Origin: Salinibacter sp. 10B
GTDB lineage: Bacteria > Bacteroidota > Rhodothermia > Rhodothermales > Salinibacteraceae
DNA: 64,000 nucleotides
Assembly (NCBI RefSeq): GCF_002954405.1
Contig: NZ_MQWC01000005.1
Span: 186,001 to 250,000 of the forward strand
Direction of reading: 5' to 3'
Within the stretch, counting starts at the first letter, position 1, and every line of letters starts with the position of its first letter. Positions 1 to 64,000 of this stretch are shown here, one piece after another. The notes under the pieces are model-generated. The model saw nothing but the letters and a program-made list of their open reading frames with translations. It made no database searches and had not been told where the DNA came from. The position numbers were made by a program, and so were the translations under genes.

Positions 1-590
1 GTTTTCGGTGGGAGATTGGGGAAAAAGGTCGTCATCCATTCGAACGGATTCGCGCGATCAAACTGGCTGCTTTCATAGCGCGAAAGGTCCAGCGGCAAGG
101 AAGAGATGTGAGCGGCAAGCGCTCTCGGACGCAATAACATGTGCATTGTGTTCTCCCCCGATAAACGCCAAGTTTCCCAGGCTAGAACGTGTGCCGGGGA
201 GAGCCCAATGTGATCGACATTCCAGGTCCCAATGTTCGAACCTGGACCTTCCAGGCATTCAGAATCAAGAATCGATTCTGGAGATCGACAACGCACCTTC
301 GGCATGGTAGCCTCGACAGTTCAACTGTAGACTCTGCCCCGCTGACACGCCATCAGAAATGCGGCCCGTGATGTTTTAGGCGAGCCCGCGTCCTCAACGG
401 TGAACTTGTTTAACGCTGCCGGTAGTACCCCGATGTCCGCGCCATTAAGGAGGCAATTCGGAGGAATGGGGAAACGACCCTTTGCACAGGCTCGCTGGCG
501 TGGTGAACCTACTTTTCTTGGCCTAGGTGTCCTGAAGCTCGACGCTTGCGGTTCTTCGTCCCCAGTTCGAGGCGTTTGGTTCTATGTGTC
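1..590. other. No recognised gene
   Basis: I see no convincing coding region here on either strand. Reading frames of up to about 120 codons overlap each other and have no recognisable domain. A short inverted repeat (CCAGGT near 224, ACCTGG near 240) is present but lacks a T-run. Confidence 0.5.
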
Positions 591-1922
591 TCAGCGCGGC
601 GTCCTTGAGTCCGGCGACTCTGCTTCCGTGGTCCGCACATCCCGCACTTCACCTCCATCAGCGGGTGGTAGCTCGGAGAGTGGATTCTCAGAAGAGACCT
701 CCTTCCCGCTACGACCAGACCGAAGGAGACGAGTTAATAACACCCGTGCGGCGGTGCCCCTTCTGTAGAACCAGTGGCGATGCCGAACCCCCTCAACGAA
801 AAGGGTTAGAAGGACGGCCAGGAGCAGCACCGGGAGGTGGAACCGGAAGACAAAGTATGTGGCCAGCGAAATGAGAACCAGCCAAAAGGTATTCTCGATC
901 CCCTCGGCTCCCAGTTTCTGAAGCCAGGCACGGAATCCGGAACGTGTCCCCATCCTCCCTGTCTCTTGTTTGCGCTCGGCCTGTACAGTGGACTGGGGAG
1001 ATGGCCCGAGTTCCCAACTCAGGCTGTACCACGTGAGGCCCACCAGCGCCCCCCAAAGGAAAAAGAGGAGCCAAGGAGAGAGAACGTGATCGCCGTGGCG
1101 GAGAGCAAGGTAAAGGTTAGCGAGCACGAGGGGGCCAGGCATGGGGCCAAGCACAGTGTCGTGGATGTCCAGATTGCGGCCGAGTGCCCCGATCACCACA
1201 ATACGATCCTTGAAATAATGTCGCACCGCCGTCGTGTCCGTTAGGACGGAGAGAAGCTGGCCCAGCGGAAGAGGAGCCGGCATCGCCTGTACAGGTAGAC
1301 GCAGGTCCGGAATGAATCTCGGAAGGCGCAGCAGACCAAGTACCGGCTCGCTTGGATGCAGAACGCGATGCATATGAAGCGGGATCGTCGCCCGATCGCC
1401 ATCGACGAGGGAGAATCGGACGAACGTGTTGCCGTCCTGAGAATACTGGGCGAGGGCGCGTGGCGCATCGACGGCTAAGTTGACAGGAGTGCCGGAAGCG
1501 TCGAGCGTGTACGGGATGACGAGGTTGCGAACGCCCTCAATGGCGTCCTGCAGAGCCGCGTCGTGCGGAGACGGATCGAGAAACAAGATGTCACAGAGGA
1601 CAAATCGGTGGACGTTCGTATCAGCGAGAAGACGAAAGAGCGCCGTGAGCTCTGCCCTGTCGGTGATGGGACGCTCCCCGATTGGGAACCCTTCGTCGTC
1701 GACGGCCTCGACGAGCATGGGGTCGTAGGCCGTGTCGATGAATATAAACTCGTCCCAGGCGTGCTCCGGAGCGCGCGCTATCGCCCCGTGAATGATCGAC
1801 GAGACTTGTACCAGAAGCTTCTCATCCTCGAGGGGAAGCCCGTACCGGAGCCACCCGAGCGCGAACAAGAGGAGTGCGGTGCCGAACACGACGCTGTGAG
1901 GAAGCCAGGACTGTCGCAGCAT
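591..1922 (-). CDS. CHASE2-domain membrane protein without an effector domain
   Basis: 443 residues. A transmembrane helix near residues 9-28 is followed by a long extracytoplasmic segment (about 30-275). That segment ends in the block typical of CHASE2 sensor domains: VVIGA, then DIHDT, LGPMPG and LANLYLAL. Further hydrophobic helices lie at about 283-302 and 345-380. CHASE2 is a predicted extracellular ligand-sensing domain, usually joined to a cyclase, kinase or diguanylate cyclase. Here only a short basic cytoplasmic tail follows, so the protein would have to signal through a partner. It is the last gene of the leftward caspase island, 42 bp after the FecR-like gene, and is probably co-transcribed with it. 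The ATG start immediately precedes the hydrophobic helix. The domain call is fairly secure; the ligand and role are unknown. Confidence 0.75.
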   Translation of the reverse strand: MLRQSWLPHSVVFGTALLLFALGWLRYGLPLEDEKLLVQVSSIIHGAIARAPEHAWDEFIFIDTAYDPMLVEAVDDEGFPIGERPITDRAELTALFRLLADTNVHRFVLCDILFLDPSPHDAALQDAIEGVRNLVIPYTLDASGTPVNLAVDAPRALAQYSQDGNTFVRFSLVDGDRATIPLHMHRVLHPSEPVLGLLRLPRFIPDLRLPVQAMPAPLPLGQLLSVLTDTTAVRHYFKDRIVVIGALGRNLDIHDTVLGPMPGPLVLANLYLALRHGDHVLSPWLLFFLWGALVGLTWYSLSWELGPSPQSTVQAERKQETGRMGTRSGFRAWLQKLGAEGIENTFWLVLISLATYFVFRFHLPVLLLAVLLTLFVEGVRHRHWFYRRGTAARVLLTRLLRSGRSGKEVSSENPLSELPPADGGEVRDVRTTEAESPDSRTPR

Positions 1923-1964
1923 GAGACGAAGCGGATGAGAGGGGGTTGCTCGAAAGACCCGGGT

Positions 1965-2879
1965 TTATGACTGTCCCAGGTGTTGATCCATCCAGGCCTC
2001 TACGTGCGGGCGGTAGGGAGTGCCATACGCGTCCTGAAGGAAGCCATAGACCTCCCGTCGAACGTCGTCGAGGGGACGGTCCTGCGCGCGCACCACACGC
2101 ACCAGAGCGCGCACCTCTTGCGCCACCCGCCCAGGGGAAGGGGCAACTGGATGGACCGCCGCCAGCAGGCGCGTCTCTTCGGGCGACACCCAGTGGAGCA
2201 TGACGGGCGGTGGGGCGGTTCCATGCTCTTCCGAAGTCACCAGGAGACCCATCAGTGTGTCCGGCACGATGCGCAGGTGACCCGCCGCAACGCGTACCTC
2301 TCGGGTTTCCTCCCCTCCCACGGATCGGAAAATCAGGCGCCCTCCAGTTTCCAGTCGGTGTTGGAGCGTCCCGGCTACAGGCACTTCGTGGACATCGAGC
2401 ATCAGATACCGCGGAACGTCAAAGTGACGGCGCACGTCGAGGAGGGTGCGCAGCGTATCCGGACGCGGCGCCCCCCGGGTATGGAGCTGACGCTGACTGA
2501 TTGGATCCATCAGCACCGTGCTGACGACAGCCAACCAAACCTCAGACGATGATCGGGACGTTGTTAGTTTCGCGGAGCCGGCCTGAGGACGAACGAGGAT
2601 TCTTCCCAAGGTGGGGCAGAGCGCCAGGGTTCGGTCATTCGAAGAGGCGAATTGCAGGGTGTCTGTGGGGGTGAAAGAGTCCCCGGGAACCAGGATTGTA
2701 TCCTGTCCTGTGTTTTCCGCCGAAGCGTGCCATACCGAGCCGCGCACGTGAATCACCGTGCAGGGTTGAGCCAACACCGGCGCCGGACCCAGAAGAGCGG
2801 CAAACAGACAGAGGTTCGTCAGCAATGCCAGGTGCCAGTGAAATCGGAGACGGAAACGAAAACTCCTAATATTGTGCAT
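1965..2879 (-). CDS. Secreted FecR-like protein of unknown function
   Basis: The ATG at 2879 gives 304 residues; the frame extends upstream only to a TTG. A basic N-terminus, a hydrophobic stretch (LALLTNLCLFAALL) and PVLAQ form a clear signal peptide, so the protein is periplasmic or surface exposed. The first part of the mature protein (VRGSVW, a gap, then PGDSF, TLQFAS and RTLAL) resembles the beta-rich repeat of FecR-type domains, though weakly. The C-terminal half is predicted helical and has no recognisable domain. It lies directly upstream of the CHASE2 gene in the same direction. FecR-like and CHASE2 proteins are often neighbours, which supports a paired sensing role, but this is inference. 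Confidence 0.55.
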   Translation of the reverse strand: MHNIRSFRFRLRFHWHLALLTNLCLFAALLGPAPVLAQPCTVIHVRGSVWHASAENTGQDTILVPGDSFTPTDTLQFASSNDRTLALCPTLGRILVRPQAGSAKLTTSRSSSEVWLAVVSTVLMDPISQRQLHTRGAPRPDTLRTLLDVRRHFDVPRYLMLDVHEVPVAGTLQHRLETGGRLIFRSVGGEETREVRVAAGHLRIVPDTLMGLLVTSEEHGTAPPPVMLHWVSPEETRLLAAVHPVAPSPGRVAQEVRALVRVVRAQDRPLDDVRREVYGFLQDAYGTPYRPHVEAWMDQHLGQS

Positions 2880-3346
2880 GCGAGCCGGGGACGGACTGGA
2901 CAACTAAAGTGGAAAAAGACCTTCGTGAGGAGAACAATACTATTATGCTGACGAGTCCGTCGCTTTCGCCATCTGCGACGTACAGAGGCCGACCTCACTT
3001 CTCGGTCCCATCAAATGAGAGAGAAAGAGGGCAAAGTGCTACGCGAACTGGCCTTACTCCATCAAGAGGGCGAGGATGAGGCAAAAGAGGGTCACTGCCT
3101 CGTCAAGTGACAGATTGAGGTTCAGCCCCTCATTGCCTCCCGAATCTTGTTGAGCGTCGGGCGACTGACGTGGTCAAGGCCGCGCGCCCCGCCCTCGGGT
3201 CCACAGGCCGACAGCACGACCTAGAGAAAGGGGACCCCTTGTCGGCTTTTAATAGAGTCGAGCCACAGCCTTGCGATCGGGTCGGGCTAGACCAACAGGA
3301 AGTACAAATACCGAGATTGAGGAAAAACGTCTCCGACACCGAGCTG
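2880..3346. other. Intergenic region, no gene recognised
   Basis: Only short frames without recognisable domains occur. One leftward frame near 3127-3190 ends with a helix-turn-helix-like tail (VSRPTLNKIREAMRG then stop), which may be a degraded DNA-binding fragment but is too short to call. The upstream region of the FecR-like gene presumably lies near 2880-2950. Confidence 0.4.
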
Positions 3347-4483
3347 TTACGGGACACGCAGTCGATAATACATCATCTGGGTCGAGAGCTGAACGGCGTC
3401 GAGTGAGCGCTCCCGAGCGCCCAGTCCCTCGATCAGCAGGCGGTAGAGATCTCTAATCACGTGATTGCTGTCGGCGAAGTACGCGTGCCCCAGCATGTCG
3501 TCGCCCGCCCCACTTACGTCCACGAAGTCCACGTGCTCACCCAGATCCAAGGCCCGTGCCCCAAGCCGTTCGTTGCCGTTGAAGAGGCGCGAGATCGACA
3601 GCGCATTGTCCTGGGCCGAGGCGTAAATGGTGATGCGCGTATCCGGAGCCGACAGCCGGGGCAAAATCTGTTCGACAAACACGTCTGCATCAATGTCAGG
3701 AGCCGCGAGAATGACCTCTTTGACCTTCCGACGCTCTTCCAGCCCGTGCACCATCATCAACTCCGAAAGCGCCCGTACGCCCCCGCGTGACCCCATGCTG
3801 TGAGCGACGAAGTACACCCGCTCGATATCCGCCTGCGCCGTCAGCAGGTGCAGGAACGACACCATGTCTGGCACGCTCCACTCGACGTTGTCCTCGTCGT
3901 GGGCATAGCCCGTCACAGTGCCCCGGGACGGCCAGCTGAAAAAGAGAACCGGCCCAGGAAATGCCAGGTCGTACTTGAGCTGTCCAGCTCGGCGCGCAGC
4001 CTCAGCAAAGCTTACGTTGTATCCGTGAACGAACACCAGTGCCTCTTTTCGGCTCGACCGGGCCCGCGCCAAGACGCGATGCACGAAATCCGTTTCGGCC
4101 ATCACGGCCACGTCCTGCACGGTCACGTGTCGGGAGGGGTCTTCCCGAAGCTCAAGCCGCCAAATCGAGGGACGCTCAATGTTGCCAACACGGTGACGTT
4201 GCGGAATGCTTACCGTACACGTGCCAAAGACGAGATCGCCACGCTCCGCGCCAAACACCAGTGCGTCTCGCCGGTCCGCCGGGGCGCGATCTGTCCCGTA
4301 GAACACCTCCACAACCGTGTAAGGCTCAGACGAGGTCGACTGCTTCGTAGCAGGAGTCGTCTTCGGTGGGGTGTTGGTGCCGGGCGACACGACCTCGTTT
4401 GAGGTGCCGCACCCGATGAGGAAAATTCCAATCCAGAGGAGTGGAAATAGGGTCCGAATGGTGTCCGGAGAGTGCTTCTTCAT
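3347..4483 (-). CDS. DUF900-type alpha/beta hydrolase lipoprotein
   Basis: 378 residues. A signal peptide ends in the lipobox LIGC (Cys25), so it is a predicted lipoprotein. The body matches the DUF900/esterase-like alpha/beta hydrolase family: VVEVFYGTDR at about 57, LVFVHGYNVSF around the oxyanion region, LFFSWPS, and a nucleophile elbow AHSMGS (Ser229). A candidate acid (AAPDID) and a late His (DSNHV) are present. The substrate cannot be predicted; family members are presumed serine hydrolases. Its ATG overlaps the TGA of the upstream gene by four bases (ATGA), which suggests translational coupling to the exported helical protein. It lies inside the caspase island. Confidence 0.8.
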   Translation of the reverse strand: MKKHSPDTIRTLFPLLWIGIFLIGCGTSNEVVSPGTNTPPKTTPATKQSTSSEPYTVVEVFYGTDRAPADRRDALVFGAERGDLVFGTCTVSIPQRHRVGNIERPSIWRLELREDPSRHVTVQDVAVMAETDFVHRVLARARSSRKEALVFVHGYNVSFAEAARRAGQLKYDLAFPGPVLFFSWPSRGTVTGYAHDEDNVEWSVPDMVSFLHLLTAQADIERVYFVAHSMGSRGGVRALSELMMVHGLEERRKVKEVILAAPDIDADVFVEQILPRLSAPDTRITIYASAQDNALSISRLFNGNERLGARALDLGEHVDFVDVSGAGDDMLGHAYFADSNHVIRDLYRLLIEGLGARERSLDAVQLSTQMMYYRLRVP

Positions 4484-5085
4484 TGTGATTCTTCTGCCTC
4501 CTCGTCTTCATCCTCTACCGTTTCGAGGTCCGCCTGCAGCGTTTTGTAGTCATTGAGGAGGTCGTCAATGTCTCCCCGCGCGTCCAAGACCATCTGGATG
4601 TTCTTTCGGGCCCGGTTGAAGCCACGGACGGCCCTGATCTGTTGGAGTCTCCCGAGCTCCCGGGGATTCAGGTTGTCGATGAGCGTCGAAAGGCGCTCCG
4701 TTTCCGAAACGAGAGTCGGGAGTGACTGAAACGCCTCCATCGTCATGAGTCCCAAAAAGTCGGTATCCTCGGTAGTCTCAAGGCTGAGCTCTCCTTCTCG
4801 GTACCGACTGGAGGTCTCTCGAAGTTGGTAGAGCCGTCCGGCCTGCAACGCAGACCGACGGAAAACGTCATCGAATGCTTCACTGCCAATGACCGAGTAC
4901 TCGAAATCGTCGTCTACGTAATCGTAGCGGTCCCGGTCTTCAAAGGATCGCAGGTCTTCATGGATCTCTGTCAGTTGGATCGATTCGACCCCTGCTCGCT
5001 TCAGCAGGGATGCAAGGCCTGGCCCTGCACCGATTAGTAACGAGATGGAAAGGGTGAAAGTCGAAACTAGACGGGTGGATAGCAT
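4480..5085 (-). CDS. Exported helical protein, unknown
   Basis: 201 residues. The N-terminus (about 1-25) is a signal-peptide-like hydrophobic stretch ending GPGLAS. The rest is highly charged and predicted almost wholly helical, with possible coiled coil near residues 120-195, and it ends in an acidic tail (DEDEEAEESQ). No known domain is recognised. Its stop overlaps the start of the DUF900-type hydrolase lipoprotein, so the two are probably translated together and may form a complex at the envelope. It could be an accessory or inhibitory subunit of the hydrolase; nothing in the sequence proves that. Confidence 0.6.
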   Translation of the reverse strand: MLSTRLVSTFTLSISLLIGAGPGLASLLKRAGVESIQLTEIHEDLRSFEDRDRYDYVDDDFEYSVIGSEAFDDVFRRSALQAGRLYQLRETSSRYREGELSLETTEDTDFLGLMTMEAFQSLPTLVSETERLSTLIDNLNPRELGRLQQIRAVRGFNRARKNIQMVLDARGDIDDLLNDYKTLQADLETVEDEDEEAEESQ

Positions 5086-5179
5086 CGGAGTCTTTGGGTG
5101 TGGATGCGCAAATATTCGGAATAGGAGGTTGATGCTTCAGCACGGATGTAGGTGGTGGGAGTGAGATTTGCCCAGCGGA

Positions 5180-6559
5180 TCACGGGAGGCGACGGAGCAA
5201 TGCCCGGGCGCGATCGTCTCCGCTTTCATGCCGTCGTTCCAATGCGGCGCGGGCCTTGTCGTACCCTTGCTCGGCCGCCTGGTAATACCACCGCCGAGCA
5301 TTGGCCTCATCTTTTGGACGGCCCCGGCCGCTTTCGTAGACGAGCCCGAGCCGAAACTGTCCTTCGGCGAGTCCCTGCTTGGCGGCCCGTTCGTAAAGGT
5401 CGGCCGCTCGCGCATCGTCCTGGCGACGTCCCCCAAATCCCCCACTGTACATTCCCCCGAGGAAATACTGGGCCTTTGCGTGGCCGCGCATTGACGCGAG
5501 TTGAAACCAATCGGCTGCTTTCTCTGGATCTTCTGAAACCCCGCGTCCTGCCAGATACATCGTGCCGAGATAATACTGGGAATCCATATGCCCAGCCCGT
5601 GCCGCCTTTCGAAGCAGGGGAAGGGCCGATGCATAGTCCTTGCGGTTGTAGTAAGAGCGGCCGTCGCGGACCCACCGCTCCACTTCTCCTGCCGACACAG
5701 CAGTAATGGGATTGTCGGGCTCACTTCCCGCTTCGGGGTCGGTAAAGTAAAACGGGAGAACATAGGAGGCCGAAAGCCACGGGCTCTGTGCCTGATTGCT
5801 CGCTTCGCGGACACGACGAGTGACCCGACGCATCATCTCCGCAGCCTCGATTCCAGGGCGCTCCAGCTCCGCCAGAAGCGCCTTGGTGAAAAGCCCATTG
5901 CGTCCCTCCACGTTATCGCTCGCAACGGCACCCGGCGCCGTCCCATATACCACCAGGGTTCCCCCCATCATGTCCCCCGAGGGAATGGCCCACCCCCCTC
6001 CGGCCCCTTCCCCTGTGACATTGTCCGGGAACGGATTGCTTCGGCAGGCATCGAGAACGATCACCTGATTGGTGGCACGGCTCAGCGCGCGAAGAACCTC
6101 TTCAAGAGGAACGGCCTCTTGATCGATGCGGAAATCACCGCCCTCAAGATCAGCGACGTCCACCGGAACGAGATAATTTTCCCCCTTCACCTCTACCCCG
6201 TGCCCCGCGTAGAACAGGAGTGCCACCTCGGCCCCCTTTGCTTTTTTCGCAAAAGCCCGAACCGCCTCATACATGTTTGCACGGGACTGATCCAGCCGTT
6301 TGATGACATCGAACCCGAGGCGCTGAAGTGCCGCGGACATGTCCTCGGCATCGTGAACCGTGTTCTGCAACGGCGAGATCGAGGTGTATTCCGCGTTACC
6401 GAGTACGAGAGCAACGCGCCCTTCTCCGGGCTCGGTCGATGCGATGGTTACGCCGCGGCCATCCTCGATCTGCCCACGGACCGCGGGCACACAAAGAGAT
6501 AGCGGCACCACCAGCCAAAGTAACACCAGGACCCGGGGGCTCCGGAAGGATTCGACCAT
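5180..6559 (-). CDS. Exported caspase-family protease with Sel1 repeats
   Basis: I choose the ATG at 6559 because it places a standard signal peptide (LVLLWLVVPLSLCVPAVRG) at the N-terminus; the frame is open 30 codons further upstream. The 459-residue product has a caspase (peptidase C14) domain at about 47-300. It begins RVALVLGNAEYT and carries the catalytic His in YAGHGVE (His120) and Cys in LDACRSNP (Cys172). Three to four Sel1-like repeats follow (about 340-455; AGHMDSQYYLG, RGHAKAQYFLG, QGLAEGQFRLG). Sel1 repeats usually bind protein partners. The catalytic pair is intact, so it is a probable active cysteine protease acting outside the cytoplasm. Family members normally cleave after Arg/Lys or Asp; specificity cannot be read here. 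Confidence 0.88.
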   Translation of the reverse strand: MVESFRSPRVLVLLWLVVPLSLCVPAVRGQIEDGRGVTIASTEPGEGRVALVLGNAEYTSISPLQNTVHDAEDMSAALQRLGFDVIKRLDQSRANMYEAVRAFAKKAKGAEVALLFYAGHGVEVKGENYLVPVDVADLEGGDFRIDQEAVPLEEVLRALSRATNQVIVLDACRSNPFPDNVTGEGAGGGWAIPSGDMMGGTLVVYGTAPGAVASDNVEGRNGLFTKALLAELERPGIEAAEMMRRVTRRVREASNQAQSPWLSASYVLPFYFTDPEAGSEPDNPITAVSAGEVERWVRDGRSYYNRKDYASALPLLRKAARAGHMDSQYYLGTMYLAGRGVSEDPEKAADWFQLASMRGHAKAQYFLGGMYSGGFGGRRQDDARAADLYERAAKQGLAEGQFRLGLVYESGRGRPKDEANARRWYYQAAEQGYDKARAALERRHESGDDRARALLRRLP

Positions 6560-6722
6560 CGTTCTATAGATTTTAAGACCACTGTGGATGAGGCTCCCTA
6601 TCGGCACGCTGGATTGCCTTCGGACTCGGCACCGAATCTGCGTCGTCACGGCAAGCGGAGAGGGAAACTTAGCTCCCCCTCCCCACCCTGCCGCGGCCCC
6701 TTGCTGTGCTTCTGATTAGGGA

Positions 6723-7457
6723 TCAGTTCGTGGCTCCGTAGTACCCATTCCAGATGGAGCCGAGGTTGCGGACGTAAAGACGGAAGCTGCCGGTGTACCG
6801 AGGCGTCCATCTCAGGATACAGTAGTCGGTGTAGTCCGTATCGGAGTCGATGAGGTTACCATTATGATCGTAGACGTAGCAGTCGAGGTCAGTATCGCCG
6901 TCCCCACGAACTCGCACCTCCGCCAGCTCTCCCCCACGGAAGCTCCCCAAGTTCCACCGGTCCGTACTCCGCGCAGAAACGCGGTCGCTGAAGGTGCCGG
7001 GCTTCGGAATGCGGCCCCGGTCCTGCCCCATCATCGACTGCGTTTGGTCGACCATCGCTGTTACGGATTCGTTGCCTTCTGCCATCTCCCGTGCCGCGTT
7101 TAGCAGGCCCTCCGGCGTAAAATCAACATCTGGACGGGTCTTCTCGCCCGTGTCCGGCGCTCCCGCCTCGCCCTCTCTGGTCGCCTCGGATTCTTGGGCA
7201 CCGGCATTGATGAGGATCCGTGCGGCCGTTACGAGTGCCATCGGATCCCTCTCTGTCAGACCATACGTAGCCAGCTCAGCCGCGGTCTCGACGTAATCCA
7301 TGGTGGGCGAAGGGGCGGTGGTCGCCTTACCCTCAACGGTTAGGGCATTCGACCCGTTGTCTTGCTGTGCATAGCTTGCGTACGGGGCGTAAGCCATCAC
7401 CGAAAGCAGCATCAACGCGAGTGCCAAAGGGTGCCAATAGGCGTTAATCGAATTCAT
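6723..7457 (-). CDS. Secreted protein with PPC-like C-terminal domain
   Basis: 244 residues with a signal peptide (LALALMLLSVMAYA, cleavage near YASYAQ). The middle is low-complexity and acidic. The C-terminal about 80 residues resemble the bacterial pre-peptidase C-terminal (PPC) beta-sandwich: FRGGELAEVRVRGDGDTDLDCYV, then YDHNGNLIDSD and a final RWTPRYTGSFRLYVRN. PPC domains are usually found on secreted proteases. Here the domain is free, between two exported caspases, and a related domain occurs twice in the caspase lipoprotein at 12256-14310. This suggests a shared ligand or surface. The function is unknown. Confidence 0.7.
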   Translation of the reverse strand: MNSINAYWHPLALALMLLSVMAYAPYASYAQQDNGSNALTVEGKATTAPSPTMDYVETAAELATYGLTERDPMALVTAARILINAGAQESEATREGEAGAPDTGEKTRPDVDFTPEGLLNAAREMAEGNESVTAMVDQTQSMMGQDRGRIPKPGTFSDRVSARSTDRWNLGSFRGGELAEVRVRGDGDTDLDCYVYDHNGNLIDSDTDYTDYCILRWTPRYTGSFRLYVRNLGSIWNGYYGATN

Positions 7458-7627
7458 GGTAATCTGCTCGGATTGATTGAGAGAGGAATGAGGTAAGACC
7501 CGAGCGCCGAACGCTCGGACACTGCGTAGAAGCCACCATCGTGATGAGATTGTCAGGCAAATTGCCAGACACCTTCACCAGACACGAACATCGAAAATAG
7601 AATGAGTGTAGTGAACGAGCCGCTATT

Positions 7628-10021
7628 TCATGGAGCACTGATCATGGGCGCGCGATTGAGCGACCAATCAGTGGGAACAGACTGACTGAATCCTCGCGTC
7701 CCATCTCCCGTGTTCAAGAACAGCCGGGCCAACGCCGTATCCTCCCTCGGACCACGGTTCCCACTCGTGCCTCGCGGTGTGCCTTGGAAATTGAAGACGC
7801 CGCGGGGATCGGTGATCGGCTCTGCCGTCGTCAGCAGAAAAAACGTGTCGACGTCTGGACGCCCGTCCCCGTCCCCATCCGTGCTTGTGAAGAGAGAGCC
7901 GGAACCCGGAATCGTGAAGCGTATCGGATCCGGAATGTCGTCCAGAAGATCTATGTCGTTTTCGACATTCTCGCCCCCGTAGAGCAGATAGCCATCACCC
8001 TGACGAGTAATGGCGAATAGATAGAGGTGTCGGAGCGCCCTGTAGGCAAAGCTCGACTTGACCGCCTGAAGCGCTGCCGAGTCTGCCGCGACAACCGCAC
8101 GATAGCGGTGCTGCCAGCGCAGCGTGTCGTCGAGTGCCACAAAGGCACCGCTATCTGCGTCTTCGAAGCCAATGAGGCGGTACGGAAAGCTTCCGTCGGG
8201 GGGCGGGCTTTCAAGCTGTATCCAGCCCCATACGCGATTCAACCGTTTCGCGTATTCCGCTAGTTGTGCTGCTGCGGCCGTGGGATTGCTTGCAGCGACA
8301 GGGGCAACGCTCGGCGGCATGGCTGGTGAACCGCCGGACTCGGTGGCGGGAGCATAGATCCATCCATAATCCAGCCTCGCTGAGACGCCTCGTCCCCCCC
8401 GTCCGACAAGCACGTAGTGGGCCGCCGTCCCCTTGCTGGTAACCTCAATACTCCCCCCATCGCTCAGCGCAGCCTGCAACGCCTCACGGAGAGCAGGTGG
8501 GGGAGGAAAGTGGACATAGAGGCGGACCTCCTCCGCCCCGCGCAAGACCCTACGTGCGACCTCTACGTCCGGCAAGGGACCGCCAAGTTCCACTGCGACG
8601 TCGCCGCCATCCGTGAGCATCCACGTCCTGCCGGTCCACTGCACCACGTGCGTCGGTGGCGTAACCGTAGGATCGCCCACAAGCCTCACGTGTTCTTCAG
8701 TGTCGAGGGCAGCAATGCTCTCAGTCGCAGGCAGGATTCGGGCTGTCGGTAGGGCTGGAGGCATCCACATGCGCAGAGGAGCCGCAGGGCTTCCAACCCA
8801 GCGCGTCACGGTCATCATTTGTCCTGGACTGAGCTCTGCGGCCGCGCCTCTCGTCACCGTTGCTTCTGATCGGGCCAGCCCCTCCACCCTCTTCACCGTC
8901 ACGCAGAGCGTCGTATCAGGGGCCCGGACGCGTTCGTCGCGCACAGCACACAACTCGCAGTCGGGACGCAGCCCGAGGGCAAGTCCTCCCTGTAGGATGA
9001 CCGTTCGGCCCTCCGTCTCAATTACGGCGACCTGGGGACTCGAACGAACCTGTCCACGCGTAGCCCCACCAAAGAGGGGACCGGAGAGACGGACGGACTG
9101 ACCTGCAAGGACTGGCTCCTGTGCAAAGCCGTGTCCCTTCATTCGCGCTCTCACTCGTGTAAATACGTCACGTGCAGGCGTGTCCGGCGCTGCGGTCCGC
9201 AGCACTGAGGCCAGCGCCCAGCTAAAGGCACCGTGTGGCGTTCCGTCCCCATCTTTCAGCTCTTTCGCCAGTTCGTTGTCCTGCGCTGCTGAGATCACAA
9301 GGGCAGCGGGATGGTCCTGCGGTGGAGGGGGAAGAGCCCCTCCGTCGCTAATGACCTCCGAACTCGGCTTCAGGCTACGGGCCTTACCAGGCGTGACTCC
9401 CCGCGTGACGGAGCCGCTGTGGCAACTATCAAAGAGAATCGTCACCTCGGCCCCCGTCGCAAGTAGTTCTTGGAAGAGCACCCGCAACTCCTTGTCCCGG
9501 ATGTCAGGCACACCGAGGCGTGCGTCGGCGGGGACAATGGACTCGTCCCGCCCATCGGCCTCCTTGGACTCGGTATTTCGGACTTGCGAGCCGTGACCCG
9601 CATACATGAAGACGACGGCGTCGCCCGGGCCAGACTCCACAATCAGGTCGCGCAGAGCCTGCAGAATCCCCTCCCGCGTCGCATCAGTGTTAAGGAGAAG
9701 ACGGACCTCTTCTTCGTCGAAGCCAAATCGCGTAGTCAAGAGCGCACTAAGGGCGCGGGCATCGTTAACGGCCCCATCGAGATCAGTCCATCCTCGCACG
9801 CTCCCCCGCTCGGCTTGCTCCGTCGATGCATCTCGGCTTGCGAGGACCGTCCCCTGCTGTGCCTCCGCCGTGTACGTATCAATGCCGATGAGGAGGGCGC
9901 GGCGGACCTGGGCCCGAGTATCCATCGGTGAAAATACACACAGTGCCGCCAATCCCCCCAGCGCGACCCCTAAGCCCACGGTTCGAAGCAGAGCAACTGT
10001 AATGAATCGGAACGGCATCAT
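7628..10021 (-). CDS. Exported metacaspase-like cysteine protease
   Basis: The ATG at 10021 gives 797 residues; a GTG lies four codons upstream. A signal anchor or signal peptide (TVGLGVALGGLAALCVF, then DTRAQ) precedes a caspase/metacaspase domain at about 38-330. That domain has RALLIGIDTY, the catalytic His in MYAGHGSQV (about His143) and Cys in LFDSCHSGS (about Cys200). The DGRDE acidic block between them is typical of type I metacaspases. The long C-terminal part has no confident domain; its end (RHLYLFAI, YLLYGGENVEN, TTAEPITDP) resembles the DUF4384-like tails seen on other bacterial caspase proteins. It is the first gene of the leftward arm and faces the sigma factor gene across a 580-bp intergenic region. 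Confidence 0.88.
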   Translation of the reverse strand: MMPFRFITVALLRTVGLGVALGGLAALCVFSPMDTRAQVRRALLIGIDTYTAEAQQGTVLASRDASTEQAERGSVRGWTDLDGAVNDARALSALLTTRFGFDEEEVRLLLNTDATREGILQALRDLIVESGPGDAVVFMYAGHGSQVRNTESKEADGRDESIVPADARLGVPDIRDKELRVLFQELLATGAEVTILFDSCHSGSVTRGVTPGKARSLKPSSEVISDGGALPPPPQDHPAALVISAAQDNELAKELKDGDGTPHGAFSWALASVLRTAAPDTPARDVFTRVRARMKGHGFAQEPVLAGQSVRLSGPLFGGATRGQVRSSPQVAVIETEGRTVILQGGLALGLRPDCELCAVRDERVRAPDTTLCVTVKRVEGLARSEATVTRGAAAELSPGQMMTVTRWVGSPAAPLRMWMPPALPTARILPATESIAALDTEEHVRLVGDPTVTPPTHVVQWTGRTWMLTDGGDVAVELGGPLPDVEVARRVLRGAEEVRLYVHFPPPPALREALQAALSDGGSIEVTSKGTAAHYVLVGRGGRGVSARLDYGWIYAPATESGGSPAMPPSVAPVAASNPTAAAAQLAEYAKRLNRVWGWIQLESPPPDGSFPYRLIGFEDADSGAFVALDDTLRWQHRYRAVVAADSAALQAVKSSFAYRALRHLYLFAITRQGDGYLLYGGENVENDIDLLDDIPDPIRFTIPGSGSLFTSTDGDGDGRPDVDTFFLLTTAEPITDPRGVFNFQGTPRGTSGNRGPREDTALARLFLNTGDGTRGFSQSVPTDWSLNRAPMISAP

Positions 10022-10601
10022 GTGTTCAAACACCAGAATTACGTACAGTTAGGGGACGAGGAGGACCGGCCTTTCATTCGTGTTCGGCCAGCCGGTCCGT
10101 GGGAGAAACCTCGTCAGTCACCAGGGTATGCTGACCGGATCGGGCAATTTGCCACGGCCAACCGATTTGCAGCGAAGAAGTCAACGCTCGGACTTCAGCG
10201 CTATGCTCGGCTCCATGAACGAGTGCTCGACGGTTCGACGGAAAGCAACAGAGTCGACGACGTGCTCAACGCCAGCATACGGTCCTCATTTTTCCGGGTC
10301 GGTGACGTTAAAATGGGCCGTTGACGTTCTCCCCGGCGCGCCACTGGTACAAGCCCACATTATCTAACGCGAGCTCCACGTTGACTAAAAACTCCAATGG
10401 GGAAGTCTTCCTCAATAAACACTTTTTATGTGACGCCTTCTGCCGGACGAAGGCGATCACACATTGAGGAGCTATCTCTTCTCTGGGAGGCCCCATAGAG
10501 GTCCGGAAGGATGTGTTTGCTGCGATATGTACAGCCCCCCTCTCAACAATTTGTTGTGACAGCGTCAAATCTGAGCGCTGTGCCAGCATATTCGAATACG
10601 C
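10022..10601. promoter_or_regulatory. Divergent intergenic region of the caspase island
   Basis: This 580-bp spacer separates the start of the leftward metacaspase gene from the start of the rightward sigma factor gene and must contain both promoters. It is more AT-rich near 10390-10600. I cannot assign -35/-10 boxes with confidence and no coding region is supported. If the sigma factor controls its own island, its recognition sequence should be found here twice, once on each strand. Confidence 0.45.
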
Positions 10602-11243
10602 ATGCGAGAGTCTCCCTCATCAGAATCCCCGGTCGAAACTCATCAGTCCCGAGCTTCTCGCCCTTCTTCTGCACTCGCCCCGCGAGAGCGGCTCCGTCAA
10701 GTAGAACTTGACGACCTGCTCTCCCGCCTTCTTTCTGTGGCCGAGGGCCTGCACTGGTACGTGCTCCGTTCGTACCGAGGGGCTCCAGAACCGCTCGACC
10801 TGGTACAGCAGGCCGTCGCAGACGTGCTCGACGGGACGCGTTGCTGGCCCTCACACGTCGACGCATTCACGATGCTATGCGGTGTGATGCGGAGCCGGGT
10901 GAGCAACTTTGCTGCAAGACAACGCCCGTTGGGCAGGTCCCGTCTTGAACCGCAGACGGGAGAGGGAGGCCGCTACGTCTATTTTGACGACCATCCAGCT
11001 GACCCCACCATCATCCTCCGTTCCTCCAACGCACCGGACAACATCCTTCTGAATGAGGAGCTTCGAGACCGCATCCGTCAGTTGGTCGCCGGGGACGATG
11101 AACTCGAACGTATAGTTGAGCTCCTTTTCGACGATCCGTATTACGGCGCCGCCGACCTTGCGGAGCAGCTTGAGACCAGCGTCAACGGAATCTACAATGC
11201 CCGGAAGCGGCTGCGACGCCGTCTTGACTCCCTGCGCCCGTGA
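10602..11243 (+). CDS. ECF-like RNA polymerase sigma factor
   Basis: 213 residues. A Ser-rich N-terminus (about 1-30) is followed by a sigma region-2-like helical block (about 35-110: PLDLVQQAVADVLDG, FTMLCGVMRSRVSNFA). The C-terminal region-4-like helix-turn-helix is at about 155-210 (DDPYYGAADLAEQLETSV, then NARKRLRRRLDSL). The architecture and length fit small sigma-70/ECF factors. Linker residues 110-150 are longer than usual. Such factors direct RNA polymerase to a few target promoters, often including their own. It is followed by a membrane protein gene in the position usually held by an anti-sigma factor, and then by a caspase lipoprotein, which suggests that it controls the caspase island. 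Confidence 0.75.
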   Translation: MRESPSSESPVETHQSRASRPSSALAPRERLRQVELDDLLSRLLSVAEGLHWYVLRSYRGAPEPLDLVQQAVADVLDGTRCWPSHVDAFTMLCGVMRSRVSNFAARQRPLGRSRLEPQTGEGGRYVYFDDHPADPTIILRSSNAPDNILLNEELRDRIRQLVAGDDELERIVELLFDDPYYGAADLAEQLETSVNGIYNARKRLRRRLDSLRP

Positions 11244-11304
11244 ACGGGAGCCCTTCGCGGTGCAGCCGGACGAACCACATTCAACTTTCCCGATCTTTTG
11301 CCGG

Positions 11305-12219
11305 ATGCCCGACGACACGCCCGACATGCCCCTTGACGGCCGCCCTGAAAACCACACAGGGGCCAACAATAGCGCGAGTGCTGAGCTTGACAGTCAGGCG
11401 CGCCGGTGGCTCCAGGCCCAGGTTGACCGTCTCGGGCGAGATCCCGACATCGTGCTCCTCCTTCCCAGAAAGGAGGTCGAAGCATCTGTGCGGGCACGAG
11501 ACTTGACGGCCCTCACCTCCCAGACCCGCGACCGAATCGGGAGCTCGCGTCCATCAACGAGGACGCCCTCCTCTTCAGCCGATAATCGTGCGTCCCGGTC
11601 TGCAAGAGATCGCCAATCGACCACGAGGTGGGCACCGATGTGGCGAACAGCGGCTGGGGCTGCCGTTCTCGTCCTCCTCATTGTTGGGATATGGTCGATC
11701 GGTCACTTCACGCAGCCGGCAACGCAGCCCCTCGCGTCCCTGGCCCCCCTCCAGGACGAACTGGCACTCGTCGCGGCGTCCCCGGATCTCGAAGTGAAGA
11801 GCCTTACGCCTCGTGGTACCGAAGACTTGCGCAGAGGTGTCCGGGCCCTTCGAGCGGCAGCCCCGCACCCGCTTTCGCCCGTGCCTCGATCTGACGCCGC
11901 ACGAGCTCGGGAGGCCGCCGCTGCACTGGACGCTGCGTACCAGGCGTTTTCGCCCCAGCCGCCCAATACGCCCGTTCCCCCTGCTCTATTTACCGTCCCG
12001 GGTCTTGCCCTCGACGCTCCCCGAGACCTTCCCGACGCTCTCGACACGACGGGAGATCTCGCGGCTTTTGCCGCACTGCTGGCAGCGAAGGCCCACCTGA
12101 TGTTAGGCGACGCAGAGACGGCCCGTCAGTGGCTGGGTCGCATCGAAGACGTCTCCCCTTGGTACGATCTCGCCTGGAAACTCGACGAACAGATCGATGC
12201 CCTCAACCGCCCGAATTGA
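11305..12219 (+). CDS. Single-pass membrane protein, possible anti-sigma partner
   Basis: The start is uncertain. The ATG at 11305 gives 304 residues and lies 61 bp after the sigma gene; the same frame is open further upstream within that gene. The N-terminal about 115 residues are charged and cytoplasmic-like (QARRWLQAQVDRLG). One transmembrane helix follows (TAAGAAVLVLLIVGIWSIGHF, about 118-138). The C-terminal part is Ala/Pro-rich and extracytoplasmic, and its end resembles a helical repeat (AAFAALLAAKAHLMLGDAETARQWLGRI), possibly a TPR-like pair. The topology and position after an ECF sigma gene fit an anti-sigma factor, but no zinc anti-sigma motif is seen, so this role is inferred. Confidence 0.6.
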   Translation: MPDDTPDMPLDGRPENHTGANNSASAELDSQARRWLQAQVDRLGRDPDIVLLLPRKEVEASVRARDLTALTSQTRDRIGSSRPSTRTPSSSADNRASRSARDRQSTTRWAPMWRTAAGAAVLVLLIVGIWSIGHFTQPATQPLASLAPLQDELALVAASPDLEVKSLTPRGTEDLRRGVRALRAAAPHPLSPVPRSDAARAREAAAALDAAYQAFSPQPPNTPVPPALFTVPGLALDAPRDLPDALDTTGDLAAFAALLAAKAHLMLGDAETARQWLGRIEDVSPWYDLAWKLDEQIDALNRPN

Positions 12220-12255
12220 CTCTAACGAAATCTCCCGTCCGCTCTCCCCCTGCCA

Positions 12256-14310
12256 ATGCCCTCCACGATGAAATCCCTCCTTGTTCTGCTTCGATCACTC
12301 TCCCCAGGACGGCTCGCAGGACCTCTATCTATGGCCGTACTGCTTCTGATTACTGGCCTCCTCGGATGCGAAGAGGCCCCTAATGATTCGTTCCCCTACA
12401 CGTCGGCAGGCCCGACAGATACATCTCTCATCACGTCCGCGACGGACACGACGAAGGGCCTCCCTGACAATCTGTATCACCGTCCCGACGAAGAGGCAAA
12501 TTTCGCGAGCAAGGGAGCCACAAAGTCAGCCATTCCCTCCTCAGACATCGCCGAAATCCAGGCCGGCGTTCCGATCCGAGGCGTCATTGGGGACAGCGAC
12601 CCCACCCTTCGGGACGGCTCACGGTTCGATGGATGGGTGTACCGCGGTCAGGCAGGGGAAACGATTGACATTCAGATGCGGTCGACGGTGCTAGATGCAT
12701 ACCTCATTCTGGCTCGGTATAGCACCGGGGGGGTTCGGTCCATTGCTAGAGACGACGACGGCGGGGGTGGCACCAACGCCCGCCTCCGCGGGGACCTGCC
12801 ATCAACCGGCGTTTACCTCATTCTCGCAAACACAGCAGGCCCGGAGGGTCGTGGCTCCTACGAGCTTCTTCTTCGCTCCTCACGCGAGAGCACTGGTGCG
12901 TCGACCCGTCCGGACGAGTCGTTTCCAGCAATCTCCGTAGGTGAAACTGTGGAGGGTACTCTTGACGCTGGCGATACCCGACTGGCCTCAGGCGCCTACG
13001 TTGACGTGTATCAGTTTACTGGACGCGCCGGACAGCCGGTCGTCATAGACGTGGTCTCGACAGAGATCGATCCGCTCATAGGCCTTCTGGTACGGACCGA
13101 GAGCGGCCGGCTCGCCACTGTCGCTCGGGACGACGACAGCGGGGAGGCGCGCAATGCCCGGCTCGCCCTGAACCTTCCCCTCTCGGCGACCTATGCCGTG
13201 TGGATTGGCGCCCAAAACAGTCAGCCGGCTATTGGAGCCTATACGGTCCGCATAGGCAGTGAGACTTCCGAGTCCGATGCAGACGCGCCAGAGAGCACTC
13301 TCTTCGTCGATCGCTTGCCAACGGAGGATGGTATCGACTATGCCGAACACTATCCAGGAGATGGGGACCCAAGGGGGCGCTACGCCCTCCTCGTCGGTAT
13401 TGACGACTACCCCGGCGATGAGAACGATCTACCAAGCTCCGTCGCCGATGCGACGCTGATGAAGCAGGCGCTGATCGACGTGTACGGCTTCGAGGAAGAC
13501 AATATTGTTGTCCTCACCGACGGAGCAGCCACGCGGGAGCACATCCTTCACGCGTTTGTCCGGCATCTCGGGCAGGCCGGACCAGAGGGCGCAGCCGTCT
13601 TTTACTTCTCCGGTCATGGCCTGCAGGTGGGCGACAACGTTGCCCTGACGGGTGCGAACGATCCAGAAGAGGACATGAACGACGAGTCCATCGCCGTGTG
13701 GAGCGCGCCGCCGGGGCAAGGGGGGCGAGGAAGCGTGATTCTCGATGACGAGCTTGGGATCCTCGCCCGAGAACTTCCTACCGACCGAGCACTCATGATC
13801 CTGGACGCCTGCCACTCCGGGACTGGAACCCGGGGGCCTTCCGGCGATCATCCCATCAAGGAGCTCCGATGGGAAAATGTGGCGACCACCTACATCCTCC
13901 CTTCCACCCAGGCTACCGTGACGGCCCTCGCTAAAGGCCCCCTTTTGGAGACGACGGGCCAGCCTGCTCGGAGCGAGGGACATCGCTCGGCAACCGGCGC
14001 CGGAGAGATCGTGGCAGGCCCGACGGATCACGTTCTTCTGGCCGCCGCTGCCGCCAATGAGGTCGCACTGGCAAGTAGTCGGGAATGGCCGACGAAGGAC
14101 GAGTCGACGGTGCGGGGAAGTGTCTTTACTTATTTCCTGACCCAGACGATGGCTGATCTCGGCCCCGGGGCGAGCCTGGAGGCGCTTATGAACCAGGTTC
14201 GCACCTTCACGGTTAACTACAGCCGCAGCCGTGCCGGTTTCACCCAAACGCCGCAGCTGGAGGGGCAGGGCGGCACGCAGCCCCTCGATGCCTTCCTTGG
14301 AGCTAAGTAG
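12256..14310 (+). CDS. Caspase lipoprotein with two PPC domains
   Basis: 684 residues. A hydrophobic N-terminus ends in the lipobox GLLGC (Cys38), predicting a lipid anchor. Two PPC-type beta-sandwich domains lie at about 100-210 and 225-335. Both contain the signature of low-charge beta strands around an RDDD turn (SIARDDDGG and TVARDDDSG). A caspase (C14) domain occupies about 374-680. It begins RYALLVGIDDYPG and has the catalytic His in YFSGHGLQV (His454) and Cys in LDACHSGTG (Cys519), so it is predicted active. It is the third exported caspase of the island and the distal gene of the sigma-factor operon. Unlike the other two it is membrane tethered. The substrate is unknown. Confidence 0.88.
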   Translation: MPSTMKSLLVLLRSLSPGRLAGPLSMAVLLLITGLLGCEEAPNDSFPYTSAGPTDTSLITSATDTTKGLPDNLYHRPDEEANFASKGATKSAIPSSDIAEIQAGVPIRGVIGDSDPTLRDGSRFDGWVYRGQAGETIDIQMRSTVLDAYLILARYSTGGVRSIARDDDGGGGTNARLRGDLPSTGVYLILANTAGPEGRGSYELLLRSSRESTGASTRPDESFPAISVGETVEGTLDAGDTRLASGAYVDVYQFTGRAGQPVVIDVVSTEIDPLIGLLVRTESGRLATVARDDDSGEARNARLALNLPLSATYAVWIGAQNSQPAIGAYTVRIGSETSESDADAPESTLFVDRLPTEDGIDYAEHYPGDGDPRGRYALLVGIDDYPGDENDLPSSVADATLMKQALIDVYGFEEDNIVVLTDGAATREHILHAFVRHLGQAGPEGAAVFYFSGHGLQVGDNVALTGANDPEEDMNDESIAVWSAPPGQGGRGSVILDDELGILARELPTDRALMILDACHSGTGTRGPSGDHPIKELRWENVATTYILPSTQATVTALAKGPLLETTGQPARSEGHRSATGAGEIVAGPTDHVLLAAAAANEVALASSREWPTKDESTVRGSVFTYFLTQTMADLGPGASLEALMNQVRTFTVNYSRSRAGFTQTPQLEGQGGTQPLDAFLGAK

Positions 14311-14617
14311 GCCTCTCGATGACGCAGTTTTCTCACTCAACTCAGTGACGAATATGCCGTACCGCTTAGGCCGACCTACTCCTTAGAAGTAGGCAAAAGC
14401 CATGAGCCGGATCGCTATCAAGGCCACAGTCGAATAGGCCCCCGCTCTTGAAGAGAGAAGACCGACCAGATCCTCTCTGGTGCTACCCTCATATTCTGAA
14501 GAATGGCGCCATAGGCAGCGATTCATCGTGAATGCCCTTCGATCTTCGCCGCCACAGGTGAAGTCTTGGGAGTCGGCAAACGCCGCGAGTCCGGCGATAG
14601 TACCTGCGGGCCAGGCC
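14311..14617. other. Intergenic region between convergent genes
   Basis: This is the spacer between the caspase lipoprotein and the convergent histidine kinase gene. A small hairpin (CCTAC/GTAGG around 14374-14397) is present without a long T-run, so I do not call it a terminator. No gene is seen. Confidence 0.4.
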
Positions 14618-15985
14618 TCATCCCTCAGGAAGCTCAGGGTCCGCCTGCGGGACGCGGACGGCCACGTGGGTACCCCGTCCCTTTTCGGTTTCAACCTCCA
14701 CCTTTGCGCCGAGCGCGTCTGCGAGTTTCTTCACGATCGTGAGGCCGAGGCCGACGCCCTCGTGCTCTCGATTCAGTCCCTCGGACTCCTGTTTAAACCC
14801 CTTAAAGAGCATTGGAACCTCCTCAGGATCCATTCCAATTCCGGTGTCTTCCACCTCCAGGATCGCCTCGTCCAGCTCCTCCCGTACCCGAATTTCCACT
14901 CGTCCCCCCTCGGGCGTAAATTTGATTGCGTTCTCCAGGAGGTTTTCCGCAATGTGATTCAACACCTCCTGATTTCCGAAAGCCACCACGGGACTCTCAG
15001 GAGCGTCGGTCTCCAGGTCAATCTGCTTTTTCTCTGCCTCCGGAGCAAGAATCTCTACGGCCCATTCCATAACCTTTTTGAGACGAACGGGTCGTCGGTC
15101 CAGATTTTGGGGTTCAGACTCCAGCTTTGAGAGCTCCAGAACCGAGTTGATGGTCTTCATCAGATACTGCCCCGAGTGGTAGATCTTCTCGGCGTGGGCT
15201 TTGGGCGCCCCCTCTAGAAGTTGGGTCAGAATTTTCGAGAAGCCGATAATCGACGTGATGGGAGTGCGAACCTCGTGACTCACATTTGTAAGCAGCGCGT
15301 CCTTGAGCCTACTGGCCTCCTCAGCTTCTTGCTTCGCCTTCTTGAGCTTCTCTTCCCGGCGCTTTCGCTCGGTAATGTCTCGGAAGATGCCAACAAAGAG
15401 CTCCTCGCCCTCAACCCCGACGAAGGAAGCGTTGATCTCAACAGGAATCCGGCGCCCCTTGTCGGACACGACATAGATCTGCGATCCGTCATCCAATGTG
15501 CTCAAGGTGGCTGCCTCCTCCTGGGCCGCTTCCTTATGTCGCTCGAAGAGCGCCTTGTATTTCTCCAGCTCTTCGGGGGGATGGAGTTCCGATTGGTGAC
15601 GGCCAACGAGGTCGTCTACGGTTGTGTCGAACAGGGTAGCGGCGGCCCGATTGGCGTCAATGATTTTTCCCGAGGAGCTATCTGCAATGAAGACGGCGTC
15701 AGGCGCTCCTTCCAGAAGAGCGTCATACTTTTGCTGGAGAAGGTCGCTCGAAGTCTCCTGCACGTCCTCGCCCTTGGTGGATTCGATGTGTCTTGAGCGG
15801 GTGGGGGCCGATCGGATATTCCTTTCTGGACCTGTTTCGTGAACCGTAGCCGTGAGTCTCTCGACAGAATGGCGGAGCGACAAAAGAAAGAGCAAAAGGC
15901 GGGCCCTAGCGCAGACATTCTGTGCTTCCGGAGAGGAGACTGTGGGCCCGCTCCTTAGCGAATGGGGGACCTCTTCTCGATTCAT
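14618..15985 (-). CDS. PAS-domain histidine kinase
   Basis: 455 residues. There is no obvious transmembrane helix beyond a weak hydrophobic patch at 29-37, so it is probably a soluble sensor kinase. A PAS domain (about 85-205: GAPDAVFIADSSSG, NRAAATLF, IFRDITERK) is followed by a helical linker. Then comes a HisKA domain with the phosphoacceptor in NVSHEVRTPITS (His237), and an HATPase_c domain with the N box (AENLLENAIKFTPEGG), a G1 box (EVEDTGIGMD) and a G2 box (GVGLGLTIVKKL). It would autophosphorylate in response to a PAS signal. No response regulator is adjacent. It lies downstream of the Roadblock/protoglobin/ParA genes on the same strand, 360 bp away, so it may belong to the same pathway but probably has its own promoter. 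Confidence 0.88.
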   Translation of the reverse strand: MNREEVPHSLRSGPTVSSPEAQNVCARARLLLFLLSLRHSVERLTATVHETGPERNIRSAPTRSRHIESTKGEDVQETSSDLLQQKYDALLEGAPDAVFIADSSSGKIIDANRAAATLFDTTVDDLVGRHQSELHPPEELEKYKALFERHKEAAQEEAATLSTLDDGSQIYVVSDKGRRIPVEINASFVGVEGEELFVGIFRDITERKRREEKLKKAKQEAEEASRLKDALLTNVSHEVRTPITSIIGFSKILTQLLEGAPKAHAEKIYHSGQYLMKTINSVLELSKLESEPQNLDRRPVRLKKVMEWAVEILAPEAEKKQIDLETDAPESPVVAFGNQEVLNHIAENLLENAIKFTPEGGRVEIRVREELDEAILEVEDTGIGMDPEEVPMLFKGFKQESEGLNREHEGVGLGLTIVKKLADALGAKVEVETEKGRGTHVAVRVPQADPELPEG

Positions 15986-16345
15986 CGTCTCTGTTGGGTA
16001 GCCAATACGTGATAAGAGATTACGGGCGGGACAACGATGGAAGAAAATCGTCAGGGGGCGTTCTATTCAACTCGGAAGCCAGAGAACCTGGCCCCTCCCG
16101 GCACACTGGTGGGAGATCTCCCCTCTTTGGATGTCTCCTCGTTGGGCGCGGCCTCTGGAGCGGCACTCGCCTCGGAGAAGACAATGGATCCTTTCTCTTT
16201 GGAAATGCCCTGGGCGCTTTTACCCTCAGGGCATAGCCTCCCTTGACGATCTCGTCCTCGCAGTTCTGAGAACCGGGGGTTCAAAAGTCGGCAAGGTCGT
16301 GGGAGGATGGACCTCAAAGAGGGTCAGAGAGATTATTTCGCCCAA
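15986..16345. other. Intergenic region upstream of the kinase gene
   Basis: This 360-bp spacer presumably carries the kinase promoter and the 3' end of the Roadblock operon. No gene or clear terminator is seen. Confidence 0.4.
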
Positions 16346-16738
16346 TTAAGCCTCCTCACCCGGCGGCCCCACCGCGTCGAGAGAAAGCTCTTGTCCGATC
16401 GATTTTAGATGGGTGCGGGCGAGAGGAAGGCTGCCCTGCTCTTGCTCGAGAATGAGATACGCAAAGACGCTTTCGTCAACCGGAAGGAGGCGAATCAGAT
16501 GATACTGGTTTTCCATCGTGAGAAGCGCCTCCACTGGCGACTCGTCAAGCTCGAGCTGCTGGATGATGTCGGTTTTGGCCCGGACGATTTTTATCGCGCT
16601 CGCGCCAGCGAGCTCCATGTCTAGCCAACCGCCCCCCTTTGTCCCCAGGCACGTGCCAGTCTCATAGTTGACGAGGGCCGTCCCAAGAGCCCCGTCAATC
16701 GACATCGCTTTGTCCAAAAACTCCTGAATATTAGCCAT
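16346..16738 (-). CDS. Roadblock/LC7-family protein
   Basis: 130 residues from the ATG at 16738; the frame is open upstream but only this start gives a family-like N-terminus. The pattern IQEFLDKAMSIDGALGTALVNYETG, the central GGWLDMELAGASAIK and the strand YHLIRLL...FAYLILEQE fit the alpha-beta Roadblock/LC7 fold. The family includes MglB-type GTPase activators and other dimeric scaffolds that partner with small GTPases or ParA-like switches. It is the last gene of a run with protoglobin, another Roadblock protein and a ParA ATPase. No Ras-like GTPase is nearby, so the partner may be the ParA protein or the globin. The fold assignment is moderately sure; the role is inferred. Confidence 0.7.
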   Translation of the reverse strand: MANIQEFLDKAMSIDGALGTALVNYETGTCLGTKGGGWLDMELAGASAIKIVRAKTDIIQQLELDESPVEALLTMENQYHLIRLLPVDESVFAYLILEQEQGSLPLARTHLKSIGQELSLDAVGPPGEEA

Positions 16739-16821
16739 TAAGTGACAATATATTTCTACTGAATCCAGTCGAGCAAAAGCGACAAAAAAGCCTCCCCCCT
16801 TCGGATCTTCGGAGGACCCGC

Positions 16822-17382
16822 TTACTTCGAAGCCCCTCCCGTCAACAGACGTCGGGCTAGGCGCTCCCCTCCGACCAGTTCGGCTAGATGCTCGAGTTGT
16901 CTGTCTTCGTAGGCCTGGTTGAAAATGGCAATATCCAAGGAAAGAAGCTTCTGAAAGGCACTCATTGCCTTCTCCGGCTCGGGGCTCTCTTCGACCACTT
17001 CCTCGCCGTGCTCCATGATGACGTCGATCATCGACAATGGGTAGCGCACCGGCAGTCCAATTCGGACGTGAACGTGACCAATCTCCAGCCGGTCCGCGAC
17101 GTACTCCGCGTCGTACGTCCCGCCAAAGAGATCGACAAACCACGGGGCCACGAAGTCGTGATTGTCTGTATCCAGTCCCTCGAAGTACTCGGCCGTGTTT
17201 TCGTGGGCCATGAGCCGACCGTAAAAGTCGTCCGTCATCGCGTCAGCCTGCTCCTCCGCCACGTCTTTCAGATCGGCCAAGAGGTTCTTTTCCTCTTCTG
17301 TGATCTCCATCAATTCGGAGAGTTCCTCGTGAATGTTCTCGTTCTTGACAGACCAGCTCTTTCGTTCTTCGTAGTCTTCCAT
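16822..17382 (-). CDS. Protoglobin-type heme sensor domain protein
   Basis: The ATG at 17382 gives 186 residues, about the size of a single protoglobin domain; upstream codons in the frame look non-coding. The helical pattern is that of globin-coupled sensors: ADAMTDDFYGRLMAHENTAEYF, then APWFVDLFGGTY, then the proximal-His block IGHVHVRIGLP (second His, residue 105) followed by YPLSMIDVI. It probably binds heme and a diatomic gas such as O2, NO or CO. There is no attached output domain, so signalling must go through another protein. The two Roadblock proteins on either side and the ParA ATPase upstream are the natural candidates. Confidence 0.85.
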   Translation of the reverse strand: MEDYEERKSWSVKNENIHEELSELMEITEEEKNLLADLKDVAEEQADAMTDDFYGRLMAHENTAEYFEGLDTDNHDFVAPWFVDLFGGTYDAEYVADRLEIGHVHVRIGLPVRYPLSMIDVIMEHGEEVVEESPEPEKAMSAFQKLLSLDIAIFNQAYEDRQLEHLAELVGGERLARRLLTGGASK

Positions 17383-17497
17383 TGGTTTTGCTGTATTGGG
17401 ATAGAATAGAAACTGCAGTGGAATAATCGGTTCGGGGGCGATCGCCCCGCGTCCGGAATCTTGTCCGCACAGCCAGCTTTTCTTCATGCTGCCTGCA

Positions 17498-17884
17498 CTA
17501 GGTGGCACTCGCAGATGGATCGGAGAGTAACGTTTCAACCTCGTCGGTAGCCCGCCGGGCCTGCAGATTGATCATTCCAACGTTGGCGTCGGCCCCTGCC
17601 ACGACGGCCAGCACGGCCTCCTCGCCTGCCCGGTAGAGGAAGACGCTGCGCTCGGTCCCCTTGATACTGGTCTCTTCCACCTCTCCGGCCGAGAGGGTCG
17701 AAGACATCCGCTCGCTCACACCAGTAGTTGTGGCCACCATGGCGGCAATCTCCTCAGCGTCCTCTCCTTGCAGCGTGTCGGTAATGACGAATCCGTCCTG
17801 AGATGCAATTACTGTCCCGATGACGCTCGGAACCTCGCTCTCGAGGGTTCCGAGCGTGGACTCGATATTTTCGATGGTTGACAT
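17498..17884 (-). CDS. Roadblock/LC7-family protein
   Basis: 128 residues from the ATG at 17884. The motifs VIGTVIASQDGFVITDTL, EEIAAMVATTTGVSERM and SVFLYRAGEEAVLAVVAGADANVGMINLQARRA are classic Roadblock/LC7 features: a beta-hairpin, a long helix, then two strands and a helix. This copy is closer to MglB-like family members than the one at 16346-16738. Such proteins act as dimeric regulators of nucleotide switches and of cell polarity. It is 115 bp upstream of the protoglobin gene and 88 bp downstream of the acidic protein gene, all on the minus strand, consistent with one operon. Confidence 0.82.
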   Translation of the reverse strand: MSTIENIESTLGTLESEVPSVIGTVIASQDGFVITDTLQGEDAEEIAAMVATTTGVSERMSSTLSAGEVEETSIKGTERSVFLYRAGEEAVLAVVAGADANVGMINLQARRATDEVETLLSDPSASAT

Positions 17885-17972
17885 GTCGAAGTGCTTGTTG
17901 TGTGAGAGTGAACGTGTATTGCTTGCAGTTTGCAAAATCAGCTCTTATTGAGCGGCGCTGTGTAGCGGGGAC

Positions 17973-18476
17973 TCATCCCTTTCGCGCCCGCCGAAGCACA
18001 AAGGCGATGGACATCCTATCGACCTCCCCTCCTTCGTCATTCCGGAGCTCTACGCGATCGAGGGTCCATCCCTGCTCAAATGCGGCGTTGAGCACAGTCA
18101 AGCGCCCTTCTGAGGCCCCCTCCGCCGAGCGAGTCACCACGCGCGTGTCTCCGTCCCTGCCGAATTTGAAGCGGTCGCCCGAATCCTCGAATACACTCGG
18201 ATCAGTGGTTTCACCGACCCGACTGGCTTCGCCCGTTTCAACGAGAGAGCGGCTTTCAGCGTCAGCGTCTTCGCCGTCGACGGCCGCGCCCTCGTCGGTC
18301 GACTCGTCGGCGTGAGTCTCGGGGTCGACATCGCCAGTGCTGTCGTCCTCCTCACCGGCGCCTTCGTCGGAAGGGGGAGCCAATGGATCGTCCTGAAGAA
18401 GGGGATCATCTTTTCGTGAACCGAAGGGGGCCATCGTGAAGGAGAAAACCTGTGGCGAGAGATTGACGGGAGACAT
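17973..18476 (-). CDS. Highly acidic protein of unknown function
   Basis: 167 residues, or 153 if the ATG at 18434 is used. The first about 100 residues are extremely acidic and disordered (EEDDSTGDVDPE and similar), as is common in salt-in halophiles. The C-terminal about 60 residues form a compact segment (RLTVLNAAFEQGWTLDRVELR, then MSIAFVLRRARKG), probably one alpha/beta unit. No family is recognised. It starts only 9 bp after the ParA gene ends, so the two are almost certainly translated from one mRNA. It could be a ParA adaptor, but that is a guess from position. Confidence 0.65.
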   Translation of the reverse strand: MSPVNLSPQVFSFTMAPFGSRKDDPLLQDDPLAPPSDEGAGEEDDSTGDVDPETHADESTDEGAAVDGEDADAESRSLVETGEASRVGETTDPSVFEDSGDRFKFGRDGDTRVVTRSAEGASEGRLTVLNAAFEQGWTLDRVELRNDEGGEVDRMSIAFVLRRARKG

Positions 18477-18485
18477 GCGCCGGGC

Positions 18486-19370
18486 TTACGCTTTGCTCGC
18501 CGCCGAGACACCGTTGCTTGAAGCACTGCTGTTTGCCTGGGCACCAGTTGCCTGGACGCTGCCGTTCTCTCCTCCGTTCATAAGATCCCCATAGACCGAG
18601 TTGTACTGCTGAAGTCGCCGCTCGATCTCGTCGATCACGCGATCGTAGTCTTGGGCAGCCGTCGAGTCGGAGGCGTATTGGAAGATGTCCTTGTTTCGGT
18701 TCTGCGCCTCGTCGACAGCCGGGTCCCGACGAATCTCCGTCTCGAAGACTTTTCCTCCGTAGTGATCGCGGACCTTTTGGATAGACTCGGGCACCTCGCC
18801 TTCGCTCCGATCCACCATCGTGAGAAGCACGCCCAGAATGGGCGCCGCTTCCCCGAGGCCCCGTCGCACACGCCGCACCGTCTTGCCAAGGCTCACAACC
18901 CCCTCCAGCGCCAGGTACGAAGGGGCCACAGGAATAATGAAGGCGTCGGCCGCCACCAGCGAACAGACCGAGAGGATTGAGGTCGAGGGGGCACAGTCGA
19001 TCAAGATCGTCTGGTACCGATCCTCTACCGTCGAAAGCACCTCTCGAAGCCGGTACTGTCCCCGCTCTTGCTCCTTGAGTCGCACGTCGGCATTGGCCAG
19101 TTCAAGGGATCCAGTAATCAGGTCTACCCCCTCGAGGCTGGTTGACCGGATCGCTTCTTCGACGGGTGTTTTGCCGAAGAGAACCTCCGCAGAGGAAGGC
19201 TTCAGATCGTTTTGTCCGACACCGAGGGAAAGGGAGGCCGATCCCTGACTGTCCAGGTCCACCAACAGAACACGGCGGCCGCGGCGCGCCAGTCCGGCGG
19301 CGACGTTGACGGTGGTCGTCGTCTTTCCGACGCCCCCCTTGTTGTTGATTACCGGAATGGTCTTAAGCAT
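18486..19370 (-). CDS. ParA/Soj-type ATPase
   Basis: 294 residues from the ATG at 19370. The deviant Walker A motif NNKGGVGKTTTTVN is at residues 9-22, the Walker A' motif VDLDSQGSAS near 39, and the switch motif ILIDCAPSTS near 120. The body matches the ParA/Soj family to about residue 255, and the tail is a low-complexity Ser/Asn/Ala region. ParA proteins form ATP-dependent dimers on DNA and position chromosomes, plasmids or protein clusters. No ParB or parS is seen beside it; the neighbours are Roadblock proteins and a protoglobin. It is therefore more likely an orphan ParA used to position a signalling cluster than a segregation protein. It is the first gene of this operon. Confidence 0.87.
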   Translation of the reverse strand: MLKTIPVINNKGGVGKTTTTVNVAAGLARRGRRVLLVDLDSQGSASLSLGVGQNDLKPSSAEVLFGKTPVEEAIRSTSLEGVDLITGSLELANADVRLKEQERGQYRLREVLSTVEDRYQTILIDCAPSTSILSVCSLVAADAFIIPVAPSYLALEGVVSLGKTVRRVRRGLGEAAPILGVLLTMVDRSEGEVPESIQKVRDHYGGKVFETEIRRDPAVDEAQNRNKDIFQYASDSTAAQDYDRVIDEIERRLQQYNSVYGDLMNGGENGSVQATGAQANSSASSNGVSAASKA

Positions 19371-19736
19371 AGTATCGCTGCGGCAGTTGTAGGCTAATGT
19401 ACCTGCTCTGTTAAAGACGCTTTCAATAACTAAGCCAGGGCTCCTTCCATAAGAACAGCCGTCGGCAAACCACATGGCCACCGCCTGATTTCCTGATTAA
19501 ACAAAAGGCGCAGATAACAAAACGAAGGGCCTTTTGCAGGAGGAGTGGGGATCCTTTCGCTTCAAGATTTACAGTTCTGCAATAAATCTAACCGTAAGGC
19601 AGAATCGGCACATTTTTTTCGAAACATAAAACCCTTAAACCGCTTTGATGTAAATTATTATTGACTGTGGAACGTTAAGCGTGATACTTCTTTCTATTCT
19701 CCACTTTCTCCCATTAGGACAAAATAATTACCCCAA
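19371..19736. promoter_or_regulatory. Divergent AT-rich control region
   Basis: A 366-bp spacer between the divergent ParA and HTH-S24 repressor genes. It is clearly more AT-rich than its surroundings between 19560 and 19735 and holds the promoters for both directions. A candidate promoter and a palindromic operator are listed separately. Confidence 0.6.
19661..19688 (+). promoter_or_regulatory. Candidate promoter of the HTH-S24 gene
   Basis: TTGACT at 19661-19666 and GATACT at 19683-19688 are separated by 16 bp. This fits a sigma-70-type promoter reading toward the repressor gene, about 50 bp before its start. It is pattern matching only. Confidence 0.4.
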
Positions 19737-19745
19737 GTGGGTAAT
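19727..19745 (+). promoter_or_regulatory. Perfect 7-bp palindrome over the repressor start codon
   Basis: ATTACCC at 19727-19733 and GGGTAAT at 19739-19745 are exact inverted repeats separated by CAAGT. The dyad spans the GTG start codon (19737) of the HTH-S24 regulator. The size and spacing suit a dimeric helix-turn-helix operator, and the position suggests autorepression or a block on translation. Confidence 0.5.
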
Positions 19746-20483
19746 ACTGAAAAGTACGTAACGGGAGACCGCTTCCGTCGAATTGCCGAGGAAATGTTCG
19801 ACGGAAACGCCAGTGAACTGGCCCGAGCCCTGGCTATGCAGCCCTCGAGCTTCTATAAGTATCTAAACGGAGAGCGACAACCCGGCGCATCGGTTCTTCG
19901 GCGCCTTACCCAGCTGGGTGTTGACCTGCACTGGTTTCTGACCGGAAGCGGATCGATGGTGCGCGACAACTCCCACCTTAATACGCTTCCTCCCGTTGAT
20001 AGCACGGAGACTCAACGCAAAGGGACCCAGCGCCAAGAGACTCCCGACGTTGAGGTCTCTGATCAAACGCCCCATCGCGTGATGCTCACCCGCGTCGTTG
20101 TAGAGGAGGACGGAAGCCCCCGCCTCAAAGACATCGAAATTGAAGAGTGGCTTAGCGAGTCCCTGATTCGACAAACCTACGGCGTCGACCCCTCGATACT
20201 GCGGGTCTTTCGAGTCTCGGGCGACGCAATGAAGGAGATTCTCTGTCCTGGAGACCGCATTCGCGCAGCCCTCTGGCAGGGGGAAGCGCTGACCGACGGT
20301 TCGATCTATTTGTTCTACCAAGATCCTGGTGGGGTCCTGGTTCGTCGGGTCTGGATCGACGGGAGCCAGGTCCGGCTTGTCGCGGAGCATTCTGAGGTGC
20401 CAGCCCGCACCCTCGAGACCGGTTCTTGGTCCAATGATTTCCGCCCAATAGCCCGGGTCCTGGAAGTGATTCGACCGTTGTGA
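19737..20483 (+). CDS. HTH-S24 type repressor lacking the protease dyad
   Basis: 248 residues from a GTG start. An XRE-type helix-turn-helix lies at about 8-60 (FRRIAEEMFDGNASELARALAM, SSFYKYLNGERQP). A polar linker (about 80-115) leads to a C-terminal domain resembling LexA/CI S24 peptidases (about 145-245). In that family the nucleophile sits in GDSM and the general base in VKR. Here the equivalents read SGDAM (Ala164) and LVRRV (Arg203), so both catalytic residues appear replaced. The protein should still dimerise and bind DNA but not cleave itself, so release would need another signal. It is divergent from the ParA operon and may control it. A palindrome over its own start codon is a likely operator. 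Confidence 0.82.
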   Translation: MGNTEKYVTGDRFRRIAEEMFDGNASELARALAMQPSSFYKYLNGERQPGASVLRRLTQLGVDLHWFLTGSGSMVRDNSHLNTLPPVDSTETQRKGTQRQETPDVEVSDQTPHRVMLTRVVVEEDGSPRLKDIEIEEWLSESLIRQTYGVDPSILRVFRVSGDAMKEILCPGDRIRAALWQGEALTDGSIYLFYQDPGGVLVRRVWIDGSQVRLVAEHSEVPARTLETGSWSNDFRPIARVLEVIRPL

Positions 20484-21529
20484 CGGAGTTGAGTAGGGTC
20501 ACTTGAGATGGGGAGTCTTTGAGTGGGCAGGAGCAGTCCCTCAAACATTTGGTTGAGGAAACCGCTCTACGACGCTCGCGCCCCCAAGCGAGCGGGCCCG
20601 GATTGCTTCCAGCGTGGACTGAGGGCAGGAATGGCGATATCCGTTTCGATCAAATCCTGCTTCGCCCGTAGCGTCTCCGAACAATTCCAGCCGAGAGTTC
20701 ACGGATATTGTCGAGAACTGCCGTCGAGCCGGTGAGCTGCTTTCCCTTCCCTGTCAGACTTGACCGCTCTTCTGTGTGCTGACGCCATCGAGCGTCCCCA
20801 ACATCACGGCCACCATTGGCGTACCCCACCTGTACCTGGGCATCCACTGGCTGACAGACGTGCTCGCGAGGTGAACCATTGGGACGATGTGGCCCCTCCC
20901 CTGTTGGCTCGGAACGCCCTAGAAACGGCGTGGCAATGCATAATGAAACGAATCATCGGCCCGATAAGCGTTTCCGGATCGGTGCGGTCAACTGGTCCAC
21001 GCCGCCGCCCAGTCACCAGCAGCATGGCCTTTCCAACCGGATCCGATCCTCTCAGAGGGTATCCTGCCAGACCGAATCCGCATTTTCGGTGGAGCTACCA
21101 GGATGCTGGAGCCTCTGGTTAGTCGCTCAGGATGCATCTGGCGTACGACGCTGCGTTCGGGGACAGGCTGGCGTACAGGACGCAGTTTGACGCCCCCCTT
21201 CGCTCGGAGGTGAACCCTCTCTACGACGGTACTCCCCTCGTAACTGAAAGGTGTAATGTCCGATCCCCCGTCCCGGATGCGTATTAATGGATGAGGCTGG
21301 AAACGATTAAGAAGCCTCCCCCCGCTTCGCAGACAGATGCCTGCCTCGCCTCAATGAAAGCAAACTTTTCCATGGCAAGGGCCCCGCGCTTGACGAGAGG
21401 CGGGATGGAGGATCTTTTCATTCCAGAATCTTGGAGAAGCACATTCCCCTATTTCAGTTTCGGTGGCCTGTCTCGCTGAAGATCCGAGGGCAGGTCGCTT
21501 GCGGCTCCTTTCCCGAACAGATTACTCTG
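20484..21529. other. Long region without a recognised gene
   Basis: About 1.05 kb. Several frames of 60-120 codons overlap on both strands, but none shows a recognisable domain or signal peptide. It may be degenerate DNA. The promoter of the downstream metalloprotease lipoprotein presumably lies near 21430-21525. Confidence 0.45.
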
Positions 21530-22843
21530 ATGACCTATTTTCGTCTCCCTCGCCCGGTCAATCTGTTGATCGTCTCCGGCCTTCTGCTTGTCCTTTCGTC
21601 GTGTGACGTCGCTCCCTCCCCAGAAGAACACCCCGACCCCAACGTGGAGGGCATTGAGAAACAGGTGCAAGAGATTCTTGGAGAGCAGGTTACAGCATTT
21701 CAGATTCGAGAGATTGACGTCGCTGAGCTTACCGAACAACTCCAGGCGGGAGAAGCACAGGTGCCGATCGCAACTCCTGACACGGAGATGGTCGAAAGCC
21801 AGATGGAGGCCCGACCGGCGAACCTGCGCCCCGATAGCGTCGCCACGGGCGTCCTGCGCCAAGGCCCCGAAACCGCCGAACGAGTGCCTCTTCCACCGGA
21901 GCGGAGCTTTGTCGTCGGCCAGTGTGGTCAGGGAGGAGCAGTCCCCTGTGGGGGGCTGACGATCCTGGACCAGGACCAGACGATGCTCCGAGGGTTTGTG
22001 AAACACTCGGACTTCGGGTCCAGCTTCATTCAGTCGGTCAACCACGTACTCGGGACCGACCAACACCCAAATCTACACGTCGTCTACAACGTCAAGCACA
22101 CTGAACCTCCTGTCTTTAGTGAGGAGGAGTCGCCAAAACCGGACTACCCAGAATCGGAAATCGGAAAGGCCTCTAGTAAGATCGAGGGGAAAACGTCTGT
22201 GGTCCTCGACGGAGATGTCGAGTTCTATGAGATCAACCCAAATACCGTCTGGCGCCGGCAGGAGAGCCTGCTGCTTGCCGTGCGGCTCACAACCCAGCTC
22301 ATCGAACCGAACACGAGCGACACCTGGAAGCTTGAGCTTACCGTAGCCGGACAAGAGGTCTGGACCTCTGGCGGGCCGTCGACGGACAACGGTGAAGACC
22401 TGATCAATCGTCTCGAGGATCCGGGCTACTATCTTCTGCATTCCCTCTCCAAAAAGCAGATGCATCTTTTCCTTCTCGGATACGACGTGGCCAACCCCGA
22501 GAATGGAAGTCTCGACTACGGTCTTCTTGGTAAAGCCGGGGGAATCGGTCACAAAAAGGGCGGATGGGGACGGTGGAGCCGCGCCCCCACCTCAGTTACG
22601 GACAACCATCTTTTCAGCGAGGCCCGATCCTCGCAGAGTTGGTACCTGAAGGCGACCACCTTGACCCACGAGGTCGGTCACCTCATTGGGGGGCTTCACG
22701 GCAAAGCAATCTCAAGTGGCTGCTCGGGATCGAGTTGTGGGCGGTCAATCATGAACGGGACAGCCAACGGGAACGAGGAATTTTTCTTCAGCGATGATAA
22801 CGACCAGCGAATCAACACCGTGATCGACGCAACCCTCCCGTAG
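21530..22843 (+). CDS. Metzincin-like zinc metalloprotease lipoprotein
   Basis: The ATG at 21530 gives 437 residues and a proper lipoprotein signal (VSGLLLVLSSC, Cys about 25). The C-terminal region has the full metzincin zinc motif HEVGHLIGGLH (His380, Glu381, His384, His390) and a following SIMNG Met-turn (Met408), so it is a predicted zinc endopeptidase on the outside of the cell. The stretch CSGSSCGRS between them has a Cys pair that could form a disulfide. The central 250 residues are unlike families I recognise. The acidic N-terminal linker is typical of halophile lipoproteins. It stands alone between a gene-poor stretch and an IS element. The substrate is unknown; I am confident in the catalytic class only. 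Confidence 0.78.
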   Translation: MTYFRLPRPVNLLIVSGLLLVLSSCDVAPSPEEHPDPNVEGIEKQVQEILGEQVTAFQIREIDVAELTEQLQAGEAQVPIATPDTEMVESQMEARPANLRPDSVATGVLRQGPETAERVPLPPERSFVVGQCGQGGAVPCGGLTILDQDQTMLRGFVKHSDFGSSFIQSVNHVLGTDQHPNLHVVYNVKHTEPPVFSEEESPKPDYPESEIGKASSKIEGKTSVVLDGDVEFYEINPNTVWRRQESLLLAVRLTTQLIEPNTSDTWKLELTVAGQEVWTSGGPSTDNGEDLINRLEDPGYYLLHSLSKKQMHLFLLGYDVANPENGSLDYGLLGKAGGIGHKKGGWGRWSRAPTSVTDNHLFSEARSSQSWYLKATTLTHEVGHLIGGLHGKAISSGCSGSSCGRSIMNGTANGNEEFFFSDDNDQRINTVIDATLP

Positions 22844-22950
22844 CTCCTGCGATTGGACCGGACTGGTGGGTGATTTGTCGCCATACCGCCAAGAGCCTTT
22901 CCGACAGGCGAGCGCCTCTCGTACGAAGGGCTCGCTGGAGTCCTTTCGGG

Positions 22951-23894
22951 CTAGGCACTGTCTGATAAAAAGCCTGTATGAACGGTTCGCACAGGTTCTA
23001 GGACCAAGCGGGCCGTTCTGCCATGCCTCGACGCCGCTATGAACTCACCGACGAGCAGTATGAACGTATAGAGCACCTCCTGCCGAAGGTTGAAGGCCGG
23101 GGCTGCCCGTACAACAACCACCGAGAGGTCATCAATGGCATCTTTTGGATCCTGCGCTCCGGGGCCCCTTGGCGGGACATGCCTGAACGGTATGGCAACT
23201 GGAAGACTGTTTATGACCGGTTCCGGCGCTGGGCCGAAGATGGCACCCTTGAGTCGATTGTACGGCACCTGCAGGGTGAACTCGACGCCGAGGGCCGTAT
23301 CGACTGGAGCCAGTTCAACGTGGATAGCACCATCGTTCAAGCAGCCAGGGCCGCCGCTGGTGGGCCGAACGATAGTAAAAAGGGGACCGAACCAAGCGAG
23401 ACGAAGGAATAGGACCTGCCCTTGGCTACAGTCGAGGCGGGTTCTCCACCAAGGTCCACCTGCTGACGGATCGGCAAGGCCTTCCGCTGAAAACGGTTCT
23501 GTCAGCAGGTCAGCGCCACGAGGCGGCCTTCTTCACCGACTTGATGGACGAGGTATCGGTCCCTCGGTCCCGAGGACGGCCTCGCAAGCGCCCTGAGGCG
23601 GTTGCTGGGGATCGGGCCTACGATGCCGACTGGATCCGGCAGTGGTGCGCGGACAAAGGAATCGAGTCGGCAATCCCCGTCCGCGAAAACATGCGAGACG
23701 GCCCTGGGCGCCCGCCGACCTGCGATGACCGGAGGTACCGCGACCGAAATACAGTCGAGCGCTGTGTCGGCCACCTCAAGGAGCGCCGGCGCCTGGTGGT
23801 TCGGTATGAAAAGAAAGCGAGTCACTACAAAGCCATGATCCTCTGGGCGTTCGTCGAGAAATACCTGAATCGATAATTATCAGACGCAGCCTAG
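22951..23894 (+). mobile_element. IS5-family insertion sequence with CTAG target duplication
   Basis: The element runs from 22955 to 23890 (936 bp). Its 14-bp ends are inverted repeats: GCACTGTCTGATAA on the left and the reverse complement of GCTGCGTCTGATAA on the right, with 11 of 14 matching. It is flanked by identical CTAG at 22951-22954 and 23891-23894, the target duplication expected for the IS427-like group of IS5. It carries one transposase split over two frames. The intact ends and duplication suggest a recent, possibly still active insertion. Confidence 0.82.
23023..23876 (+). CDS. IS5-family transposase, two frames joined by a -1 shift
   Basis: The first frame (23023-23412) encodes the N-terminal IS5/IS427-type region: LTDEQYERIEHLLP, HREVINGIFWILRSGAPWRDMP, then the first DDE Asp in NVDSTIV. 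It stops at 23412. The second frame supplies the rest, from GYSRGGFSTKVHLLTD through LPLKTVLSAGQRHEAAFF and AGDRAYDADW (second Asp) to RRYRDRNTVERCVGHLKERR (Glu) and a stop at 23876. A single -1 shift at AAAAAG (23377-23382) joins them into a 284-residue product. IS427-group elements often use such programmed shifts, so this need not be a defect, although an indel cannot be excluded. Confidence 0.8.
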
Positions 23895-23991
23895 TCAATG
23901 GCTATTCAGATAAACCGTCCATTCTGCGAGAGTATGAGCGGCTGGGCAGTGTCTAGCCCTTCGACAATGGCTTCAAGTCGAAGCGCGAAAC

Positions 23992-24088
23992 GTCGAAGGC
24001 GACGTTGAGGGCGACACCTTCCGGCGCCCTCTACCAAGAAGAGGCCGAAACCTTTCAGGCCAATCCGGCCGAGGGGATTGGGCTCTGA
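23992..24088 (+). pseudogene. Fragment of a tyrosine recombinase
   Basis: The stretch VEGDVEGDTFRR (from 23992) and, in another frame, EEAETFQANPAEGIGL followed by stop (24041-24088) closely match two parts of the intact recombinase at 32314-33486: VEGTFEGDIFRR at residues 289-300 and VEEAGTFQDNPAEDIGL at its C-terminus. The intervening segment with the catalytic His, Arg and Tyr is deleted and the frame is shifted. It is a dead copy of a related integrase, just right of the IS5 element. Confidence 0.7.
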
Positions 24089-24249
24089 TGTATAACAGCA
24101 TCTCCTCGTTGCTTACGAGCAATCGCTCGCGCCCGCCGTGCCGGTTGTGCCGAAGGTTGCGACGGCTGCTTTCGATGCGGAAAGCGGATCAGGATAGAAA
24201 GGGTAAGGCATCACCTCCCCTTTGACCTGCCCCGGTTTGGTGGTTCTCG

Positions 24250-27147
24250 TCAGCGCACAATGGTGAGCTTTCGAGTCTTTGACGCGCCGCCAGCGGTGAG
24301 CTGCAGAATGTACACTCCGCTTGCTATCCCGCTCACGTCAAGGGTTTGTTCATACCGCCCAGCTTCCGCACCTGCGTCGACCGTGTGCACCTGACGCCCC
24401 ATCACGTCGTAGAGCGTCAACTCCACCTCCGATCCGATGTCTTCCGGCAGTGCAAACCGTACCTGCGTCTGGGTCCGGACGGGGTTTGGCGCGGGGGCCA
24501 AAAGCTTCACTTCATCAGCTACTCTTCTCCGGATGACTGTCCGGTCGGAAAAGCTCGTCGATCCGTCGAGATCCACCTGTTTGAGACGATAGACCAGCGA
24601 GTCGGTCTCGAAGGGAAGATTTGAGTCCCGAAAACGGTAGGATTGAGGGTTCGAGGTTGTACCTCCGGTGGCCTTGCTTTCCACGAATCCGAGTCGCTTC
24701 CACGATCCCGAGGAAGTGAGTCTTTGAATGGCGAACCCGGCGTTGTTTTGTTCGGAAGCTGTCCGCCAGGAAAGAAAAACATCGCTTTCCTCGATTTGCC
24801 CCTCGAATGCCGTAAACTCGACGGGAAGAGGGTCCCCAAGCGACTCATGAGCCCCGAAGTCAACGGGAGGGCCCCCGTTTGGGGTATTCCCCGTGTCCGA
24901 AACCCCACTCACGTCGTGGTTGCGAGTATTTCCTCCAATGTCGTTTCCTTTGGAGATTGCAGAGTTGTCTCCTGCATCAATAGCCACGGAAGCCCCTCCG
25001 CCCGACCCCGGTCCCTGAAGCCGAAAATCGTCGTCATTGGTCCCAAACTTCCCGTCCGGTCCGGCTCCATCGTTTGATCCCGCAAACTGTGGGTTTTCGT
25101 CGCGAAGATTGGTCCCGCAGCTTACCCCCGAGGGACATCCTCCCCCGATGATTGAGTACCTGGCAAAGGCAGAAGCATCGGAGACGTAGATTTCATTCTC
25201 CGTTCCCGAGCCGTTTCCGTCCGCGTCGGCGGTGTTATTCCAGAGAATCGTGTTGGTAAAAGTCGGGCTCGCGGACCCGTTCGAAGCCTCTCGACGAACG
25301 GAGATTGCTCCTCCCGATTCATTGGCTTCGTTTCCGGTGAAGGTGACGTTGGTAAAGGTCGGTTCGGCGACCGGATTTCCCTGACTCATTCGCGTTCTGA
25401 TATCGACCGCGCCCCCGTCCAATGCTGCCGAATTGCCGGAGAAGATCGAGTTTACTACCGATGGATTGGCCGTTCCTCCGTTCTGAGTCAAAGCAATAAG
25501 ACCGCCCCCACTCGACTCCGAGAGTCCGGTTGCGCTGTTCCCCAGAAACTTTACGTCGGTGAAGGTGGGAGAAGCAACGGCGGGATTTCCATTGTCGTCT
25601 GTATCGTTGGCAAAAATGTCCACCGCACCTCCCTGTCCAGCTTGGTTCGAGGAGAAGGTCACATCAGAGATCTCTGGACGTGCCTCTCCTCCTTCATTAG
25701 CACGAACGACCAGTGCTCCTCCTTGCTGGTCGGCATCATTTGAGCTAAAGCTTGAGGAGCTAAGGGAAAGCTCTGCAGCGCTTGCTCTTCCATCGTCACT
25801 CGTGGTGTCTGCCCCTACCGCAATGGCTCCGGCCCGGTAAGCATTGTTCTGAGAGAATTCTGAATCCGTGACCTCGGAACCGTCAAATCCTCCGTCAAAG
25901 GCAGCAATATAGACGGCCGCTCCTTCATTCGCACTGTTGTTCGAGAATGACGAGTTTTCGATGGTTGCTCGGGTCTCGCTTCGGTCTTGGCCGTCGGGAA
26001 TGGCGCTGAGGAGACTAATTGCCCCCCCTCCAAGAGTATCGTCTCCCTGCTGGTCGTCTCCATCTCGTTTTCCATTTCCAACAAACTCGCAGTTCGTGAA
26101 ATGGGGATTTGCAGTAGCACCAAGCCACAGAGAAGATTGGAAAGCGCCACCAAATTTTTCAGTTATGTTATCCTCGAACCTCGTTCCTGTAATTGTGGGA
26201 CTGATCTCTCCTCCAAACGCAACCATTTCAATTCCTCCTCCATCATTCCCGGAGTAGTTATTTGTAAACTCTCCTTGGTCAATAGAGGGGTTAGAGGTCC
26301 CGTCGCTTCCATTGCCAATCATCCCGCCCCCCAATTCCTCAGCGACGTTCCACCGGATAACAGAATTGGTGAGTGAAGGACTCGACACTCCTCCCGAAGT
26401 CCCTTGGTTAGAGAGGCCGCCTCCGTTCACTGCGCGGTTTCCCTGCATGGTCACGTTCGTAAGGGCTGGACTGCATTTTTTGCCGGATCCGGAACCATTG
26501 CAGAGCAAACCTCCTCCAGTTTTTTTCAGATCGGTCCCGTCGGCTTTTCCGGCCGTTACGGTTACCCCATCCAGAATCGTCATCGAAGTGATGTTCTCAC
26601 TTCCCGTCCCGTCGAGAAGAACGACGTGAGTGGCATTCGTCCCGTTGATGTGGTCGGTCTGTGTCGGGGTCGAGCTGTCGTTGTCACTGTCGGTGTTTGG
26701 CCTCAACACGTCGTCATCCTCCCCGATGTCTCCGGAAAGGCTCACGACGTTAGCCGAGGGGTCCCGAGACGACCGGCTCGACTCGTTTCCCTCAAATCCC
26801 CCGTAGATTGCTACTCCATCACGGGTGAGGGTAAAGCTCGTGTCCGAGTCGGCCATGTGTTCGGTTGAGCCGTCTCCATCGTTGTCCACGTTATCCACGT
26901 CGGGATAGTAGGTCCCTTCTGCGATCCAGATCTCAACGTCGGTTCCTGGGTTGGCGTTGGCCTGATCAAAAGCGTCCTGGAGGGCCGGGTATGCACTTCC
27001 CCAGGAAGTGCCATCCCCCGAGGCAGATGCATCTACGTCAACGTGGATTATGGTTTGGGCTTGTCCTGGAACGGCTGTAAGAACAGAAGAAATGAGCAAT
27101 ACGAAAAGCAGTAAGAGGGAGTAGCGAATTGGACTCATGTGGGGCAT
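24250..27147 (-). CDS. Surface beta-helix protein with type IX secretion sorting domain
   Basis: 965 residues. A signal peptide (YSLLLLFVLLISSVLTAVPGQAQ) is followed by an N-terminal DASASGDGTSWGSAYPALQDAF block typical of parallel beta-helix choice-of-anchor proteins. About 550 residues of irregular repeats follow, with the pattern T-F-T-N-V-x-F-x-G-N-x-A-x-x-x-GGA-V, diagnostic of a right-handed beta-helix. After a linker, a beta-sandwich (PVEFTAFEGQIEESDVFLSWRTASE) precedes a C-terminal sorting domain (about 885-965: APAPNP near the start, LYDVMGRQV, SGIASGVYILQL, KTRKLTIVR), as recognised by the type IX secretion system of Bacteroidota relatives. It is probably displayed on or shed from the surface. 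Low charge-repeat regions and Asn/Asp/Gly richness are normal for such folds. The role is unknown; adhesin or polysaccharide binding are options. Confidence 0.85.
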   Translation of the reverse strand: MPHMSPIRYSLLLLFVLLISSVLTAVPGQAQTIIHVDVDASASGDGTSWGSAYPALQDAFDQANANPGTDVEIWIAEGTYYPDVDNVDNDGDGSTEHMADSDTSFTLTRDGVAIYGGFEGNESSRSSRDPSANVVSLSGDIGEDDDVLRPNTDSDNDSSTPTQTDHINGTNATHVVLLDGTGSENITSMTILDGVTVTAGKADGTDLKKTGGGLLCNGSGSGKKCSPALTNVTMQGNRAVNGGGLSNQGTSGGVSSPSLTNSVIRWNVAEELGGGMIGNGSDGTSNPSIDQGEFTNNYSGNDGGGIEMVAFGGEISPTITGTRFEDNITEKFGGAFQSSLWLGATANPHFTNCEFVGNGKRDGDDQQGDDTLGGGAISLLSAIPDGQDRSETRATIENSSFSNNSANEGAAVYIAAFDGGFDGSEVTDSEFSQNNAYRAGAIAVGADTTSDDGRASAAELSLSSSSFSSNDADQQGGALVVRANEGGEARPEISDVTFSSNQAGQGGAVDIFANDTDDNGNPAVASPTFTDVKFLGNSATGLSESSGGGLIALTQNGGTANPSVVNSIFSGNSAALDGGAVDIRTRMSQGNPVAEPTFTNVTFTGNEANESGGAISVRREASNGSASPTFTNTILWNNTADADGNGSGTENEIYVSDASAFARYSIIGGGCPSGVSCGTNLRDENPQFAGSNDGAGPDGKFGTNDDDFRLQGPGSGGGASVAIDAGDNSAISKGNDIGGNTRNHDVSGVSDTGNTPNGGPPVDFGAHESLGDPLPVEFTAFEGQIEESDVFLSWRTASEQNNAGFAIQRLTSSGSWKRLGFVESKATGGTTSNPQSYRFRDSNLPFETDSLVYRLKQVDLDGSTSFSDRTVIRRRVADEVKLLAPAPNPVRTQTQVRFALPEDIGSEVELTLYDVMGRQVHTVDAGAEAGRYEQTLDVSGIASGVYILQLTAGGASKTRKLTIVR

Positions 27148-27361
27148 GTGGGGAGAAAATCAGTGTCATCGGCGAGAGGAAGCATCCGGCAATATGTTCT
27201 CCTTCTATTGCATGTTCGTAGATTTATCCCGATAACAGTAAATTTCAGGCTTTCCGGAGGGAGAATTTCTTTTCTCCTTCAGAAGGCACATCTACCTTCA
27301 AAAACCCCGCCATGTAATCAATTTTCAGCGGGTTCTAAATACTGAGTGCGGCTAAAAACTA

Positions 27362-27635
27362 GACTGCGAACCGAGAGTCTCAATCAAGCGGGTCGGACTT
27401 TCCTTTGGGGCCACTCCCCTTCCTTCTGGGCAGCCCAACCCTGTCGGGGCATCTGCGTGATCAGCCTGTCAACTGAGCACAGAGCAGGTACACCTCCGCA
27501 CTGGATATCAAGACGCAATAAGAGCGAGGACATGATGCTCACTGAAGGGGCATCAGATGAACAGCACAGCCCCGCCCTCCCTTTCAAGGCGGTCTCGTCC
27601 CGCAAGTCGAGAGAGGTGGCGTGGGGTCTTTCCCC
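27362..27635 (+). repeat. Direct repeat A, copy 1
   Basis: About 274 bp that recur in the same orientation at 31647-31930, with roughly 90% identity by eye. The two copies flank the MacAB-type efflux operon. The second copy has an extra 15 bp from an internal duplication of CACCTCCRCACTGGA. The leftward frame it contains has no recognised domain. Confidence 0.75.
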
Positions 27636-27639
27636 TTTA

Positions 27640-27798
27640 GATACTGTTTTGATTTTTGAGCGGGTTTGAGAATCGACGAGATATTTCGCAGGAATTGGAG
27701 GGCTGTCCGTTGCTCAGAAGGAGCCCCTGTTGGATCCCGACGATCTGCAGTCGTCGCGCTCTGCCTGAACTGTCATCGTGGGAAATCAAAACAATCTC
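27640..27798 (+). mobile_element. 159-bp MITE, copy 1
   Basis: Non-coding 159-bp element with terminal inverted repeats (GATACTGTTTTGATTT on the left, reverse complement GAGATTGTTTTGATTT on the right). A second copy of exactly the same length lies in inverse orientation at 45947-46105 and differs at only about nine positions by eye. The flanks are TTA on the left and TAA on the right, fitting the 3-bp TNA duplication of the IS1031-like IS5 group, though not identical here. Confidence 0.75.
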
Positions 27799-27859
27799 TA
27801 AGCTCTCCGAGCCTTAACCGACCGCCCCTCCAACTGGCGACGGCTCCAACAAGGAGACC

Positions 27860-27993
27860 AGTCCAGCGCCCCCTCCAGCGCTGCCAAGCTTCCAGAGAAA
27901 ATGGAGTTTACGACCGATAGGCTGGCCGTTCCTCCGTTCTGAGTCACGACATAGAAAGCGCCCCCACTCGACTCCAAGAGTCCCGTGGCGGTC
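27860..27993 (-). pseudogene. Detached fragment of a beta-helix surface protein gene
   Basis: This stretch is similar at nucleotide level to 25410-25540 inside the large beta-helix gene. The aligned leftward translation shows TQNGGTA then VVNSIFSG in both, with several differences and no upstream or downstream continuation. It appears to be a leftover of a second, related beta-helix gene or a duplicated piece, and ends 11 bp before the permease gene stop. Confidence 0.65.
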
Positions 27994-28004
27994 TCTTATT
28001 CGGA

Positions 28005-29213
28005 TTACTCATACCGTAACGCGTCGATGGGATCGAGGCGAGCGGCGCGGCGGGCCGGCACGAAGCCAAAGAGCACGCCCACGGCGCCGGAGAAGACGAA
28101 CGCGACAATAACGATCATCGGGTCGAAGACGAAGGGCACGCCCAGCATCGGCGCCGCGACGGCGGCCAGGGCAAGGCCCAGTCCGATGCCCACCAGTCCG
28201 CCGAACAGGGACAGTACGACGGCCTCCACGAGGAACTGAAGCAGCACCTCTCGTCCCTGCGCTCCAATGGCGAGCCGGATGCCGATCTCGCGCGTCCGCT
28301 CCGTCACGGACACGAGCATGATGTTCATGATGCCGATGCCCCCCACCAGCAGACTGATGGCAGCAATGGCACCCAGGAAGGTGGTGAGAACGCCGGTCGT
28401 GCTCTCCACGATCGTAGCGATTTCGGCCATGTCTTGCACCGTAAAGTCGTCTTCTTCTCCCGCCAGAATGCGGCGCCGCTGCCGCAGTAGGCGCTCGATG
28501 TCAGCCTGGACCTCGGGCGTCGCGGCCTCGCTCACAGCAGACACGAAGATCAGGCTGACGTCGTCGTCTCCCGTGATGCGACGCTGAAGGGCACGTAGGG
28601 GCGTGAGGATGAAGTCGTCCTGGTCCATCCCGAAGGTGGATTCCCCTTTTTCTTCCAGCACCCCCACGACGCGGCAGGCGGCCGTGCCCAGCCGGATGGA
28701 CGCCCCCAACGGATTTTGCAGGCCGAACAACTCTTCACGCACGGTGGCCCCCAGCAGGCAGACGAGCGACCCGGACTGCAGCTCCCCCTCGGTGAAGGAG
28801 CGGCCCAGGGCGAGCGGCCAGTCGCGCGTGGCGAGGTAGCCGTTGGTCGTGCCGGTGACCGTGGTCGACCAGTTTTCGTTGCTGTACACCGCGACGGCGG
28901 GGGCCGAGGCCGTAGGGGCAATGGCCTCAATCCCGGAAATCTCCCGCTCGATGGCCGCCACGTCGGCTCGTTCGAATGGTGCGGCACTCACTTGAATGCC
29001 GCCATGCTGAGGCCGCGTCCCGGGCCGCACGGTAATGAGGTTGCTCCCGAGGCTCGAAATCTCGCCCGTAATTTGCGAGGTGGCGCCGCCGCCCAGCGTC
29101 ACCATGCTGATGACGGCGCCTACTCCGATGACAATGCCGAGGATCGTGAGGAACGAGCGCATGGCGTTGCGCCCGAGTTCGCGGAGGGCCAGCCGAATCG
29201 TGCTCCAGATCAT
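28005..29213 (-). CDS. macB: MacB-type ABC transporter permease
   Basis: 402 residues. An N-terminal transmembrane helix (MRSFLTILGIVIGVGAVISMV) is followed by a large periplasmic domain (about 45-270, MacB_PCD-like). Three C-terminal helices belong to the FtsX-like permease core (ISLLVGGIGIMNIMLVSVTERTREIGIRLAIGA; then two more to the C-terminus). In E. coli, MacB is one chain with its ATPase; here the ATPase is a separate upstream gene. The start overlaps the ATPase stop (ATGA). With its adaptor it should form a tripartite efflux or mechanotransmission pump exporting drugs, peptides or lipoproteins; the substrate is not predictable. No TolC-like gene is adjacent. Confidence 0.88.
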   Translation of the reverse strand: MIWSTIRLALRELGRNAMRSFLTILGIVIGVGAVISMVTLGGGATSQITGEISSLGSNLITVRPGTRPQHGGIQVSAAPFERADVAAIEREISGIEAIAPTASAPAVAVYSNENWSTTVTGTTNGYLATRDWPLALGRSFTEGELQSGSLVCLLGATVREELFGLQNPLGASIRLGTAACRVVGVLEEKGESTFGMDQDDFILTPLRALQRRITGDDDVSLIFVSAVSEAATPEVQADIERLLRQRRRILAGEEDDFTVQDMAEIATIVESTTGVLTTFLGAIAAISLLVGGIGIMNIMLVSVTERTREIGIRLAIGAQGREVLLQFLVEAVVLSLFGGLVGIGLGLALAAVAAPMLGVPFVFDPMIVIVAFVFSGAVGVLFGFVPARRAARLDPIDALRYE

Positions 29214-29995
29214 GAGGGCATCCCTCCCACGTCGAGCGGCGTCGGGGCGGCGGGACGCTCCCGATCCGACACGACGCGCCCGTCCAGAAAGCGAACGATG
29301 CGCCCGGCGTATGCGGCCATGTCTTCCTCGTGCGTGACCATGACGATGGTGATTCCGCGGTCCGTGTTGAGGGAGGACAACAAGTCCATGATCTCGCGGC
29401 TGGTCTTCGAGTCGAGATTGCCCGTCGGCTCGTCTGCCAGGAGGAGCGAGGGAGCCGTCACGATGGCTCGTGCGACGGCCACGCGTTGCTGTTGCCCCCC
29501 CGACAGTTCAGCAGAGGTATGATGCTCGCGGCCTTGCAACCCCACGGCGGCCAATGCTTCTCCCGCGCGATGACGTCGTTCCCGTCCCGGCACGCGCCGG
29601 TACACGAGCGGCATTTCAACGTTTTCGAGGGCCGACGTGCGCTTCAGCAGATTGTACCCCTGAAAGACGAACCCGAGATAGTGCCGCCGCAGCAATGCTC
29701 GCTGATTCCGGTTGAGACTGCCCACCTCCACGTCCGAAAATCGATACGAGCCCGACGTGGGGGTGTCGAGGCAGCCGATCATGTTGAGGCACGTGGATTT
29801 GCCGGACCCGCTCGGCCCCATGATGGCGACGAACTCCCCCGTGTCGATCCGCAGGTCTACATTATCGAGCGCACGGACTTCCGCCATGCCTTCGCCATAG
29901 AGTTTCGTCATGCCCTGAAACTCGACCAGCGGTGTACTCCCGTGAGAAGAGGGCTCGGTCTCCGTTGGAGCTTCATATTGAAGGGCAGTGGTCAT
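29210..29995 (-). CDS. MacB/LolD-type ABC transporter ATPase
   Basis: 261 residues. It has Walker A GPSGSGKST, the Q-loop region FVFQGYNLLKR, signature LSGGQQQRVAVARA, Walker B LLLADEPTGNLD and the H-loop TIVMVTHEED. This set, including GNLD, is typical of the MacB/LolD/FtsE class that drives non-canonical permeases with an FtsX-like core. It overlaps the adaptor gene upstream and the permease gene downstream by four bases each, so the three are translationally coupled. The first about 25 residues are a poorly conserved extension. Confidence 0.9.
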   Translation of the reverse strand: MTTALQYEAPTETEPSSHGSTPLVEFQGMTKLYGEGMAEVRALDNVDLRIDTGEFVAIMGPSGSGKSTCLNMIGCLDTPTSGSYRFSDVEVGSLNRNQRALLRRHYLGFVFQGYNLLKRTSALENVEMPLVYRRVPGRERRHRAGEALAAVGLQGREHHTSAELSGGQQQRVAVARAIVTAPSLLLADEPTGNLDSKTSREIMDLLSSLNTDRGITIVMVTHEEDMAAYAGRIVRFLDGRVVSDRERPAAPTPLDVGGMPS

Positions 29996-31260
29996 GCGTC
30001 CGTGCGGTTGAGGTTCATCAAGAGTGGAGTTCCCGGGGTCACCTCACCGTCGCGCACCTCCGTCCACTGGCCGTCTGTGCGGCCCGGGATGACCGTGATT
30101 GCGACCGGCGTGTCGTTCTTTAGGGTCCACACGATTTCTGTACCGGGAGCCCGCTCCTGTTCGGGAGGGGCCGCATCGGGCGGCGTGAACCGCAGGGCAC
30201 TGTTGGGGACGAGGAGGGCGTCGGTCACCGTGTCGGTGGTGATGTCGGCCGTGGCCGTCATGCCGGGGCGGAGGGCCCCGTCGGCATTGTCGACGGTCAT
30301 AACGGCTTCATAGGTCACGACGCCGGAGACAGTCTTCGAGGCGTAGTGGACTTTCGTAACGCCGGCAGGAAACGTGCGACCGGGGTAGGCGTCGACCGTG
30401 AACGTGGCGGGTTGCCCAGCGTCGACTTGTCCCACGTCCGCCTCATCCACGTCCACATGCAGCTCCATCTGCGTGAGGTCGCGTGCAAGCGTGAAGAGGA
30501 CGGGCGTCTGGAACGAGGCGGCGACGGCCTGACCGGGGTCCACCGCCCGCGAGAGAACGAGCCCGTCGATGGAGGAGCGGATGGACGCCTTTCGGAGCGT
30601 CGTTTCCGCCACGTCGAGCGCAGCTTCAGCCACAGAGATTTGTGCTTCGCTGCTAGTCACCGACGCCTCGGCGCGAGCCAGTGCTGCCTGTGCAGCTTCG
30701 AATTCCTGGGGCGAGATGAAGTCGCGGGCGGCCAGTTGCTCGGCGCGAGCGGTCTGTAGACGCTGCTCCTCCAGCGTGGCGTCGGCCTGGGCGAGGGCGG
30801 CCCGAGCGGCGGTGAGGTTGGCTTCGGCCTGCACGACCTCGGCCTGCAGCCGGTCCGTGTCGAGTCGCGCCAGCACTTGTCCGCGCGTCACCCGATCGTT
30901 CACGTCGACGAGAACGGATTCCACCAGCCCGGAAATCTCGCTGCCCACGTCCACCGTCGTCACCGCCTCCAGCGCCCCCGTAGCCGTCACCGACAGGGTG
31001 AGTGTGCCCCGGCGAGCGTCGAGAGTCTGATACGATACGGGGTCGCCCCCCCGTGTAAAGACCCACGTTCCCACCGCCGCAACAGCGAGAAGGAAAAGCA
31101 GAAGTACGCCCCACCGTCTCCATCGCCGTCGTGAAGACGAATCGTCGAGGCCGAGGGTCTCTTCGATGGCCTCCGGCGGGGTCGTGTCCGCCGGCGTATT
31201 GCGGGCCGTCGGCGGCGGGGCGTTCGGGGAGCGTGAAGCCGTACGGGGATCGCGCGTCAT
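29992..31260 (-). CDS. macA: MacA/HlyD-type efflux periplasmic adaptor
   Basis: 422 residues from the ATG at 31260; a TTG four codons upstream is less likely. A basic cytoplasmic tail (SSRRRWRRWG) precedes one transmembrane helix (VLLLFLLAVAAVGTWVF, about 51-68), so it is anchored in the inner membrane. The lipoyl half-motif (TATGALEAVTTVDVGSEISG, VDVNDRVTRGQVLARLD), a long alpha-helical hairpin with Ala/Gln-rich coiled coil (about 125-215), the second lipoyl half (IRSSIDGLVLSRAVDPGQAV) and a beta-barrel domain follow. The layout matches MacA/RND adaptors. It is the first gene of the three-gene operon. Direct repeats A flank the whole operon. Confidence 0.9.
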   Translation of the reverse strand: MTRDPRTASRSPNAPPPTARNTPADTTPPEAIEETLGLDDSSSRRRWRRWGVLLLFLLAVAAVGTWVFTRGGDPVSYQTLDARRGTLTLSVTATGALEAVTTVDVGSEISGLVESVLVDVNDRVTRGQVLARLDTDRLQAEVVQAEANLTAARAALAQADATLEEQRLQTARAEQLAARDFISPQEFEAAQAALARAEASVTSSEAQISVAEAALDVAETTLRKASIRSSIDGLVLSRAVDPGQAVAASFQTPVLFTLARDLTQMELHVDVDEADVGQVDAGQPATFTVDAYPGRTFPAGVTKVHYASKTVSGVVTYEAVMTVDNADGALRPGMTATADITTDTVTDALLVPNSALRFTPPDAAPPEQERAPGTEIVWTLKNDTPVAITVIPGRTDGQWTEVRDGEVTPGTPLLMNLNRTDA

Positions 31261-31646
31261 GGGAGGCCTCAAGGTAGAGGAGCGAGGATTGCCGACAATC
31301 TACGCCAGGCCGGGACGAGAGGACGCCCGAAGAAGTGCTCGTATTCGTGTCGGGGGCCTGCGCATTCGGGCGTAGGAATTGCCCCTGCGCCCGCTGCGCC
31401 AGAGGTGGAGCCGGAATCGGTGTACGACCGGTTGTACATTTGGCTGACCGATCCGCTGTCCAGACGACGAGCGGTGCGTTTACGGCAACGGGGAACGCCC
31501 AAATTGCCTACCGCTTTCTCGTAATAGACGTGGTCGGTCCCTTACGCGACAAAAGTCGTTCGATCCTTCAAACTTCTGACTGAGGTCATGAATGTGGGGA
31601 CTCACCCGCTTGCTACAAACACTGACGGGCTTCGAAGTCTGAGCTC

Positions 31647-31930
31647 GACTGCAAACCAAGAGGCTCATGCAAGCGGATCGGACTTTCCTTTGGGGCCACT
31701 CCCCTTCCTTCTGGGCAGCCCAACCCTGTCGGGGCATCTGCGTGATCAGCCTGTCAACTGAGCACAGAGCAGGCACACCTCCGCACTGGACACCTCCACA
31801 CTGGATATCAGGACGCAATAAGAGCGAGGCCATGATGCTCACTGAAGGGGCATCAGATGAACAACACAGCCCCGCCCTCCCTTTCAAGGCGGTCTCGTCC
31901 CGCATGTTGAGATAGGTGGCGTGGGCGCTT
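31647..31930 (+). repeat. Direct repeat A, copy 2
   Basis: Second copy of the repeat at 27362-27635, same orientation, about 4.3 kb away on the other side of the MacAB operon. It contains CACCTCCGCACTGGA followed directly by CACCTCCACACTGGA, a 15-bp internal duplication that is single in copy 1. Confidence 0.75.
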
Positions 31931-32095
31931 TCCTCGTTTAGAGCGCGGGCCCGGCCTACGTTCTACTGGCGGGTAATCTGGAGGAGCTGGTCGGTTTTGC
32001 TTTTAGCACCGGCCGAAATAGGAAAGCGTGAAGGCCCTCACGCCCGGGCGGTCAACATGGTGTTGATAAGCTGATAGAAGCGATGTTCTCAGATG

Positions 32096-32127
32096 GCCCG
32101 CGGGAGCATCATTCTCGTGGGCTTTTT
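32096..32127 (+). terminator. Candidate rho-independent terminator
   Basis: The stem GCCCGC/GTGGGC plus GAG/CTC with a 2-nt bulge and a 7-nt loop (arms 32096-32106 and 32114-32122) is followed by TTTTT. No rightward gene ends just before it, so it may terminate an unrecognised transcript or insulate the integrase. Confidence 0.45.
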
Positions 32128-32262
32128 CTGTTGGAGTCGTGTATATCCATCAGGGTCTGTGCCTTGTGGCAGCTTATCGGTTGTTATAGGGACGAAATTC
32201 CTCTATTCTGAGGGCGGCTGAAGGAGCGGTTCAAACCCGACGGCACCCTCATCGCATGCGTT

Positions 32263-32268
32263 TATAAT
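32263..32268 (+). promoter_or_regulatory. Candidate -10 box of the integrase
   Basis: A perfect TATAAT lies 45 bp upstream of the integrase ATG in a locally AT-rich patch. No good -35 box is seen at the right spacing. Confidence 0.3.
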
Positions 32269-32313
32269 TTAGGTACGTCACAATACAAACGGGTCCCCCA
32301 GGCCTACCAGACC

Positions 32314-33486
32314 ATGACCGACGAGCCCAGTCCGCCGTCCACCGCAGAGCCCTCCGAAAACGATAACACGGGCGAACTCGCCCCACCACCCCTCTCTGAA
32401 ATTCGTCAGAATGCGCCCGATTCGAGGGATATGGATGGCGACTCTGAGGACGCGGGTTCCGAGCAAAAAACCGAGGCGTTAGAGGACCCCGAGCGCCTGC
32501 GCGAGCTACAGGAAAGTCTCGGTCGGCTTGAAGACTTTGCTGCCCAGAGCCAGGCCGAAAACACCATCCGGGCCTACGCCGCAGACCTGGAGGACTTTCG
32601 GCACTGGTGCAAAAAATACGATCGGGAGTGGCTCCCTGCGAAGCCGAAGACGATCGGTCTCTATCTTGGGGCGCGGGCCGACGATCTCAGTCTTGCGACG
32701 CTGGAAAGGCGCCTTGCCGCAATCGCCTCCCTGCACAAAGAAGAAGGCTACGAGTCGCCAGCCTCCGTCGCCGAAGGTCCCCTTCGGAAGATCTGGAAAG
32801 GCATTGTCCGAGAGAAAACCCGACAGCAAGATGGCGCCCCGCCTCTTATGGTCGAGGACCTCAGGTCCATTATCGAGCACCTGCCCCGTTACCAGGCAGA
32901 AGATGACGGCCCCACAGGTCAGCTGACGCTGACAGCTCTGCGCGACCGTGCGCTCCTATTGGTTGGCTGGACCGGAGCGCTTCGCCGGAGCGAGCTCGTC
33001 GCGCTCACGACGGACGATGTTCAATTCGTCGAAGGCCAGGGCGTGAACGTCTACGTCCGTCGCTCGAAGGCCGATCAGGAAGGCACGGGACTCGTCAAGG
33101 GCCTGCCCTACGGCTCGAACAAAGACACCTGCCCGGTCACGGCCCTCCGGCAGTGGCTTCAAGCAGCTGAGGCAGAAGTTGAGGGGACGTTTGAGGGAGA
33201 CATCTTCCGCCGCTTCTACCGGGGCGAATCCATCGGCGAGAGTGCAATGACGGCTCAATACGTCTCAAAGGTTTTGAAGCGCCACGCCGCGAGCGCCGGG
33301 CTTGACCCGGAGGCGTACTCTGCCCACTCCCTTCGGGCGGGCTTTATCACGCAGGCGATCCGCGCCGGGAAGGCCGAACGCCGTGTCAAGGAGCACTCCG
33401 GCCACGCCAGCTGGGAAACGTTCAACCAGTACGTCGAGGAGGCGGGAACCTTCCAGGATAACCCCGCCGAGGACATCGGGCTGTAG
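32314..33486 (+). CDS. Tyrosine recombinase/integrase
   Basis: 390 residues. An acidic N-terminal tail (about 1-65) is followed by a SAM-like core-binding domain (about 70-165: SQAENTIRAYAADLEDFRHWC). The catalytic domain (about 175-385) has the expected residues: Arg224 in WTGALRRSELVAL, Lys252 in RRSKADQEG, His338 and Arg341 in SAHSLRAG, His364 in HSGHAS, and the nucleophile Tyr373 in FNQYVEEA. All are present, so it should be active in site-specific recombination, as an integrase of an island or a resolvase. A dead relative lies at 23992-24088. The genes to its right (broken DUF3987 gene, small HTH regulator) look like remains of an integrated element. No attachment site could be identified. 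Confidence 0.88.
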   Translation: MTDEPSPPSTAEPSENDNTGELAPPPLSEIRQNAPDSRDMDGDSEDAGSEQKTEALEDPERLRELQESLGRLEDFAAQSQAENTIRAYAADLEDFRHWCKKYDREWLPAKPKTIGLYLGARADDLSLATLERRLAAIASLHKEEGYESPASVAEGPLRKIWKGIVREKTRQQDGAPPLMVEDLRSIIEHLPRYQAEDDGPTGQLTLTALRDRALLLVGWTGALRRSELVALTTDDVQFVEGQGVNVYVRRSKADQEGTGLVKGLPYGSNKDTCPVTALRQWLQAAEAEVEGTFEGDIFRRFYRGESIGESAMTAQYVSKVLKRHAASAGLDPEAYSAHSLRAGFITQAIRAGKAERRVKEHSGHASWETFNQYVEEAGTFQDNPAEDIGL

Positions 33487-33526
33487 TTGGATCTCACTTG
33501 CCTTTGGTGCCGCGTGGTTATGCAGT

Positions 33527-33931
33527 TTATCTCCGGATCTCACTGATCTCTAATAGGTGCCCATCGGGATTACGGAAGAAGCAGCGGACCTCACCTCCAC
33601 GATCATGAGGCGGGGTTAGAAACTCAGCCCCACGTTCGCGCAAAACCTCATGCGCGCCCTGGCAGTCCGGTACACGCATCGTCAACTGGTGACTTACGAC
33701 ATTCTGGTCTTGGGGAGGAGCAAACGTCACCGAGGGTTTGTCTTCGGTCGGACCGCCTGCGGTTACCAAAAGCAACCACGCACCTTGAAACCGAAGCACG
33801 CACGAAGTCCCACCGTACTCCCGGTAGACCTCTGCCCCCAACACGTTACTGTAAAAAGCGCGAGATCGAGAGAGGTCACCGACAACAAGTAATGTCGTGA
33901 GCTCGACGCCGTCTGTCGGGAAGTCCTTCAT
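33527..33931 (-). CDS. VOC-family (glyoxalase-like) protein
   Basis: 134 residues from the ATG at 33931. It is a single vicinal-oxygen-chelate unit with two beta-alpha-beta-beta-beta repeats: TTLLVVGDLSRSRAFYSNVLGAEVYREY in the first and LTMRVPDCQGAHEVLRERGAEFL...RCFFRNPDGHLLEIS in the second. The ending NPDGHLLEI with a metal-ligand Glu is typical. Members include glyoxalases, ring-cleavage dioxygenases and antibiotic-binding proteins; the reaction cannot be predicted. The gene lies between the convergent integrase and the broken DUF3987 gene; its start touches the end of the frame the DUF3987 gene would have had without its frameshift. Confidence 0.8.
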   Translation of the reverse strand: MKDFPTDGVELTTLLVVGDLSRSRAFYSNVLGAEVYREYGGTSCVLRFQGAWLLLVTAGGPTEDKPSVTFAPPQDQNVVSHQLTMRVPDCQGAHEVLRERGAEFLTPPHDRGGEVRCFFRNPDGHLLEISEIRR

Positions 33932-33994
33932 TACGTACACTCATCTGCATGACAGGGTGAGATAACCGGTGCGTTCTGGAGAGACTGCAACCAG

Positions 33995-35242
33995 TTAAAC
34001 ATTGTCCGTTCGGTGACGTCCGCCCCCATCGGCCGCCTCCCGCGCATCGTCCGTCGTGAACGGCGTGGGCAGGCGCCGAAGAAAGCGTTCGGGCGGCCCC
34101 AGCGCCTTCGTGTCCAGATCGAGCGTCTCGTACACGCGAAGGGTCTCGTTTAGGCACCACCGGGCCACCGTCAGGCCGTCCTCCAGTGTGTCCTCTGAGA
34201 CCGGCCCGGGCTCCCGGTCCCCGTCCGCCACCCGGCAGAGGTGGAAAGTGAGCGTGAGGTGGGCAGCGTGGTTGATCGTCTTTGCTCGGGCTGCCCGGCT
34301 CGTGTCGCTGGCCTCTGCGTTTAGACGCTCGTTCTCCCGGTTATAGAATCGGATCCAGGTCTCCTTCGCCGCCGATGACAGCGTGACGGAGGCCGGTGTG
34401 TCGTCCTCCATCCGATCCTCCAGAGCGTAGAGCGTGCGGAGCAGCTGCCCGTATCGTTCTCTCAGCGCCTGCGTCACCTCCGCTCCGGTCAACGTCTTCG
34501 GCTTCACCGGCGGACGGCACAGGATGAGGCGGGAGGCAAACCCGGTGCGGAAGTGCAGCTCTCCCACCTTCTCCGCCAGCGTTTCCGGCTGGATGGTACC
34601 GGTAAGAGGGACGGCCGGGCGGTCCACGGTCACGTTTCCGTCGCCCACGCGGTCCTGGCTCACCTGCACCCCGTTCCACAGCTCAATCCAGAACTGAAGG
34701 TCAGCGGCCCCGCTGGAATAGCGGTCGAACGAACCGATCCACGCGGCCAGCTCGTCGCGAGACAGAAGCAGGCCCCGAGGGTTCTCGTCAAGGATCTGGA
34801 CCACGGCCTCGGGCGTCGGGTCGCCGGTCCGGTATCGCGTGCGGACGGGCCGGGGCTCATCGCCCTCCGGATCGTACCGCTCCATCGCCGCCTCGTAGCG
34901 GTCCCGCGCCTCCCGCTCGTGCCCGTACACGGGCCGCATGACGTGTTGTAGGGCCAGGCTCTTGCTGGACCCCGACGGCGCGATGACGACCGTCCAGAGC
35001 GTGGCCGGCTCATTACGTGGCGCGCGGAAAGTAATTCCTCCTGAATCCTGGGCGTGGGCGTGATTGTCGCAATCATTGGCCTCAATGCACCAATCGGTGA
35101 GGTCTGGGTTGCGCACCTGCTGCTGCTTTCCCTCTTTGCCGCCAAGGTCGTGAAAGGCGTCAACCAACTCGTCTATTATCGGCTCGGGGTGTAGCGATGA
35201 CCTGCCGCAATGATATCGATAGAGATGAACCAAAGAGAGCAA
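33995..35242 (-). pseudogene. DUF3987 (YfjI-like) protein, probably broken at both ends
   Basis: The frame encodes up to 415 residues but begins only at a TTG opposite the start of the divergent HTH gene, so the N-terminal part seems missing. The recognised core has ATLWTVVIAPSGSSKSLALQHVMRP (P-loop-like), DENPRGLLLSRDELAAWIGSFDRY and GFASRLILCRPP, all typical of DUF3987 proteins of phages, plasmids and islands, thought to act in replication as helicase/primase-associated ATPases. Near the end, a shift in a G-run at about 34024-34028 would continue as DVTERTMFNWLQSLQ, a helix-turn-helix-like tail, whereas the present frame stops at 33995. It is probably a relic of the integrated element. Confidence 0.65.
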
Positions 35243-35475
35243 TGGCCCAGACGGATACCAACATTCGAAATCGGATCAGGACCCTCCGCTTTCATCATGG
35301 GGAGATGACGCAGCAGGAGCTTGCAGACCAGGTTGGGGTCTCTCGGCAAACGATCAATGCCGTTGAAGGCGGCAAATATGCGCCCTCGCTGGAGGTGGCG
35401 TTTCAGATTGCAGAGGTTTTCGACGTACCGATGGAAGAGGTTTTCCAGTACGACCCAGGCGAATCCTGGAGTTGA
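35242..35475 (+). CDS. Small XRE-family HTH regulator
   Basis: 77 residues from the ATG at 35242, preceded by a purine-rich AAAGAGAG. Almost the whole protein is one helix-turn-helix domain: IRTLRFHHGEMTQQELADQVGVSRQTINAVEGGKYAPSLEVAFQIAEVFDVPMEEVFQ, split here as a five-helix Cro/CI-like unit. Such small stand-alone regulators are common in Firmicutes, archaea and mobile elements. It is divergent from the broken DUF3987 gene and could have been its repressor or an element immunity gene. The frame is clean, so the gene is probably functional. Confidence 0.82.
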   Translation: MAQTDTNIRNRIRTLRFHHGEMTQQELADQVGVSRQTINAVEGGKYAPSLEVAFQIAEVFDVPMEEVFQYDPGESWS

Positions 35476-35565
35476 ATCTACTGCGGGTTGGCGTATACTG
35501 ACGCGAGGACGACTGCCGCCCGAATGCGGTGGCCCGAGTGCGGTGTAATGTGCTCCATTCGAACA

Positions 35566-35870
35566 GTTGCGAGGCCCATTCCTTGGTTTATCGCGGTCTG
35601 GCCGGTGGGGGCCTGGGCCCCTGCCGCAGGCTAAAGCGCGAGCACGAGCAGGATGCCCCCATAACTGCCGGGACTGATCGCATGTGAGTCCAGGCGGTCC
35701 ATTTCTCAACGTAGGTCCTCCACGTGCTGGCCGCGTCCGGTCCTGTCGGATCCCCCTCTTCCAGCGCGTCGTTCATCGGGACATTGAACACGGCGGTTAC
35801 CAGGAACGTCCCAGCGAGGTAAAGCACACCCCCTACGGTCATGTACACGCCACCGGGCCCAGCCCCAAGC
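35566..35870 (-). pseudogene. Truncated copy of the DUF1772 gene
   Basis: The sequence from about 35576 to 35870 is nearly the same as 46305-46602, which covers the last part of the intact DUF1772 gene (46359-46832) and its downstream flank. The matching translation (GPGGVYMTVGGVLYLAG, then TFLVTAVFNVPMNDALEE) lacks the N-terminal half, and downstream changes alter the end. Both copies point the same way, about 10.7 kb apart. It is a partial duplication, not a functional gene. Confidence 0.75.
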
Positions 35871-36082
35871 CCTGCGGCGGAGACGGACATCCCCGCTGAA
35901 CCTTTGCCAATGACGCACGGCCCATTTTTCCCGGGGAGAGGAAACGGGCGGACTGTCGGCAAATTTCGGTGTAGGCGGGTGCGCTCGTCACCACCTTGTT
36001 ACGGGTTTCCGGAACGGACCTGACGGGCCCAGGAGTAGGGAGGCTTCCGCACATAACAAGCCTGCAGATCCCCATTGAATCC

Positions 36083-36892
36083 ATGACCCCTCGATTTCTC
36101 ATTTTCCTTCTGTCCTGTCTCTTTGGGCTTGCGCTCGTAACGGCCGGGTGCCGCTCCTCCTCCGAGGACGAGACCAGCGCCCAGGAACCGGCGGCCACTA
36201 CTGTCGCCCAGGAGAAAACGACCCTGGCCTGGAGCTACTCCGGCGACACGGGCCCGGCCAGCTGGGCGTCAATCGACGAGGCGTACGCGGCCTGCGCCGG
36301 CTCCGAGCAGTCGCCCGTCGACCTCGCGGCCGACGACGAGACCCAACAGGTCAACATTGAACTCAACTACGAAGCAGCCCAAGGCACGCTCTTCGACACC
36401 GGCCACGGCGTGCAGGTAAACGTCGAGGGCGGCACCATGATAATCGACGGCAAGGCCTTCGCCCTAAAGCAGTTCCACTTCCACACCCCGAGCGAGCACA
36501 CGCTCGACGGCACGAGCTACCCGGCCGAGGCCCACCTCGTGCACGCAGCGGACGACGGCGAGCTTGCCGTGCTCGGCATCTTCTACGAGGAGGGCGAGGC
36601 CAATGACTTTCTCGCTCCCGTGTGGGAAGATCTGGGCAGCAAGAGCGACATTCAGACCGCCGACCCGATGGAGCTCAACGTCGCCAATATGCTGCCGTCC
36701 AATCGTGTGACGTACACGTACTCGGGCTCGCTCACCACGCCCCCGTGCTCGGAGGGCGTCCGCTGGCACGTGATGCAGCAGCCGCTCACCCTGTCGGCCC
36801 AGCAGCTGGAAGCCCTGACGGCGATCTACGACGAGAACAACCGGCCCGTGCAGCCCCTCAACGACCGCGAACTCGACCGCGTGACGCTGTAG
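36083..36892 (+). CDS. Alpha-carbonic anhydrase lipoprotein
   Basis: The ATG at 36083 gives 269 residues. The signal peptide ends in the lipobox VTAGC (Cys23), so the enzyme is predicted to be lipid anchored outside the cytoplasm. The alpha-class core has the three zinc ligands: His132 and His134 in QFHFHTPSEH and His151 in EAHLVH. The substrate-site TTPPCSEGV and the family start WSYSG...W are also present. It hydrates CO2 to bicarbonate and a proton at the envelope, useful for carbon supply or pH control. It is acidic like its neighbours. A strong terminator follows 38 bp after the stop, so it is a single-gene unit lying between remnants of mobile DNA. Confidence 0.92.
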   Translation: MTPRFLIFLLSCLFGLALVTAGCRSSSEDETSAQEPAATTVAQEKTTLAWSYSGDTGPASWASIDEAYAACAGSEQSPVDLAADDETQQVNIELNYEAAQGTLFDTGHGVQVNVEGGTMIIDGKAFALKQFHFHTPSEHTLDGTSYPAEAHLVHAADDGELAVLGIFYEEGEANDFLAPVWEDLGSKSDIQTADPMELNVANMLPSNRVTYTYSGSLTTPPCSEGVRWHVMQQPLTLSAQQLEALTAIYDENNRPVQPLNDRELDRVTL

Positions 36893-36930
36893 GCGCGGGG
36901 CCCCGCCCATTCGACCGATCAAGTCCTTCA

Positions 36931-36965
36931 GCGCCCGGCGGCATCGCCCCCGTCGGGTGCTTTTT
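36931..36965 (+). terminator. Rho-independent terminator of the carbonic anhydrase gene
   Basis: An 11-bp stem (GCGCCCGGCGG at 36931-36941 with CCGTCGGGTGC at 36950-36960, two G-U pairs) encloses an 8-nt loop and is followed by TTTTT, 38 bp after the stop codon. Confidence 0.85.
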
Positions 36966-37258
36966 ACGTGGCTTCGATCCTCGACGTTCACCCGGCCCCC
37001 TCCATGCAGGGAAGAAGGACGAATCCGCCAAGCCAGTGTCGCGACACGCCACGGCGCGTGGGCCCCGACGAAAACGGATTTAAACCATTGGGCCGAGCCT
37101 CAGCGCCACGGCCGTACCCAGACGTGCCCCCTCACCTCTTCAATTCCCCCTTAACCGCCCCCCAATCTTTGCATTTTCCAAACTTCTAGCTTCTCATTTT
37201 CACCATCCTCCCCCACAGCAACATATCCCCGTTGGCGATGTTCGACTTAAAGATGCGT
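36966..37258. other. Intergenic, no feature seen
   Basis: Between the terminator and the IS element. It becomes more AT-rich toward 37140-37230. No gene is supported. Confidence 0.4.
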
Positions 37259-38140
37259 TCAGAGCCTGTATTCAAAGAGGCGGTGGATGCAGTCTTTTAA
37301 GCATCAGATGAGTCATGGACCACAGAATCATTGCCCGACTCGACTCCGGATCTTCCTCGTAATCCTTCGACAGCCTTCGGCTTCGACCCAACCATCCAAA
37401 CGTGCGCTCGATAACCCAACGTCCCTTCAGCACTACAAAGCCCTTTTGCCCCTTGGGGCGGTGGACAATTTCAACAAGACAGCCCAGAATCCGCCATGCC
37501 CACGAGGCCAACGCACCTGGGTAGCCTGCATCGGCTCGAAGTAGCCGCAAGCGGGAGCCTCGCCAGTTCAGTGCGTTGAGGGCCCACACTGCGCCCCATT
37601 CGTCCCGCATCGAGGCCGCGCTTATGTAGCAGGAAAGAATCAGACCCATCGTATCTACAATGAGGTGGCGCTTCCGTCCTTTTACGTGCTTTCCGGCGTC
37701 AAATCCGCGAATCCCCCTTTTTCAGTTGTTTTGACCGACTGACTGTCTACCACAGCGATGCTCGGCTCAGCTTCTCGATCAGCAGCAAGGCGAACCTTGC
37801 GGCGCAAGGTGTCGTGAAGCCGGTCAAGCGTTCCGTCGAGGCGCCATCGGCGGTAGCAGGTGTGAACCGAGGAGTAATTCGGAAAGTCCCCGGGCAGGTA
37901 GCGCCATTGACATCCGGTACGTACCAAATAGAGGATCGCGTTGACGACTTCCCGCCGGTCGAGTTCGGGAGGCCGACCGGTGGACTTCCGGGCAAACAGC
38001 GGAGCAATCTGGGTCCACTGCTCGTCGGTCAGGTCAGAAGGATATCCGCGGCTCATGAGGACAGGACTGTACTTTAAGGAAGAAAAGCCCTCGATTGACC
38101 CCGTAGACCTGACTTGGTTCCCTTTGAATACAGGCTCTCA
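37259..38140 (-). mobile_element. IS5-family (IS1031-like) insertion sequence with TCA duplication
   Basis: The element spans 37262-38137 (876 bp). Its ends are a perfect 16-bp inverted repeat (GAGCCTGTATTCAAAG and its complement). It is flanked by TCA at 37259-37261 and again at 38138-38140, a TNA target duplication as in the IS1031-like group of IS5. The transposase is on the minus strand and is split over two frames. It is inserted just 26 bp before the start of the CheB-CheR fusion gene and must therefore affect that gene's promoter region. Confidence 0.85.
37272..38056 (-). CDS. IS5-family (IS1031-like) transposase in two frames
   Basis: The first frame (38056 to 37682) encodes the N-terminal part: PSDLTDEQWTQIAPLF, RREVVNAILYLVRTGCQWRYLP, then the first DDE block AVVDSQSVKTTEKGG. 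It then runs out of frame. The second frame gives the rest, through GRKRHLIVDTMG, RADAGYPG (second Asp) and LKGRWVIERTFGWLGRSRRL (Glu) to the stop at 37272. A -1 shift near the run AAAAAGGGGG (37713-37722 on the complement) joins them into one 261-residue protein. As with the other IS5 element in this window, the shift could be programmed or an indel. Confidence 0.78.
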
Positions 38141-38163
38141 CACCTTCTCTAAATTGGGCCCGC

Positions 38164-41100
38164 ATGTCCCCACCGCCACCACCCATGGCCCCCTCGTCCA
38201 ACGACCAAGCCTCGAACGGTGAGACCCCTCGCCCAGCCGACACTGCAGCGGCGGACCGCCCTGAACGCGACCCCATGCCCATCGTCGGCATCGGGGCCTC
38301 CGCCGGCGGCATCGACGCCCTCCAGCGCTTCTTCCGCGAGCTGCCGGCGGAGACCGGCATGGCCTTCGTCGTGATTCTCCACCTTGCGCCCGACCGCGAG
38401 AGCAACCTCGCCGGCATCCTTCAGTCCTGCACCGACCTGCCCGTCGAGCAGGCCGCGGACGGCACCGAGGTGCAGACCGACCACGTCTACGTCATTGCCC
38501 CCGGCCACCGCCTCACCCTGCGGGAGGGCGTCCTGCGAGTCAGTGCGGTCGAAGGGGCCCACGACGTTGCCACCATCGACCGCTTCTTCCGCTCGCTGGC
38601 CGAGGACCAGGGCCGCAACGCCGTCGGCGTCGTCCTCTCCGGCAGCGGCAGCGACGGCACGCTCGGCCTCCGCGCCATCAACGAGAAGGGCGGCGTGGCC
38701 TTTGCGCAGGTTCCCGAGGACGCCGAGTACGACGACATGCCGCAGAGCGCTATCGCCACGGGCCTCGTCGACCTCACGGCCTCGGCCGGCACCCTGGCCG
38801 AAATGCTCGTCCAGTACCGCGACCACGCGGGCGCGATCCAGGTGCCGGAGCGGGTCGACACGCTGGGCGACGACGGGCAGTCCGCCCTCCAGAAGATCCT
38901 GGCGCGGCTCTTTTCAATGACGGGCCACGACTTCTCCAACTATGACCGCGCGATGGTCCTCCGTCGTGTGGGACGCCGCCTCCAGCTCACGGCCGCCCAG
39001 TCGCTGGACGAGTACCGGCGCCGCCTGCAGAACGACGAGGAGGAGACGCGGGCACTCTACAAGGACCTGCTCGTCAGCATAACGAACTTCTTTCGGGACC
39101 CCGAGGCCTTCGCCGCGCTTGAGGAGCAGGTGATCCCGAAATTGTTCGAGGGCAAGGGTCCGGACGATCAGGTGCGGGTGTGGGTGCCGGGCTGCGCCAC
39201 GGGCGAGGAGGCCTATTCGATGGCGATGCTTCTGGTCGAGTACGCCGACACGCTCGACGCCCCGCCCGAGCTCCAGGTCTTCGCTACTGACGTGGACCAG
39301 GACGCCCTCGACACGGCCCGCGAGCGGCACTATCCCGAGGCGATTGCCGCGGACGTGACCGAGGACCGGCTCCGGCGCTTCTTCGAGGGCGAGGGCACCT
39401 ATTACCGCGTGGACAACCGCCTCCGCGAGATCATTCTGTTCTCCCCGCACAACGTGCTCGCGGATCCGCCCTTCTCGACCCTGGACCTTGTGAGCTGCCG
39501 CAATCTCCTGGTGTACCTCGACGCGGACGCGAAAACGCACGTGTACGAACGGTTCCACTACGGCCTGCGCGAGGGCGGATTCCTGTTCCTGGGACGGAAC
39601 GAGGGCACCCAGGCGGCCGAGGCCCTCTTTTCGACGGTCGACGCCCCGAACACCATCCTGAAGGCCCGCGCCCTGTCCCCGGACGAGCGCACGTACCTCC
39701 CCTTCCAAGAGGGCGTCGAGGAAATGAGCGTGATGGCGGCGCCTACCTCCGAGAGCGCAGAGTCGTCGGACCTCACGTCCGACCCGTCGGACCTCGCCGA
39801 GGTACACCACCGGGTCCTCATGGACGCGGTGGCCAGCCTGCTGGTCAACGACAACGGGGAGATCGTCCACCTGTCCGACGGCGCGAGCCGCTACCTCCGG
39901 TTCCGGGAAGGCACGCCGAGCCGCAAGCTCTTCCCCCTCGTGCCGGACGCCCTGCGCCCCGAGCTGCAGAGCGCCCTCTACCAGGCGTTCCAGAAGGGCC
40001 GGACGGTCGAGCGGACGGGCCTGTCCGTTAAGATTGAGGGCGAGCCCCGGATGCTGCGCCTGTTCGTGCGGCCGGTGGAGCAGACGGGCGGCGAGCAACT
40101 CGCCCACGTCCGCATTGAGGAACGGCCGCGGCCCGCCCCGCCGGAAGCCCCCGACTCCGAGGAGACTGACCGGTCGGCCACCAACAGGCCGGGCACCAAC
40201 AAGTCGGACACCGACGAGCCGGACACCGGCCTGCAGCAGACCGACGAGATCAGCAATCGCCAGGAGGAACTCGATCGGACCCGCGAGCAGCTCCAGACCA
40301 CCACCGAGAAGTACGAGGCCGTGTGGCGGCAACTGGAACTGGCCAACGAGCAGCTCCGCTCGGCCAACGAGGAGCTGCGGTCCAAAAACCAGGAGATGGA
40401 AACGAGGCGGGAGGAGCTGCAGTCGCTCAACGAGGAGCTGCAGACGACCAATCAGGAGCGGAAGGCCAAGATCGAAGAGCTGCGCGAGGCGAACAGCGTC
40501 CTCGAAAACCTGATGGACGCCACCGAGATTGCCACCCTCTTCCTGGACCGCGACCTCACGATCCAGCGCTACACCCCGCGCGTGACCGAGCTCTTCAACA
40601 TCCAGCCCGCGGACGTGGGGCGGTCCCTGTCGGACTTCACCCAGCGCTTCGAGTACGAGGACCTGATGGAGGACGCCAAGGCGGCCCTCTACGATCTGGA
40701 CGCCATCGAGCGCGAGCTTCACACCAGTGAGAATCGGTGGTTTCTGCTGCGGGTGCGGCCCTACCGCACGGTCGAGGACGAGATTCGGGGTGTGGTCCTC
40801 TCGTTCATCGACATTACCGAGCGCCGGATGGCCGAGGAGGCGCGGCGCCGGAGCGAGGAGCTTCACCGCCTGGCCGTCGATGCGGGGAAGGTGGGCACGT
40901 GGAGTGTGGACCTGGAGACGGGCGAGGCCGCTCTCTCGCCCCGAAAGGCGGCGCTCCTGGGCATTGATCCCGACGAGCACCGCCCCCCCTCAGACCAGGC
41001 CGAATCCGAATTCTGGCAGCAGGTCGTGCCCCAGGAGGACTGGGCCCAGCTGGTCCACCCCGACGATCGCGACCCGATGGAGCAGGCGCTCGTCGCCGCG

Positions 41101-42294
41101 CGGGAGACGGGGGCGCCATTCGAGATCGAATATCGTGCGCAGCACGCGGACGGCGTTCGCTGGATCTATTCAAAGGGTGAGGTGACCCACGACGGCCCGA
41201 CCGACGGCCGCGCTCTCCGGGGCGCCTCCGTCGACATTACTGAGCTGAAGGAGGCGCAGGAGGAGCTGCTCCGAGAGCGCAACTTCGTAAATAGCGTGCT
41301 CGACACCGTGGGCGCGCTCGTGATGGTGCTGGACCGGGAGGGCCGCATCCTGCGTGTCAACGACGAGTGCGAGGCCGTGACCGGCTACTCGGCCGACGAG
41401 CTTCGGGGGTCCGACTCCTTCGAGCGGCTGGTGCCGCCCGACGAGGTGCCCGAGGTCCGCGACTCGTTTTTGGCCCTGCTCCGTGGGGAAGCCCCCATTC
41501 GAATTGAGAACCATGTTCGGACGAAAGACGGGGACGAGCGCCTCATCGACTGGACCAGCACGGTGCTTCGGGACGAGGCGGGGACGGTCCAGTTCGTCAT
41601 CGGCACCGGCATCGATGTCACCGAACGACGCGCCCTGGAGCAGGAGGTCATCGACGCCGGGGAGCGGGTGCGCCGCGAGATCGGCCAGGACCTCCACGAC
41701 GTGCTCAGCTCCGACCTGGCCGCCCTCGCCATGAAGGCCGACAACCTGAAGCGCAAGGTCAAGGAGGCGCTTTCCAATCAGACGGGGGCGGTCGATGCCC
41801 TGCAAGACATCATCGGCGGCATCCGAACGGCCGCCGAGCGGTCGCGCACCCTCTCCCACGCCCTCATCCCCGTGTCCCTGCAGGAGGAGCACCTGGCTGC
41901 CGCCCTCGACAACCTGTGCCGCGAGCAGGAGGAGCTCACCGGCACGACGTTCACGTTCGAGGGGGACCGCGAGGAGCGACTCCCGCGCGACGACGAGACG
42001 GCGATGCATCTCTACCGCATCGCCCACGAGGCCCTCTCCAACGTGCACCGCCACGCCCAGGCGGACCACGTGTGGGTGTCCCTCCGCCGCACGGACGCGG
42101 CGCTCGTCCTCACCGTGAAGGACGACGGCGTGGGCCTCCCGGACGAGATCGACAGCGCAAGCAGCGGGGTGGGCCTCCGGTCGATGGACTACCGGGCCAG
42201 CGTTATCGGCGCGGCGCTCGCGTTCGAGTCCGGCGACGAGGGCGGCGCCGTCGTCCGCTGCGCCCTGCCGCTGGATAAAGCCCGGGCGGAATAA
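38164..42294 (+). CDS. CheB-CheR-PAS fusion with C-terminal histidine kinase
   Basis: 1376 residues. The order is: a Pro/Ser tail (1-35); a CheB methylesterase domain (about 38-225; Ser46 in GIGASAGG, His73 in ILHLAP, Asp in SGSGSDG); a CheR methyltransferase domain (about 240-500; NFFRDPEAF, VPGCATGEEAYS, FATDVDQDAL, LVSCRNLLVYL); a PAS-like linker; a coiled coil (about 697-785; repeating QSLNEELQT); then three PAS domains (about 790-890, 890-1030 and 1035-1160). A HisKA_3-type dimerisation domain with DLHDVLSSDL and an HATPase_c domain (about 1275-1372; EALSNVHRHAQ, DDGVGLP) complete it. No receiver domain is seen. Such hybrids link chemotaxis-like methylation chemistry to two-component output. 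An IS element abuts its 5' side. Confidence 0.9.
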   Translation: MSPPPPPMAPSSNDQASNGETPRPADTAAADRPERDPMPIVGIGASAGGIDALQRFFRELPAETGMAFVVILHLAPDRESNLAGILQSCTDLPVEQAADGTEVQTDHVYVIAPGHRLTLREGVLRVSAVEGAHDVATIDRFFRSLAEDQGRNAVGVVLSGSGSDGTLGLRAINEKGGVAFAQVPEDAEYDDMPQSAIATGLVDLTASAGTLAEMLVQYRDHAGAIQVPERVDTLGDDGQSALQKILARLFSMTGHDFSNYDRAMVLRRVGRRLQLTAAQSLDEYRRRLQNDEEETRALYKDLLVSITNFFRDPEAFAALEEQVIPKLFEGKGPDDQVRVWVPGCATGEEAYSMAMLLVEYADTLDAPPELQVFATDVDQDALDTARERHYPEAIAADVTEDRLRRFFEGEGTYYRVDNRLREIILFSPHNVLADPPFSTLDLVSCRNLLVYLDADAKTHVYERFHYGLREGGFLFLGRNEGTQAAEALFSTVDAPNTILKARALSPDERTYLPFQEGVEEMSVMAAPTSESAESSDLTSDPSDLAEVHHRVLMDAVASLLVNDNGEIVHLSDGASRYLRFREGTPSRKLFPLVPDALRPELQSALYQAFQKGRTVERTGLSVKIEGEPRMLRLFVRPVEQTGGEQLAHVRIEERPRPAPPEAPDSEETDRSATNRPGTNKSDTDEPDTGLQQTDEISNRQEELDRTREQLQTTTEKYEAVWRQLELANEQLRSANEELRSKNQEMETRREELQSLNEELQTTNQERKAKIEELREANSVLENLMDATEIATLFLDRDLTIQRYTPRVTELFNIQPADVGRSLSDFTQRFEYEDLMEDAKAALYDLDAIERELHTSENRWFLLRVRPYRTVEDEIRGVVLSFIDITERRMAEEARRRSEELHRLAVDAGKVGTWSVDLETGEAALSPRKAALLGIDPDEHRPPSDQAESEFWQQVVPQEDWAQLVHPDDRDPMEQALVAARETGAPFEIEYRAQHADGVRWIYSKGEVTHDGPTDGRALRGASVDITELKEAQEELLRERNFVNSVLDTVGALVMVLDREGRILRVNDECEAVTGYSADELRGSDSFERLVPPDEVPEVRDSFLALLRGEAPIRIENHVRTKDGDERLIDWTSTVLRDEAGTVQFVIGTGIDVTERRALEQEVIDAGERVRREIGQDLHDVLSSDLAALAMKADNLKRKVKEALSNQTGAVDALQDIIGGIRTAAERSRTLSHALIPVSLQEEHLAAALDNLCREQEELTGTTFTFEGDREERLPRDDETAMHLYRIAHEALSNVHRHAQADHVWVSLRRTDAALVLTVKDDGVGLPDEIDSASSGVGLRSMDYRASVIGAALAFESGDEGGAVVRCALPLDKARAE

Positions 42295-42298
42295 TAGC

Positions 42299-42342
42299 GT
42301 TGAACGTTGGAACGTTAAACGTTGAACGTTCCAACGTTTAAC
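42299..42342 (+). repeat. AACGTT-rich hairpin between the two CheB-CheR genes
   Basis: GTTGAACGTTGGAACGT (42299-42315) and ACGTTCCAACGTTTAAC (42326-42342) pair at 16 of 17 positions around a 10-nt loop. The hexamer AACGTT occurs five times in 45 bp. There is no T-run, so it is not a standard terminator. It could be an mRNA processing or protein-binding site. Confidence 0.6.
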
Positions 42343-42425
42343 GCCCTCAGCCAACATCTCCCCATCGGCATCGTTCGTAAGAGCACCACCGTTTCTCGTA
42401 CGTTTCAGCCATATCTGAACGCACC

Positions 42426-45400
42426 GTGGCCGCCGATTCCGACGCCCCCAATCCTTCTGACGCCGACGGTACCGCCCCAAACGGGGACGGTACCGCCCCG
42501 AGCGAGGATGCTATCGCCGAAGACGCTGCCACCCCGACCGGGGAGGCATCCGCCGAGGACACACCTCCCAAGGACGCGACTTTTGCGCGCGACACCGGAC
42601 CCATGCCCATCGTGGGCATCGGCGCCTCCGCCGGCGGCATCGACGCCCTCCGCCGCTTCTTTTCCCGCCTCCCCAAAGAGGATTCGGACGAGCGCGGGAT
42701 GGCGTTTGTCGTCGTCCTGCACCTCGCGCCCGACATGGAGAGCAACCTCGCCTCCATCCTGCAGCAGGACACCACCCTCACCGTCACGAAAGCCACCGAC
42801 GGCATGGCGGTCGAGGCCGGACACGTCTACGTCATTCCCCCGGGCCGCCGTCTGGAGATTGCGGGCGGCCGCCTGCAGGTGACCGCCACGGAGGGCCGGC
42901 ACGACATCTCCACCATCGACCGCTTCTTCCGCTCCCTCGCCGCCGACCAGACCACGAACGCCGTCGGCATCATCCTCTCCGGCACCGGCACCGACGGCAG
43001 CGTAGGCCTCCGCGCCATCAAGGAGGAGGGCGGCGTCACGATGGTGCAGGACCCGGCCGAGGCCGAGTACGACAGCATGCCCCAGAGCGCCCTCGCCTCC
43101 GGCCTCGTGGACCTGGTGCTCTCCGCCGAGGGGCTGGCCACCAAGCTCGCCGAGTACCGCGACAGCGCCGGCATCGTGCAGCTGCCCGAGTCCGTCGAGT
43201 CGCTCGACGAAGACGGGCTCTCCACGCTCCAGAAGATCTTCTCTCGCCTCTACACCGAAACGGGGCACGACTTCTCCAACTACAAGCGCTCCACGATCCT
43301 CCGCCGCCTGGAGCGCCGCCTCCAGATCAACTCCCTGCCCTCCCTGGAGGACTACCTGCGCCACCTGCGGGAGGACGAGGGCGAGATGAAGGCCCTCTAC
43401 CGGGACCTCCTCATCAGTGTCACCAGCTTCTTTCGGGACCCGGAGGCCTTCCAGGCACTCGAAAAGAAGGTCATCCCGAAGCTGTTCGAGGACAAGAGTG
43501 CCGGGGATCAGGTGCGGGTGTGGGTCCCCGGCTGTGCGACCGGCGAGGAGGCCTACTCGCTGGCCATCCTGCTGCAGGAGTACGCCGACACGCTCAGCCA
43601 CCCGCCGGACTATCAGGTCTTCGCGACGGACGTGGACGAGGAGGCCCTGCAGGTCGCCCGCGAGGGCCTCTACCCCGAGCCCATCAAGAGCGACGTGCCG
43701 GCGGATCACCTCAAGCGGTATTTCGAGACGGAGGGCGACTACTACCGGATCGACCATCGCCTCCGCGAGCGCATGCTCTTTGCCAAGCACAATCTGCTCA
43801 CGGACCCGCCGTTCTCGAACCTCGACCTCGTGAGCTGCCGCAACCTCCTGATTTATCTCAACCAGGAGATGCAGGAGCACGTCTTCAAGCTCATCCACTA
43901 CGCGCTCAACGAGGGCGAGTACCTGTTTCTGGGCCGGTCGGAGGCGTCGGGGCGGGCCACCCACCTCTTCTCCGCCCTCGACAAGTCGAACAACATCCTG
44001 CAGGCGCGCGTCCTGCCGGCCGAGAACCGGCAGCACATCCCCCTCTCGACGGACCTGTGGCGCGGCCTCGACGTGGGGCGGACGTCCGACGCCAAGAGCG
44101 GCCTTCCCGGCGTGACGGGCGGGGATCAGGAGCGGCCCCCGGTGGACGAGCTCCACCAGCAGGCGGTGATGGAGGAGGTGGCCAGCGTCCTCGTCGACGA
44201 AAACCAGGAGATTGTGCACCTGAGCGAGGGCGCCGGCCGCTACCTCACCATGAAAGGGGGCGCCCCGTCGCACAAGATCCTCAACTGCCTGCCCGAGACG
44301 CTCCGCCCCGAGCTGCGCAGCGCCCTCTACCAGGTCTTCGAGAAAAAGACTGCCATCGAGCGCACCGGCCTGGAGGCCGAGATCCAGGGCCAATTCCGCT
44401 CCCTAGACGTCACGGTGCGCCCCATCGAGAGCCCGGAGCCGAAGCAGTACGTGCTCGTCCGCTTTGAGGAGCGGGAGGAGGAGGAGGAGAAGCGAGCGTC
44501 GGCCATGCCCGAGAGCGCCAGCGCCCGCGAGGCGGAGCTCCAGGAGGAGCTGGAGCGCACCCGCGACCAGCTCCAGACCACCACGGAGGAGTACGAGGCG
44601 GCGACCGAGGAGATGGAGGCCGCCAACGAGGAGCTTCTGTCGATGAACGAGGAGCTGCAGTCCAAAAATGAAGAGCTGGAGACGAGCAAGGAGGAGCTGC
44701 AGTCGCTCAACGAGGAGCTCAAGACCACCAACCAGGAGCTGAAGACCAAGATCGAAGAGGTGCGCGAGACGAACAGTGTCCTCGAAAACCTGATGGCGGC
44801 CACGGAGATTGCCACCCTCTTCCTGGACCGCAACCTCAAGATCCAGCGCTACACCCCGCGCGTGACCGAGCTCTTCAGCATTCGGCCCGTGGACGTGGGC
44901 CGCCCGCTGTCGGACTTCACCAAGCGCTTTGACTACGAGGCCATCCTCGACGACGCCCGGACGGTGCTGGACGATCTCACTACCATCGAGCGGGAGATTC
45001 ACCAGAGCGACGACCGGTGGTTCCTGCTGCGGCTGCGGCCCTACCGCACGGTCAAGGACGAGATTCAGGGTGTGGTCCTCACGTTCGTCGACATCACCGC
45101 CCGCAAGCACGCCGAGGAGGCCCGCCGAAAGAGTGAAGCGCGGCTGGACGCGTTCGTGCGGGCCACGTCGGACATCATTTACCGGATGAGTCCGGACTGG
45201 TCGGAGATGCACCACCTGGAGGGGCGGGAACTCCTCGACGACACGGCCGAACCGCGGCAGACGTGGATCGAGGACTACATCCCGGACGACGAGCGGGACC
45301 GCGTCATGGCGGCGATTGAGGAGGCCATCGAGCAAAAGGATCCGTTCCACCTCGAACACCGGGTCGTGCAGGCCGATGGCACGGAGGGCTGGGTCGAGTC

Positions 45401-45491
45401 CCGCGCCGTGCCCATCATCGGCGAGGACGGCGAGATCGTCGAATGGTTCGGCACCGCCACCGACATCACTGCCCGCAGGGATATGGAATAG
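42426..45491 (+). CDS. CheB-CheR-PAS fusion without kinase domain
   Basis: 1021 residues from a GTG at 42426; a downstream ATG at the CheB domain itself would remove the acidic tail. The layout repeats the preceding gene: an acidic low-complexity N-terminus (1-58), CheB (about 60-255; GIGASAGG with Ser68, VVLHLAP with His99, SGTGTDG), CheR (about 265-520; VPGCATGEEAYSLA, FATDVDEEAL, LVSCRNLLIYL), a coiled coil (about 705-785), one conserved PAS domain and a second PAS (about 905-1020) ending ITARRDME. It lacks the kinase found in its neighbour. High similarity through the first 900 residues suggests tandem duplication followed by loss or gain of the C-terminal module. It may work as a partner of the kinase-bearing protein. 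Confidence 0.88.
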   Translation: MAADSDAPNPSDADGTAPNGDGTAPSEDAIAEDAATPTGEASAEDTPPKDATFARDTGPMPIVGIGASAGGIDALRRFFSRLPKEDSDERGMAFVVVLHLAPDMESNLASILQQDTTLTVTKATDGMAVEAGHVYVIPPGRRLEIAGGRLQVTATEGRHDISTIDRFFRSLAADQTTNAVGIILSGTGTDGSVGLRAIKEEGGVTMVQDPAEAEYDSMPQSALASGLVDLVLSAEGLATKLAEYRDSAGIVQLPESVESLDEDGLSTLQKIFSRLYTETGHDFSNYKRSTILRRLERRLQINSLPSLEDYLRHLREDEGEMKALYRDLLISVTSFFRDPEAFQALEKKVIPKLFEDKSAGDQVRVWVPGCATGEEAYSLAILLQEYADTLSHPPDYQVFATDVDEEALQVAREGLYPEPIKSDVPADHLKRYFETEGDYYRIDHRLRERMLFAKHNLLTDPPFSNLDLVSCRNLLIYLNQEMQEHVFKLIHYALNEGEYLFLGRSEASGRATHLFSALDKSNNILQARVLPAENRQHIPLSTDLWRGLDVGRTSDAKSGLPGVTGGDQERPPVDELHQQAVMEEVASVLVDENQEIVHLSEGAGRYLTMKGGAPSHKILNCLPETLRPELRSALYQVFEKKTAIERTGLEAEIQGQFRSLDVTVRPIESPEPKQYVLVRFEEREEEEEKRASAMPESASAREAELQEELERTRDQLQTTTEEYEAATEEMEAANEELLSMNEELQSKNEELETSKEELQSLNEELKTTNQELKTKIEEVRETNSVLENLMAATEIATLFLDRNLKIQRYTPRVTELFSIRPVDVGRPLSDFTKRFDYEAILDDARTVLDDLTTIEREIHQSDDRWFLLRLRPYRTVKDEIQGVVLTFVDITARKHAEEARRKSEARLDAFVRATSDIIYRMSPDWSEMHHLEGRELLDDTAEPRQTWIEDYIPDDERDRVMAAIEEAIEQKDPFHLEHRVVQADGTEGWVESRAVPIIGEDGEIVEWFGTATDITARRDME

Positions 45492-45712
45492 GTGTCCCGA
45501 GAATGCAGACGACGCGGGCGTTGGCGGAAGTCACCTCAGTGACCGGACACAACGTCTCCCCCTTCCGTGAAGGGAGAACAAGGGCCGAGTCTGGCGAGGT
45601 CATTCCGGGGAGAGGGCTGTCCTTCGATCAAAGGAACTACTCCCATCCCAGAAAACAGGATCAGACGACGGTACGCATACACCCTTCCCCCATTCAGCGT
45701 AGAGTTGTGAGA
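45492..45712. other. Intergenic, no feature seen
   Basis: Between the end of the second CheB-CheR gene and the transposase relic. No gene or terminator is apparent. Confidence 0.4.
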
Positions 45713-46250
45713 TTAAGCGCAGGACATTCCCACGTATTGAAGAAGCTCCGGGAACTCCTTGGTAAATCGGCCCAGGAAGTTCCGGACGGCTTTTGTTAGC
45801 CTCTTCCAGTCGGCAACCTAGGATGCAGGTGCAAGACCTCCTGCTTCAACCAGCGCCACAGCCGCTCGTCGGGGCTCAGCGCGTAGCCCTGTCCCCGTCT
45901 GTGGCTCACTCCCAACCGATCCAACATCTGCCACAACCCGGCCTTAGAGACTGTTTTGATTTTCCAAGATGACAGTTCAGGCAGAGCGCGACGACTGCAG
46001 ATTGTTGGGATCCAACAGGGGCTCCTTCTGAGCAACGGACGGCCTTCCAATTCCTGCGAAATATCTCGTCGATTCTCAAACCCGCTCAAAAATCAAAACA
46101 GTCTCTTAGTCTCAGGGGCTTTCTCTCTCGACTCCTCCCGAAGCAGACCGACCGTCCAGTGGCTCTTTCCGTGCCCGAGTGCCCGAAGGGACCGACTTGA
46201 AAGTTCACGGACCGCTTCAAGCATCTTCTCCTCACTGGTCGGGGGGAAAA
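45713..46250 (-). pseudogene. Decayed IS630-type transposase gene interrupted by a MITE
   Basis: Read leftward: SEEKMLEAVRELSSRSLRALG, HWTVGLLREESREKAPETK, then the MITE (45947-46105), then AGLWQMLDRLGVSHRRGQGYALSP, DERLWRWLKQEVLHLHP, and after a one-base shift LTKAVRNFLGRFTKEF with a stop at 45713. These are the N-terminal winged-helix and the C-terminal end of IS630-like transposases. The central catalytic DDE part between ALSP and DERL is deleted. Removing the MITE and one TTA restores a continuous frame (ETK-AGLW), so the gene decayed and also hosted the MITE. Confidence 0.7.
45947..46105 (-). mobile_element. 159-bp MITE, copy 2
   Basis: It has 16-bp perfect terminal inverted repeats GAGACTGTTTTGATTT and is flanked by TTA at 45944-45946 and 46106-46108. 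It is the inverse-orientation copy of 27640-27798, same length and about 94% identical by eye. The 3-bp TNA duplication and GAG-CTGT ends point to mobilisation by an IS1031-like IS5 transposase; the full IS at 37262-38137 has different ends (GAGCCTGTATTCAAAG), so it is probably not the exact parent. Confidence 0.82.
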
Positions 46251-46358
46251 GCGGGCTTTTGCCTGCGTGCGGTGATTCTCGCTCCTTTCGGGCGGTTGTG
46301 TGAACCATTCTCTGGTCCATCGCGGTCTGGCCGGTCGTGGGTCCCTTTTTGCCGCAGG

Positions 46359-46832
46359 CTAAAGCGCGAGTACGAGCAGGGCTGCCCCCATAAGCGCCGC
46401 GACCGATCGTACGTGATTCCAGGCGGTCCACGTCTCAACGTAGGTCCTCCACGTGCTGGCCGCGTCCGGTCCCGCCGGATCCAGCTCTTCCAGCGCGTCG
46501 TTCATCGGGACATTGAACACGGCGGTTACCAGGAACGTCCCAGCGAGGTAAAGCACACCCCCTACGGTCATGTACACGCCACCGGGCCCAGGCCACTCCC
46601 AAAGGGCCATTCCGACCAGCACGAGACAGCCTCCGGCCGTGCCGAAAAATACGCTCAGGAACCACGGGTTGAGCACGGTGCGGTTGATTTCCTGCATCGC
46701 TTTGATGCCTTCGGCGAATGGACGGCGAGCAAGGGCGTGCATCACAAACGTCGAGAAGGCAAAAAAGACGCCCGCCATCAATCCGGAGCCCAGAGCGCTG
46801 CAGAGAGTCAGAAAAGCCACCCAGTCGTTCAT
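46359..46832 (-). CDS. DUF1772 (anthrone-oxygenase-like) membrane protein
   Basis: 157 residues with four predicted transmembrane helices: LTLCSALGSGLMAGVFFAFSTFVM, FLSVFFGTAGGCLVLVGMALW, VYMTVGGVLYLAGTFLVTAVF and SVAALMGAALLVLAL. The NVPMNDAL motif after helix 3 and W-x-x-Y-x-x-x-W-T-x-W-N-H-x-R are typical of DUF1772. Some fungal family members are anthrone oxygenases; the bacterial role is unknown. Its ATG overlaps the stop of the upstream NmrA-like gene (ATGA), so the pair is co-translated. This pairing of DUF1772 with an NmrA-type reductase suggests a small redox pathway. A truncated copy lies at 35566-35870. Confidence 0.82.
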   Translation of the reverse strand: MNDWVAFLTLCSALGSGLMAGVFFAFSTFVMHALARRPFAEGIKAMQEINRTVLNPWFLSVFFGTAGGCLVLVGMALWEWPGPGGVYMTVGGVLYLAGTFLVTAVFNVPMNDALEELDPAGPDAASTWRTYVETWTAWNHVRSVAALMGAALLVLAL

Positions 46833-47683
46833 GTGGCAGTCTCTTTTTTCCAGGAGCCGGCCGCTGCGGCCTCTCGGGCAAAGTCTCCGAAGTCGCGAGG
46901 CGGGCGTCCAAGGGCACGCTCGACCCCGTCTGTGAGGTGGCTGTTTCGCCCGTCCATCACCTCCCGGAACAGATAGTCAAGCAGGCCCCTGTAGTCGTCG
47001 GGGACGCCCTGCTCCTCGAGGGCCGAGAGAAACTCCTTGTGGGAAATCGGCGCGTAGGTCACCTCCTGCCCCGTCGCCTCGCTGATCTCCCCGACCGCCT
47101 CGGCGAAGGTCAAAAGGCGAGGGCCCGTCACCTCGTAGACCTGCCCGTCGTGTCCGTTCTCGGTCAGAGCCGCTACCGCGATGTCGGCAATGTCCTCTAC
47201 GTCGACGAATGGCTCGGTCACGTCGCCGGCCGGAAGGGCAACAGTCCCCCCGAGGACGAGATCTCGCATGAATCCCTCACTGAAGTTTTGACTGAACCAG
47301 GTCGCCCGAAGCACCGTCCAGTCGATCCCGGCGTTCTGCACGATCTCCTCGCAGCGCCGGGCCTCTTCTTCCCCACGTCCCGAGAGCAAAACTAGCTTTT
47401 GGGCACCGCTCTCAACGGCGAGGTCGACAAACGCTTGGATCGCCTCCGAAGCTCCGGGAACGGCAAGATCCGGATAGTAGACAATGTAGATCGACGTGAC
47501 GCCGTCCAGGATCGGCGCCCACGTGCTGCGGTCGTTCCAGTCGAACGGGAGATCAGCGGACCGGGACCCGATTCGCGTAGGCACGCCCAGCGCTTCGAGT
47601 CGCTCTATGACCCTCCGGCCCGTTTTTCCCGTTCCGGCCGTGACCAGCGTGAGGTTTTGGGGTGAGGCGTTCGTCTTTGTCAT
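46829..47683 (-). CDS. NmrA-like NAD(P)-binding protein
   Basis: 284 residues. An N-terminal Rossmann fold carries the dinucleotide motif VTAGTGKTGRRV. It continues with features of NmrA/atypical SDR proteins: TSIYIVYYPD, AQKLVLLSGRG, LRATWFSQNFSEG, PFVDVEDIADIAVAALTE and GQVYEVTGPRLLTFAEAV. The Tyr-Lys catalytic pair of classical SDRs is not obvious, as usual in this family. It may be an NAD(P)H:quinone oxidoreductase-like enzyme or a redox sensor. It is the first gene of a two-gene operon with DUF1772. Confidence 0.85.
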   Translation of the reverse strand: MTKTNASPQNLTLVTAGTGKTGRRVIERLEALGVPTRIGSRSADLPFDWNDRSTWAPILDGVTSIYIVYYPDLAVPGASEAIQAFVDLAVESGAQKLVLLSGRGEEEARRCEEIVQNAGIDWTVLRATWFSQNFSEGFMRDLVLGGTVALPAGDVTEPFVDVEDIADIAVAALTENGHDGQVYEVTGPRLLTFAEAVGEISEATGQEVTYAPISHKEFLSALEEQGVPDDYRGLLDYLFREVMDGRNSHLTDGVERALGRPPRDFGDFAREAAAAGSWKKETAT

Positions 47684-48254
47684 TGGTTTCCTCCCATGGA
47701 TGAGATCATAGTGGATTGCTTTTGTCGAGGGTGCCCCATGTCGAGGGTGCCCCCTCCGTTCACGGTCGACGCCCCACGAATTTTCTTATCTCGCGCAACG
47801 AGCGGACGCCTTCCCCCTGGAAGATGCCCTGAGAAAAAAGTTGTCCGTCCCTCAACGTAGCGCTACGGCAATTTTTGGTATGGTTGACTCGGCTCGTTTG
47901 CTGCTACGTCACCGGCGGTCCATGATCTGTGCCGGTGTAGGAAAAGACCTGCTCTCGGCTTCTTCCTCATCTCCCCGCTGGTGTCAGAGCATTATCCGGA
48001 TACTGCAAATGTCTCATTGAAAAAGAAGTGTGAGCAGCCATCGCCTTTCGTCGGAAATGAATCGCTATCCGGCTGAGGCAGAGGGGGGGAGGTCATTAGT
48101 AGAAATGCCTTCTGTGCGCGCACTGCATGCAAGCTGGTGTCCTACACATCAATCCCACGGCGCACGACAATGCATTCCTGAGTTCTACGATGAACCCAAT
48201 TCTTTGAGGGATTCTTCTTTATCATCCCTCCTTATTTCTCAAACGAGCACGCAC
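47684..48254. other. Divergent intergenic region
   Basis: About 570 bp between the divergent NmrA-like and MDR oxidoreductase genes. It contains two tandem copies of TGTCGAGGGTGCCCC (47723-47754, 16-bp period). The reading frame of the MDR gene is open upstream to 48030 but shows no family similarity there. No other gene is seen. Confidence 0.45.
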
Positions 48255-49289
48255 ATGAAAGCAGTCCTCGCCCCCGAGTACGGATCGCCGGACGTCCTGC
48301 AGATCGCGGACGTCCCGAAGCCAAGCATTCGAAAGAATGAGGTCCTGATCCGGGTGCGGGCCGCGACGGTCAGCTCCGGTGACTCGCGGGTTCGGAGTCT
48401 GACAGTGCCAACGGGATTCAAGCTTCTCTCCCGCCTTCTCTTCGGGATCATGCGCCCTCGACAGCCCATCCTCGGGACCGAGTTTTCAGGCGAGATCGAG
48501 GCCGTCGGAGAAGACGTCAAACGGTTCGGCGTTGGAGATTCCGTCTTTGCGTATAGCGACGGCAAGATGGGGGCACACGCCGAGTACGTGGCGATGCCGG
48601 AGGAGGGCCCGCTGGCTCACAAGCCGCCCAACCTCACGTACGAAGAGGCTGCGGCGCTGTCGTTCGGGGGCGTAACGGCGCTTCGGTTCCTACAATGGGG
48701 CGGTCTTCAAGAAGGCGAGACGGTGCTCGTCAACGGGGCCTCCGGGAGCGTCGGAACCGCCGCCGTGCAGCTTGCCCGGCATTTCGGGGCGTCCGTCACG
48801 GGCGTATGCAGTACCGGCAACGTAGAATGGGTCCAGTCCCTCGGTGCCCACCGAGTCATCGACTATACAAAAGAAGATGTTCGCGAAATCGGCGATGTCT
48901 ACGATGTTATCGTCGACACTGCCGGAACCCTTCCGTACTCCCGGAGCAAGCACCTGCTCAGGGACGGAGGGCGTCTCCTGCTGGTGCTCGGGTCCCTTCC
49001 GGACATGCTCCGGGCCCCCTGGGTGGCGCTCACGAGCACCAAGCGGGTCGTGGCGGGAGCGGCCAGCGGACGTCGGGAAGACATGGAGTTCCTAGCATCA
49101 CTGGCGGAATCCGGGGCGTTCACACCGGTGATTGATCGAAGCTATCCACTGGAGCACATCGCCGACGCTTACCGCTACGTCGAACAGGGCCACAAGAAGG
49201 GAAACGTTGTATTGACCGTGGCCTCGACCAACGGCTCACGCCCACACACAGCTCGGCGAAGAAATAAAAACCACGCTCAACCCTCTTAG
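48255..49289 (+). CDS. MDR-family NAD(P)-dependent oxidoreductase
   Basis: The ATG at 48255 gives 344 residues, the usual length of the family. An N-terminal GroES-like fold (MKAVLAPEYGSPDVL, GTEFSGEIEAVGEDV, VGDSVFAYS) and a Rossmann domain (VLVNGASGSVGTAAVQLARHFGASVTGVCST, then LGAHRVIDY) identify a zinc-independent quinone oxidoreductase or enoyl-reductase-like member; the catalytic zinc Cys and the structural zinc Cys cluster are absent. It probably reduces quinones or enals with NADPH. It is divergent from the NmrA-like/DUF1772 pair, which is also redox related, so they may respond to the same electrophile or oxidant stress. The C-terminal 20 residues are a basic extension without homology. 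Confidence 0.85.
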   Translation: MKAVLAPEYGSPDVLQIADVPKPSIRKNEVLIRVRAATVSSGDSRVRSLTVPTGFKLLSRLLFGIMRPRQPILGTEFSGEIEAVGEDVKRFGVGDSVFAYSDGKMGAHAEYVAMPEEGPLAHKPPNLTYEEAAALSFGGVTALRFLQWGGLQEGETVLVNGASGSVGTAAVQLARHFGASVTGVCSTGNVEWVQSLGAHRVIDYTKEDVREIGDVYDVIVDTAGTLPYSRSKHLLRDGGRLLLVLGSLPDMLRAPWVALTSTKRVVAGAASGRREDMEFLASLAESGAFTPVIDRSYPLEHIADAYRYVEQGHKKGNVVLTVASTNGSRPHTARRRNKNHAQPS

Positions 49290-49341
49290 ACGAACTGCGA
49301 GACTGGTCAGTTGCCTTGAACTTCCTTCCTCCCGGCGTCTT

Positions 49342-49686
49342 CTAAACCCACCCCTGCCATTCAGCCAGCGTGTAGAGCACCCCCACGATGAAGAGGCTGC
49401 CAAAGATCACCTTGTTGTATCGGGCCAGCCAGAGTGGAAGGTAAATGTCAAAATTATCCTCTCGGTCATCGGTGAAACGCTCAGCTACGTCTGTGAGCGG
49501 ACAACGCCAACGATTCGCCCAGAGGATCCCCACCTCTCCCAACACAATCACGATCAGCAGAAGGGCCACGTCGAACGCTTCGCGCCATGCATACACGGGA
49601 AGAGCAAGGATGCAGCCGGCAAAAAAGGCCCATGCAATTGTATGAACGGTCTTTACGGCTCGGAGTGATGGCTGAGGAGTCATCAT
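49342..49686 (-). CDS. Small membrane protein of unknown function
   Basis: 114 residues with three hydrophobic segments: TIAWAFFAGCILALPVYAW (about 16-34), VALLLIVIVLGEVGILWA (about 40-57) and VIFGSLFIVGVLYTL (about 93-107). Between them is a charged loop with CPLTDVAERFTDDRED. I do not recognise the family with confidence. It is convergent with the MDR gene and 47 bp from the next membrane protein gene on the same strand, so the two may form an operon. Confidence 0.6.
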   Translation of the reverse strand: MMTPQPSLRAVKTVHTIAWAFFAGCILALPVYAWREAFDVALLLIVIVLGEVGILWANRWRCPLTDVAERFTDDREDNFDIYLPLWLARYNKVIFGSLFIVGVLYTLAEWQGWV

Positions 49687-49733
49687 AATGCGCTTTCGGA
49701 GCAGACGGAATCCGATTAGGGCCCGACCTGCGG

Positions 49734-50432
49734 TTATGTCCCACGCTGAGACGGCTGCAGAGCATAGTCCGTTGAGACGTCAGCCGGTTTGGTACGATAG
49801 AACAAAACGCCCAGCAGAACCGCGACGATCAGAAGCACGCCGAGGTACCCGACGATGCCGACGTTCCGGAGGTCCATGTCGCCCGTAAGAACCCCACCCA
49901 GCCCGGCGAAGCCGAGCAGTCCGCTCGTGATCATGAGCACGCGGATGGACGTGGCAAGTCGACTGCCGCCGAACACCGGGGCGGCAAACAGCACCGAGAG
50001 CGCAAAGAACACGTCCCAGGCGAGGATGTCGAGGGCGTAGGCAACAGAAGGCCACTCGAAGCTCAGAAATAGCGGTAGATTCGACACCTCCCCGAACGCC
50101 GGCTGTCGACTCAGGGTTAGGATGAGAAAGTGGAGAGTCGAGGTCACCCCGGCAACTAGGCCCATGAAGATGACGGACGCGAGGCTCCACACCTTCGCGC
50201 GGGGAGCCGCCCATGCATGTACGCTAACCATGAGCGCAACCAAGGCCGGCATCATGGCGAGGATCAGGACCTCGAGGATGGTAAACATCGGGTCGCCGAT
50301 GGGCTCCTCAGGAGACTCCAGCGAGACAAATCCAGTTATGAGCGTCGCCGCGTACGCCACCTGAAGCACCGCGACGCTTCCTGCCGACACGATGCCAAAC
50401 CGACGAGCAGTGGTCGTGAACGTGAGAGCCAT
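49734..50432 (-). CDS. Polytopic membrane protein of unknown function
   Basis: The ATG at 50432 gives 232 residues; the frame is open 16 codons further upstream. Seven hydrophobic segments are visible, the first around GIVSAGSVAVLQVAYAATLITGF and the last around NVGIVGYLGVLLIVAVLLGVLFY. Conserved charged residues are scarce. It resembles uncharacterised multi-pass proteins of Bacteroidota and Actinobacteria and could be a small carrier or sensor, but no family motif is certain. It lies between another small membrane protein and a membrane-anchored hydrolase, all leftward. Confidence 0.6.
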   Translation of the reverse strand: MALTFTTTARRFGIVSAGSVAVLQVAYAATLITGFVSLESPEEPIGDPMFTILEVLILAMMPALVALMVSVHAWAAPRAKVWSLASVIFMGLVAGVTSTLHFLILTLSRQPAFGEVSNLPLFLSFEWPSVAYALDILAWDVFFALSVLFAAPVFGGSRLATSIRVLMITSGLLGFAGLGGVLTGDMDLRNVGIVGYLGVLLIVAVLLGVLFYRTKPADVSTDYALQPSQRGT

Positions 50433-50499
50433 GGGTTTTTCAACACCTCTGTTGCGTTTGTCCTGAACATCATCCACCAATCCCCAGACGGAGGAGTGA

Positions 50500-51804
50500 T
50501 CAACGCCCGCTCCCCCGGTCCCGTGACACCGGTGTTTCTAGCAGCCGCGACCTCACCATTTCCACCCATTTCCGGGGCTCTTCATAGAGAGGCGTATGCC
50601 CGGACTTCTCGAACCACACGATCTCTTTGCGGGGCGCCTCCAACACTGCGTAATACTTTTCGACGAGCGTCGTCATGGCATTGACGTCGTGCCGCCCGAC
50701 GAAGAAATATACCGGGACCTCCACCTCGGCTGCCTGCGTCGTCAAGTCCAGGTCCTCCAACTGAGGGTACACAACGTTGAACACCTTGGCGAGCCCCCGC
50801 ACCCAATTGACCTTGTCCCAAAAACCGTACTCGGGCGCGAGGAGCGCATCGATCAAGATGTCGTGGCTCTCCCCCTCCCCTGGCGCTCGCTCGGACATGA
50901 TGCGATTGAGCACGTCCAGGTAATCGGCATACGTGAGAATCGGATTACCACTTTGGTACGGAGGCGGTCCTTTCCGGCGGAGCCGCTCTAGGCGCTCGGT
51001 CTCCCCTCGTCCTTCCAGGTACCGCAGGGCCAGTTCGTATCCCATCACGTCATTCTCAGTCGTGCGCACCATCTGCCCACTCCCCACATAGGCATGGAAA
51101 AGATCCGGTCGGTCGCGGACGAGCCAGATTCCCAAAATGGTACCCCACGACTCGCCCATGAGGTAGATTTTCTGTTTATCAAAACGCGTTCGGAGATGCC
51201 CTACCAGAGCGACCGCGTCGGCACGGTAGCGCTGCGGGGTCAACCAGCCGATGTCCACGGCCGTGAAGGACTTTCCGGCTCCCGGTTGATCCCAGACGAG
51301 GAAATCGTCTTCGAGAGCTCCGAGATGCTTTCTCGTAGACGGAAGCTCGCTTCCACCCGGCCCGCCGGCAAGAAAGAGGAGAACCGGATTCTCCCTGCTC
51401 GTTCCTCGAATCGTGACCCATTGAGAGCTGCCGTTGAGCTCGACTTGCTCCAGGGACGCAATGCTCCCGGGAAGTGGCCTGCCGCTATCGTCCACGATCG
51501 GAGGGGTGTAGGCCAGTATTTGAGAGAGCAGGACCGTAAGGACGGCCACGGCCGTGACCCCGACAAGGAGCGCCAGGCTTCGCGAACGAAGCGCGTCCAG
51601 GCCCCTGAAGGCTCCCACGAGCACGGCCCCATCCACCACGACGAGAAGGAGCCCCACCCACACAGGAATGCCGGTCGTAAGGGGAGCGATTGCCACCAGT
51701 GCAAACAGGAGAACGGCCAGCACCCCGACGGCGCCCCAGACAGCCAGACGCACGATTCGACTCGCGACGGGCGCTCGACTCGATTCAAACTCTTGAGAGG
51801 ACAT
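50500..51804 (-). CDS. Membrane-anchored alpha/beta hydrolase (proline iminopeptidase-like)
   Basis: The ATG at 51804 gives 434 residues. Three N-terminal transmembrane helices (LAVWGAVGVLAVLLFALVAIAP; VWVGLLLVVVDGAVLVGAF; SLALLVGVTAVAVLTVLLSQI) are followed by an alpha/beta hydrolase of the prolyl aminopeptidase branch. The oxyanion GGPGGSE, then WDQPGAGKS, the nucleophile elbow GESWGT, and a late VGRHD (Asp) and SGHTPL (His) complete the triad. Peptidase S33 members release N-terminal residues or hydrolyse small esters. Topology puts the catalytic domain outside the cytoplasm, so it may process peptides at the envelope. The substrate is not known. Confidence 0.83.
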   Translation of the reverse strand: MSSQEFESSRAPVASRIVRLAVWGAVGVLAVLLFALVAIAPLTTGIPVWVGLLLVVVDGAVLVGAFRGLDALRSRSLALLVGVTAVAVLTVLLSQILAYTPPIVDDSGRPLPGSIASLEQVELNGSSQWVTIRGTSRENPVLLFLAGGPGGSELPSTRKHLGALEDDFLVWDQPGAGKSFTAVDIGWLTPQRYRADAVALVGHLRTRFDKQKIYLMGESWGTILGIWLVRDRPDLFHAYVGSGQMVRTTENDVMGYELALRYLEGRGETERLERLRRKGPPPYQSGNPILTYADYLDVLNRIMSERAPGEGESHDILIDALLAPEYGFWDKVNWVRGLAKVFNVVYPQLEDLDLTTQAAEVEVPVYFFVGRHDVNAMTTLVEKYYAVLEAPRKEIVWFEKSGHTPLYEEPRKWVEMVRSRLLETPVSRDRGSGR

Positions 51805-51941
51805 AACGGCCTCTGTATCAAGGTGACGCGGCCGAAACCCGGCGGGATGGAAGCGCACTCCTCCCTCCATCCCACTCGTAACCGCACGTGGACCCGGCCG
51901 CCTCTTCTACGCTATGTTAGACGGGGGCCGGGAAGACAGCA

Positions 51942-52526
51942 TTAGAATGTACGCATGATTCCAACGCCGGCAGTGAAGTAGGTCAGGTCAACGTCCGTAT
52001 TCAGACCACCGATCTCAATGTCACGGGAGAGCGATCGATAGCGAAGCCCCGGCATCAATTGCCAGTTTTGCCCTAGGGTAATTACCGGACCGGCGCCAAT
52101 CTGCCATCCAAATCCGTGACCGGAGTCGGCCGTGATGTCGCCGTCGGTGTTTTCAACTTCGATGTGGTTATAGATGCCCCCTGCTCGCAGAAAGTAGCCG
52201 TACCGGCTCGTGCGAATGGGGTGGATGAATTGCAGACCGAACGTGTAGCCCGTCTCTTCGACGTCAATGTCCGTCCCGGCAAACGAATTCCCATCTGCCG
52301 ACATGCGACCATACCCCCAACCACCATATGCACCAAGGTGTGAAAGGAATCGATATGAAAAGACCACTTCGCTCCCGAATCCCGTGTTGAGGTTAGCATT
52401 CCCGAGGTCTTGCGTTGCGAACTCCGGTCCCACTCGAAGCTCTACACCGAACCGGTCCTGAGCGACTGTGGGGGTAGAAATAAGCAGCAGAAGTGCGCCG
52501 ACAAACGTGATGAAAAAATATCTCAT
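51942..52526 (-). CDS. Outer-membrane beta-barrel protein
   Basis: 194 residues. A signal peptide (ITFVGALLLLISTPTVAQ) precedes a series of amphipathic strands rich in Gly and aromatics: FGVELRVGPEFAT, LGAYGGWGYGRM, GYTFGLQFIHPI, GYFLRAGGIYNHIEV, GWQIGAGPVITLG, LMPGLRYRSLS and YFTAGVGIMRTF. The last strand ends in Phe, as expected for barrels inserted by BamA. It belongs to the OmpA/OprF-like eight-stranded porin-fold proteins. The role, whether porin or structural, is unknown. The gene is separate from its neighbours. Confidence 0.85.
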   Translation of the reverse strand: MRYFFITFVGALLLLISTPTVAQDRFGVELRVGPEFATQDLGNANLNTGFGSEVVFSYRFLSHLGAYGGWGYGRMSADGNSFAGTDIDVEETGYTFGLQFIHPIRTSRYGYFLRAGGIYNHIEVENTDGDITADSGHGFGWQIGAGPVITLGQNWQLMPGLRYRSLSRDIEIGGLNTDVDLTYFTAGVGIMRTF

Positions 52527-53153
52527 GGTAGTACCTATCGGATAAATGGTAGCCCCCTTGAACTGGAGGCAACCTACCGCAGGTTGATCTCAGTCTGGTA
52601 GGTTTTTCTTGACAACGTGGCGCAGGGAGAGAGCAGGACTTACTGACAGGGGTCTCCCTACGTCTACAATCTTCAACCGAGGGAATGGCTACCGACCTGT
52701 GAGACAGTGAAGGCCACACCTGGGAATTCTGCAGTCTGCAACCCAGGGACACGGCCCGCTGCAACACTCGGGGCAGAGTCAACTCCTCATTTTCGGCGTT
52801 CGTGCCCCGTGGAGCCGAGCTCCCTGCCGCCTCTGATGCTCACCTCAGATCAAGAAGCCACCGAGCTGCGATCAATAGGCCTATCAGAACCGGCCCTTCA
52901 GAAGCATGGCTACGCGGGGGAGGCTCAGAATGCTCGTTGGGTAATCCATCGCTCCTGCACGGCGGTCTCAAGCATGCCGGGGGTGATCAGGCGAATAGCC
53001 TCGCTAAGGGGCATGGGTTCGATGCCACTAGCGTTCGTCGACCCAGGTGAAACCCAACTCGCGGTGGGATTCGAAGAGATGAACCGACCAGGTGCGGTTG
53101 CACTCCTCCCCCGTCCCTCAGTGCTGATTCCAGCCTGGTCGTCTGGAGGTGCT
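52527..53153. other. Region without a recognised gene
   Basis: About 630 bp. Frames of up to 175 codons occur on the plus strand but lack domain similarity and overlap other frames. The promoter of the barrel gene should be near 52530-52600. Confidence 0.45.
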
Positions 53154-53567
53154 CTACGTGTACTCTACAGCCTGTTGCACGCGCCGGTAAAGGGCCGTCA
53201 GCCCCTTTCTCCGCTGCAGTCCCACTTTGTCTGAAAGCCCCATCTGTTCGAGCGGATTGCACGGTGCATCCTCAATAGTAGACACACGGGCCTCATGAAA
53301 AGCCTCGCGCAAAACCCCGAGGAAGGCACGCGCCGTGGCGGCCTCTCGGGGGGCATCAGCATGGAGTTGAACGCGTCCGTCCTCCACCTCAACGTAAAGG
53401 AAAACCGGCGACTGACACTCGGGCACTGCTCCGAGACCGGCCTCCCGCATTTCGGCATAGGCCTCAGGGAGATCGGGAAGCCGACGGGCGTAGTCCCGCA
53501 TCAACTCCAGTTGTAGATCGGGGCCCGCAGCCCGAAACGTCTCAGCAATCTCGGCAAAGGTAGACAT
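53154..53567 (-). CDS. SufE-family protein
   Basis: 137 residues. It starts AEIAETFRAAGPDLQLELMRDYARRLPDLPE, then PECQSPVFLYVEVEDGRVQLHADA. This holds the conserved Cys of SufE (ECQSPV; the usual form is GCQSQVW), which accepts sulfur from a cysteine desulfurase. Further on, LEQMGLSDKVGLQRRKGLTALYRRVQ matches the family C-terminus. SufE-type proteins donate persulfide sulfur for Fe-S clusters and may help sulfurate the molybdenum cofactor of xanthine-dehydrogenase-type enzymes. It lies 27 bp downstream of the large subunit of such an enzyme and ends the molybdenum gene block. A desulfurase gene is not in the window. Confidence 0.78.
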   Translation of the reverse strand: MSTFAEIAETFRAAGPDLQLELMRDYARRLPDLPEAYAEMREAGLGAVPECQSPVFLYVEVEDGRVQLHADAPREAATARAFLGVLREAFHEARVSTIEDAPCNPLEQMGLSDKVGLQRRKGLTALYRRVQQAVEYT

Positions 53568-53594
53568 AGTGCGATCCGTCGTGGAAGGAGCAAC

Positions 53595-55814
53595 TCAGGA
53601 AGAGCGGACTGGCAGCGATTGGACGCGCTCGTCAGTGGCGCGGGCGATGGCGTTCGCAACGGCCCCAGTCGCCGGGCCCTGGGCGGCTTCTCCTGCCCCC
53701 AGCGGCGGCTCGTCGGGCCGGTCCAGGACAGTCGCTTCTACCACCGGCACGTCCTCAAACTGAAGAATTGGATAGCTGCCCCACTCCCGGCTGGTGATGC
53801 GGGTATCGTCGAACTGCACTTCCTCGTTCAGCATCCAGCTCATCGACTGAATCATCCCCCCCTCCACTTGATTGCGGAGTCCGTCGGGGTTGATGACCTC
53901 CCCGGAATCGATGGCGCCCCACAGGTGGGTGACCGTGAGATCCCCGTCCGCCTCAGCCCGTACCCTTGCTGCGACGGCGCAATACGACGCGCGATTCTTG
54001 TAGCGGGCAAAGCCGTAACCGAGACCCTCAGTAGCCCCCACAGAAGTGTCTTGAGCCTGCTCGGCCACCGCGTCGAGGACCGCCCCCGCTCGCGGGTCCT
54101 CCAGGTGCTGTTTCCGAAACACCACCGGATCGGTTCCCGCCCGGTCGGCCAACTCGCCCATCATGCTCTCAATGGCGAACACGTTGGCGTGCGCCCCCAG
54201 TCCGCGCAAGGCTGAGACGCGCAGCGGACCGTCGAAAAAGTGGGCACTGATGCTTCGGGTCGGAAGCTCGTAGTACGGAACTGCATTGCGGTAGCCGCCA
54301 GCCAGGTAGCCCCGCGACGTGAGCGCGTGGGCGTCCTCAATGTACCGACCGGCCAGCAGGTTGCCAGGATCGCCCCCTGGACGCGTGCTGTGCGAGTCCG
54401 AGTGCACGTCGAATTGCCAGTCCTGAATCGTACCGTCGTCCCCAAGGGTCGCCTCCACGTCCATGATCATGGCACTGCCGTAGGGCTCCCAGCCGTGCTC
54501 ATCTTCGCGCTCCCACTGGAGCCGAACGTGTCGATTCGGCACCTCCATTGCCAACAGGGCCACATCCGCGGCCACGTCGTCCGCACCGTTGTGACCGTAG
54601 CAGCCCGACCCCGGCACGCCCTTGACCTCAATCTTTTCCGGCGGGAGTCCTACCAGTGCAGTCAGGGTGTCACGAAGGGGATACACGCCCTGGCTGTGCG
54701 TCCAGATGCGCAGGCGGTCACCGTCGTAGTGTCCCACGGCGCAGGACGGCCCGAGTGAGCCGTGCATGACGTACGGGCGGAAGTAGCTGGCGGAGATCGT
54801 TTCGCCCTCGCCCGCACTGCCCTCGTCGACCACCGTCTCCGTCTCTGCCGGCAATGCTCGGAGGTGTTCTTCCAGCGGCGTGTCGGCTGGAAGCGCCCTC
54901 GGCTCCGACCATTCAGCGTTGCTCTGGAGCACCTGCTGCGCTCGAAGGGCCTGGTGCTCTCCCTCCGCCACGACGGCCAGGAAGCTGCCGTTCTGCACAA
55001 TCTGCAGGCCGTCGCCGACCGCCTCGCGCACAGCATCCTCGTCATATTCCCTCAGCGACGCGTCGTAGCCCGGCGGGCGGACCACTCGCGCGTGCACCAT
55101 GTCGTCAAATCGGAGGTCCTGCACGTAGACCTCTTCGCCCCGCACCATGCGGTCAATGTCCGTCCGCTCCACGGGCGTGCCCACCCACTCCCGCTCGTCC
55201 GTGGGTCGCAGGTCGGCAGGCTCGGTGACGGTCTCCGTGATCTGCTCGTCGCCCAGTACCTCCGCAAACGTAGCCGATTGGCTGCCTGCTGTCAGCGTCC
55301 CGTCGTCGATCTTCACCCCTTCAGACTCGACGCCGAACTGCTGAGCGGCGCGCTCCTTCAGGATGCGGCGGGCCGTGGCACTCGCGTGCCGCACCGACAT
55401 GGCGCTGTGTTCAATCGACACGCTGGCGGACGTGTAGCGCTCGTTTGGCGTCACGCCGGTCTCGGCCAGATGCACCTCTAGCCGATCCGGCGACGTATGC
55501 AGTTCCTCGGCGGCCACCTGCGCGATGGCAATGCGAATACCTTGCCCCAGCTCCAACTTGCCGGTGTAGACGCGCAGACGCCCGTCGCCCAGCACTCGAA
55601 GCCACGCGTCAATGCGTGGGTGTTGGGCGAGGCTCGGAGGCAGGTCGCTCCTGCCTGCCGGATCGGACGCCTCCGCCGCGTCGGCCTCGTCCTGCGTGAG
55701 CTGGCAGCCGGGAAGCAGGCTGAAGCCGATCGTCAGAGTCCCGGCGCTTTTCAGGAAGGTGCGCCGTGGAAGTCCGGACTCAGGCACATCGTCGGAGGAG
55801 GAAGGAGTGGACAT
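53595..55814 (-). CDS. Xanthine-dehydrogenase-family molybdenum-binding subunit, Tat-exported
   Basis: The ATG at 55814 gives 739 residues; the open frame upstream runs antiparallel to nothing coding and is ignored. A twin-arginine signal (PRRTFLKSAGTLTIGFSLLPGC) marks export. The body matches the aldehyde-oxidase/isoquinoline-1-oxidoreductase large subunit: GKLELGQGIRIAIAQVAAEEL, then GSGCYGHNGADDVAADVALLA, EVKGVPG, VSALRGLGAHANVFAIESMM, DSGEVINPDG and the likely catalytic Glu in LGAGEAAQGPATGAVANAI. It works with the adjacent 2Fe-2S subunit (51 bp upstream) to hydroxylate an N-heterocycle or oxidise an aldehyde. The substrate cannot be predicted. Confidence 0.88.
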   Translation of the reverse strand: MSTPSSSDDVPESGLPRRTFLKSAGTLTIGFSLLPGCQLTQDEADAAEASDPAGRSDLPPSLAQHPRIDAWLRVLGDGRLRVYTGKLELGQGIRIAIAQVAAEELHTSPDRLEVHLAETGVTPNERYTSASVSIEHSAMSVRHASATARRILKERAAQQFGVESEGVKIDDGTLTAGSQSATFAEVLGDEQITETVTEPADLRPTDEREWVGTPVERTDIDRMVRGEEVYVQDLRFDDMVHARVVRPPGYDASLREYDEDAVREAVGDGLQIVQNGSFLAVVAEGEHQALRAQQVLQSNAEWSEPRALPADTPLEEHLRALPAETETVVDEGSAGEGETISASYFRPYVMHGSLGPSCAVGHYDGDRLRIWTHSQGVYPLRDTLTALVGLPPEKIEVKGVPGSGCYGHNGADDVAADVALLAMEVPNRHVRLQWEREDEHGWEPYGSAMIMDVEATLGDDGTIQDWQFDVHSDSHSTRPGGDPGNLLAGRYIEDAHALTSRGYLAGGYRNAVPYYELPTRSISAHFFDGPLRVSALRGLGAHANVFAIESMMGELADRAGTDPVVFRKQHLEDPRAGAVLDAVAEQAQDTSVGATEGLGYGFARYKNRASYCAVAARVRAEADGDLTVTHLWGAIDSGEVINPDGLRNQVEGGMIQSMSWMLNEEVQFDDTRITSREWGSYPILQFEDVPVVEATVLDRPDEPPLGAGEAAQGPATGAVANAIARATDERVQSLPVRSS

Positions 55815-55864
55815 GGGACAGATGGGAATCGGGAAAACAGGGCACCAAACCAGAAGTGGGCGCA

Positions 55865-56341
55865 TCAATCCTCCATCTCGCCGGCCGCGCGCTGAACGGC
55901 CCGAACGAAGCGGGCGTGCGTGCCGCATCGACAGAGAACTTGGTTCATCCGGTCCGTGATCTCTGCCCGACTCGGATTCGGAGTGTCCTCCAAGAGCGAG
56001 ACAGCCGTGATGATGACCCCGTTCACGCAGTAGCCACACTGCGCGGCCTGCTCCTCCACGACGGCTTCTTGCACCGGATGCAGCCCGCCATTGTCGTCCG
56101 AAAGGCCGGCGAGCGTCGTGATGGGCCGGTCCTCCACCGCCGAGACGGGCAGCTGACAGGTGGTGCGCGCCGTCCCCTCCAACAATACCAGACACGACCC
56201 GCACTGCTGCAGGCCACAGCCGTACTTGGGACCGTTGAGTCCCAACTCGTTGCGCAGGACGTAGAGGAGCGGCGTTGACGGATCGACCCTCACGGTGTGG
56301 TCGTCGCCGTTCACCGTGAGCTGGATCTGCTGCTGTTCCAT
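55865..56341 (-). CDS. 2Fe-2S subunit of the xanthine-dehydrogenase-family enzyme
   Basis: 158 residues. The N-terminal plant-type ferredoxin domain has the cluster ligands in GCGLQQCGSCLVLLEG and a further Cys in ARTTCQLPV. The C-terminal helical domain carries the second cluster: QCGYCVNGVIIT and LCRCGTHARFVRAVQRA. This two-cluster layout is that of the small subunit of isoquinoline 1-oxidoreductase and related enzymes, passing electrons from the molybdenum site. No FAD subunit is present, consistent with that branch and with a periplasmic electron acceptor. It has no signal of its own and probably rides out with the Tat-bearing large subunit. Confidence 0.9.
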   Translation of the reverse strand: MEQQQIQLTVNGDDHTVRVDPSTPLLYVLRNELGLNGPKYGCGLQQCGSCLVLLEGTARTTCQLPVSAVEDRPITTLAGLSDDNGGLHPVQEAVVEEQAAQCGYCVNGVIITAVSLLEDTPNPSRAEITDRMNQVLCRCGTHARFVRAVQRAAGEMED

Positions 56342-56462
56342 CTCGGGATCGGGGTCGCTTGAGAGGAGCGGGAAAAGAGCCGGACGTTTTCATCAGCGCG
56401 CGCCGGTCTACTCCCAAACCAACCTCCGCCCCCTCTGATCCGACCGCGTTCCAAACCGGCCG

Positions 56463-57095
56463 TTAGCGGTTTTCGCCCTCTTTCTGTGACACTTGCTGCC
56501 GCACCTTCGCAAGCGCCTCGGGCGTATCCACATCCTGCAGAATGCTATTGTCGTGAACGGGCACCCGGGTGAGCGGCACCTCGTCGCTGCGCAGGAGGTC
56601 GCGAGCGCCCCGATCCCCCTCCAGGTCGAGCAACGCCTCGCGGTAGGATGCCCCGAAAATAACAGGATGCCCCTGCTGCCCGTCGTAAGTGGGTGCCACA
56701 ATCCGCGGGGTCGTTTGAGCGGCAAAGGATTGGCAGAGCCGATCCACGATGGAGCTGGAAAGCAGAGGCAGGTCGCCGGGGCACATCGCAAACCCGGTGG
56801 CATCCGGCGAAGCTGCGCGCACGCCTCGGCGGATTGACGAAGACATGCCCGACCGAAAGTCGGGGTTGTGGACGACGCGCGCCCCATCCGCCCGACGGAC
56901 CAGCCCGGCGATCCGCTCGTGCTGGGCACCGGTCACGACGATCATCTCTTTCACCGGAGCTGCCGCAACCGCCTGAAGAACACGGAGGAGAACGGGCCGG
57001 CCATCCACCGTTAGAAAAAGCTTATTCCGCTCCCCCATCCGCCGGGAGCGGCCCGCGGCCAGAATGATGGCGGACGGCGCATCGGGTAAGCTCAT
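56463..57095 (-). CDS. mocA: Molybdenum cofactor cytidylyltransferase-like protein (MocA)
   Basis: 210 residues. It shows the nucleotidyltransferase signature AIILAAGRSRRMGERNKLFL, then HNPDFRSGMSSSIRRGV and MCPGDLPLLSSS, and later QGHPVIFG and GDRGARDLL. This is the MocA branch of the MobA-like family, which joins CMP to molybdopterin to make the dinucleotide used by xanthine-dehydrogenase-type enzymes. That is exactly the class encoded just downstream, so the pair agrees. It lies 24 bp after XdhC on the same strand. Confidence 0.85.
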   Translation of the reverse strand: MSLPDAPSAIILAAGRSRRMGERNKLFLTVDGRPVLLRVLQAVAAAPVKEMIVVTGAQHERIAGLVRRADGARVVHNPDFRSGMSSSIRRGVRAASPDATGFAMCPGDLPLLSSSIVDRLCQSFAAQTTPRIVAPTYDGQQGHPVIFGASYREALLDLEGDRGARDLLRSDEVPLTRVPVHDNSILQDVDTPEALAKVRQQVSQKEGENR

Positions 57096-57119
57096 GATAC
57101 ATGCAAGGCTGTGGAGGGG

Positions 57120-58331
57120 CTACGCCGTCGCGGGGTCACCGTCGGCGGACGCGGCCTCGGCCTGATCAGTCTCCGGTCGAACCGTCGACGGGTGAATGCG
57201 ACCGGTCCCGTCGGATAAAAACCCACCGCTCGCCCCAGCAAACACGGTTTGCACCTCGGCCGCAACGGAGAGGGCAATCTCTTCGGGCGTTTCTGCGCCA
57301 ATGTCGAGCCCGACCGGGGCGTGGAGCCGCCCGTCGGCCATTGCCTCCTGAGCCGCCCGGTCTGCCGATGTCTCTCCCTCTGCAAAGTCCTCCGCCAGCC
57401 GCTCCAGGCGGGACCGAGCTCCGAGCGCCCCCACGTAGCCGACGTCCGACCGCAGAAGAAACCGCAGCACCGCTCGGTCGCGGATGTAGTTGTGACTCAT
57501 GACGACGGCTGCGTCGCGCGTCCCCACGTGCGCAAGCTCCTCAGAAACCTCCTCCGGATGGGGAAGCGCAACGTGCCCAGCCGCATCTGGAAAGTGCTCT
57601 TGGAGTTCAGGCACGGGCGATCCTCCTACGACCACGGGCTCCCAGCCCAGCAGGTTGGCCTGCCGGACGAGCGGCTCGGCGTCGTGCTCCTCCCCGAAAA
57701 TGAGGAGACGGAGCGGCGGCTCCACGTGCTCAATCATCACGTCGACCCGGCCCCGATCCAACGTATACGCGGTCTGCAGCGCCCGCTCCTGACGGAGCAC
57801 GTCCGCAGCGTCCGCAGCAACGGCCTTCCGGAGGGCGTCGGACTCGATGTCTCCGCGCCCGGACGCCGCCGGTGTCGTTACCAACAGGTGGCGTCCTTTT
57901 TCGCTGTCAAGGTCGCCCTCCGTCCGGTAAACCGTCGCCAGCGCTCCGGCAGTTCGGTGCTCCATGCACTGCCGGACGAGAGACAAGGCGCCGAGGGCAT
58001 CGTCGTCGGACCGAAACGGTTCGAGAAGAACGTGGATCGTGCCGCCGCACCCGCTCCCGAAGCCGAAAGGGTCTTCTCCCTCCTGCTGCTCCAGCGTCAC
58101 GAGGTCCGGCGCTCCGGTCTTTAGCACGCCCTTGGCTCGCTCGGCCACCTCTCCCTCCAGGCATCCCCCAGAGATGGTCCCCACGTACTCCCCGTCGGGA
58201 CGGACGAGCATGCGTGCCCCCTCCAGTCGGTACGACGATCCCTCAATTTCTACAATGGTCGCAACCACGGCGGGCACGTCCTCGGCCCGCAGTCGGTCGG
58301 CCTCTCGAAGTATGCGTTTCAGCTCTCGCAT
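57120..58331 (-). CDS. xdhC: XdhC/CoxI-family molybdenum enzyme maturation protein
   Basis: 403 residues. The N-terminal XdhC_CoxI domain has VVATIVEIEGSSYRLEGARMLV and GTISGGCLEGEVA, then GFGSGCGGTIHVLLEP. The C-terminal Rossmann-like XdhC_C domain has LLIFGEEHDAEPLVRQANLLGWEPVVV, DAAVVMSHNYIRDRAVLRFLL and GYVGALGARSR. XdhC proteins bind the molybdenum cofactor, help its sulfuration and insert it into the apo-enzyme. The location between MoeA and MocA, next to the target enzyme genes, supports this. The last about 35 residues are a non-conserved acidic tail. Confidence 0.9.
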   Translation of the reverse strand: MRELKRILREADRLRAEDVPAVVATIVEIEGSSYRLEGARMLVRPDGEYVGTISGGCLEGEVAERAKGVLKTGAPDLVTLEQQEGEDPFGFGSGCGGTIHVLLEPFRSDDDALGALSLVRQCMEHRTAGALATVYRTEGDLDSEKGRHLLVTTPAASGRGDIESDALRKAVAADAADVLRQERALQTAYTLDRGRVDVMIEHVEPPLRLLIFGEEHDAEPLVRQANLLGWEPVVVGGSPVPELQEHFPDAAGHVALPHPEEVSEELAHVGTRDAAVVMSHNYIRDRAVLRFLLRSDVGYVGALGARSRLERLAEDFAEGETSADRAAQEAMADGRLHAPVGLDIGAETPEEIALSVAAEVQTVFAGASGGFLSDGTGRIHPSTVRPETDQAEAASADGDPATA

Positions 58332-58394
58332 GTCTGTGTTCGCGTATGCATGACTGTCCTGGTGAAAATTATGCGCTCGTCTCTCGTGTCGAGC

Positions 58395-59684
58395 TCAGCT
58401 GTGTTTCATTCCCCTCTCCCTCGAAACGTCCCAATCGGGGGCATGCCAGGGAAAGAGCGTGACGTCGAAATGATCGCCGGCCTCAATGCGCTCACGCCCC
58501 GCCGGCACGCGGATGAACCCATCGCTCTCGTGAAGCCCTGCCAGCATGTGGGAGCCCTGCTTTTCGACCGAGCGCAGGATCGCGATTTCGTCTTCGACGC
58601 CGTCGACCCGCACTAGCACGAACTGTGCGCGGTCCGGGGCCAGACGGTCGTAGGGAGACGCAAGGCGTCCGTTCATTCGTCGTCCCTTGGGGTGTGGATG
58701 CCCCAGGCACCGCCGAAGGAGGGGACGGACGTAGACGACCGTGCTGATGGTCGCGGAGAACGGATTTCCAGGGAGGCCAAAGAGAAGGGTGTCCCTCTCC
58801 AGGGTGTCCCTCTCCGTTGCGGCGTCCCGCGTCGCAAAGTAGAGCGGCTTGCCGGGCTTCTGCCGCACCTTCCAGAAGTGGCGCTCGAAGCCGACTTCCT
58901 CGGCGGCCCCCTTTACGTGATCGTGCGGGCCCACGGACACCCCGCCGGTGACGAGCACAACGTCGGCCGCATCGGCCGCTCGGTCAATGGAATCAGCGGT
59001 GTCGCCCCGTCGGTCAGGAACCGATTCGATATGTCCGAGCGTCGCTCCCGTGTCGTCAAGGAGGGCCGTCAGAACATACCGGTTGGCGTCGCGAATCTGG
59101 CCGGGCTGGAGATCGGCATCGACGCCAACCAATTCGCTGCCCGTGGTCAAGAGCGCGACCGTGGGCGGCTCATAGACCGGCACCTGAGCAACACCTAGGC
59201 TCGCCAGTCGGCCCAGCAGAGGCGGAGTCAGCAGCGCGCCTCGTTCTGCGACCCCATCTCCCACCGCCACCTCCTCCCCCTCGAAACGAACGTTCGCGTG
59301 GGGACTGCCGTCATCGCGAAAACGCACACGCTCGCTCCCGCCATCGGTGTCTTCGATCGGGATCACGCGGTCGGCCCCGGTCGGGACCACTGCCCCCGTC
59401 GATATTTTGATCGCCTCTCCCGCCTGCAACGCTCCGTTGTAGGGGTCGCCCGCCTGCGACTCGCCCACGACTGCCAGCTCCCAGGGCCCACCGGCGGAGT
59501 CGCGGTCAGGCAGAGCGACCGCGTAGCCGTCCATCGAACTATTGTCAAAGGCAGGCATCGGCTCCGGTGCCGCGACATCTTCAGCCAATCGATGGCCCGC
59601 TGCTTCCGCGAGGGACACCTCCGCGCGCCCTGGATTCGGACGGTGCCGTTTCACGATGGTCTGGGCTTCGGAGATGGAGATCAT
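58395..59684 (-). CDS. moeA: Molybdopterin molybdenumtransferase MoeA
   Basis: The ATG at 59684 gives 429 residues; upstream codons are not family-like. Key features are AFDNSSMDGYAV near residue 45, AIKISTGAVVPTGADRVIP, the MPT-binding domain VALLTTGSELV and VVLVTGGVSVGPHDHVK, and QKPGKPLYFAT. MoeA inserts molybdate into adenylated molybdopterin. It is 230 bp downstream of the MoaC-MoaB gene and 63 bp upstream of XdhC. A perfect 7-bp hairpin (GCCCAGC/GCTGGGC at 59797-59815) lies in its upstream region. Confidence 0.92.
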   Translation of the reverse strand: MISISEAQTIVKRHRPNPGRAEVSLAEAAGHRLAEDVAAPEPMPAFDNSSMDGYAVALPDRDSAGGPWELAVVGESQAGDPYNGALQAGEAIKISTGAVVPTGADRVIPIEDTDGGSERVRFRDDGSPHANVRFEGEEVAVGDGVAERGALLTPPLLGRLASLGVAQVPVYEPPTVALLTTGSELVGVDADLQPGQIRDANRYVLTALLDDTGATLGHIESVPDRRGDTADSIDRAADAADVVLVTGGVSVGPHDHVKGAAEEVGFERHFWKVRQKPGKPLYFATRDAATERDTLERDTLLFGLPGNPFSATISTVVYVRPLLRRCLGHPHPKGRRMNGRLASPYDRLAPDRAQFVLVRVDGVEDEIAILRSVEKQGSHMLAGLHESDGFIRVPAGRERIEAGDHFDVTLFPWHAPDWDVSRERGMKHS

Positions 59685-59796
59685 GATTGGCGCTGGCTGT
59701 TGCTTCAGAAGGCGGTGCCTAGAGCTCACGTGGACGGATCTACCGTAGTGCCCGGTAATACATGAACCGCAATAAGTTAAGAAGATGTCAGAGCCT

Positions 59797-59815
59797 GCCC
59801 AGCGGTCGGCTGGGC
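59797..59815 (-). other. Hairpin upstream of moeA
   Basis: GCCCAGC at 59797-59803 and GCTGGGC at 59809-59815 form a perfect 7-bp stem with a 5-nt loop between the MoaC-MoaB stop and the MoeA start. There is no T-run on either strand. Confidence 0.4.
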
Positions 59816-59913
59816 GCACTCACGTTTCTCGCGTCCCCACTTGCGCGATACGTAGCGTTCGCCTGGGAAAGCAGAATGATCCCAACGGGCACAATGCTCC
59901 GGAGGAGTAGCGG

Positions 59914-60840
59914 TTAGGCGGAGGCGTCTGGCTCGTGGCCGCCCCCCCAGAGCATCGGAAAGACGTGAAGCAGGCCGGGAAAGAGAGCGTGGAGCGACTC
60001 TTCAACCCCGCTCGTACTGCCAGGAAGCGTCACGACGAGGGTCTCCCCAATCGTGCCTGCCACCTGTCGTGAGAGGAGGGCGTGGGGGGTGCGTTCCGCA
60101 CCGTACGACCGCATCCGCTCGGCGATCCCGGGGGCCGCTCGATCGAGCACCGGCGCAATGGCCTCGGGCGTCGCGTCTCGGGGCCCGAAGCCCGTGCCGC
60201 CGGTCGTAAAAATCAGGTCGATGCCTCCTTCGTCTGCCTGCGACTCCACGTACGCTCGCACACGCTCCGGCTCGTCGGGCAGCACGTCGGTGCGGGCCAC
60301 CGCGACCGGGTAGTCCGATAGAAACGACGCGATCTTCTTCCCAGATCGGTCCTCGCGATCGCCCGCAGCGGTCGAGTCAGAAACGACGAGCACCGCCGCC
60401 TCCAAATCCTCCTCAAAGTCCTGTTGAAAGTCGGACGAGCCGCCCCGTTTCTCAACCACTTTCACGCCGGTCATCTCCAAGTCGTCGGCCAGCGGCTTAC
60501 ACATGTCGTAGGCGTTCACGAGCGCCGCAGAGACGGCCGTGATGACCTCGATTTCGACGCCGGTCTTCCAGACCGTTTGCGCCTCGGCGGTCACCTTCAA
60601 CCCCTCATCCACGACCGAGAAGCCTAAGTCGACCCAGTCGAGTGGAAGCGTCTGGCAGAACGTGACCCACTCGGGAGTGCGCTTGGCGGCGTCGATGCCT
60701 GCAGCGCGGGCAGTCGCCCGGACGTTTCCTTTCGGGATGGTTTCGTTGCGGAGATGCTCTCGCACCTCGGGACCGGCACGCAAGAGGCCCTCCGCCCGGG
60801 CGTACCGAAGCGTGTGCGTCTTGTGGCTGACGTTGATCAT
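59914..60840 (-). CDS. MoaC-MoaB fusion, molybdopterin biosynthesis
   Basis: 308 residues in two parts. The N-terminal about 150 residues are MoaC-like (IPKGNVRATARAAGIDAAKRT, VEIEVITAVSAALVNAYDMCKPLADDLEMTGVKVVEK), the enzyme that finishes the step from GTP to cyclic pyranopterin monophosphate. The C-terminal about 155 residues are MoaB/MogA-like (VLVVSDSTAAGDREDRSG, LIFTTGGTGFGPRD, LPGSTSGVEESL), the MPT adenylyltransferase. Such fusions are known in some bacteria. In the MoaC half the usual LCHPLPL motif reads CQTLPL, so the conserved His is Gln here, while the neighbouring YDMCK is kept. Activity of this half should be regarded as uncertain. Confidence 0.85.
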   Translation of the reverse strand: MINVSHKTHTLRYARAEGLLRAGPEVREHLRNETIPKGNVRATARAAGIDAAKRTPEWVTFCQTLPLDWVDLGFSVVDEGLKVTAEAQTVWKTGVEIEVITAVSAALVNAYDMCKPLADDLEMTGVKVVEKRGGSSDFQQDFEEDLEAAVLVVSDSTAAGDREDRSGKKIASFLSDYPVAVARTDVLPDEPERVRAYVESQADEGGIDLIFTTGGTGFGPRDATPEAIAPVLDRAAPGIAERMRSYGAERTPHALLSRQVAGTIGETLVVTLPGSTSGVEESLHALFPGLLHVFPMLWGGGHEPDASA

Positions 60841-60906
60841 GATAGGGTCGCTGGAGAACTGCTGATGAGAAGAGCCGAGGCCACTGCAAAGATGGAAGAC
60901 AGCACT

Positions 60907-61953
60907 CTACCGTCGAATCAAATGTAAAGGGCCCGACCGAAGGCGAACCTGGATGCGGTCCCCTTGCCCCACGTCGAGGACGCGGGCCCTGGAGGGCAAC
61001 ACTCTCGCCCGCAGGGAGGACTCCTCTCCATCGTCACCGACACGGAGGAGCACTACGTATTCGGACCCTTGGAAGATGCATTGGGTCACCGTTGCCTCGA
61101 CGACGTTCCCCGATGCTTGAGCTCCTGCCTCCGGACACAACTCTACCTGCTCCGGCCGGATGCAGAGCCAAACGTCGGTCTCCGGAGGAATGTCCGACGC
61201 CGGCGCGGCCAGGCGCTTGCCGCTCCATTCGATCCTCGCTCCGGAGGGATGAGACACAAGACGGGCCGGAAAGACGTTCGGATTGCCCGTAAACCGCGCC
61301 ACAAACGTCGTCGCAGGACGGTTAAAAACCTCGGCCGGTGGGCCCACCTGTTGGAGCTCTCCCTCCTGCAATACCGCTACGCGATCAGCAACCGTCGAAG
61401 CCTCAGCTTGATTATGTGTTACGTAGAGAACGGGAATGTGGAGATCCGTTAGCAGCCGACGGAAGTGTCCCCGGAGACGCCGTCGCACCGGGGTGTCGAG
61501 GCCGGCGGTCGGCTCGTCGAGCAGAAGGGCCGCCGGGTCGGATGCCAGGGCGCGCGCCACCTCCACCCGCCGGTTTTCGCCCCCCGATAGTGTCCCTGCG
61601 GTCTGTTCGAGGATGTCTTCAATTTCCAGGAGCGCCGCCAGTTCGTCGACGCGCTGCGACGCGGCGGCCGCATATTCAATGTTTTCGCGGGCAGTAAGGT
61701 GCGGAAAGAGGGCGCTCTCCTGAAAGACCCGAGCGGTTCCGCGCGCCTCGAGGGATTCCGGACCGAGGGACGTCTCATTGAGCTGAACCGTGCCTTCATC
61801 CGGGGTATCCGTCCCGGAGATGAGAGACAGGAGCGTGCTTTTTCCGCTTCCTGACGGTCCGAGCACGGCCAGGACCTCGGCGCCCACGTCCAGGCTCAAC
61901 GGCCCCAGCGCGAACGAAGGGTATCGCTTTACAAGTCCACGCAGACGCAGCAT
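60907..61953 (-). CDS. modC: Molybdate/tungstate ABC transporter ATPase
   Basis: 348 residues. It has Walker A GPSGSGKST, Q-loop ARVFQESALFPHLT, signature LSGGENRRVEVARAL, Walker B LLLDEPTAGLD and H-loop LYVTHNQAEA. The C-terminal about 110 residues form a TOBE-like beta domain (IRPEQVELCPEAG), as in ModC and related importers, where it may sense the oxyanion. It directly follows the permease gene with no gap and forms an operon with the binding protein, so the set is complete for high-affinity uptake. ModC and WtpC cannot be separated from sequence alone. Confidence 0.86.
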   Translation of the reverse strand: MLRLRGLVKRYPSFALGPLSLDVGAEVLAVLGPSGSGKSTLLSLISGTDTPDEGTVQLNETSLGPESLEARGTARVFQESALFPHLTARENIEYAAAASQRVDELAALLEIEDILEQTAGTLSGGENRRVEVARALASDPAALLLDEPTAGLDTPVRRRLRGHFRRLLTDLHIPVLYVTHNQAEASTVADRVAVLQEGELQQVGPPAEVFNRPATTFVARFTGNPNVFPARLVSHPSGARIEWSGKRLAAPASDIPPETDVWLCIRPEQVELCPEAGAQASGNVVEATVTQCIFQGSEYVVLLRVGDDGEESSLRARVLPSRARVLDVGQGDRIQVRLRSGPLHLIRR

Positions 61954-62781
61954 CTACTCCCAGGCGTTTGGACGAAGACGGTTCAGCAGCACAAGCACGA
62001 GGATGGAGAGGACCGCCAGCACGACGGCCACTGGAAAGGCGTTGTCAAGCCCTAACGTAGTGAACGCCACCCAGATCTGCACCGGCAGGGTTCGGGGATA
62101 GTACGCAACCATGAGGGTGGCCCCGAATTCGCCCATCGAGCGGGCAAAGGTAAGCAAGAGACCAGCGACCACGCCCGGCCCTGCCAGCGGGAGAGTCACG
62201 CGGCGAAGGGTGGTCCACCGGCTCGTGCCGAGAAGCCGCGAGGCCTGTTCGTAGCGGCGCGGCACCCCTTCGAACGCCGACTTCGCCGTGATCACGGTGA
62301 ACGGCGAGGCCACGAATGTCTGTGCCAACACCACGGCGGCGAAGGACCGCGTGAGGGGCATGCCGGCGGCGGTCGAGGCGCTCCCGATCCATGTAGACGG
62401 GCCGAACACGCTGAGCAGAAGCATGCCACTCACAATGGGGGGAAATACCAGCGGAAGCACGACCAGAGCGGTCACGGGGGTCGTCCACCGGGCGTCGCCG
62501 CGGGCCAGTCCGTACGCCAGCGGCGCGCCCAAAAGGGCGGACAGCACGGTGGTCGTTCCGGCGGCGGCAAGCGAGACCAGAGCGGCACTGCGGACCTGCG
62601 CATCGGCCAACCGCTGCCCGATCTCGGCCGGCGACTGCGTGATCAGCAGCGCGATCAGGGGAAGCCCGTAGTAGATCACCAACAGCCCCCCCAATCCTGC
62701 AATGACCCACTGCCCAGGGCGCAACTCAGAGCGCCGACGAGATCGGGGCGGGAGCGTCTCCATGAATGCGGGGATAGTCAT
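61954..62781 (-). CDS. modB: Molybdate/tungstate ABC transporter permease
   Basis: The ATG at 62781 gives 275 residues; 62763 is an alternative, and both overlap the end of the binding-protein gene. Five or six hydrophobic helices are visible: WVIAGLGGLLVIYYGLPLIALLIT, AALVSLAAAGTTTVLSALLG, VTALVVLPLVFPPIVSGMLLL, SFAAVVLAQTFVASPFTVIT and a last one FPVAVVLAVLSILVLVLLN. The EAA-type cytoplasmic loop (EQASRLLGTSRWTTLRRVTLPLAGPG) docks the ATPase. It belongs to the ModB/CysT/WtpB permease family. Confidence 0.87.
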   Translation of the reverse strand: MTIPAFMETLPPRSRRRSELRPGQWVIAGLGGLLVIYYGLPLIALLITQSPAEIGQRLADAQVRSAALVSLAAAGTTTVLSALLGAPLAYGLARGDARWTTPVTALVVLPLVFPPIVSGMLLLSVFGPSTWIGSASTAAGMPLTRSFAAVVLAQTFVASPFTVITAKSAFEGVPRRYEQASRLLGTSRWTTLRRVTLPLAGPGVVAGLLLTFARSMGEFGATLMVAYYPRTLPVQIWVAFTTLGLDNAFPVAVVLAVLSILVLVLLNRLRPNAWE

Positions 62782-63613
62782 CGGGAACAGAAAAGCCAAA
62801 CGCCGTCAAGTACGCCCCGCGGCACTGCCGACGAAAGACGGTCTGCACCTCCGGTCTTAGGTGCCGGATGGTGGAGGCATAGCTGATCGGGGCTCCCCGA
62901 ACCACCTTCCCGTCCGGCAAGCGGTATGAGGCCTGCTCGTACCAGTTCCGGGCATGGGCCGGGCTGCTCAGATTGATCTCCCGCGGGAGCTCCACGAACG
63001 CGTAGCCACGCGCCGTCGCCATGCTGCGGTATGTGAAAGCCGCCTCGATGGCTCCAACTTCAAACTGGCTGATCAGTGCAGTCTCCGGATAAACCTGCCG
63101 GGGCTCGAGCACGCGGGGTGACAACTCCGGGATTTCGTAGTACCGACTGGCGAGATCGAGGGCAAAAAGTGTGCGGTAGCCAAGCGGATCCAGGTCCGGA
63201 TCCGTCCGGCCCAGTCGCACCTCCGATCGGAGCAGCGGCTCGTACCAGGCCTCCGGTCCGGCCTCTGCCAGTCGGCGGCCCGCTGCCGTATCGGGATTGT
63301 ATGCAAGCACGAGCGCGTTCGTGGCAAACTCGACGTGCCACGTCGGGTGCAAGGGGCCGTCAAAGAGCGCCGCGTCGGCCAGTGATACGATGTCGGGATC
63401 GCGCTTGCCCTCCGCCACAAGGCGCGCGACGGCCACCGAGCCGTGCGCTTCAATCTCGGGGGACGGGTCCGACAATTGCTTCGCCAATCCGTTCTCGAAC
63501 GCATGGTACAGGCTCCCCGCCGCCATCAGGGAGACAGCACCGCTCGATCCGTTGGTGCAGGCGCCCCCGGCCATCAGGGCAGCGGTTGCGGCAATGAACT
63601 GGCGGCGCGTCAT
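62726..63613 (-). CDS. Tungstate/molybdate-binding protein (WtpA-like)
   Basis: The ATG at 63613 gives 295 residues. The N-terminus MTRRQFIAATAALMAGGAC combines a twin-arginine-like motif with a lipobox, so the protein is probably exported folded and lipid anchored. AAGSLYHAFENGLAKQL and VARLVAEGKRDPDIVSLADAALF fit the type II binding-protein fold. VRLGRTDPDLDPLGYRT is the block typical of the WtpA/ModA-like group that takes octahedral tungstate or molybdate. It is the first gene of the importer operon, overlapping the permease by about 56 bp. Whether it prefers W or Mo cannot be told. Confidence 0.87.
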   Translation of the reverse strand: MTRRQFIAATAALMAGGACTNGSSGAVSLMAAGSLYHAFENGLAKQLSDPSPEIEAHGSVAVARLVAEGKRDPDIVSLADAALFDGPLHPTWHVEFATNALVLAYNPDTAAGRRLAEAGPEAWYEPLLRSEVRLGRTDPDLDPLGYRTLFALDLASRYYEIPELSPRVLEPRQVYPETALISQFEVGAIEAAFTYRSMATARGYAFVELPREINLSSPAHARNWYEQASYRLPDGKVVRGAPISYASTIRHLRPEVQTVFRRQCRGAYLTAFGFSVPDDYPRIHGDAPAPISSAL

Positions 63614-63661
63614 GGACAACTAAAGGGTTTTTTCGCCTCCGGAACGGTCCCGTGGTTCGCC

Positions 63662-64000
63662 TCACGAGCGCTCGTGCGCCACCGGCTCATCGGGAGCGAA
63701 CACCGACCCGTTCCCACAGCACCCGTTAATCCACTCGGCCTCCCCGTCGGCGTACACTTCCTTCTTCCAGATCGGCAGCCGTGCTTTGATCTCGTCGATA
63801 CAAAACGCACAGGCGCGGAACGCATCGGCACGGTGGGCTGCTACAACACCGATCCATACGGCGACTTCGCCTAACTCGAGGCGGCCCACGCGATGCACGC
63901 AGGCAGCATCGATCACATCGAACCGCTCGACGGTCTCTTCTACGAGTTCGTGTCCCTCCGACTCGGCAAGTTCGTGGTAGGCTTCGTAGTCGAGCCGCCG
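63662..64000 (-). CDS. moaE: Molybdopterin synthase catalytic subunit MoaE, cut by window edge
   Basis: Only the C-terminal 112 residues are inside the window; the start lies beyond 64000. The matching blocks are LDYEAYHELAE, then VIDAACVHRVGRLELGEVAVWIGVVAAHRADAFRAC, then the active-site region FCIDEIKARLPIWKKEVYADGEAEWI, all highly characteristic of MoaE. MoaE with MoaD converts precursor Z into molybdopterin by adding two sulfurs. It is upstream of and co-oriented with the importer operon (48 bp apart), so the whole block may be one transcript. MoaD and MoaA must lie elsewhere. Confidence 0.9.
   Translation of the reverse strand, partial: RRLDYEAYHELAESEGHELVEETVERFDVIDAACVHRVGRLELGEVAVWIGVVAAHRADAFRACAFCIDEIKARLPIWKKEVYADGEAEWINGCCGNGSVFAPDEPVAHERS

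Follow-up and report, generated by a model that had tools for sequence, protein, structure and literature searches.

Does a heme globin encoded between two Roadblock proteins, downstream of a ParA ATPase, serve to position a cellular complex in response to gas, or does it belong to a different switch? The question was raised by the locus at 14618–19370 of the window, the 64,000-nucleotide stretch of the Salinibacter sp. 10B genome analyzed here, which a first-pass annotation had read as a gas-responsive spatial switch.

Gene content and genomic setting

All genes of that annotation were present at this place on the minus strand. Pfam searches and alignments confirmed the single-domain globin with its proximal His, the ParA, and the PAS kinase, and the acidic protein was in its stated place. 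The description of two Roadblock proteins flanking the globin held for Roadblock 1, which was identified by PF03259, whereas Roadblock 2 fell below the Pfam cut-off and is assigned tentatively by its fold and its relatives. Sequence comparison indicates that the four-gene set comprises two modules, each conserved alone, with module A nested inside module B here. Module A consists of a Roadblock protein, a protoglobin, and an MglA-family small GTPase; a PATAN/DUF4388 protein is usually encoded alongside. Module B consists of ParA, the acidic protein, and Roadblock 2, and is present in relatives without the globin. The features of the locus are:

18486..19370, minus strand: ParA of the orphan type, module B (AAA_31, E value 4.6e-49; Walker A motif KGGVGKTT)
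17973..18434, minus strand: acidic adaptor-like protein, module B (no Pfam match; 26% Asp/Glu)
17498..17884, minus strand: Roadblock 1, MglB-like, module A (PF03259 at 7.4e-18; 64.5 bits against a cut-off of 23)
17383..17497, minus strand: gap of 115 bp where the related loci L006 and L007 have a small GTPase; gene absent
16822..17382, minus strand: single-domain protoglobin, module A (PF11563 at 8e-32; 110.9 bits against a cut-off of 25)
16346..16738, minus strand: Roadblock 2, divergent Roadblock family, module B (assigned tentatively by fold and relatives, without a PF03259 match)
14618..15985, minus strand: PAS histidine kinase (Pfam PAS, HisKA, HATPase_c)
19737..20483, plus strand: divergent HTH/S24-peptidase-like repressor (Pfam Peptidase_S24 at 3.6e-6)

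A homologue of the S24-type repressor (38% identity) lies in the equivalent place, also divergent, at the sister locus L007, and none adjoined the other ParA paralogues at the paralogue loci inspected. It is likely the regulator of the operon. The PAS kinase lies approximately 360 bp past Roadblock 2 and was missing from both L007 and the chromosomal locus L006; in another genome (G014), a Roadblock–GTPase pair was followed by a PAS kinase, but a different one. Its membership of the operon is uncertain. The host contig is 287 kb long, carries rep- and relaxase-like genes, and is probably a plasmid; the globin was not found on known plasmids. The genes that remain at this locus all have uninterrupted reading frames, and their codon use is normal. 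An anti-phage defense role was rejected after comparison with defense families, as the domain overlaps were weak and involved the ATPase and the kinase only.

Heme pocket of the protoglobin

The protoglobin is a protein of 186 amino acids with one domain and no fused output domain. In printed alignments, its proximal His (H105) aligned with the His of VHVRIGLP in the globin-coupled kinase 5ohe, which is related to the protoglobin along with two other solved structures, 2w31 and 8h17. H105 was kept in 46 of 46 relatives and in all seven outgroup protoglobins, and the distal Tyr54 in 45 of the 46 relatives. An N-terminal Ser-Trp and a C-terminal GGERLARRLL segment are conserved in this globin clade and missing from other protoglobins. 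These clade-specific segments are as would be expected of a docking surface.

Roadblock proteins and the missing GTPase

Roadblock 1 has an Asp30-Gly31 pair, a feature typical of the MglB partners of Group 2–5 MglA proteins (PMC4316618) and common to nearly all globin-linked Roadblock proteins. No small GTPase with a P-loop and a GTPGQ motif was present beside Roadblock 1 in the window, and no GTPase remnant was detected in the 115-bp gap between Roadblock 1 and the globin. The GTPase gene does lie between these two genes at L007 and in a paralogous Roadblock–GTPase–globin operon on the organism's own chromosome (L006), which holds the only such GTPase gene in the genome. The window copy of module A has lost its own GTPase gene. 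Roadblock–globin pairs without a GTPase were also found at four other loci (L017, L020, L039, and L042).

In Pfam, Roadblock 2 had no PF03259 match, its best match being LAMTOR5 at 0.034, and one of its relatives (L128) likewise had none. When its predicted structure, a low-confidence model (pLDDT 56), was compared with the PDB using Foldseek, the best matches were Roadblock, MglB, and LAMTOR chains, with E values from 7e-4. Relatives of Roadblock 2 matched the Roadblock profile at E values of 5e-5 to 6e-3, and profile–profile comparison with Roadblock 1 returned nothing. Roadblock 2 is 62% identical to its counterpart at L007, and members of its family turned up at 20 places across 8 of the 196 relatives. 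An ORF downstream of the chromosomal globin (L006, 8870–9274) was considered as a further copy and proved not to be Roadblock 2.

Recurrence of module A in other bacteria

A single-sequence query of genome contigs gave no match, and relatives of the globin were recovered with an alignment query. The search with the globin only yielded 33 loci, mostly in Chloroflexota. A Roadblock gene lay beside the globin in 25 of them, and eight had no adjacent Roadblock gene, including one at a contig end (L024). About 21 of the 33 had a GTPase, in most cases together with PATAN/DUF4388. The two genes were separate at all loci, on one strand in all pairs measured, and mostly 3–230 bp apart, and the linked GTPases have a P-loop and a GTPGQ motif. 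In an unbiased check of six Chloroflexota genomes, 7 of 12 protoglobins were located within 2 kb of a Roadblock gene, compared with 0.07 expected. When 30 protoglobin loci were compared, a Roadblock or GTPase/PATAN gene was found within 1.5 kb in five of the six loci of this clade and in none of the 24 others. The pairing of globin and Roadblock is more than chance, and its recurrence in distantly related bacteria suggests an undescribed gas-controlled switch.

Co-occurrence of the four genes in relatives had been proposed as a check, and the outcome was divided: the whole set was repeated in 1 of 100 relatives, and its two halves were more widespread. The repeat is L007 (genome G016), where the full composite operon includes the GTPase.

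ParA and the acidic protein

The ParA is 67% identical to that of L007 and has four close paralogues on the chromosome. Members of its family occurred in 10 of 60 relatives, in most cases with no globin, and ParA and globin occurred together only in the window and in G016. No ParB_N protein is encoded on the 287-kb contig, and the single ParB_N of the genome adjoins another, chromosomal ParA, which bears out the earlier designation of the window ParA as an orphan. The acidic protein has a conserved N-terminal FGSRxxDPLLQxDPL peptide, an acidic, low-confidence middle, and a small alpha/beta C-terminal domain. The model was well folded at the C-terminus only (residues 91–130, block pLDDT 86–93), and this domain had no significant fold match. 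The protein is 41% identical to its L007 counterpart, and homologues adjoin most of the ParA paralogue loci. ParA and the acidic protein mostly occurred without either Roadblock or the globin. ParA was coupled to Roadblock 2 without the globin at four places (G009, G016:C2, G022, and G032), and the presence of the two was correlated across 60 genomes (7 with both, 1 and 3 with one alone, 49 with neither; P = 2e-6, ignoring shared ancestry).

Proposed mechanism and alternative explanations

A gas-responsive switch suggests itself naturally, since the globin–Roadblock pairing is non-random and nucleotide switches are what Roadblock proteins control. Judged from sequence and gene neighborhood, there is a slightly better than even chance that the protoglobin serves a Roadblock/small-GTPase switch, namely module A, as its heme-based gas-sensing subunit. 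What the loci show is that globin, Roadblock 1, and MglA-family GTPase genes travel together. The globin would bind a diatomic gas, most likely O2, at the His105/Tyr54 pocket and change shape; the altered shape would change the Roadblock dimer, and this in turn would modify how the GTPase hydrolyzes or exchanges GTP. The ON or OFF state would then be set by the gas level. As the window copy is without a GTPase, its function may have changed or be in decay. Its globin and Roadblock 1 may act on the single chromosomal GTPase, or may now feed Roadblock 2 and ParA. Since module A sits within module B, co-expression of both is probable, and the divergent S24-type repressor may control it.

The spatial switch first suggested for this locus is supported in its non-random globin–Roadblock pair and its lack of ParB, but the switch that travels with the pair is the Ras-like MglA-family GTPase and not ParA. 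The ParA–globin link is a second, narrower one. ParA has its own link to Roadblock 2 at loci without the globin, so gas control of positioning is possible through Roadblock 2: the globin would relay its gas state via Roadblock 1 and Roadblock 2, and the ParA ATPase would then change its nucleoid or polar placement of a cargo. The GTPase-less window copy would be the purest case of such a route, for which the identical gene order at both loci with ParA and globin, the absence of ParB, and the correlated presence of ParA and Roadblock 2 speak. With ParA and globin known together in two loci only, and ParA and the acidic protein so often lacking the other genes, we regard it as rather unlikely. 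We also know of no case in which a Roadblock protein regulates a ParA-type ATPase, which counts against it. Alternatively, module A may have been inserted into module B in an ancestor and persist as a passenger, the plasmid copy having lost its GTPase and being on its way out, which would leave globin and ParA functionally unconnected. The missing GTPase, the complete paralogous copy on the chromosome, and a patchy presence, with absence from 12 same-genus genomes, would fit such decay. We consider it unlikely, given intact frames, normal codon use, the retained heme and Asp-Gly residues, and the GTPase-less Roadblock–globin pairs found elsewhere.

Many single-domain globins that lack an output domain act as enzymes or carriers, and the protoglobin could accordingly handle O2 or NO while being co-expressed with a signaling operon rather than serving as a sensor subunit. 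This appears improbable, as the Roadblock neighborhood is clade-specific, strand-consistent, and found in distant lineages, and the Ser-Trp and GGERLARRLL segments are particular to this clade. Least plausible, and in our view very improbable, is the view of the operon as a standard plasmid partition unit with added genes. The contig is probably a plasmid and the ParA is approximately 33% identical to plasmid ParA proteins, but the nearest relatives of the window ParA are chromosomal, and a second ParA on the contig, roughly 65 kb from this one and close to the rep genes, has an RHH protein beside it. A partition role for the window ParA was rejected on account of this separate pair and the lack of ParB.

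Returning to the gas-sensing Roadblock/GTPase switch, the inputs of bacterial small GTPases are mostly unknown, and a conserved heme protein encoded with a Roadblock regulator is a concrete candidate for a ligand input. The locus also shows how one operon can combine a GTPase module with an ATPase positioning module, Roadblock proteins being shared by both. A more speculative and doubtful extension is that this protoglobin clade provides ligand-gated regulators of Roadblock/GTPase modules in several lineages, the heme signal here being wired to ParA through two Roadblock proteins.

Comparison with known systems

In the open-licence literature, no publication was found on a protoglobin–Roadblock–GTPase module, nor on protoglobin with roadblock or DUF4388 with roadblock, and papers on protoglobin and GTPase were unrelated by title and abstract. 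Globin-coupled sensors and protoglobins (5ohe, 2w31, and Tlr1989, 8h17) share the globin family and the heme pocket. In sensors such as the globin-coupled kinase, however, the output domain is fused, whereas the likely output here is encoded by a neighboring gene. In orphan ParA positioning systems of the McdA/McdB type, a ParA without ParB lies beside a small adaptor. The locus shares this pairing, with the acidic protein as a candidate adaptor and Roadblock as an extra part. In the Streptomyces conservon, a histidine kinase, a Roadblock protein, CvnC, and a GTPase are encoded in a row, whereas the window has no GTPase or CvnC-like neighbor.

The MglA/MglB polarity module and the MglA systems of Groups 2–5 place a Roadblock gene beside a GTPGQ small GTPase, occasionally with a PATAN neighbor. 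Some of these systems have two Roadblock proteins for one GTPase, and in others the GTPase gene has been lost (Wuichet and Sogaard-Andersen, 2014; PMC4316618). Roadblock 1 shares their Asp-Gly pair but is without a GTPase; the word globin is absent from that paper. In the MglB/RomY complex, a two-part GAP, RomY tunes the GAP activity of the Roadblock protein (PMC9481161). The globin is proposed to do likewise here, although neither heme nor a ligand input has been described for RomY. The nearest published case is HGbRL of Methylacidiphilum, a globin fused to a Roadblock/LC7 domain, for which a signal from heme to Roadblock was proposed and whose genome holds an MglA–MglB-like pair elsewhere (PMC4476040). 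Both systems pair a heme globin with a Roadblock protein. HGbRL, however, is a single polypeptide with an HGbI/flavohemoglobin-like globin without helix D, reported as unique to Methylacidiphilum (PMC4476040), whereas the present system has a protoglobin in its own gene, an adjacent GTPase in relatives, and representatives in several lineages.

Gene organization and genomic setting of the operon

All genes named in the first-pass annotation, from ParA to a PAS kinase, were present on the minus strand of the window:

19370-18486, minus, ParA
18434-17973, minus, acidic protein
17884-17498, minus, Roadblock 1
17382-16822, minus, protoglobin
16738-16346, minus, Roadblock 2
15985-14618, minus, PAS histidine kinase

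The protoglobin comprises 186 aa and lacks an output domain. Its proximal His is intact, as had been claimed: His105 aligned to the proximal His of solved relatives and was unchanged across 46 globin relatives, 45 of which also retained Tyr54. The clade of the window globin has a conserved Ser-Trp N-terminus and a GGERLARRLL-type C-terminus of its own.

The window belongs to a 287-kb contig of a 4.75-Mb genome. Rep-like, relaxase-like, and ParA/RHH genes, named by inspection and not by family search, lie close to the end of this contig and suggest that it is a plasmid. The only ParB of the genome is chromosomal and adjoins a ParA of its own. Next to the operon, three caspase-domain (Peptidase_C14) proteins are clustered (window 5180-6559, 7628-9925, and 12331-14310), one of them with Sel1 repeats. 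By reading of the sequence, an S24-type repressor-like protein (window 19737-20483) has Arg at the expected catalytic Lys position and may therefore be unable to self-cleave.

A protoglobin module across bacteria

A profile search with the globin alignment yielded 33 loci, mostly from Chloroflexota; the remainder included single records from Verrucomicrobia, a Halothece MAG, and a Gracilibacteria MAG, the latter two possibly misbinned. A Roadblock gene adjoined the globin gene in 25 of the 33 loci and an MglA-family small GTPase accompanied it in about 21, usually in the order Roadblock-globin-PATAN-GTPase or PATAN-GTPase-Roadblock-globin, where PATAN denotes a PATAN/DUF4388 protein. Every globin-Roadblock pair measured was on the same strand. 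In an independent test, PF11563 matches in 150 Chloroflexota genomes were crossed with PF03259 matches: 7 of 12 globins lay within 2 kb of a Roadblock versus 0.07 expected (P about 1e-13, which overstates the true strength because related genomes are not independent). Among 30 protoglobin loci, neighbors of this kind were found at 5 of the 6 loci of the window's globin clade and at 0 of the 24 loci of other protoglobins.

Most Roadblocks of the module retained Asp-Gly at a constant position, and most GTPases retained the P-loop and GTPGQ, features reported for MglB and for MglA Groups 2-5, respectively (PMC4316618). The GTPase exceptions were L041, from an Anaerolineales MAG, and L058 and L059, whose two genomes share the phylum of the window but fall in a different family. 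These three loci shared a similar arrangement with multiple Roadblocks and a PATAN-Roadblock fusion. The fusion adjoins the globin and was detected by Pfam in L041 (7257-7973) and by profile in L058 (9559-10275) and L059 (6969-7679). Four loci (L017, L020, L039, and L042) carried a Roadblock-globin pair with no GTPase, so the window is not alone in this absence.

Variants of the module were also observed. Globin or globin-PATAN-GTPase units were duplicated in tandem at four Chloroflexota loci (L015, L022, L026, and L036), suggesting paired sensors. At loci of two relatives (L082, 7579-11342; L083, 4109-7871), a Roadblock-GTPase pair was followed by a large kinase and no globin was present; the kinase was multi-PAS by Pfam in L082 and was assigned by inspection in L083. 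It is as if the sensor part of the module had been swapped.

Association of ParA with Roadblock 2

Roadblock 2 was under the Pfam detection level. The first structure matches of its low-confidence model were Roadblock/MglB/LAMTOR proteins, and its relatives do reach the Roadblock profile. Since profile-profile comparison of Roadblock 2 with Roadblock 1 found no match, the protein is designated only a probable divergent Roadblock.

ParA of the window type was found in 10 of 60 relatives, with five copies in the window's own genome. Most copies were adjoined by an acidic protein whose N-terminus carries a DDPLL-type peptide and whose C-terminal domain is small. Of 196 relatives, 8 had homologues of Roadblock 2, at 20 places in all. 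A ParA was near such a homologue at G016:C2, G009:C6, G022:C157, and G032:C239 (genome:contig) and at both composite loci, and overall ParA was close to 7-8 of about 19 homologues versus 0.15 expected. The ParA-Roadblock link is thus real, but it is tied to Roadblock 2. Other Roadblock 2 homologues adjoined GAF kinases or unrelated genes. At L146 (G032:C239), from another family of the order, a divergent ParA is flanked by two Roadblock 2 genes.

Origin of the composite operon

Besides its own genome, the window globin type was present in only 1 of 100 relatives (G016). The second copy in the genome is chromosomal, in the order Roadblock-GTPase-globin (L006), and its GTPase is the sole one of its type in the whole genome. 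The G016 locus (L007) has the order repressor / ParA-acidic-Roadblock 1-GTPase-globin-Roadblock 2, and the window has the same order except that the GTPase is missing. No trace of a GTPase was found in the 115-bp gap between Roadblock 1 and the globin in the window. In the globin tree, the window and G016 copies were sisters (99/69) and the chromosomal copy was next (100/99). This topology fits a history in which an ancestor shared by the window and G016 copies already had the composite operon and the plasmid copy later lost the GTPase.

Possible mechanism and comparison with known systems

The gene association, the conserved residues, and the absent GTPase are directly supported. The first-pass annotation had proposed a gas-responsive spatial switch. 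By analogy with MglA/MglB and RomY (PMC9481161) and with the globin-Roadblock fusion HGbRL of Methylacidiphilum (PMC4476040), a ligand on the heme would alter the globin, which would then act on the Roadblock dimer, and the dimer in turn on the GTPase. In the case of the window copy, the signal would pass either to the GTPase encoded on the chromosome or to ParA and Roadblock 2.

In the literature searched, we found no description of protoglobin as a standing member of Roadblock-GTPase modules or of a protoglobin module nested in a ParA operon. Roadblock-GTPase-PATAN neighborhoods are already known, and globin is coupled to Roadblock in one known case, the HGbRL fusion (PMC4476040).
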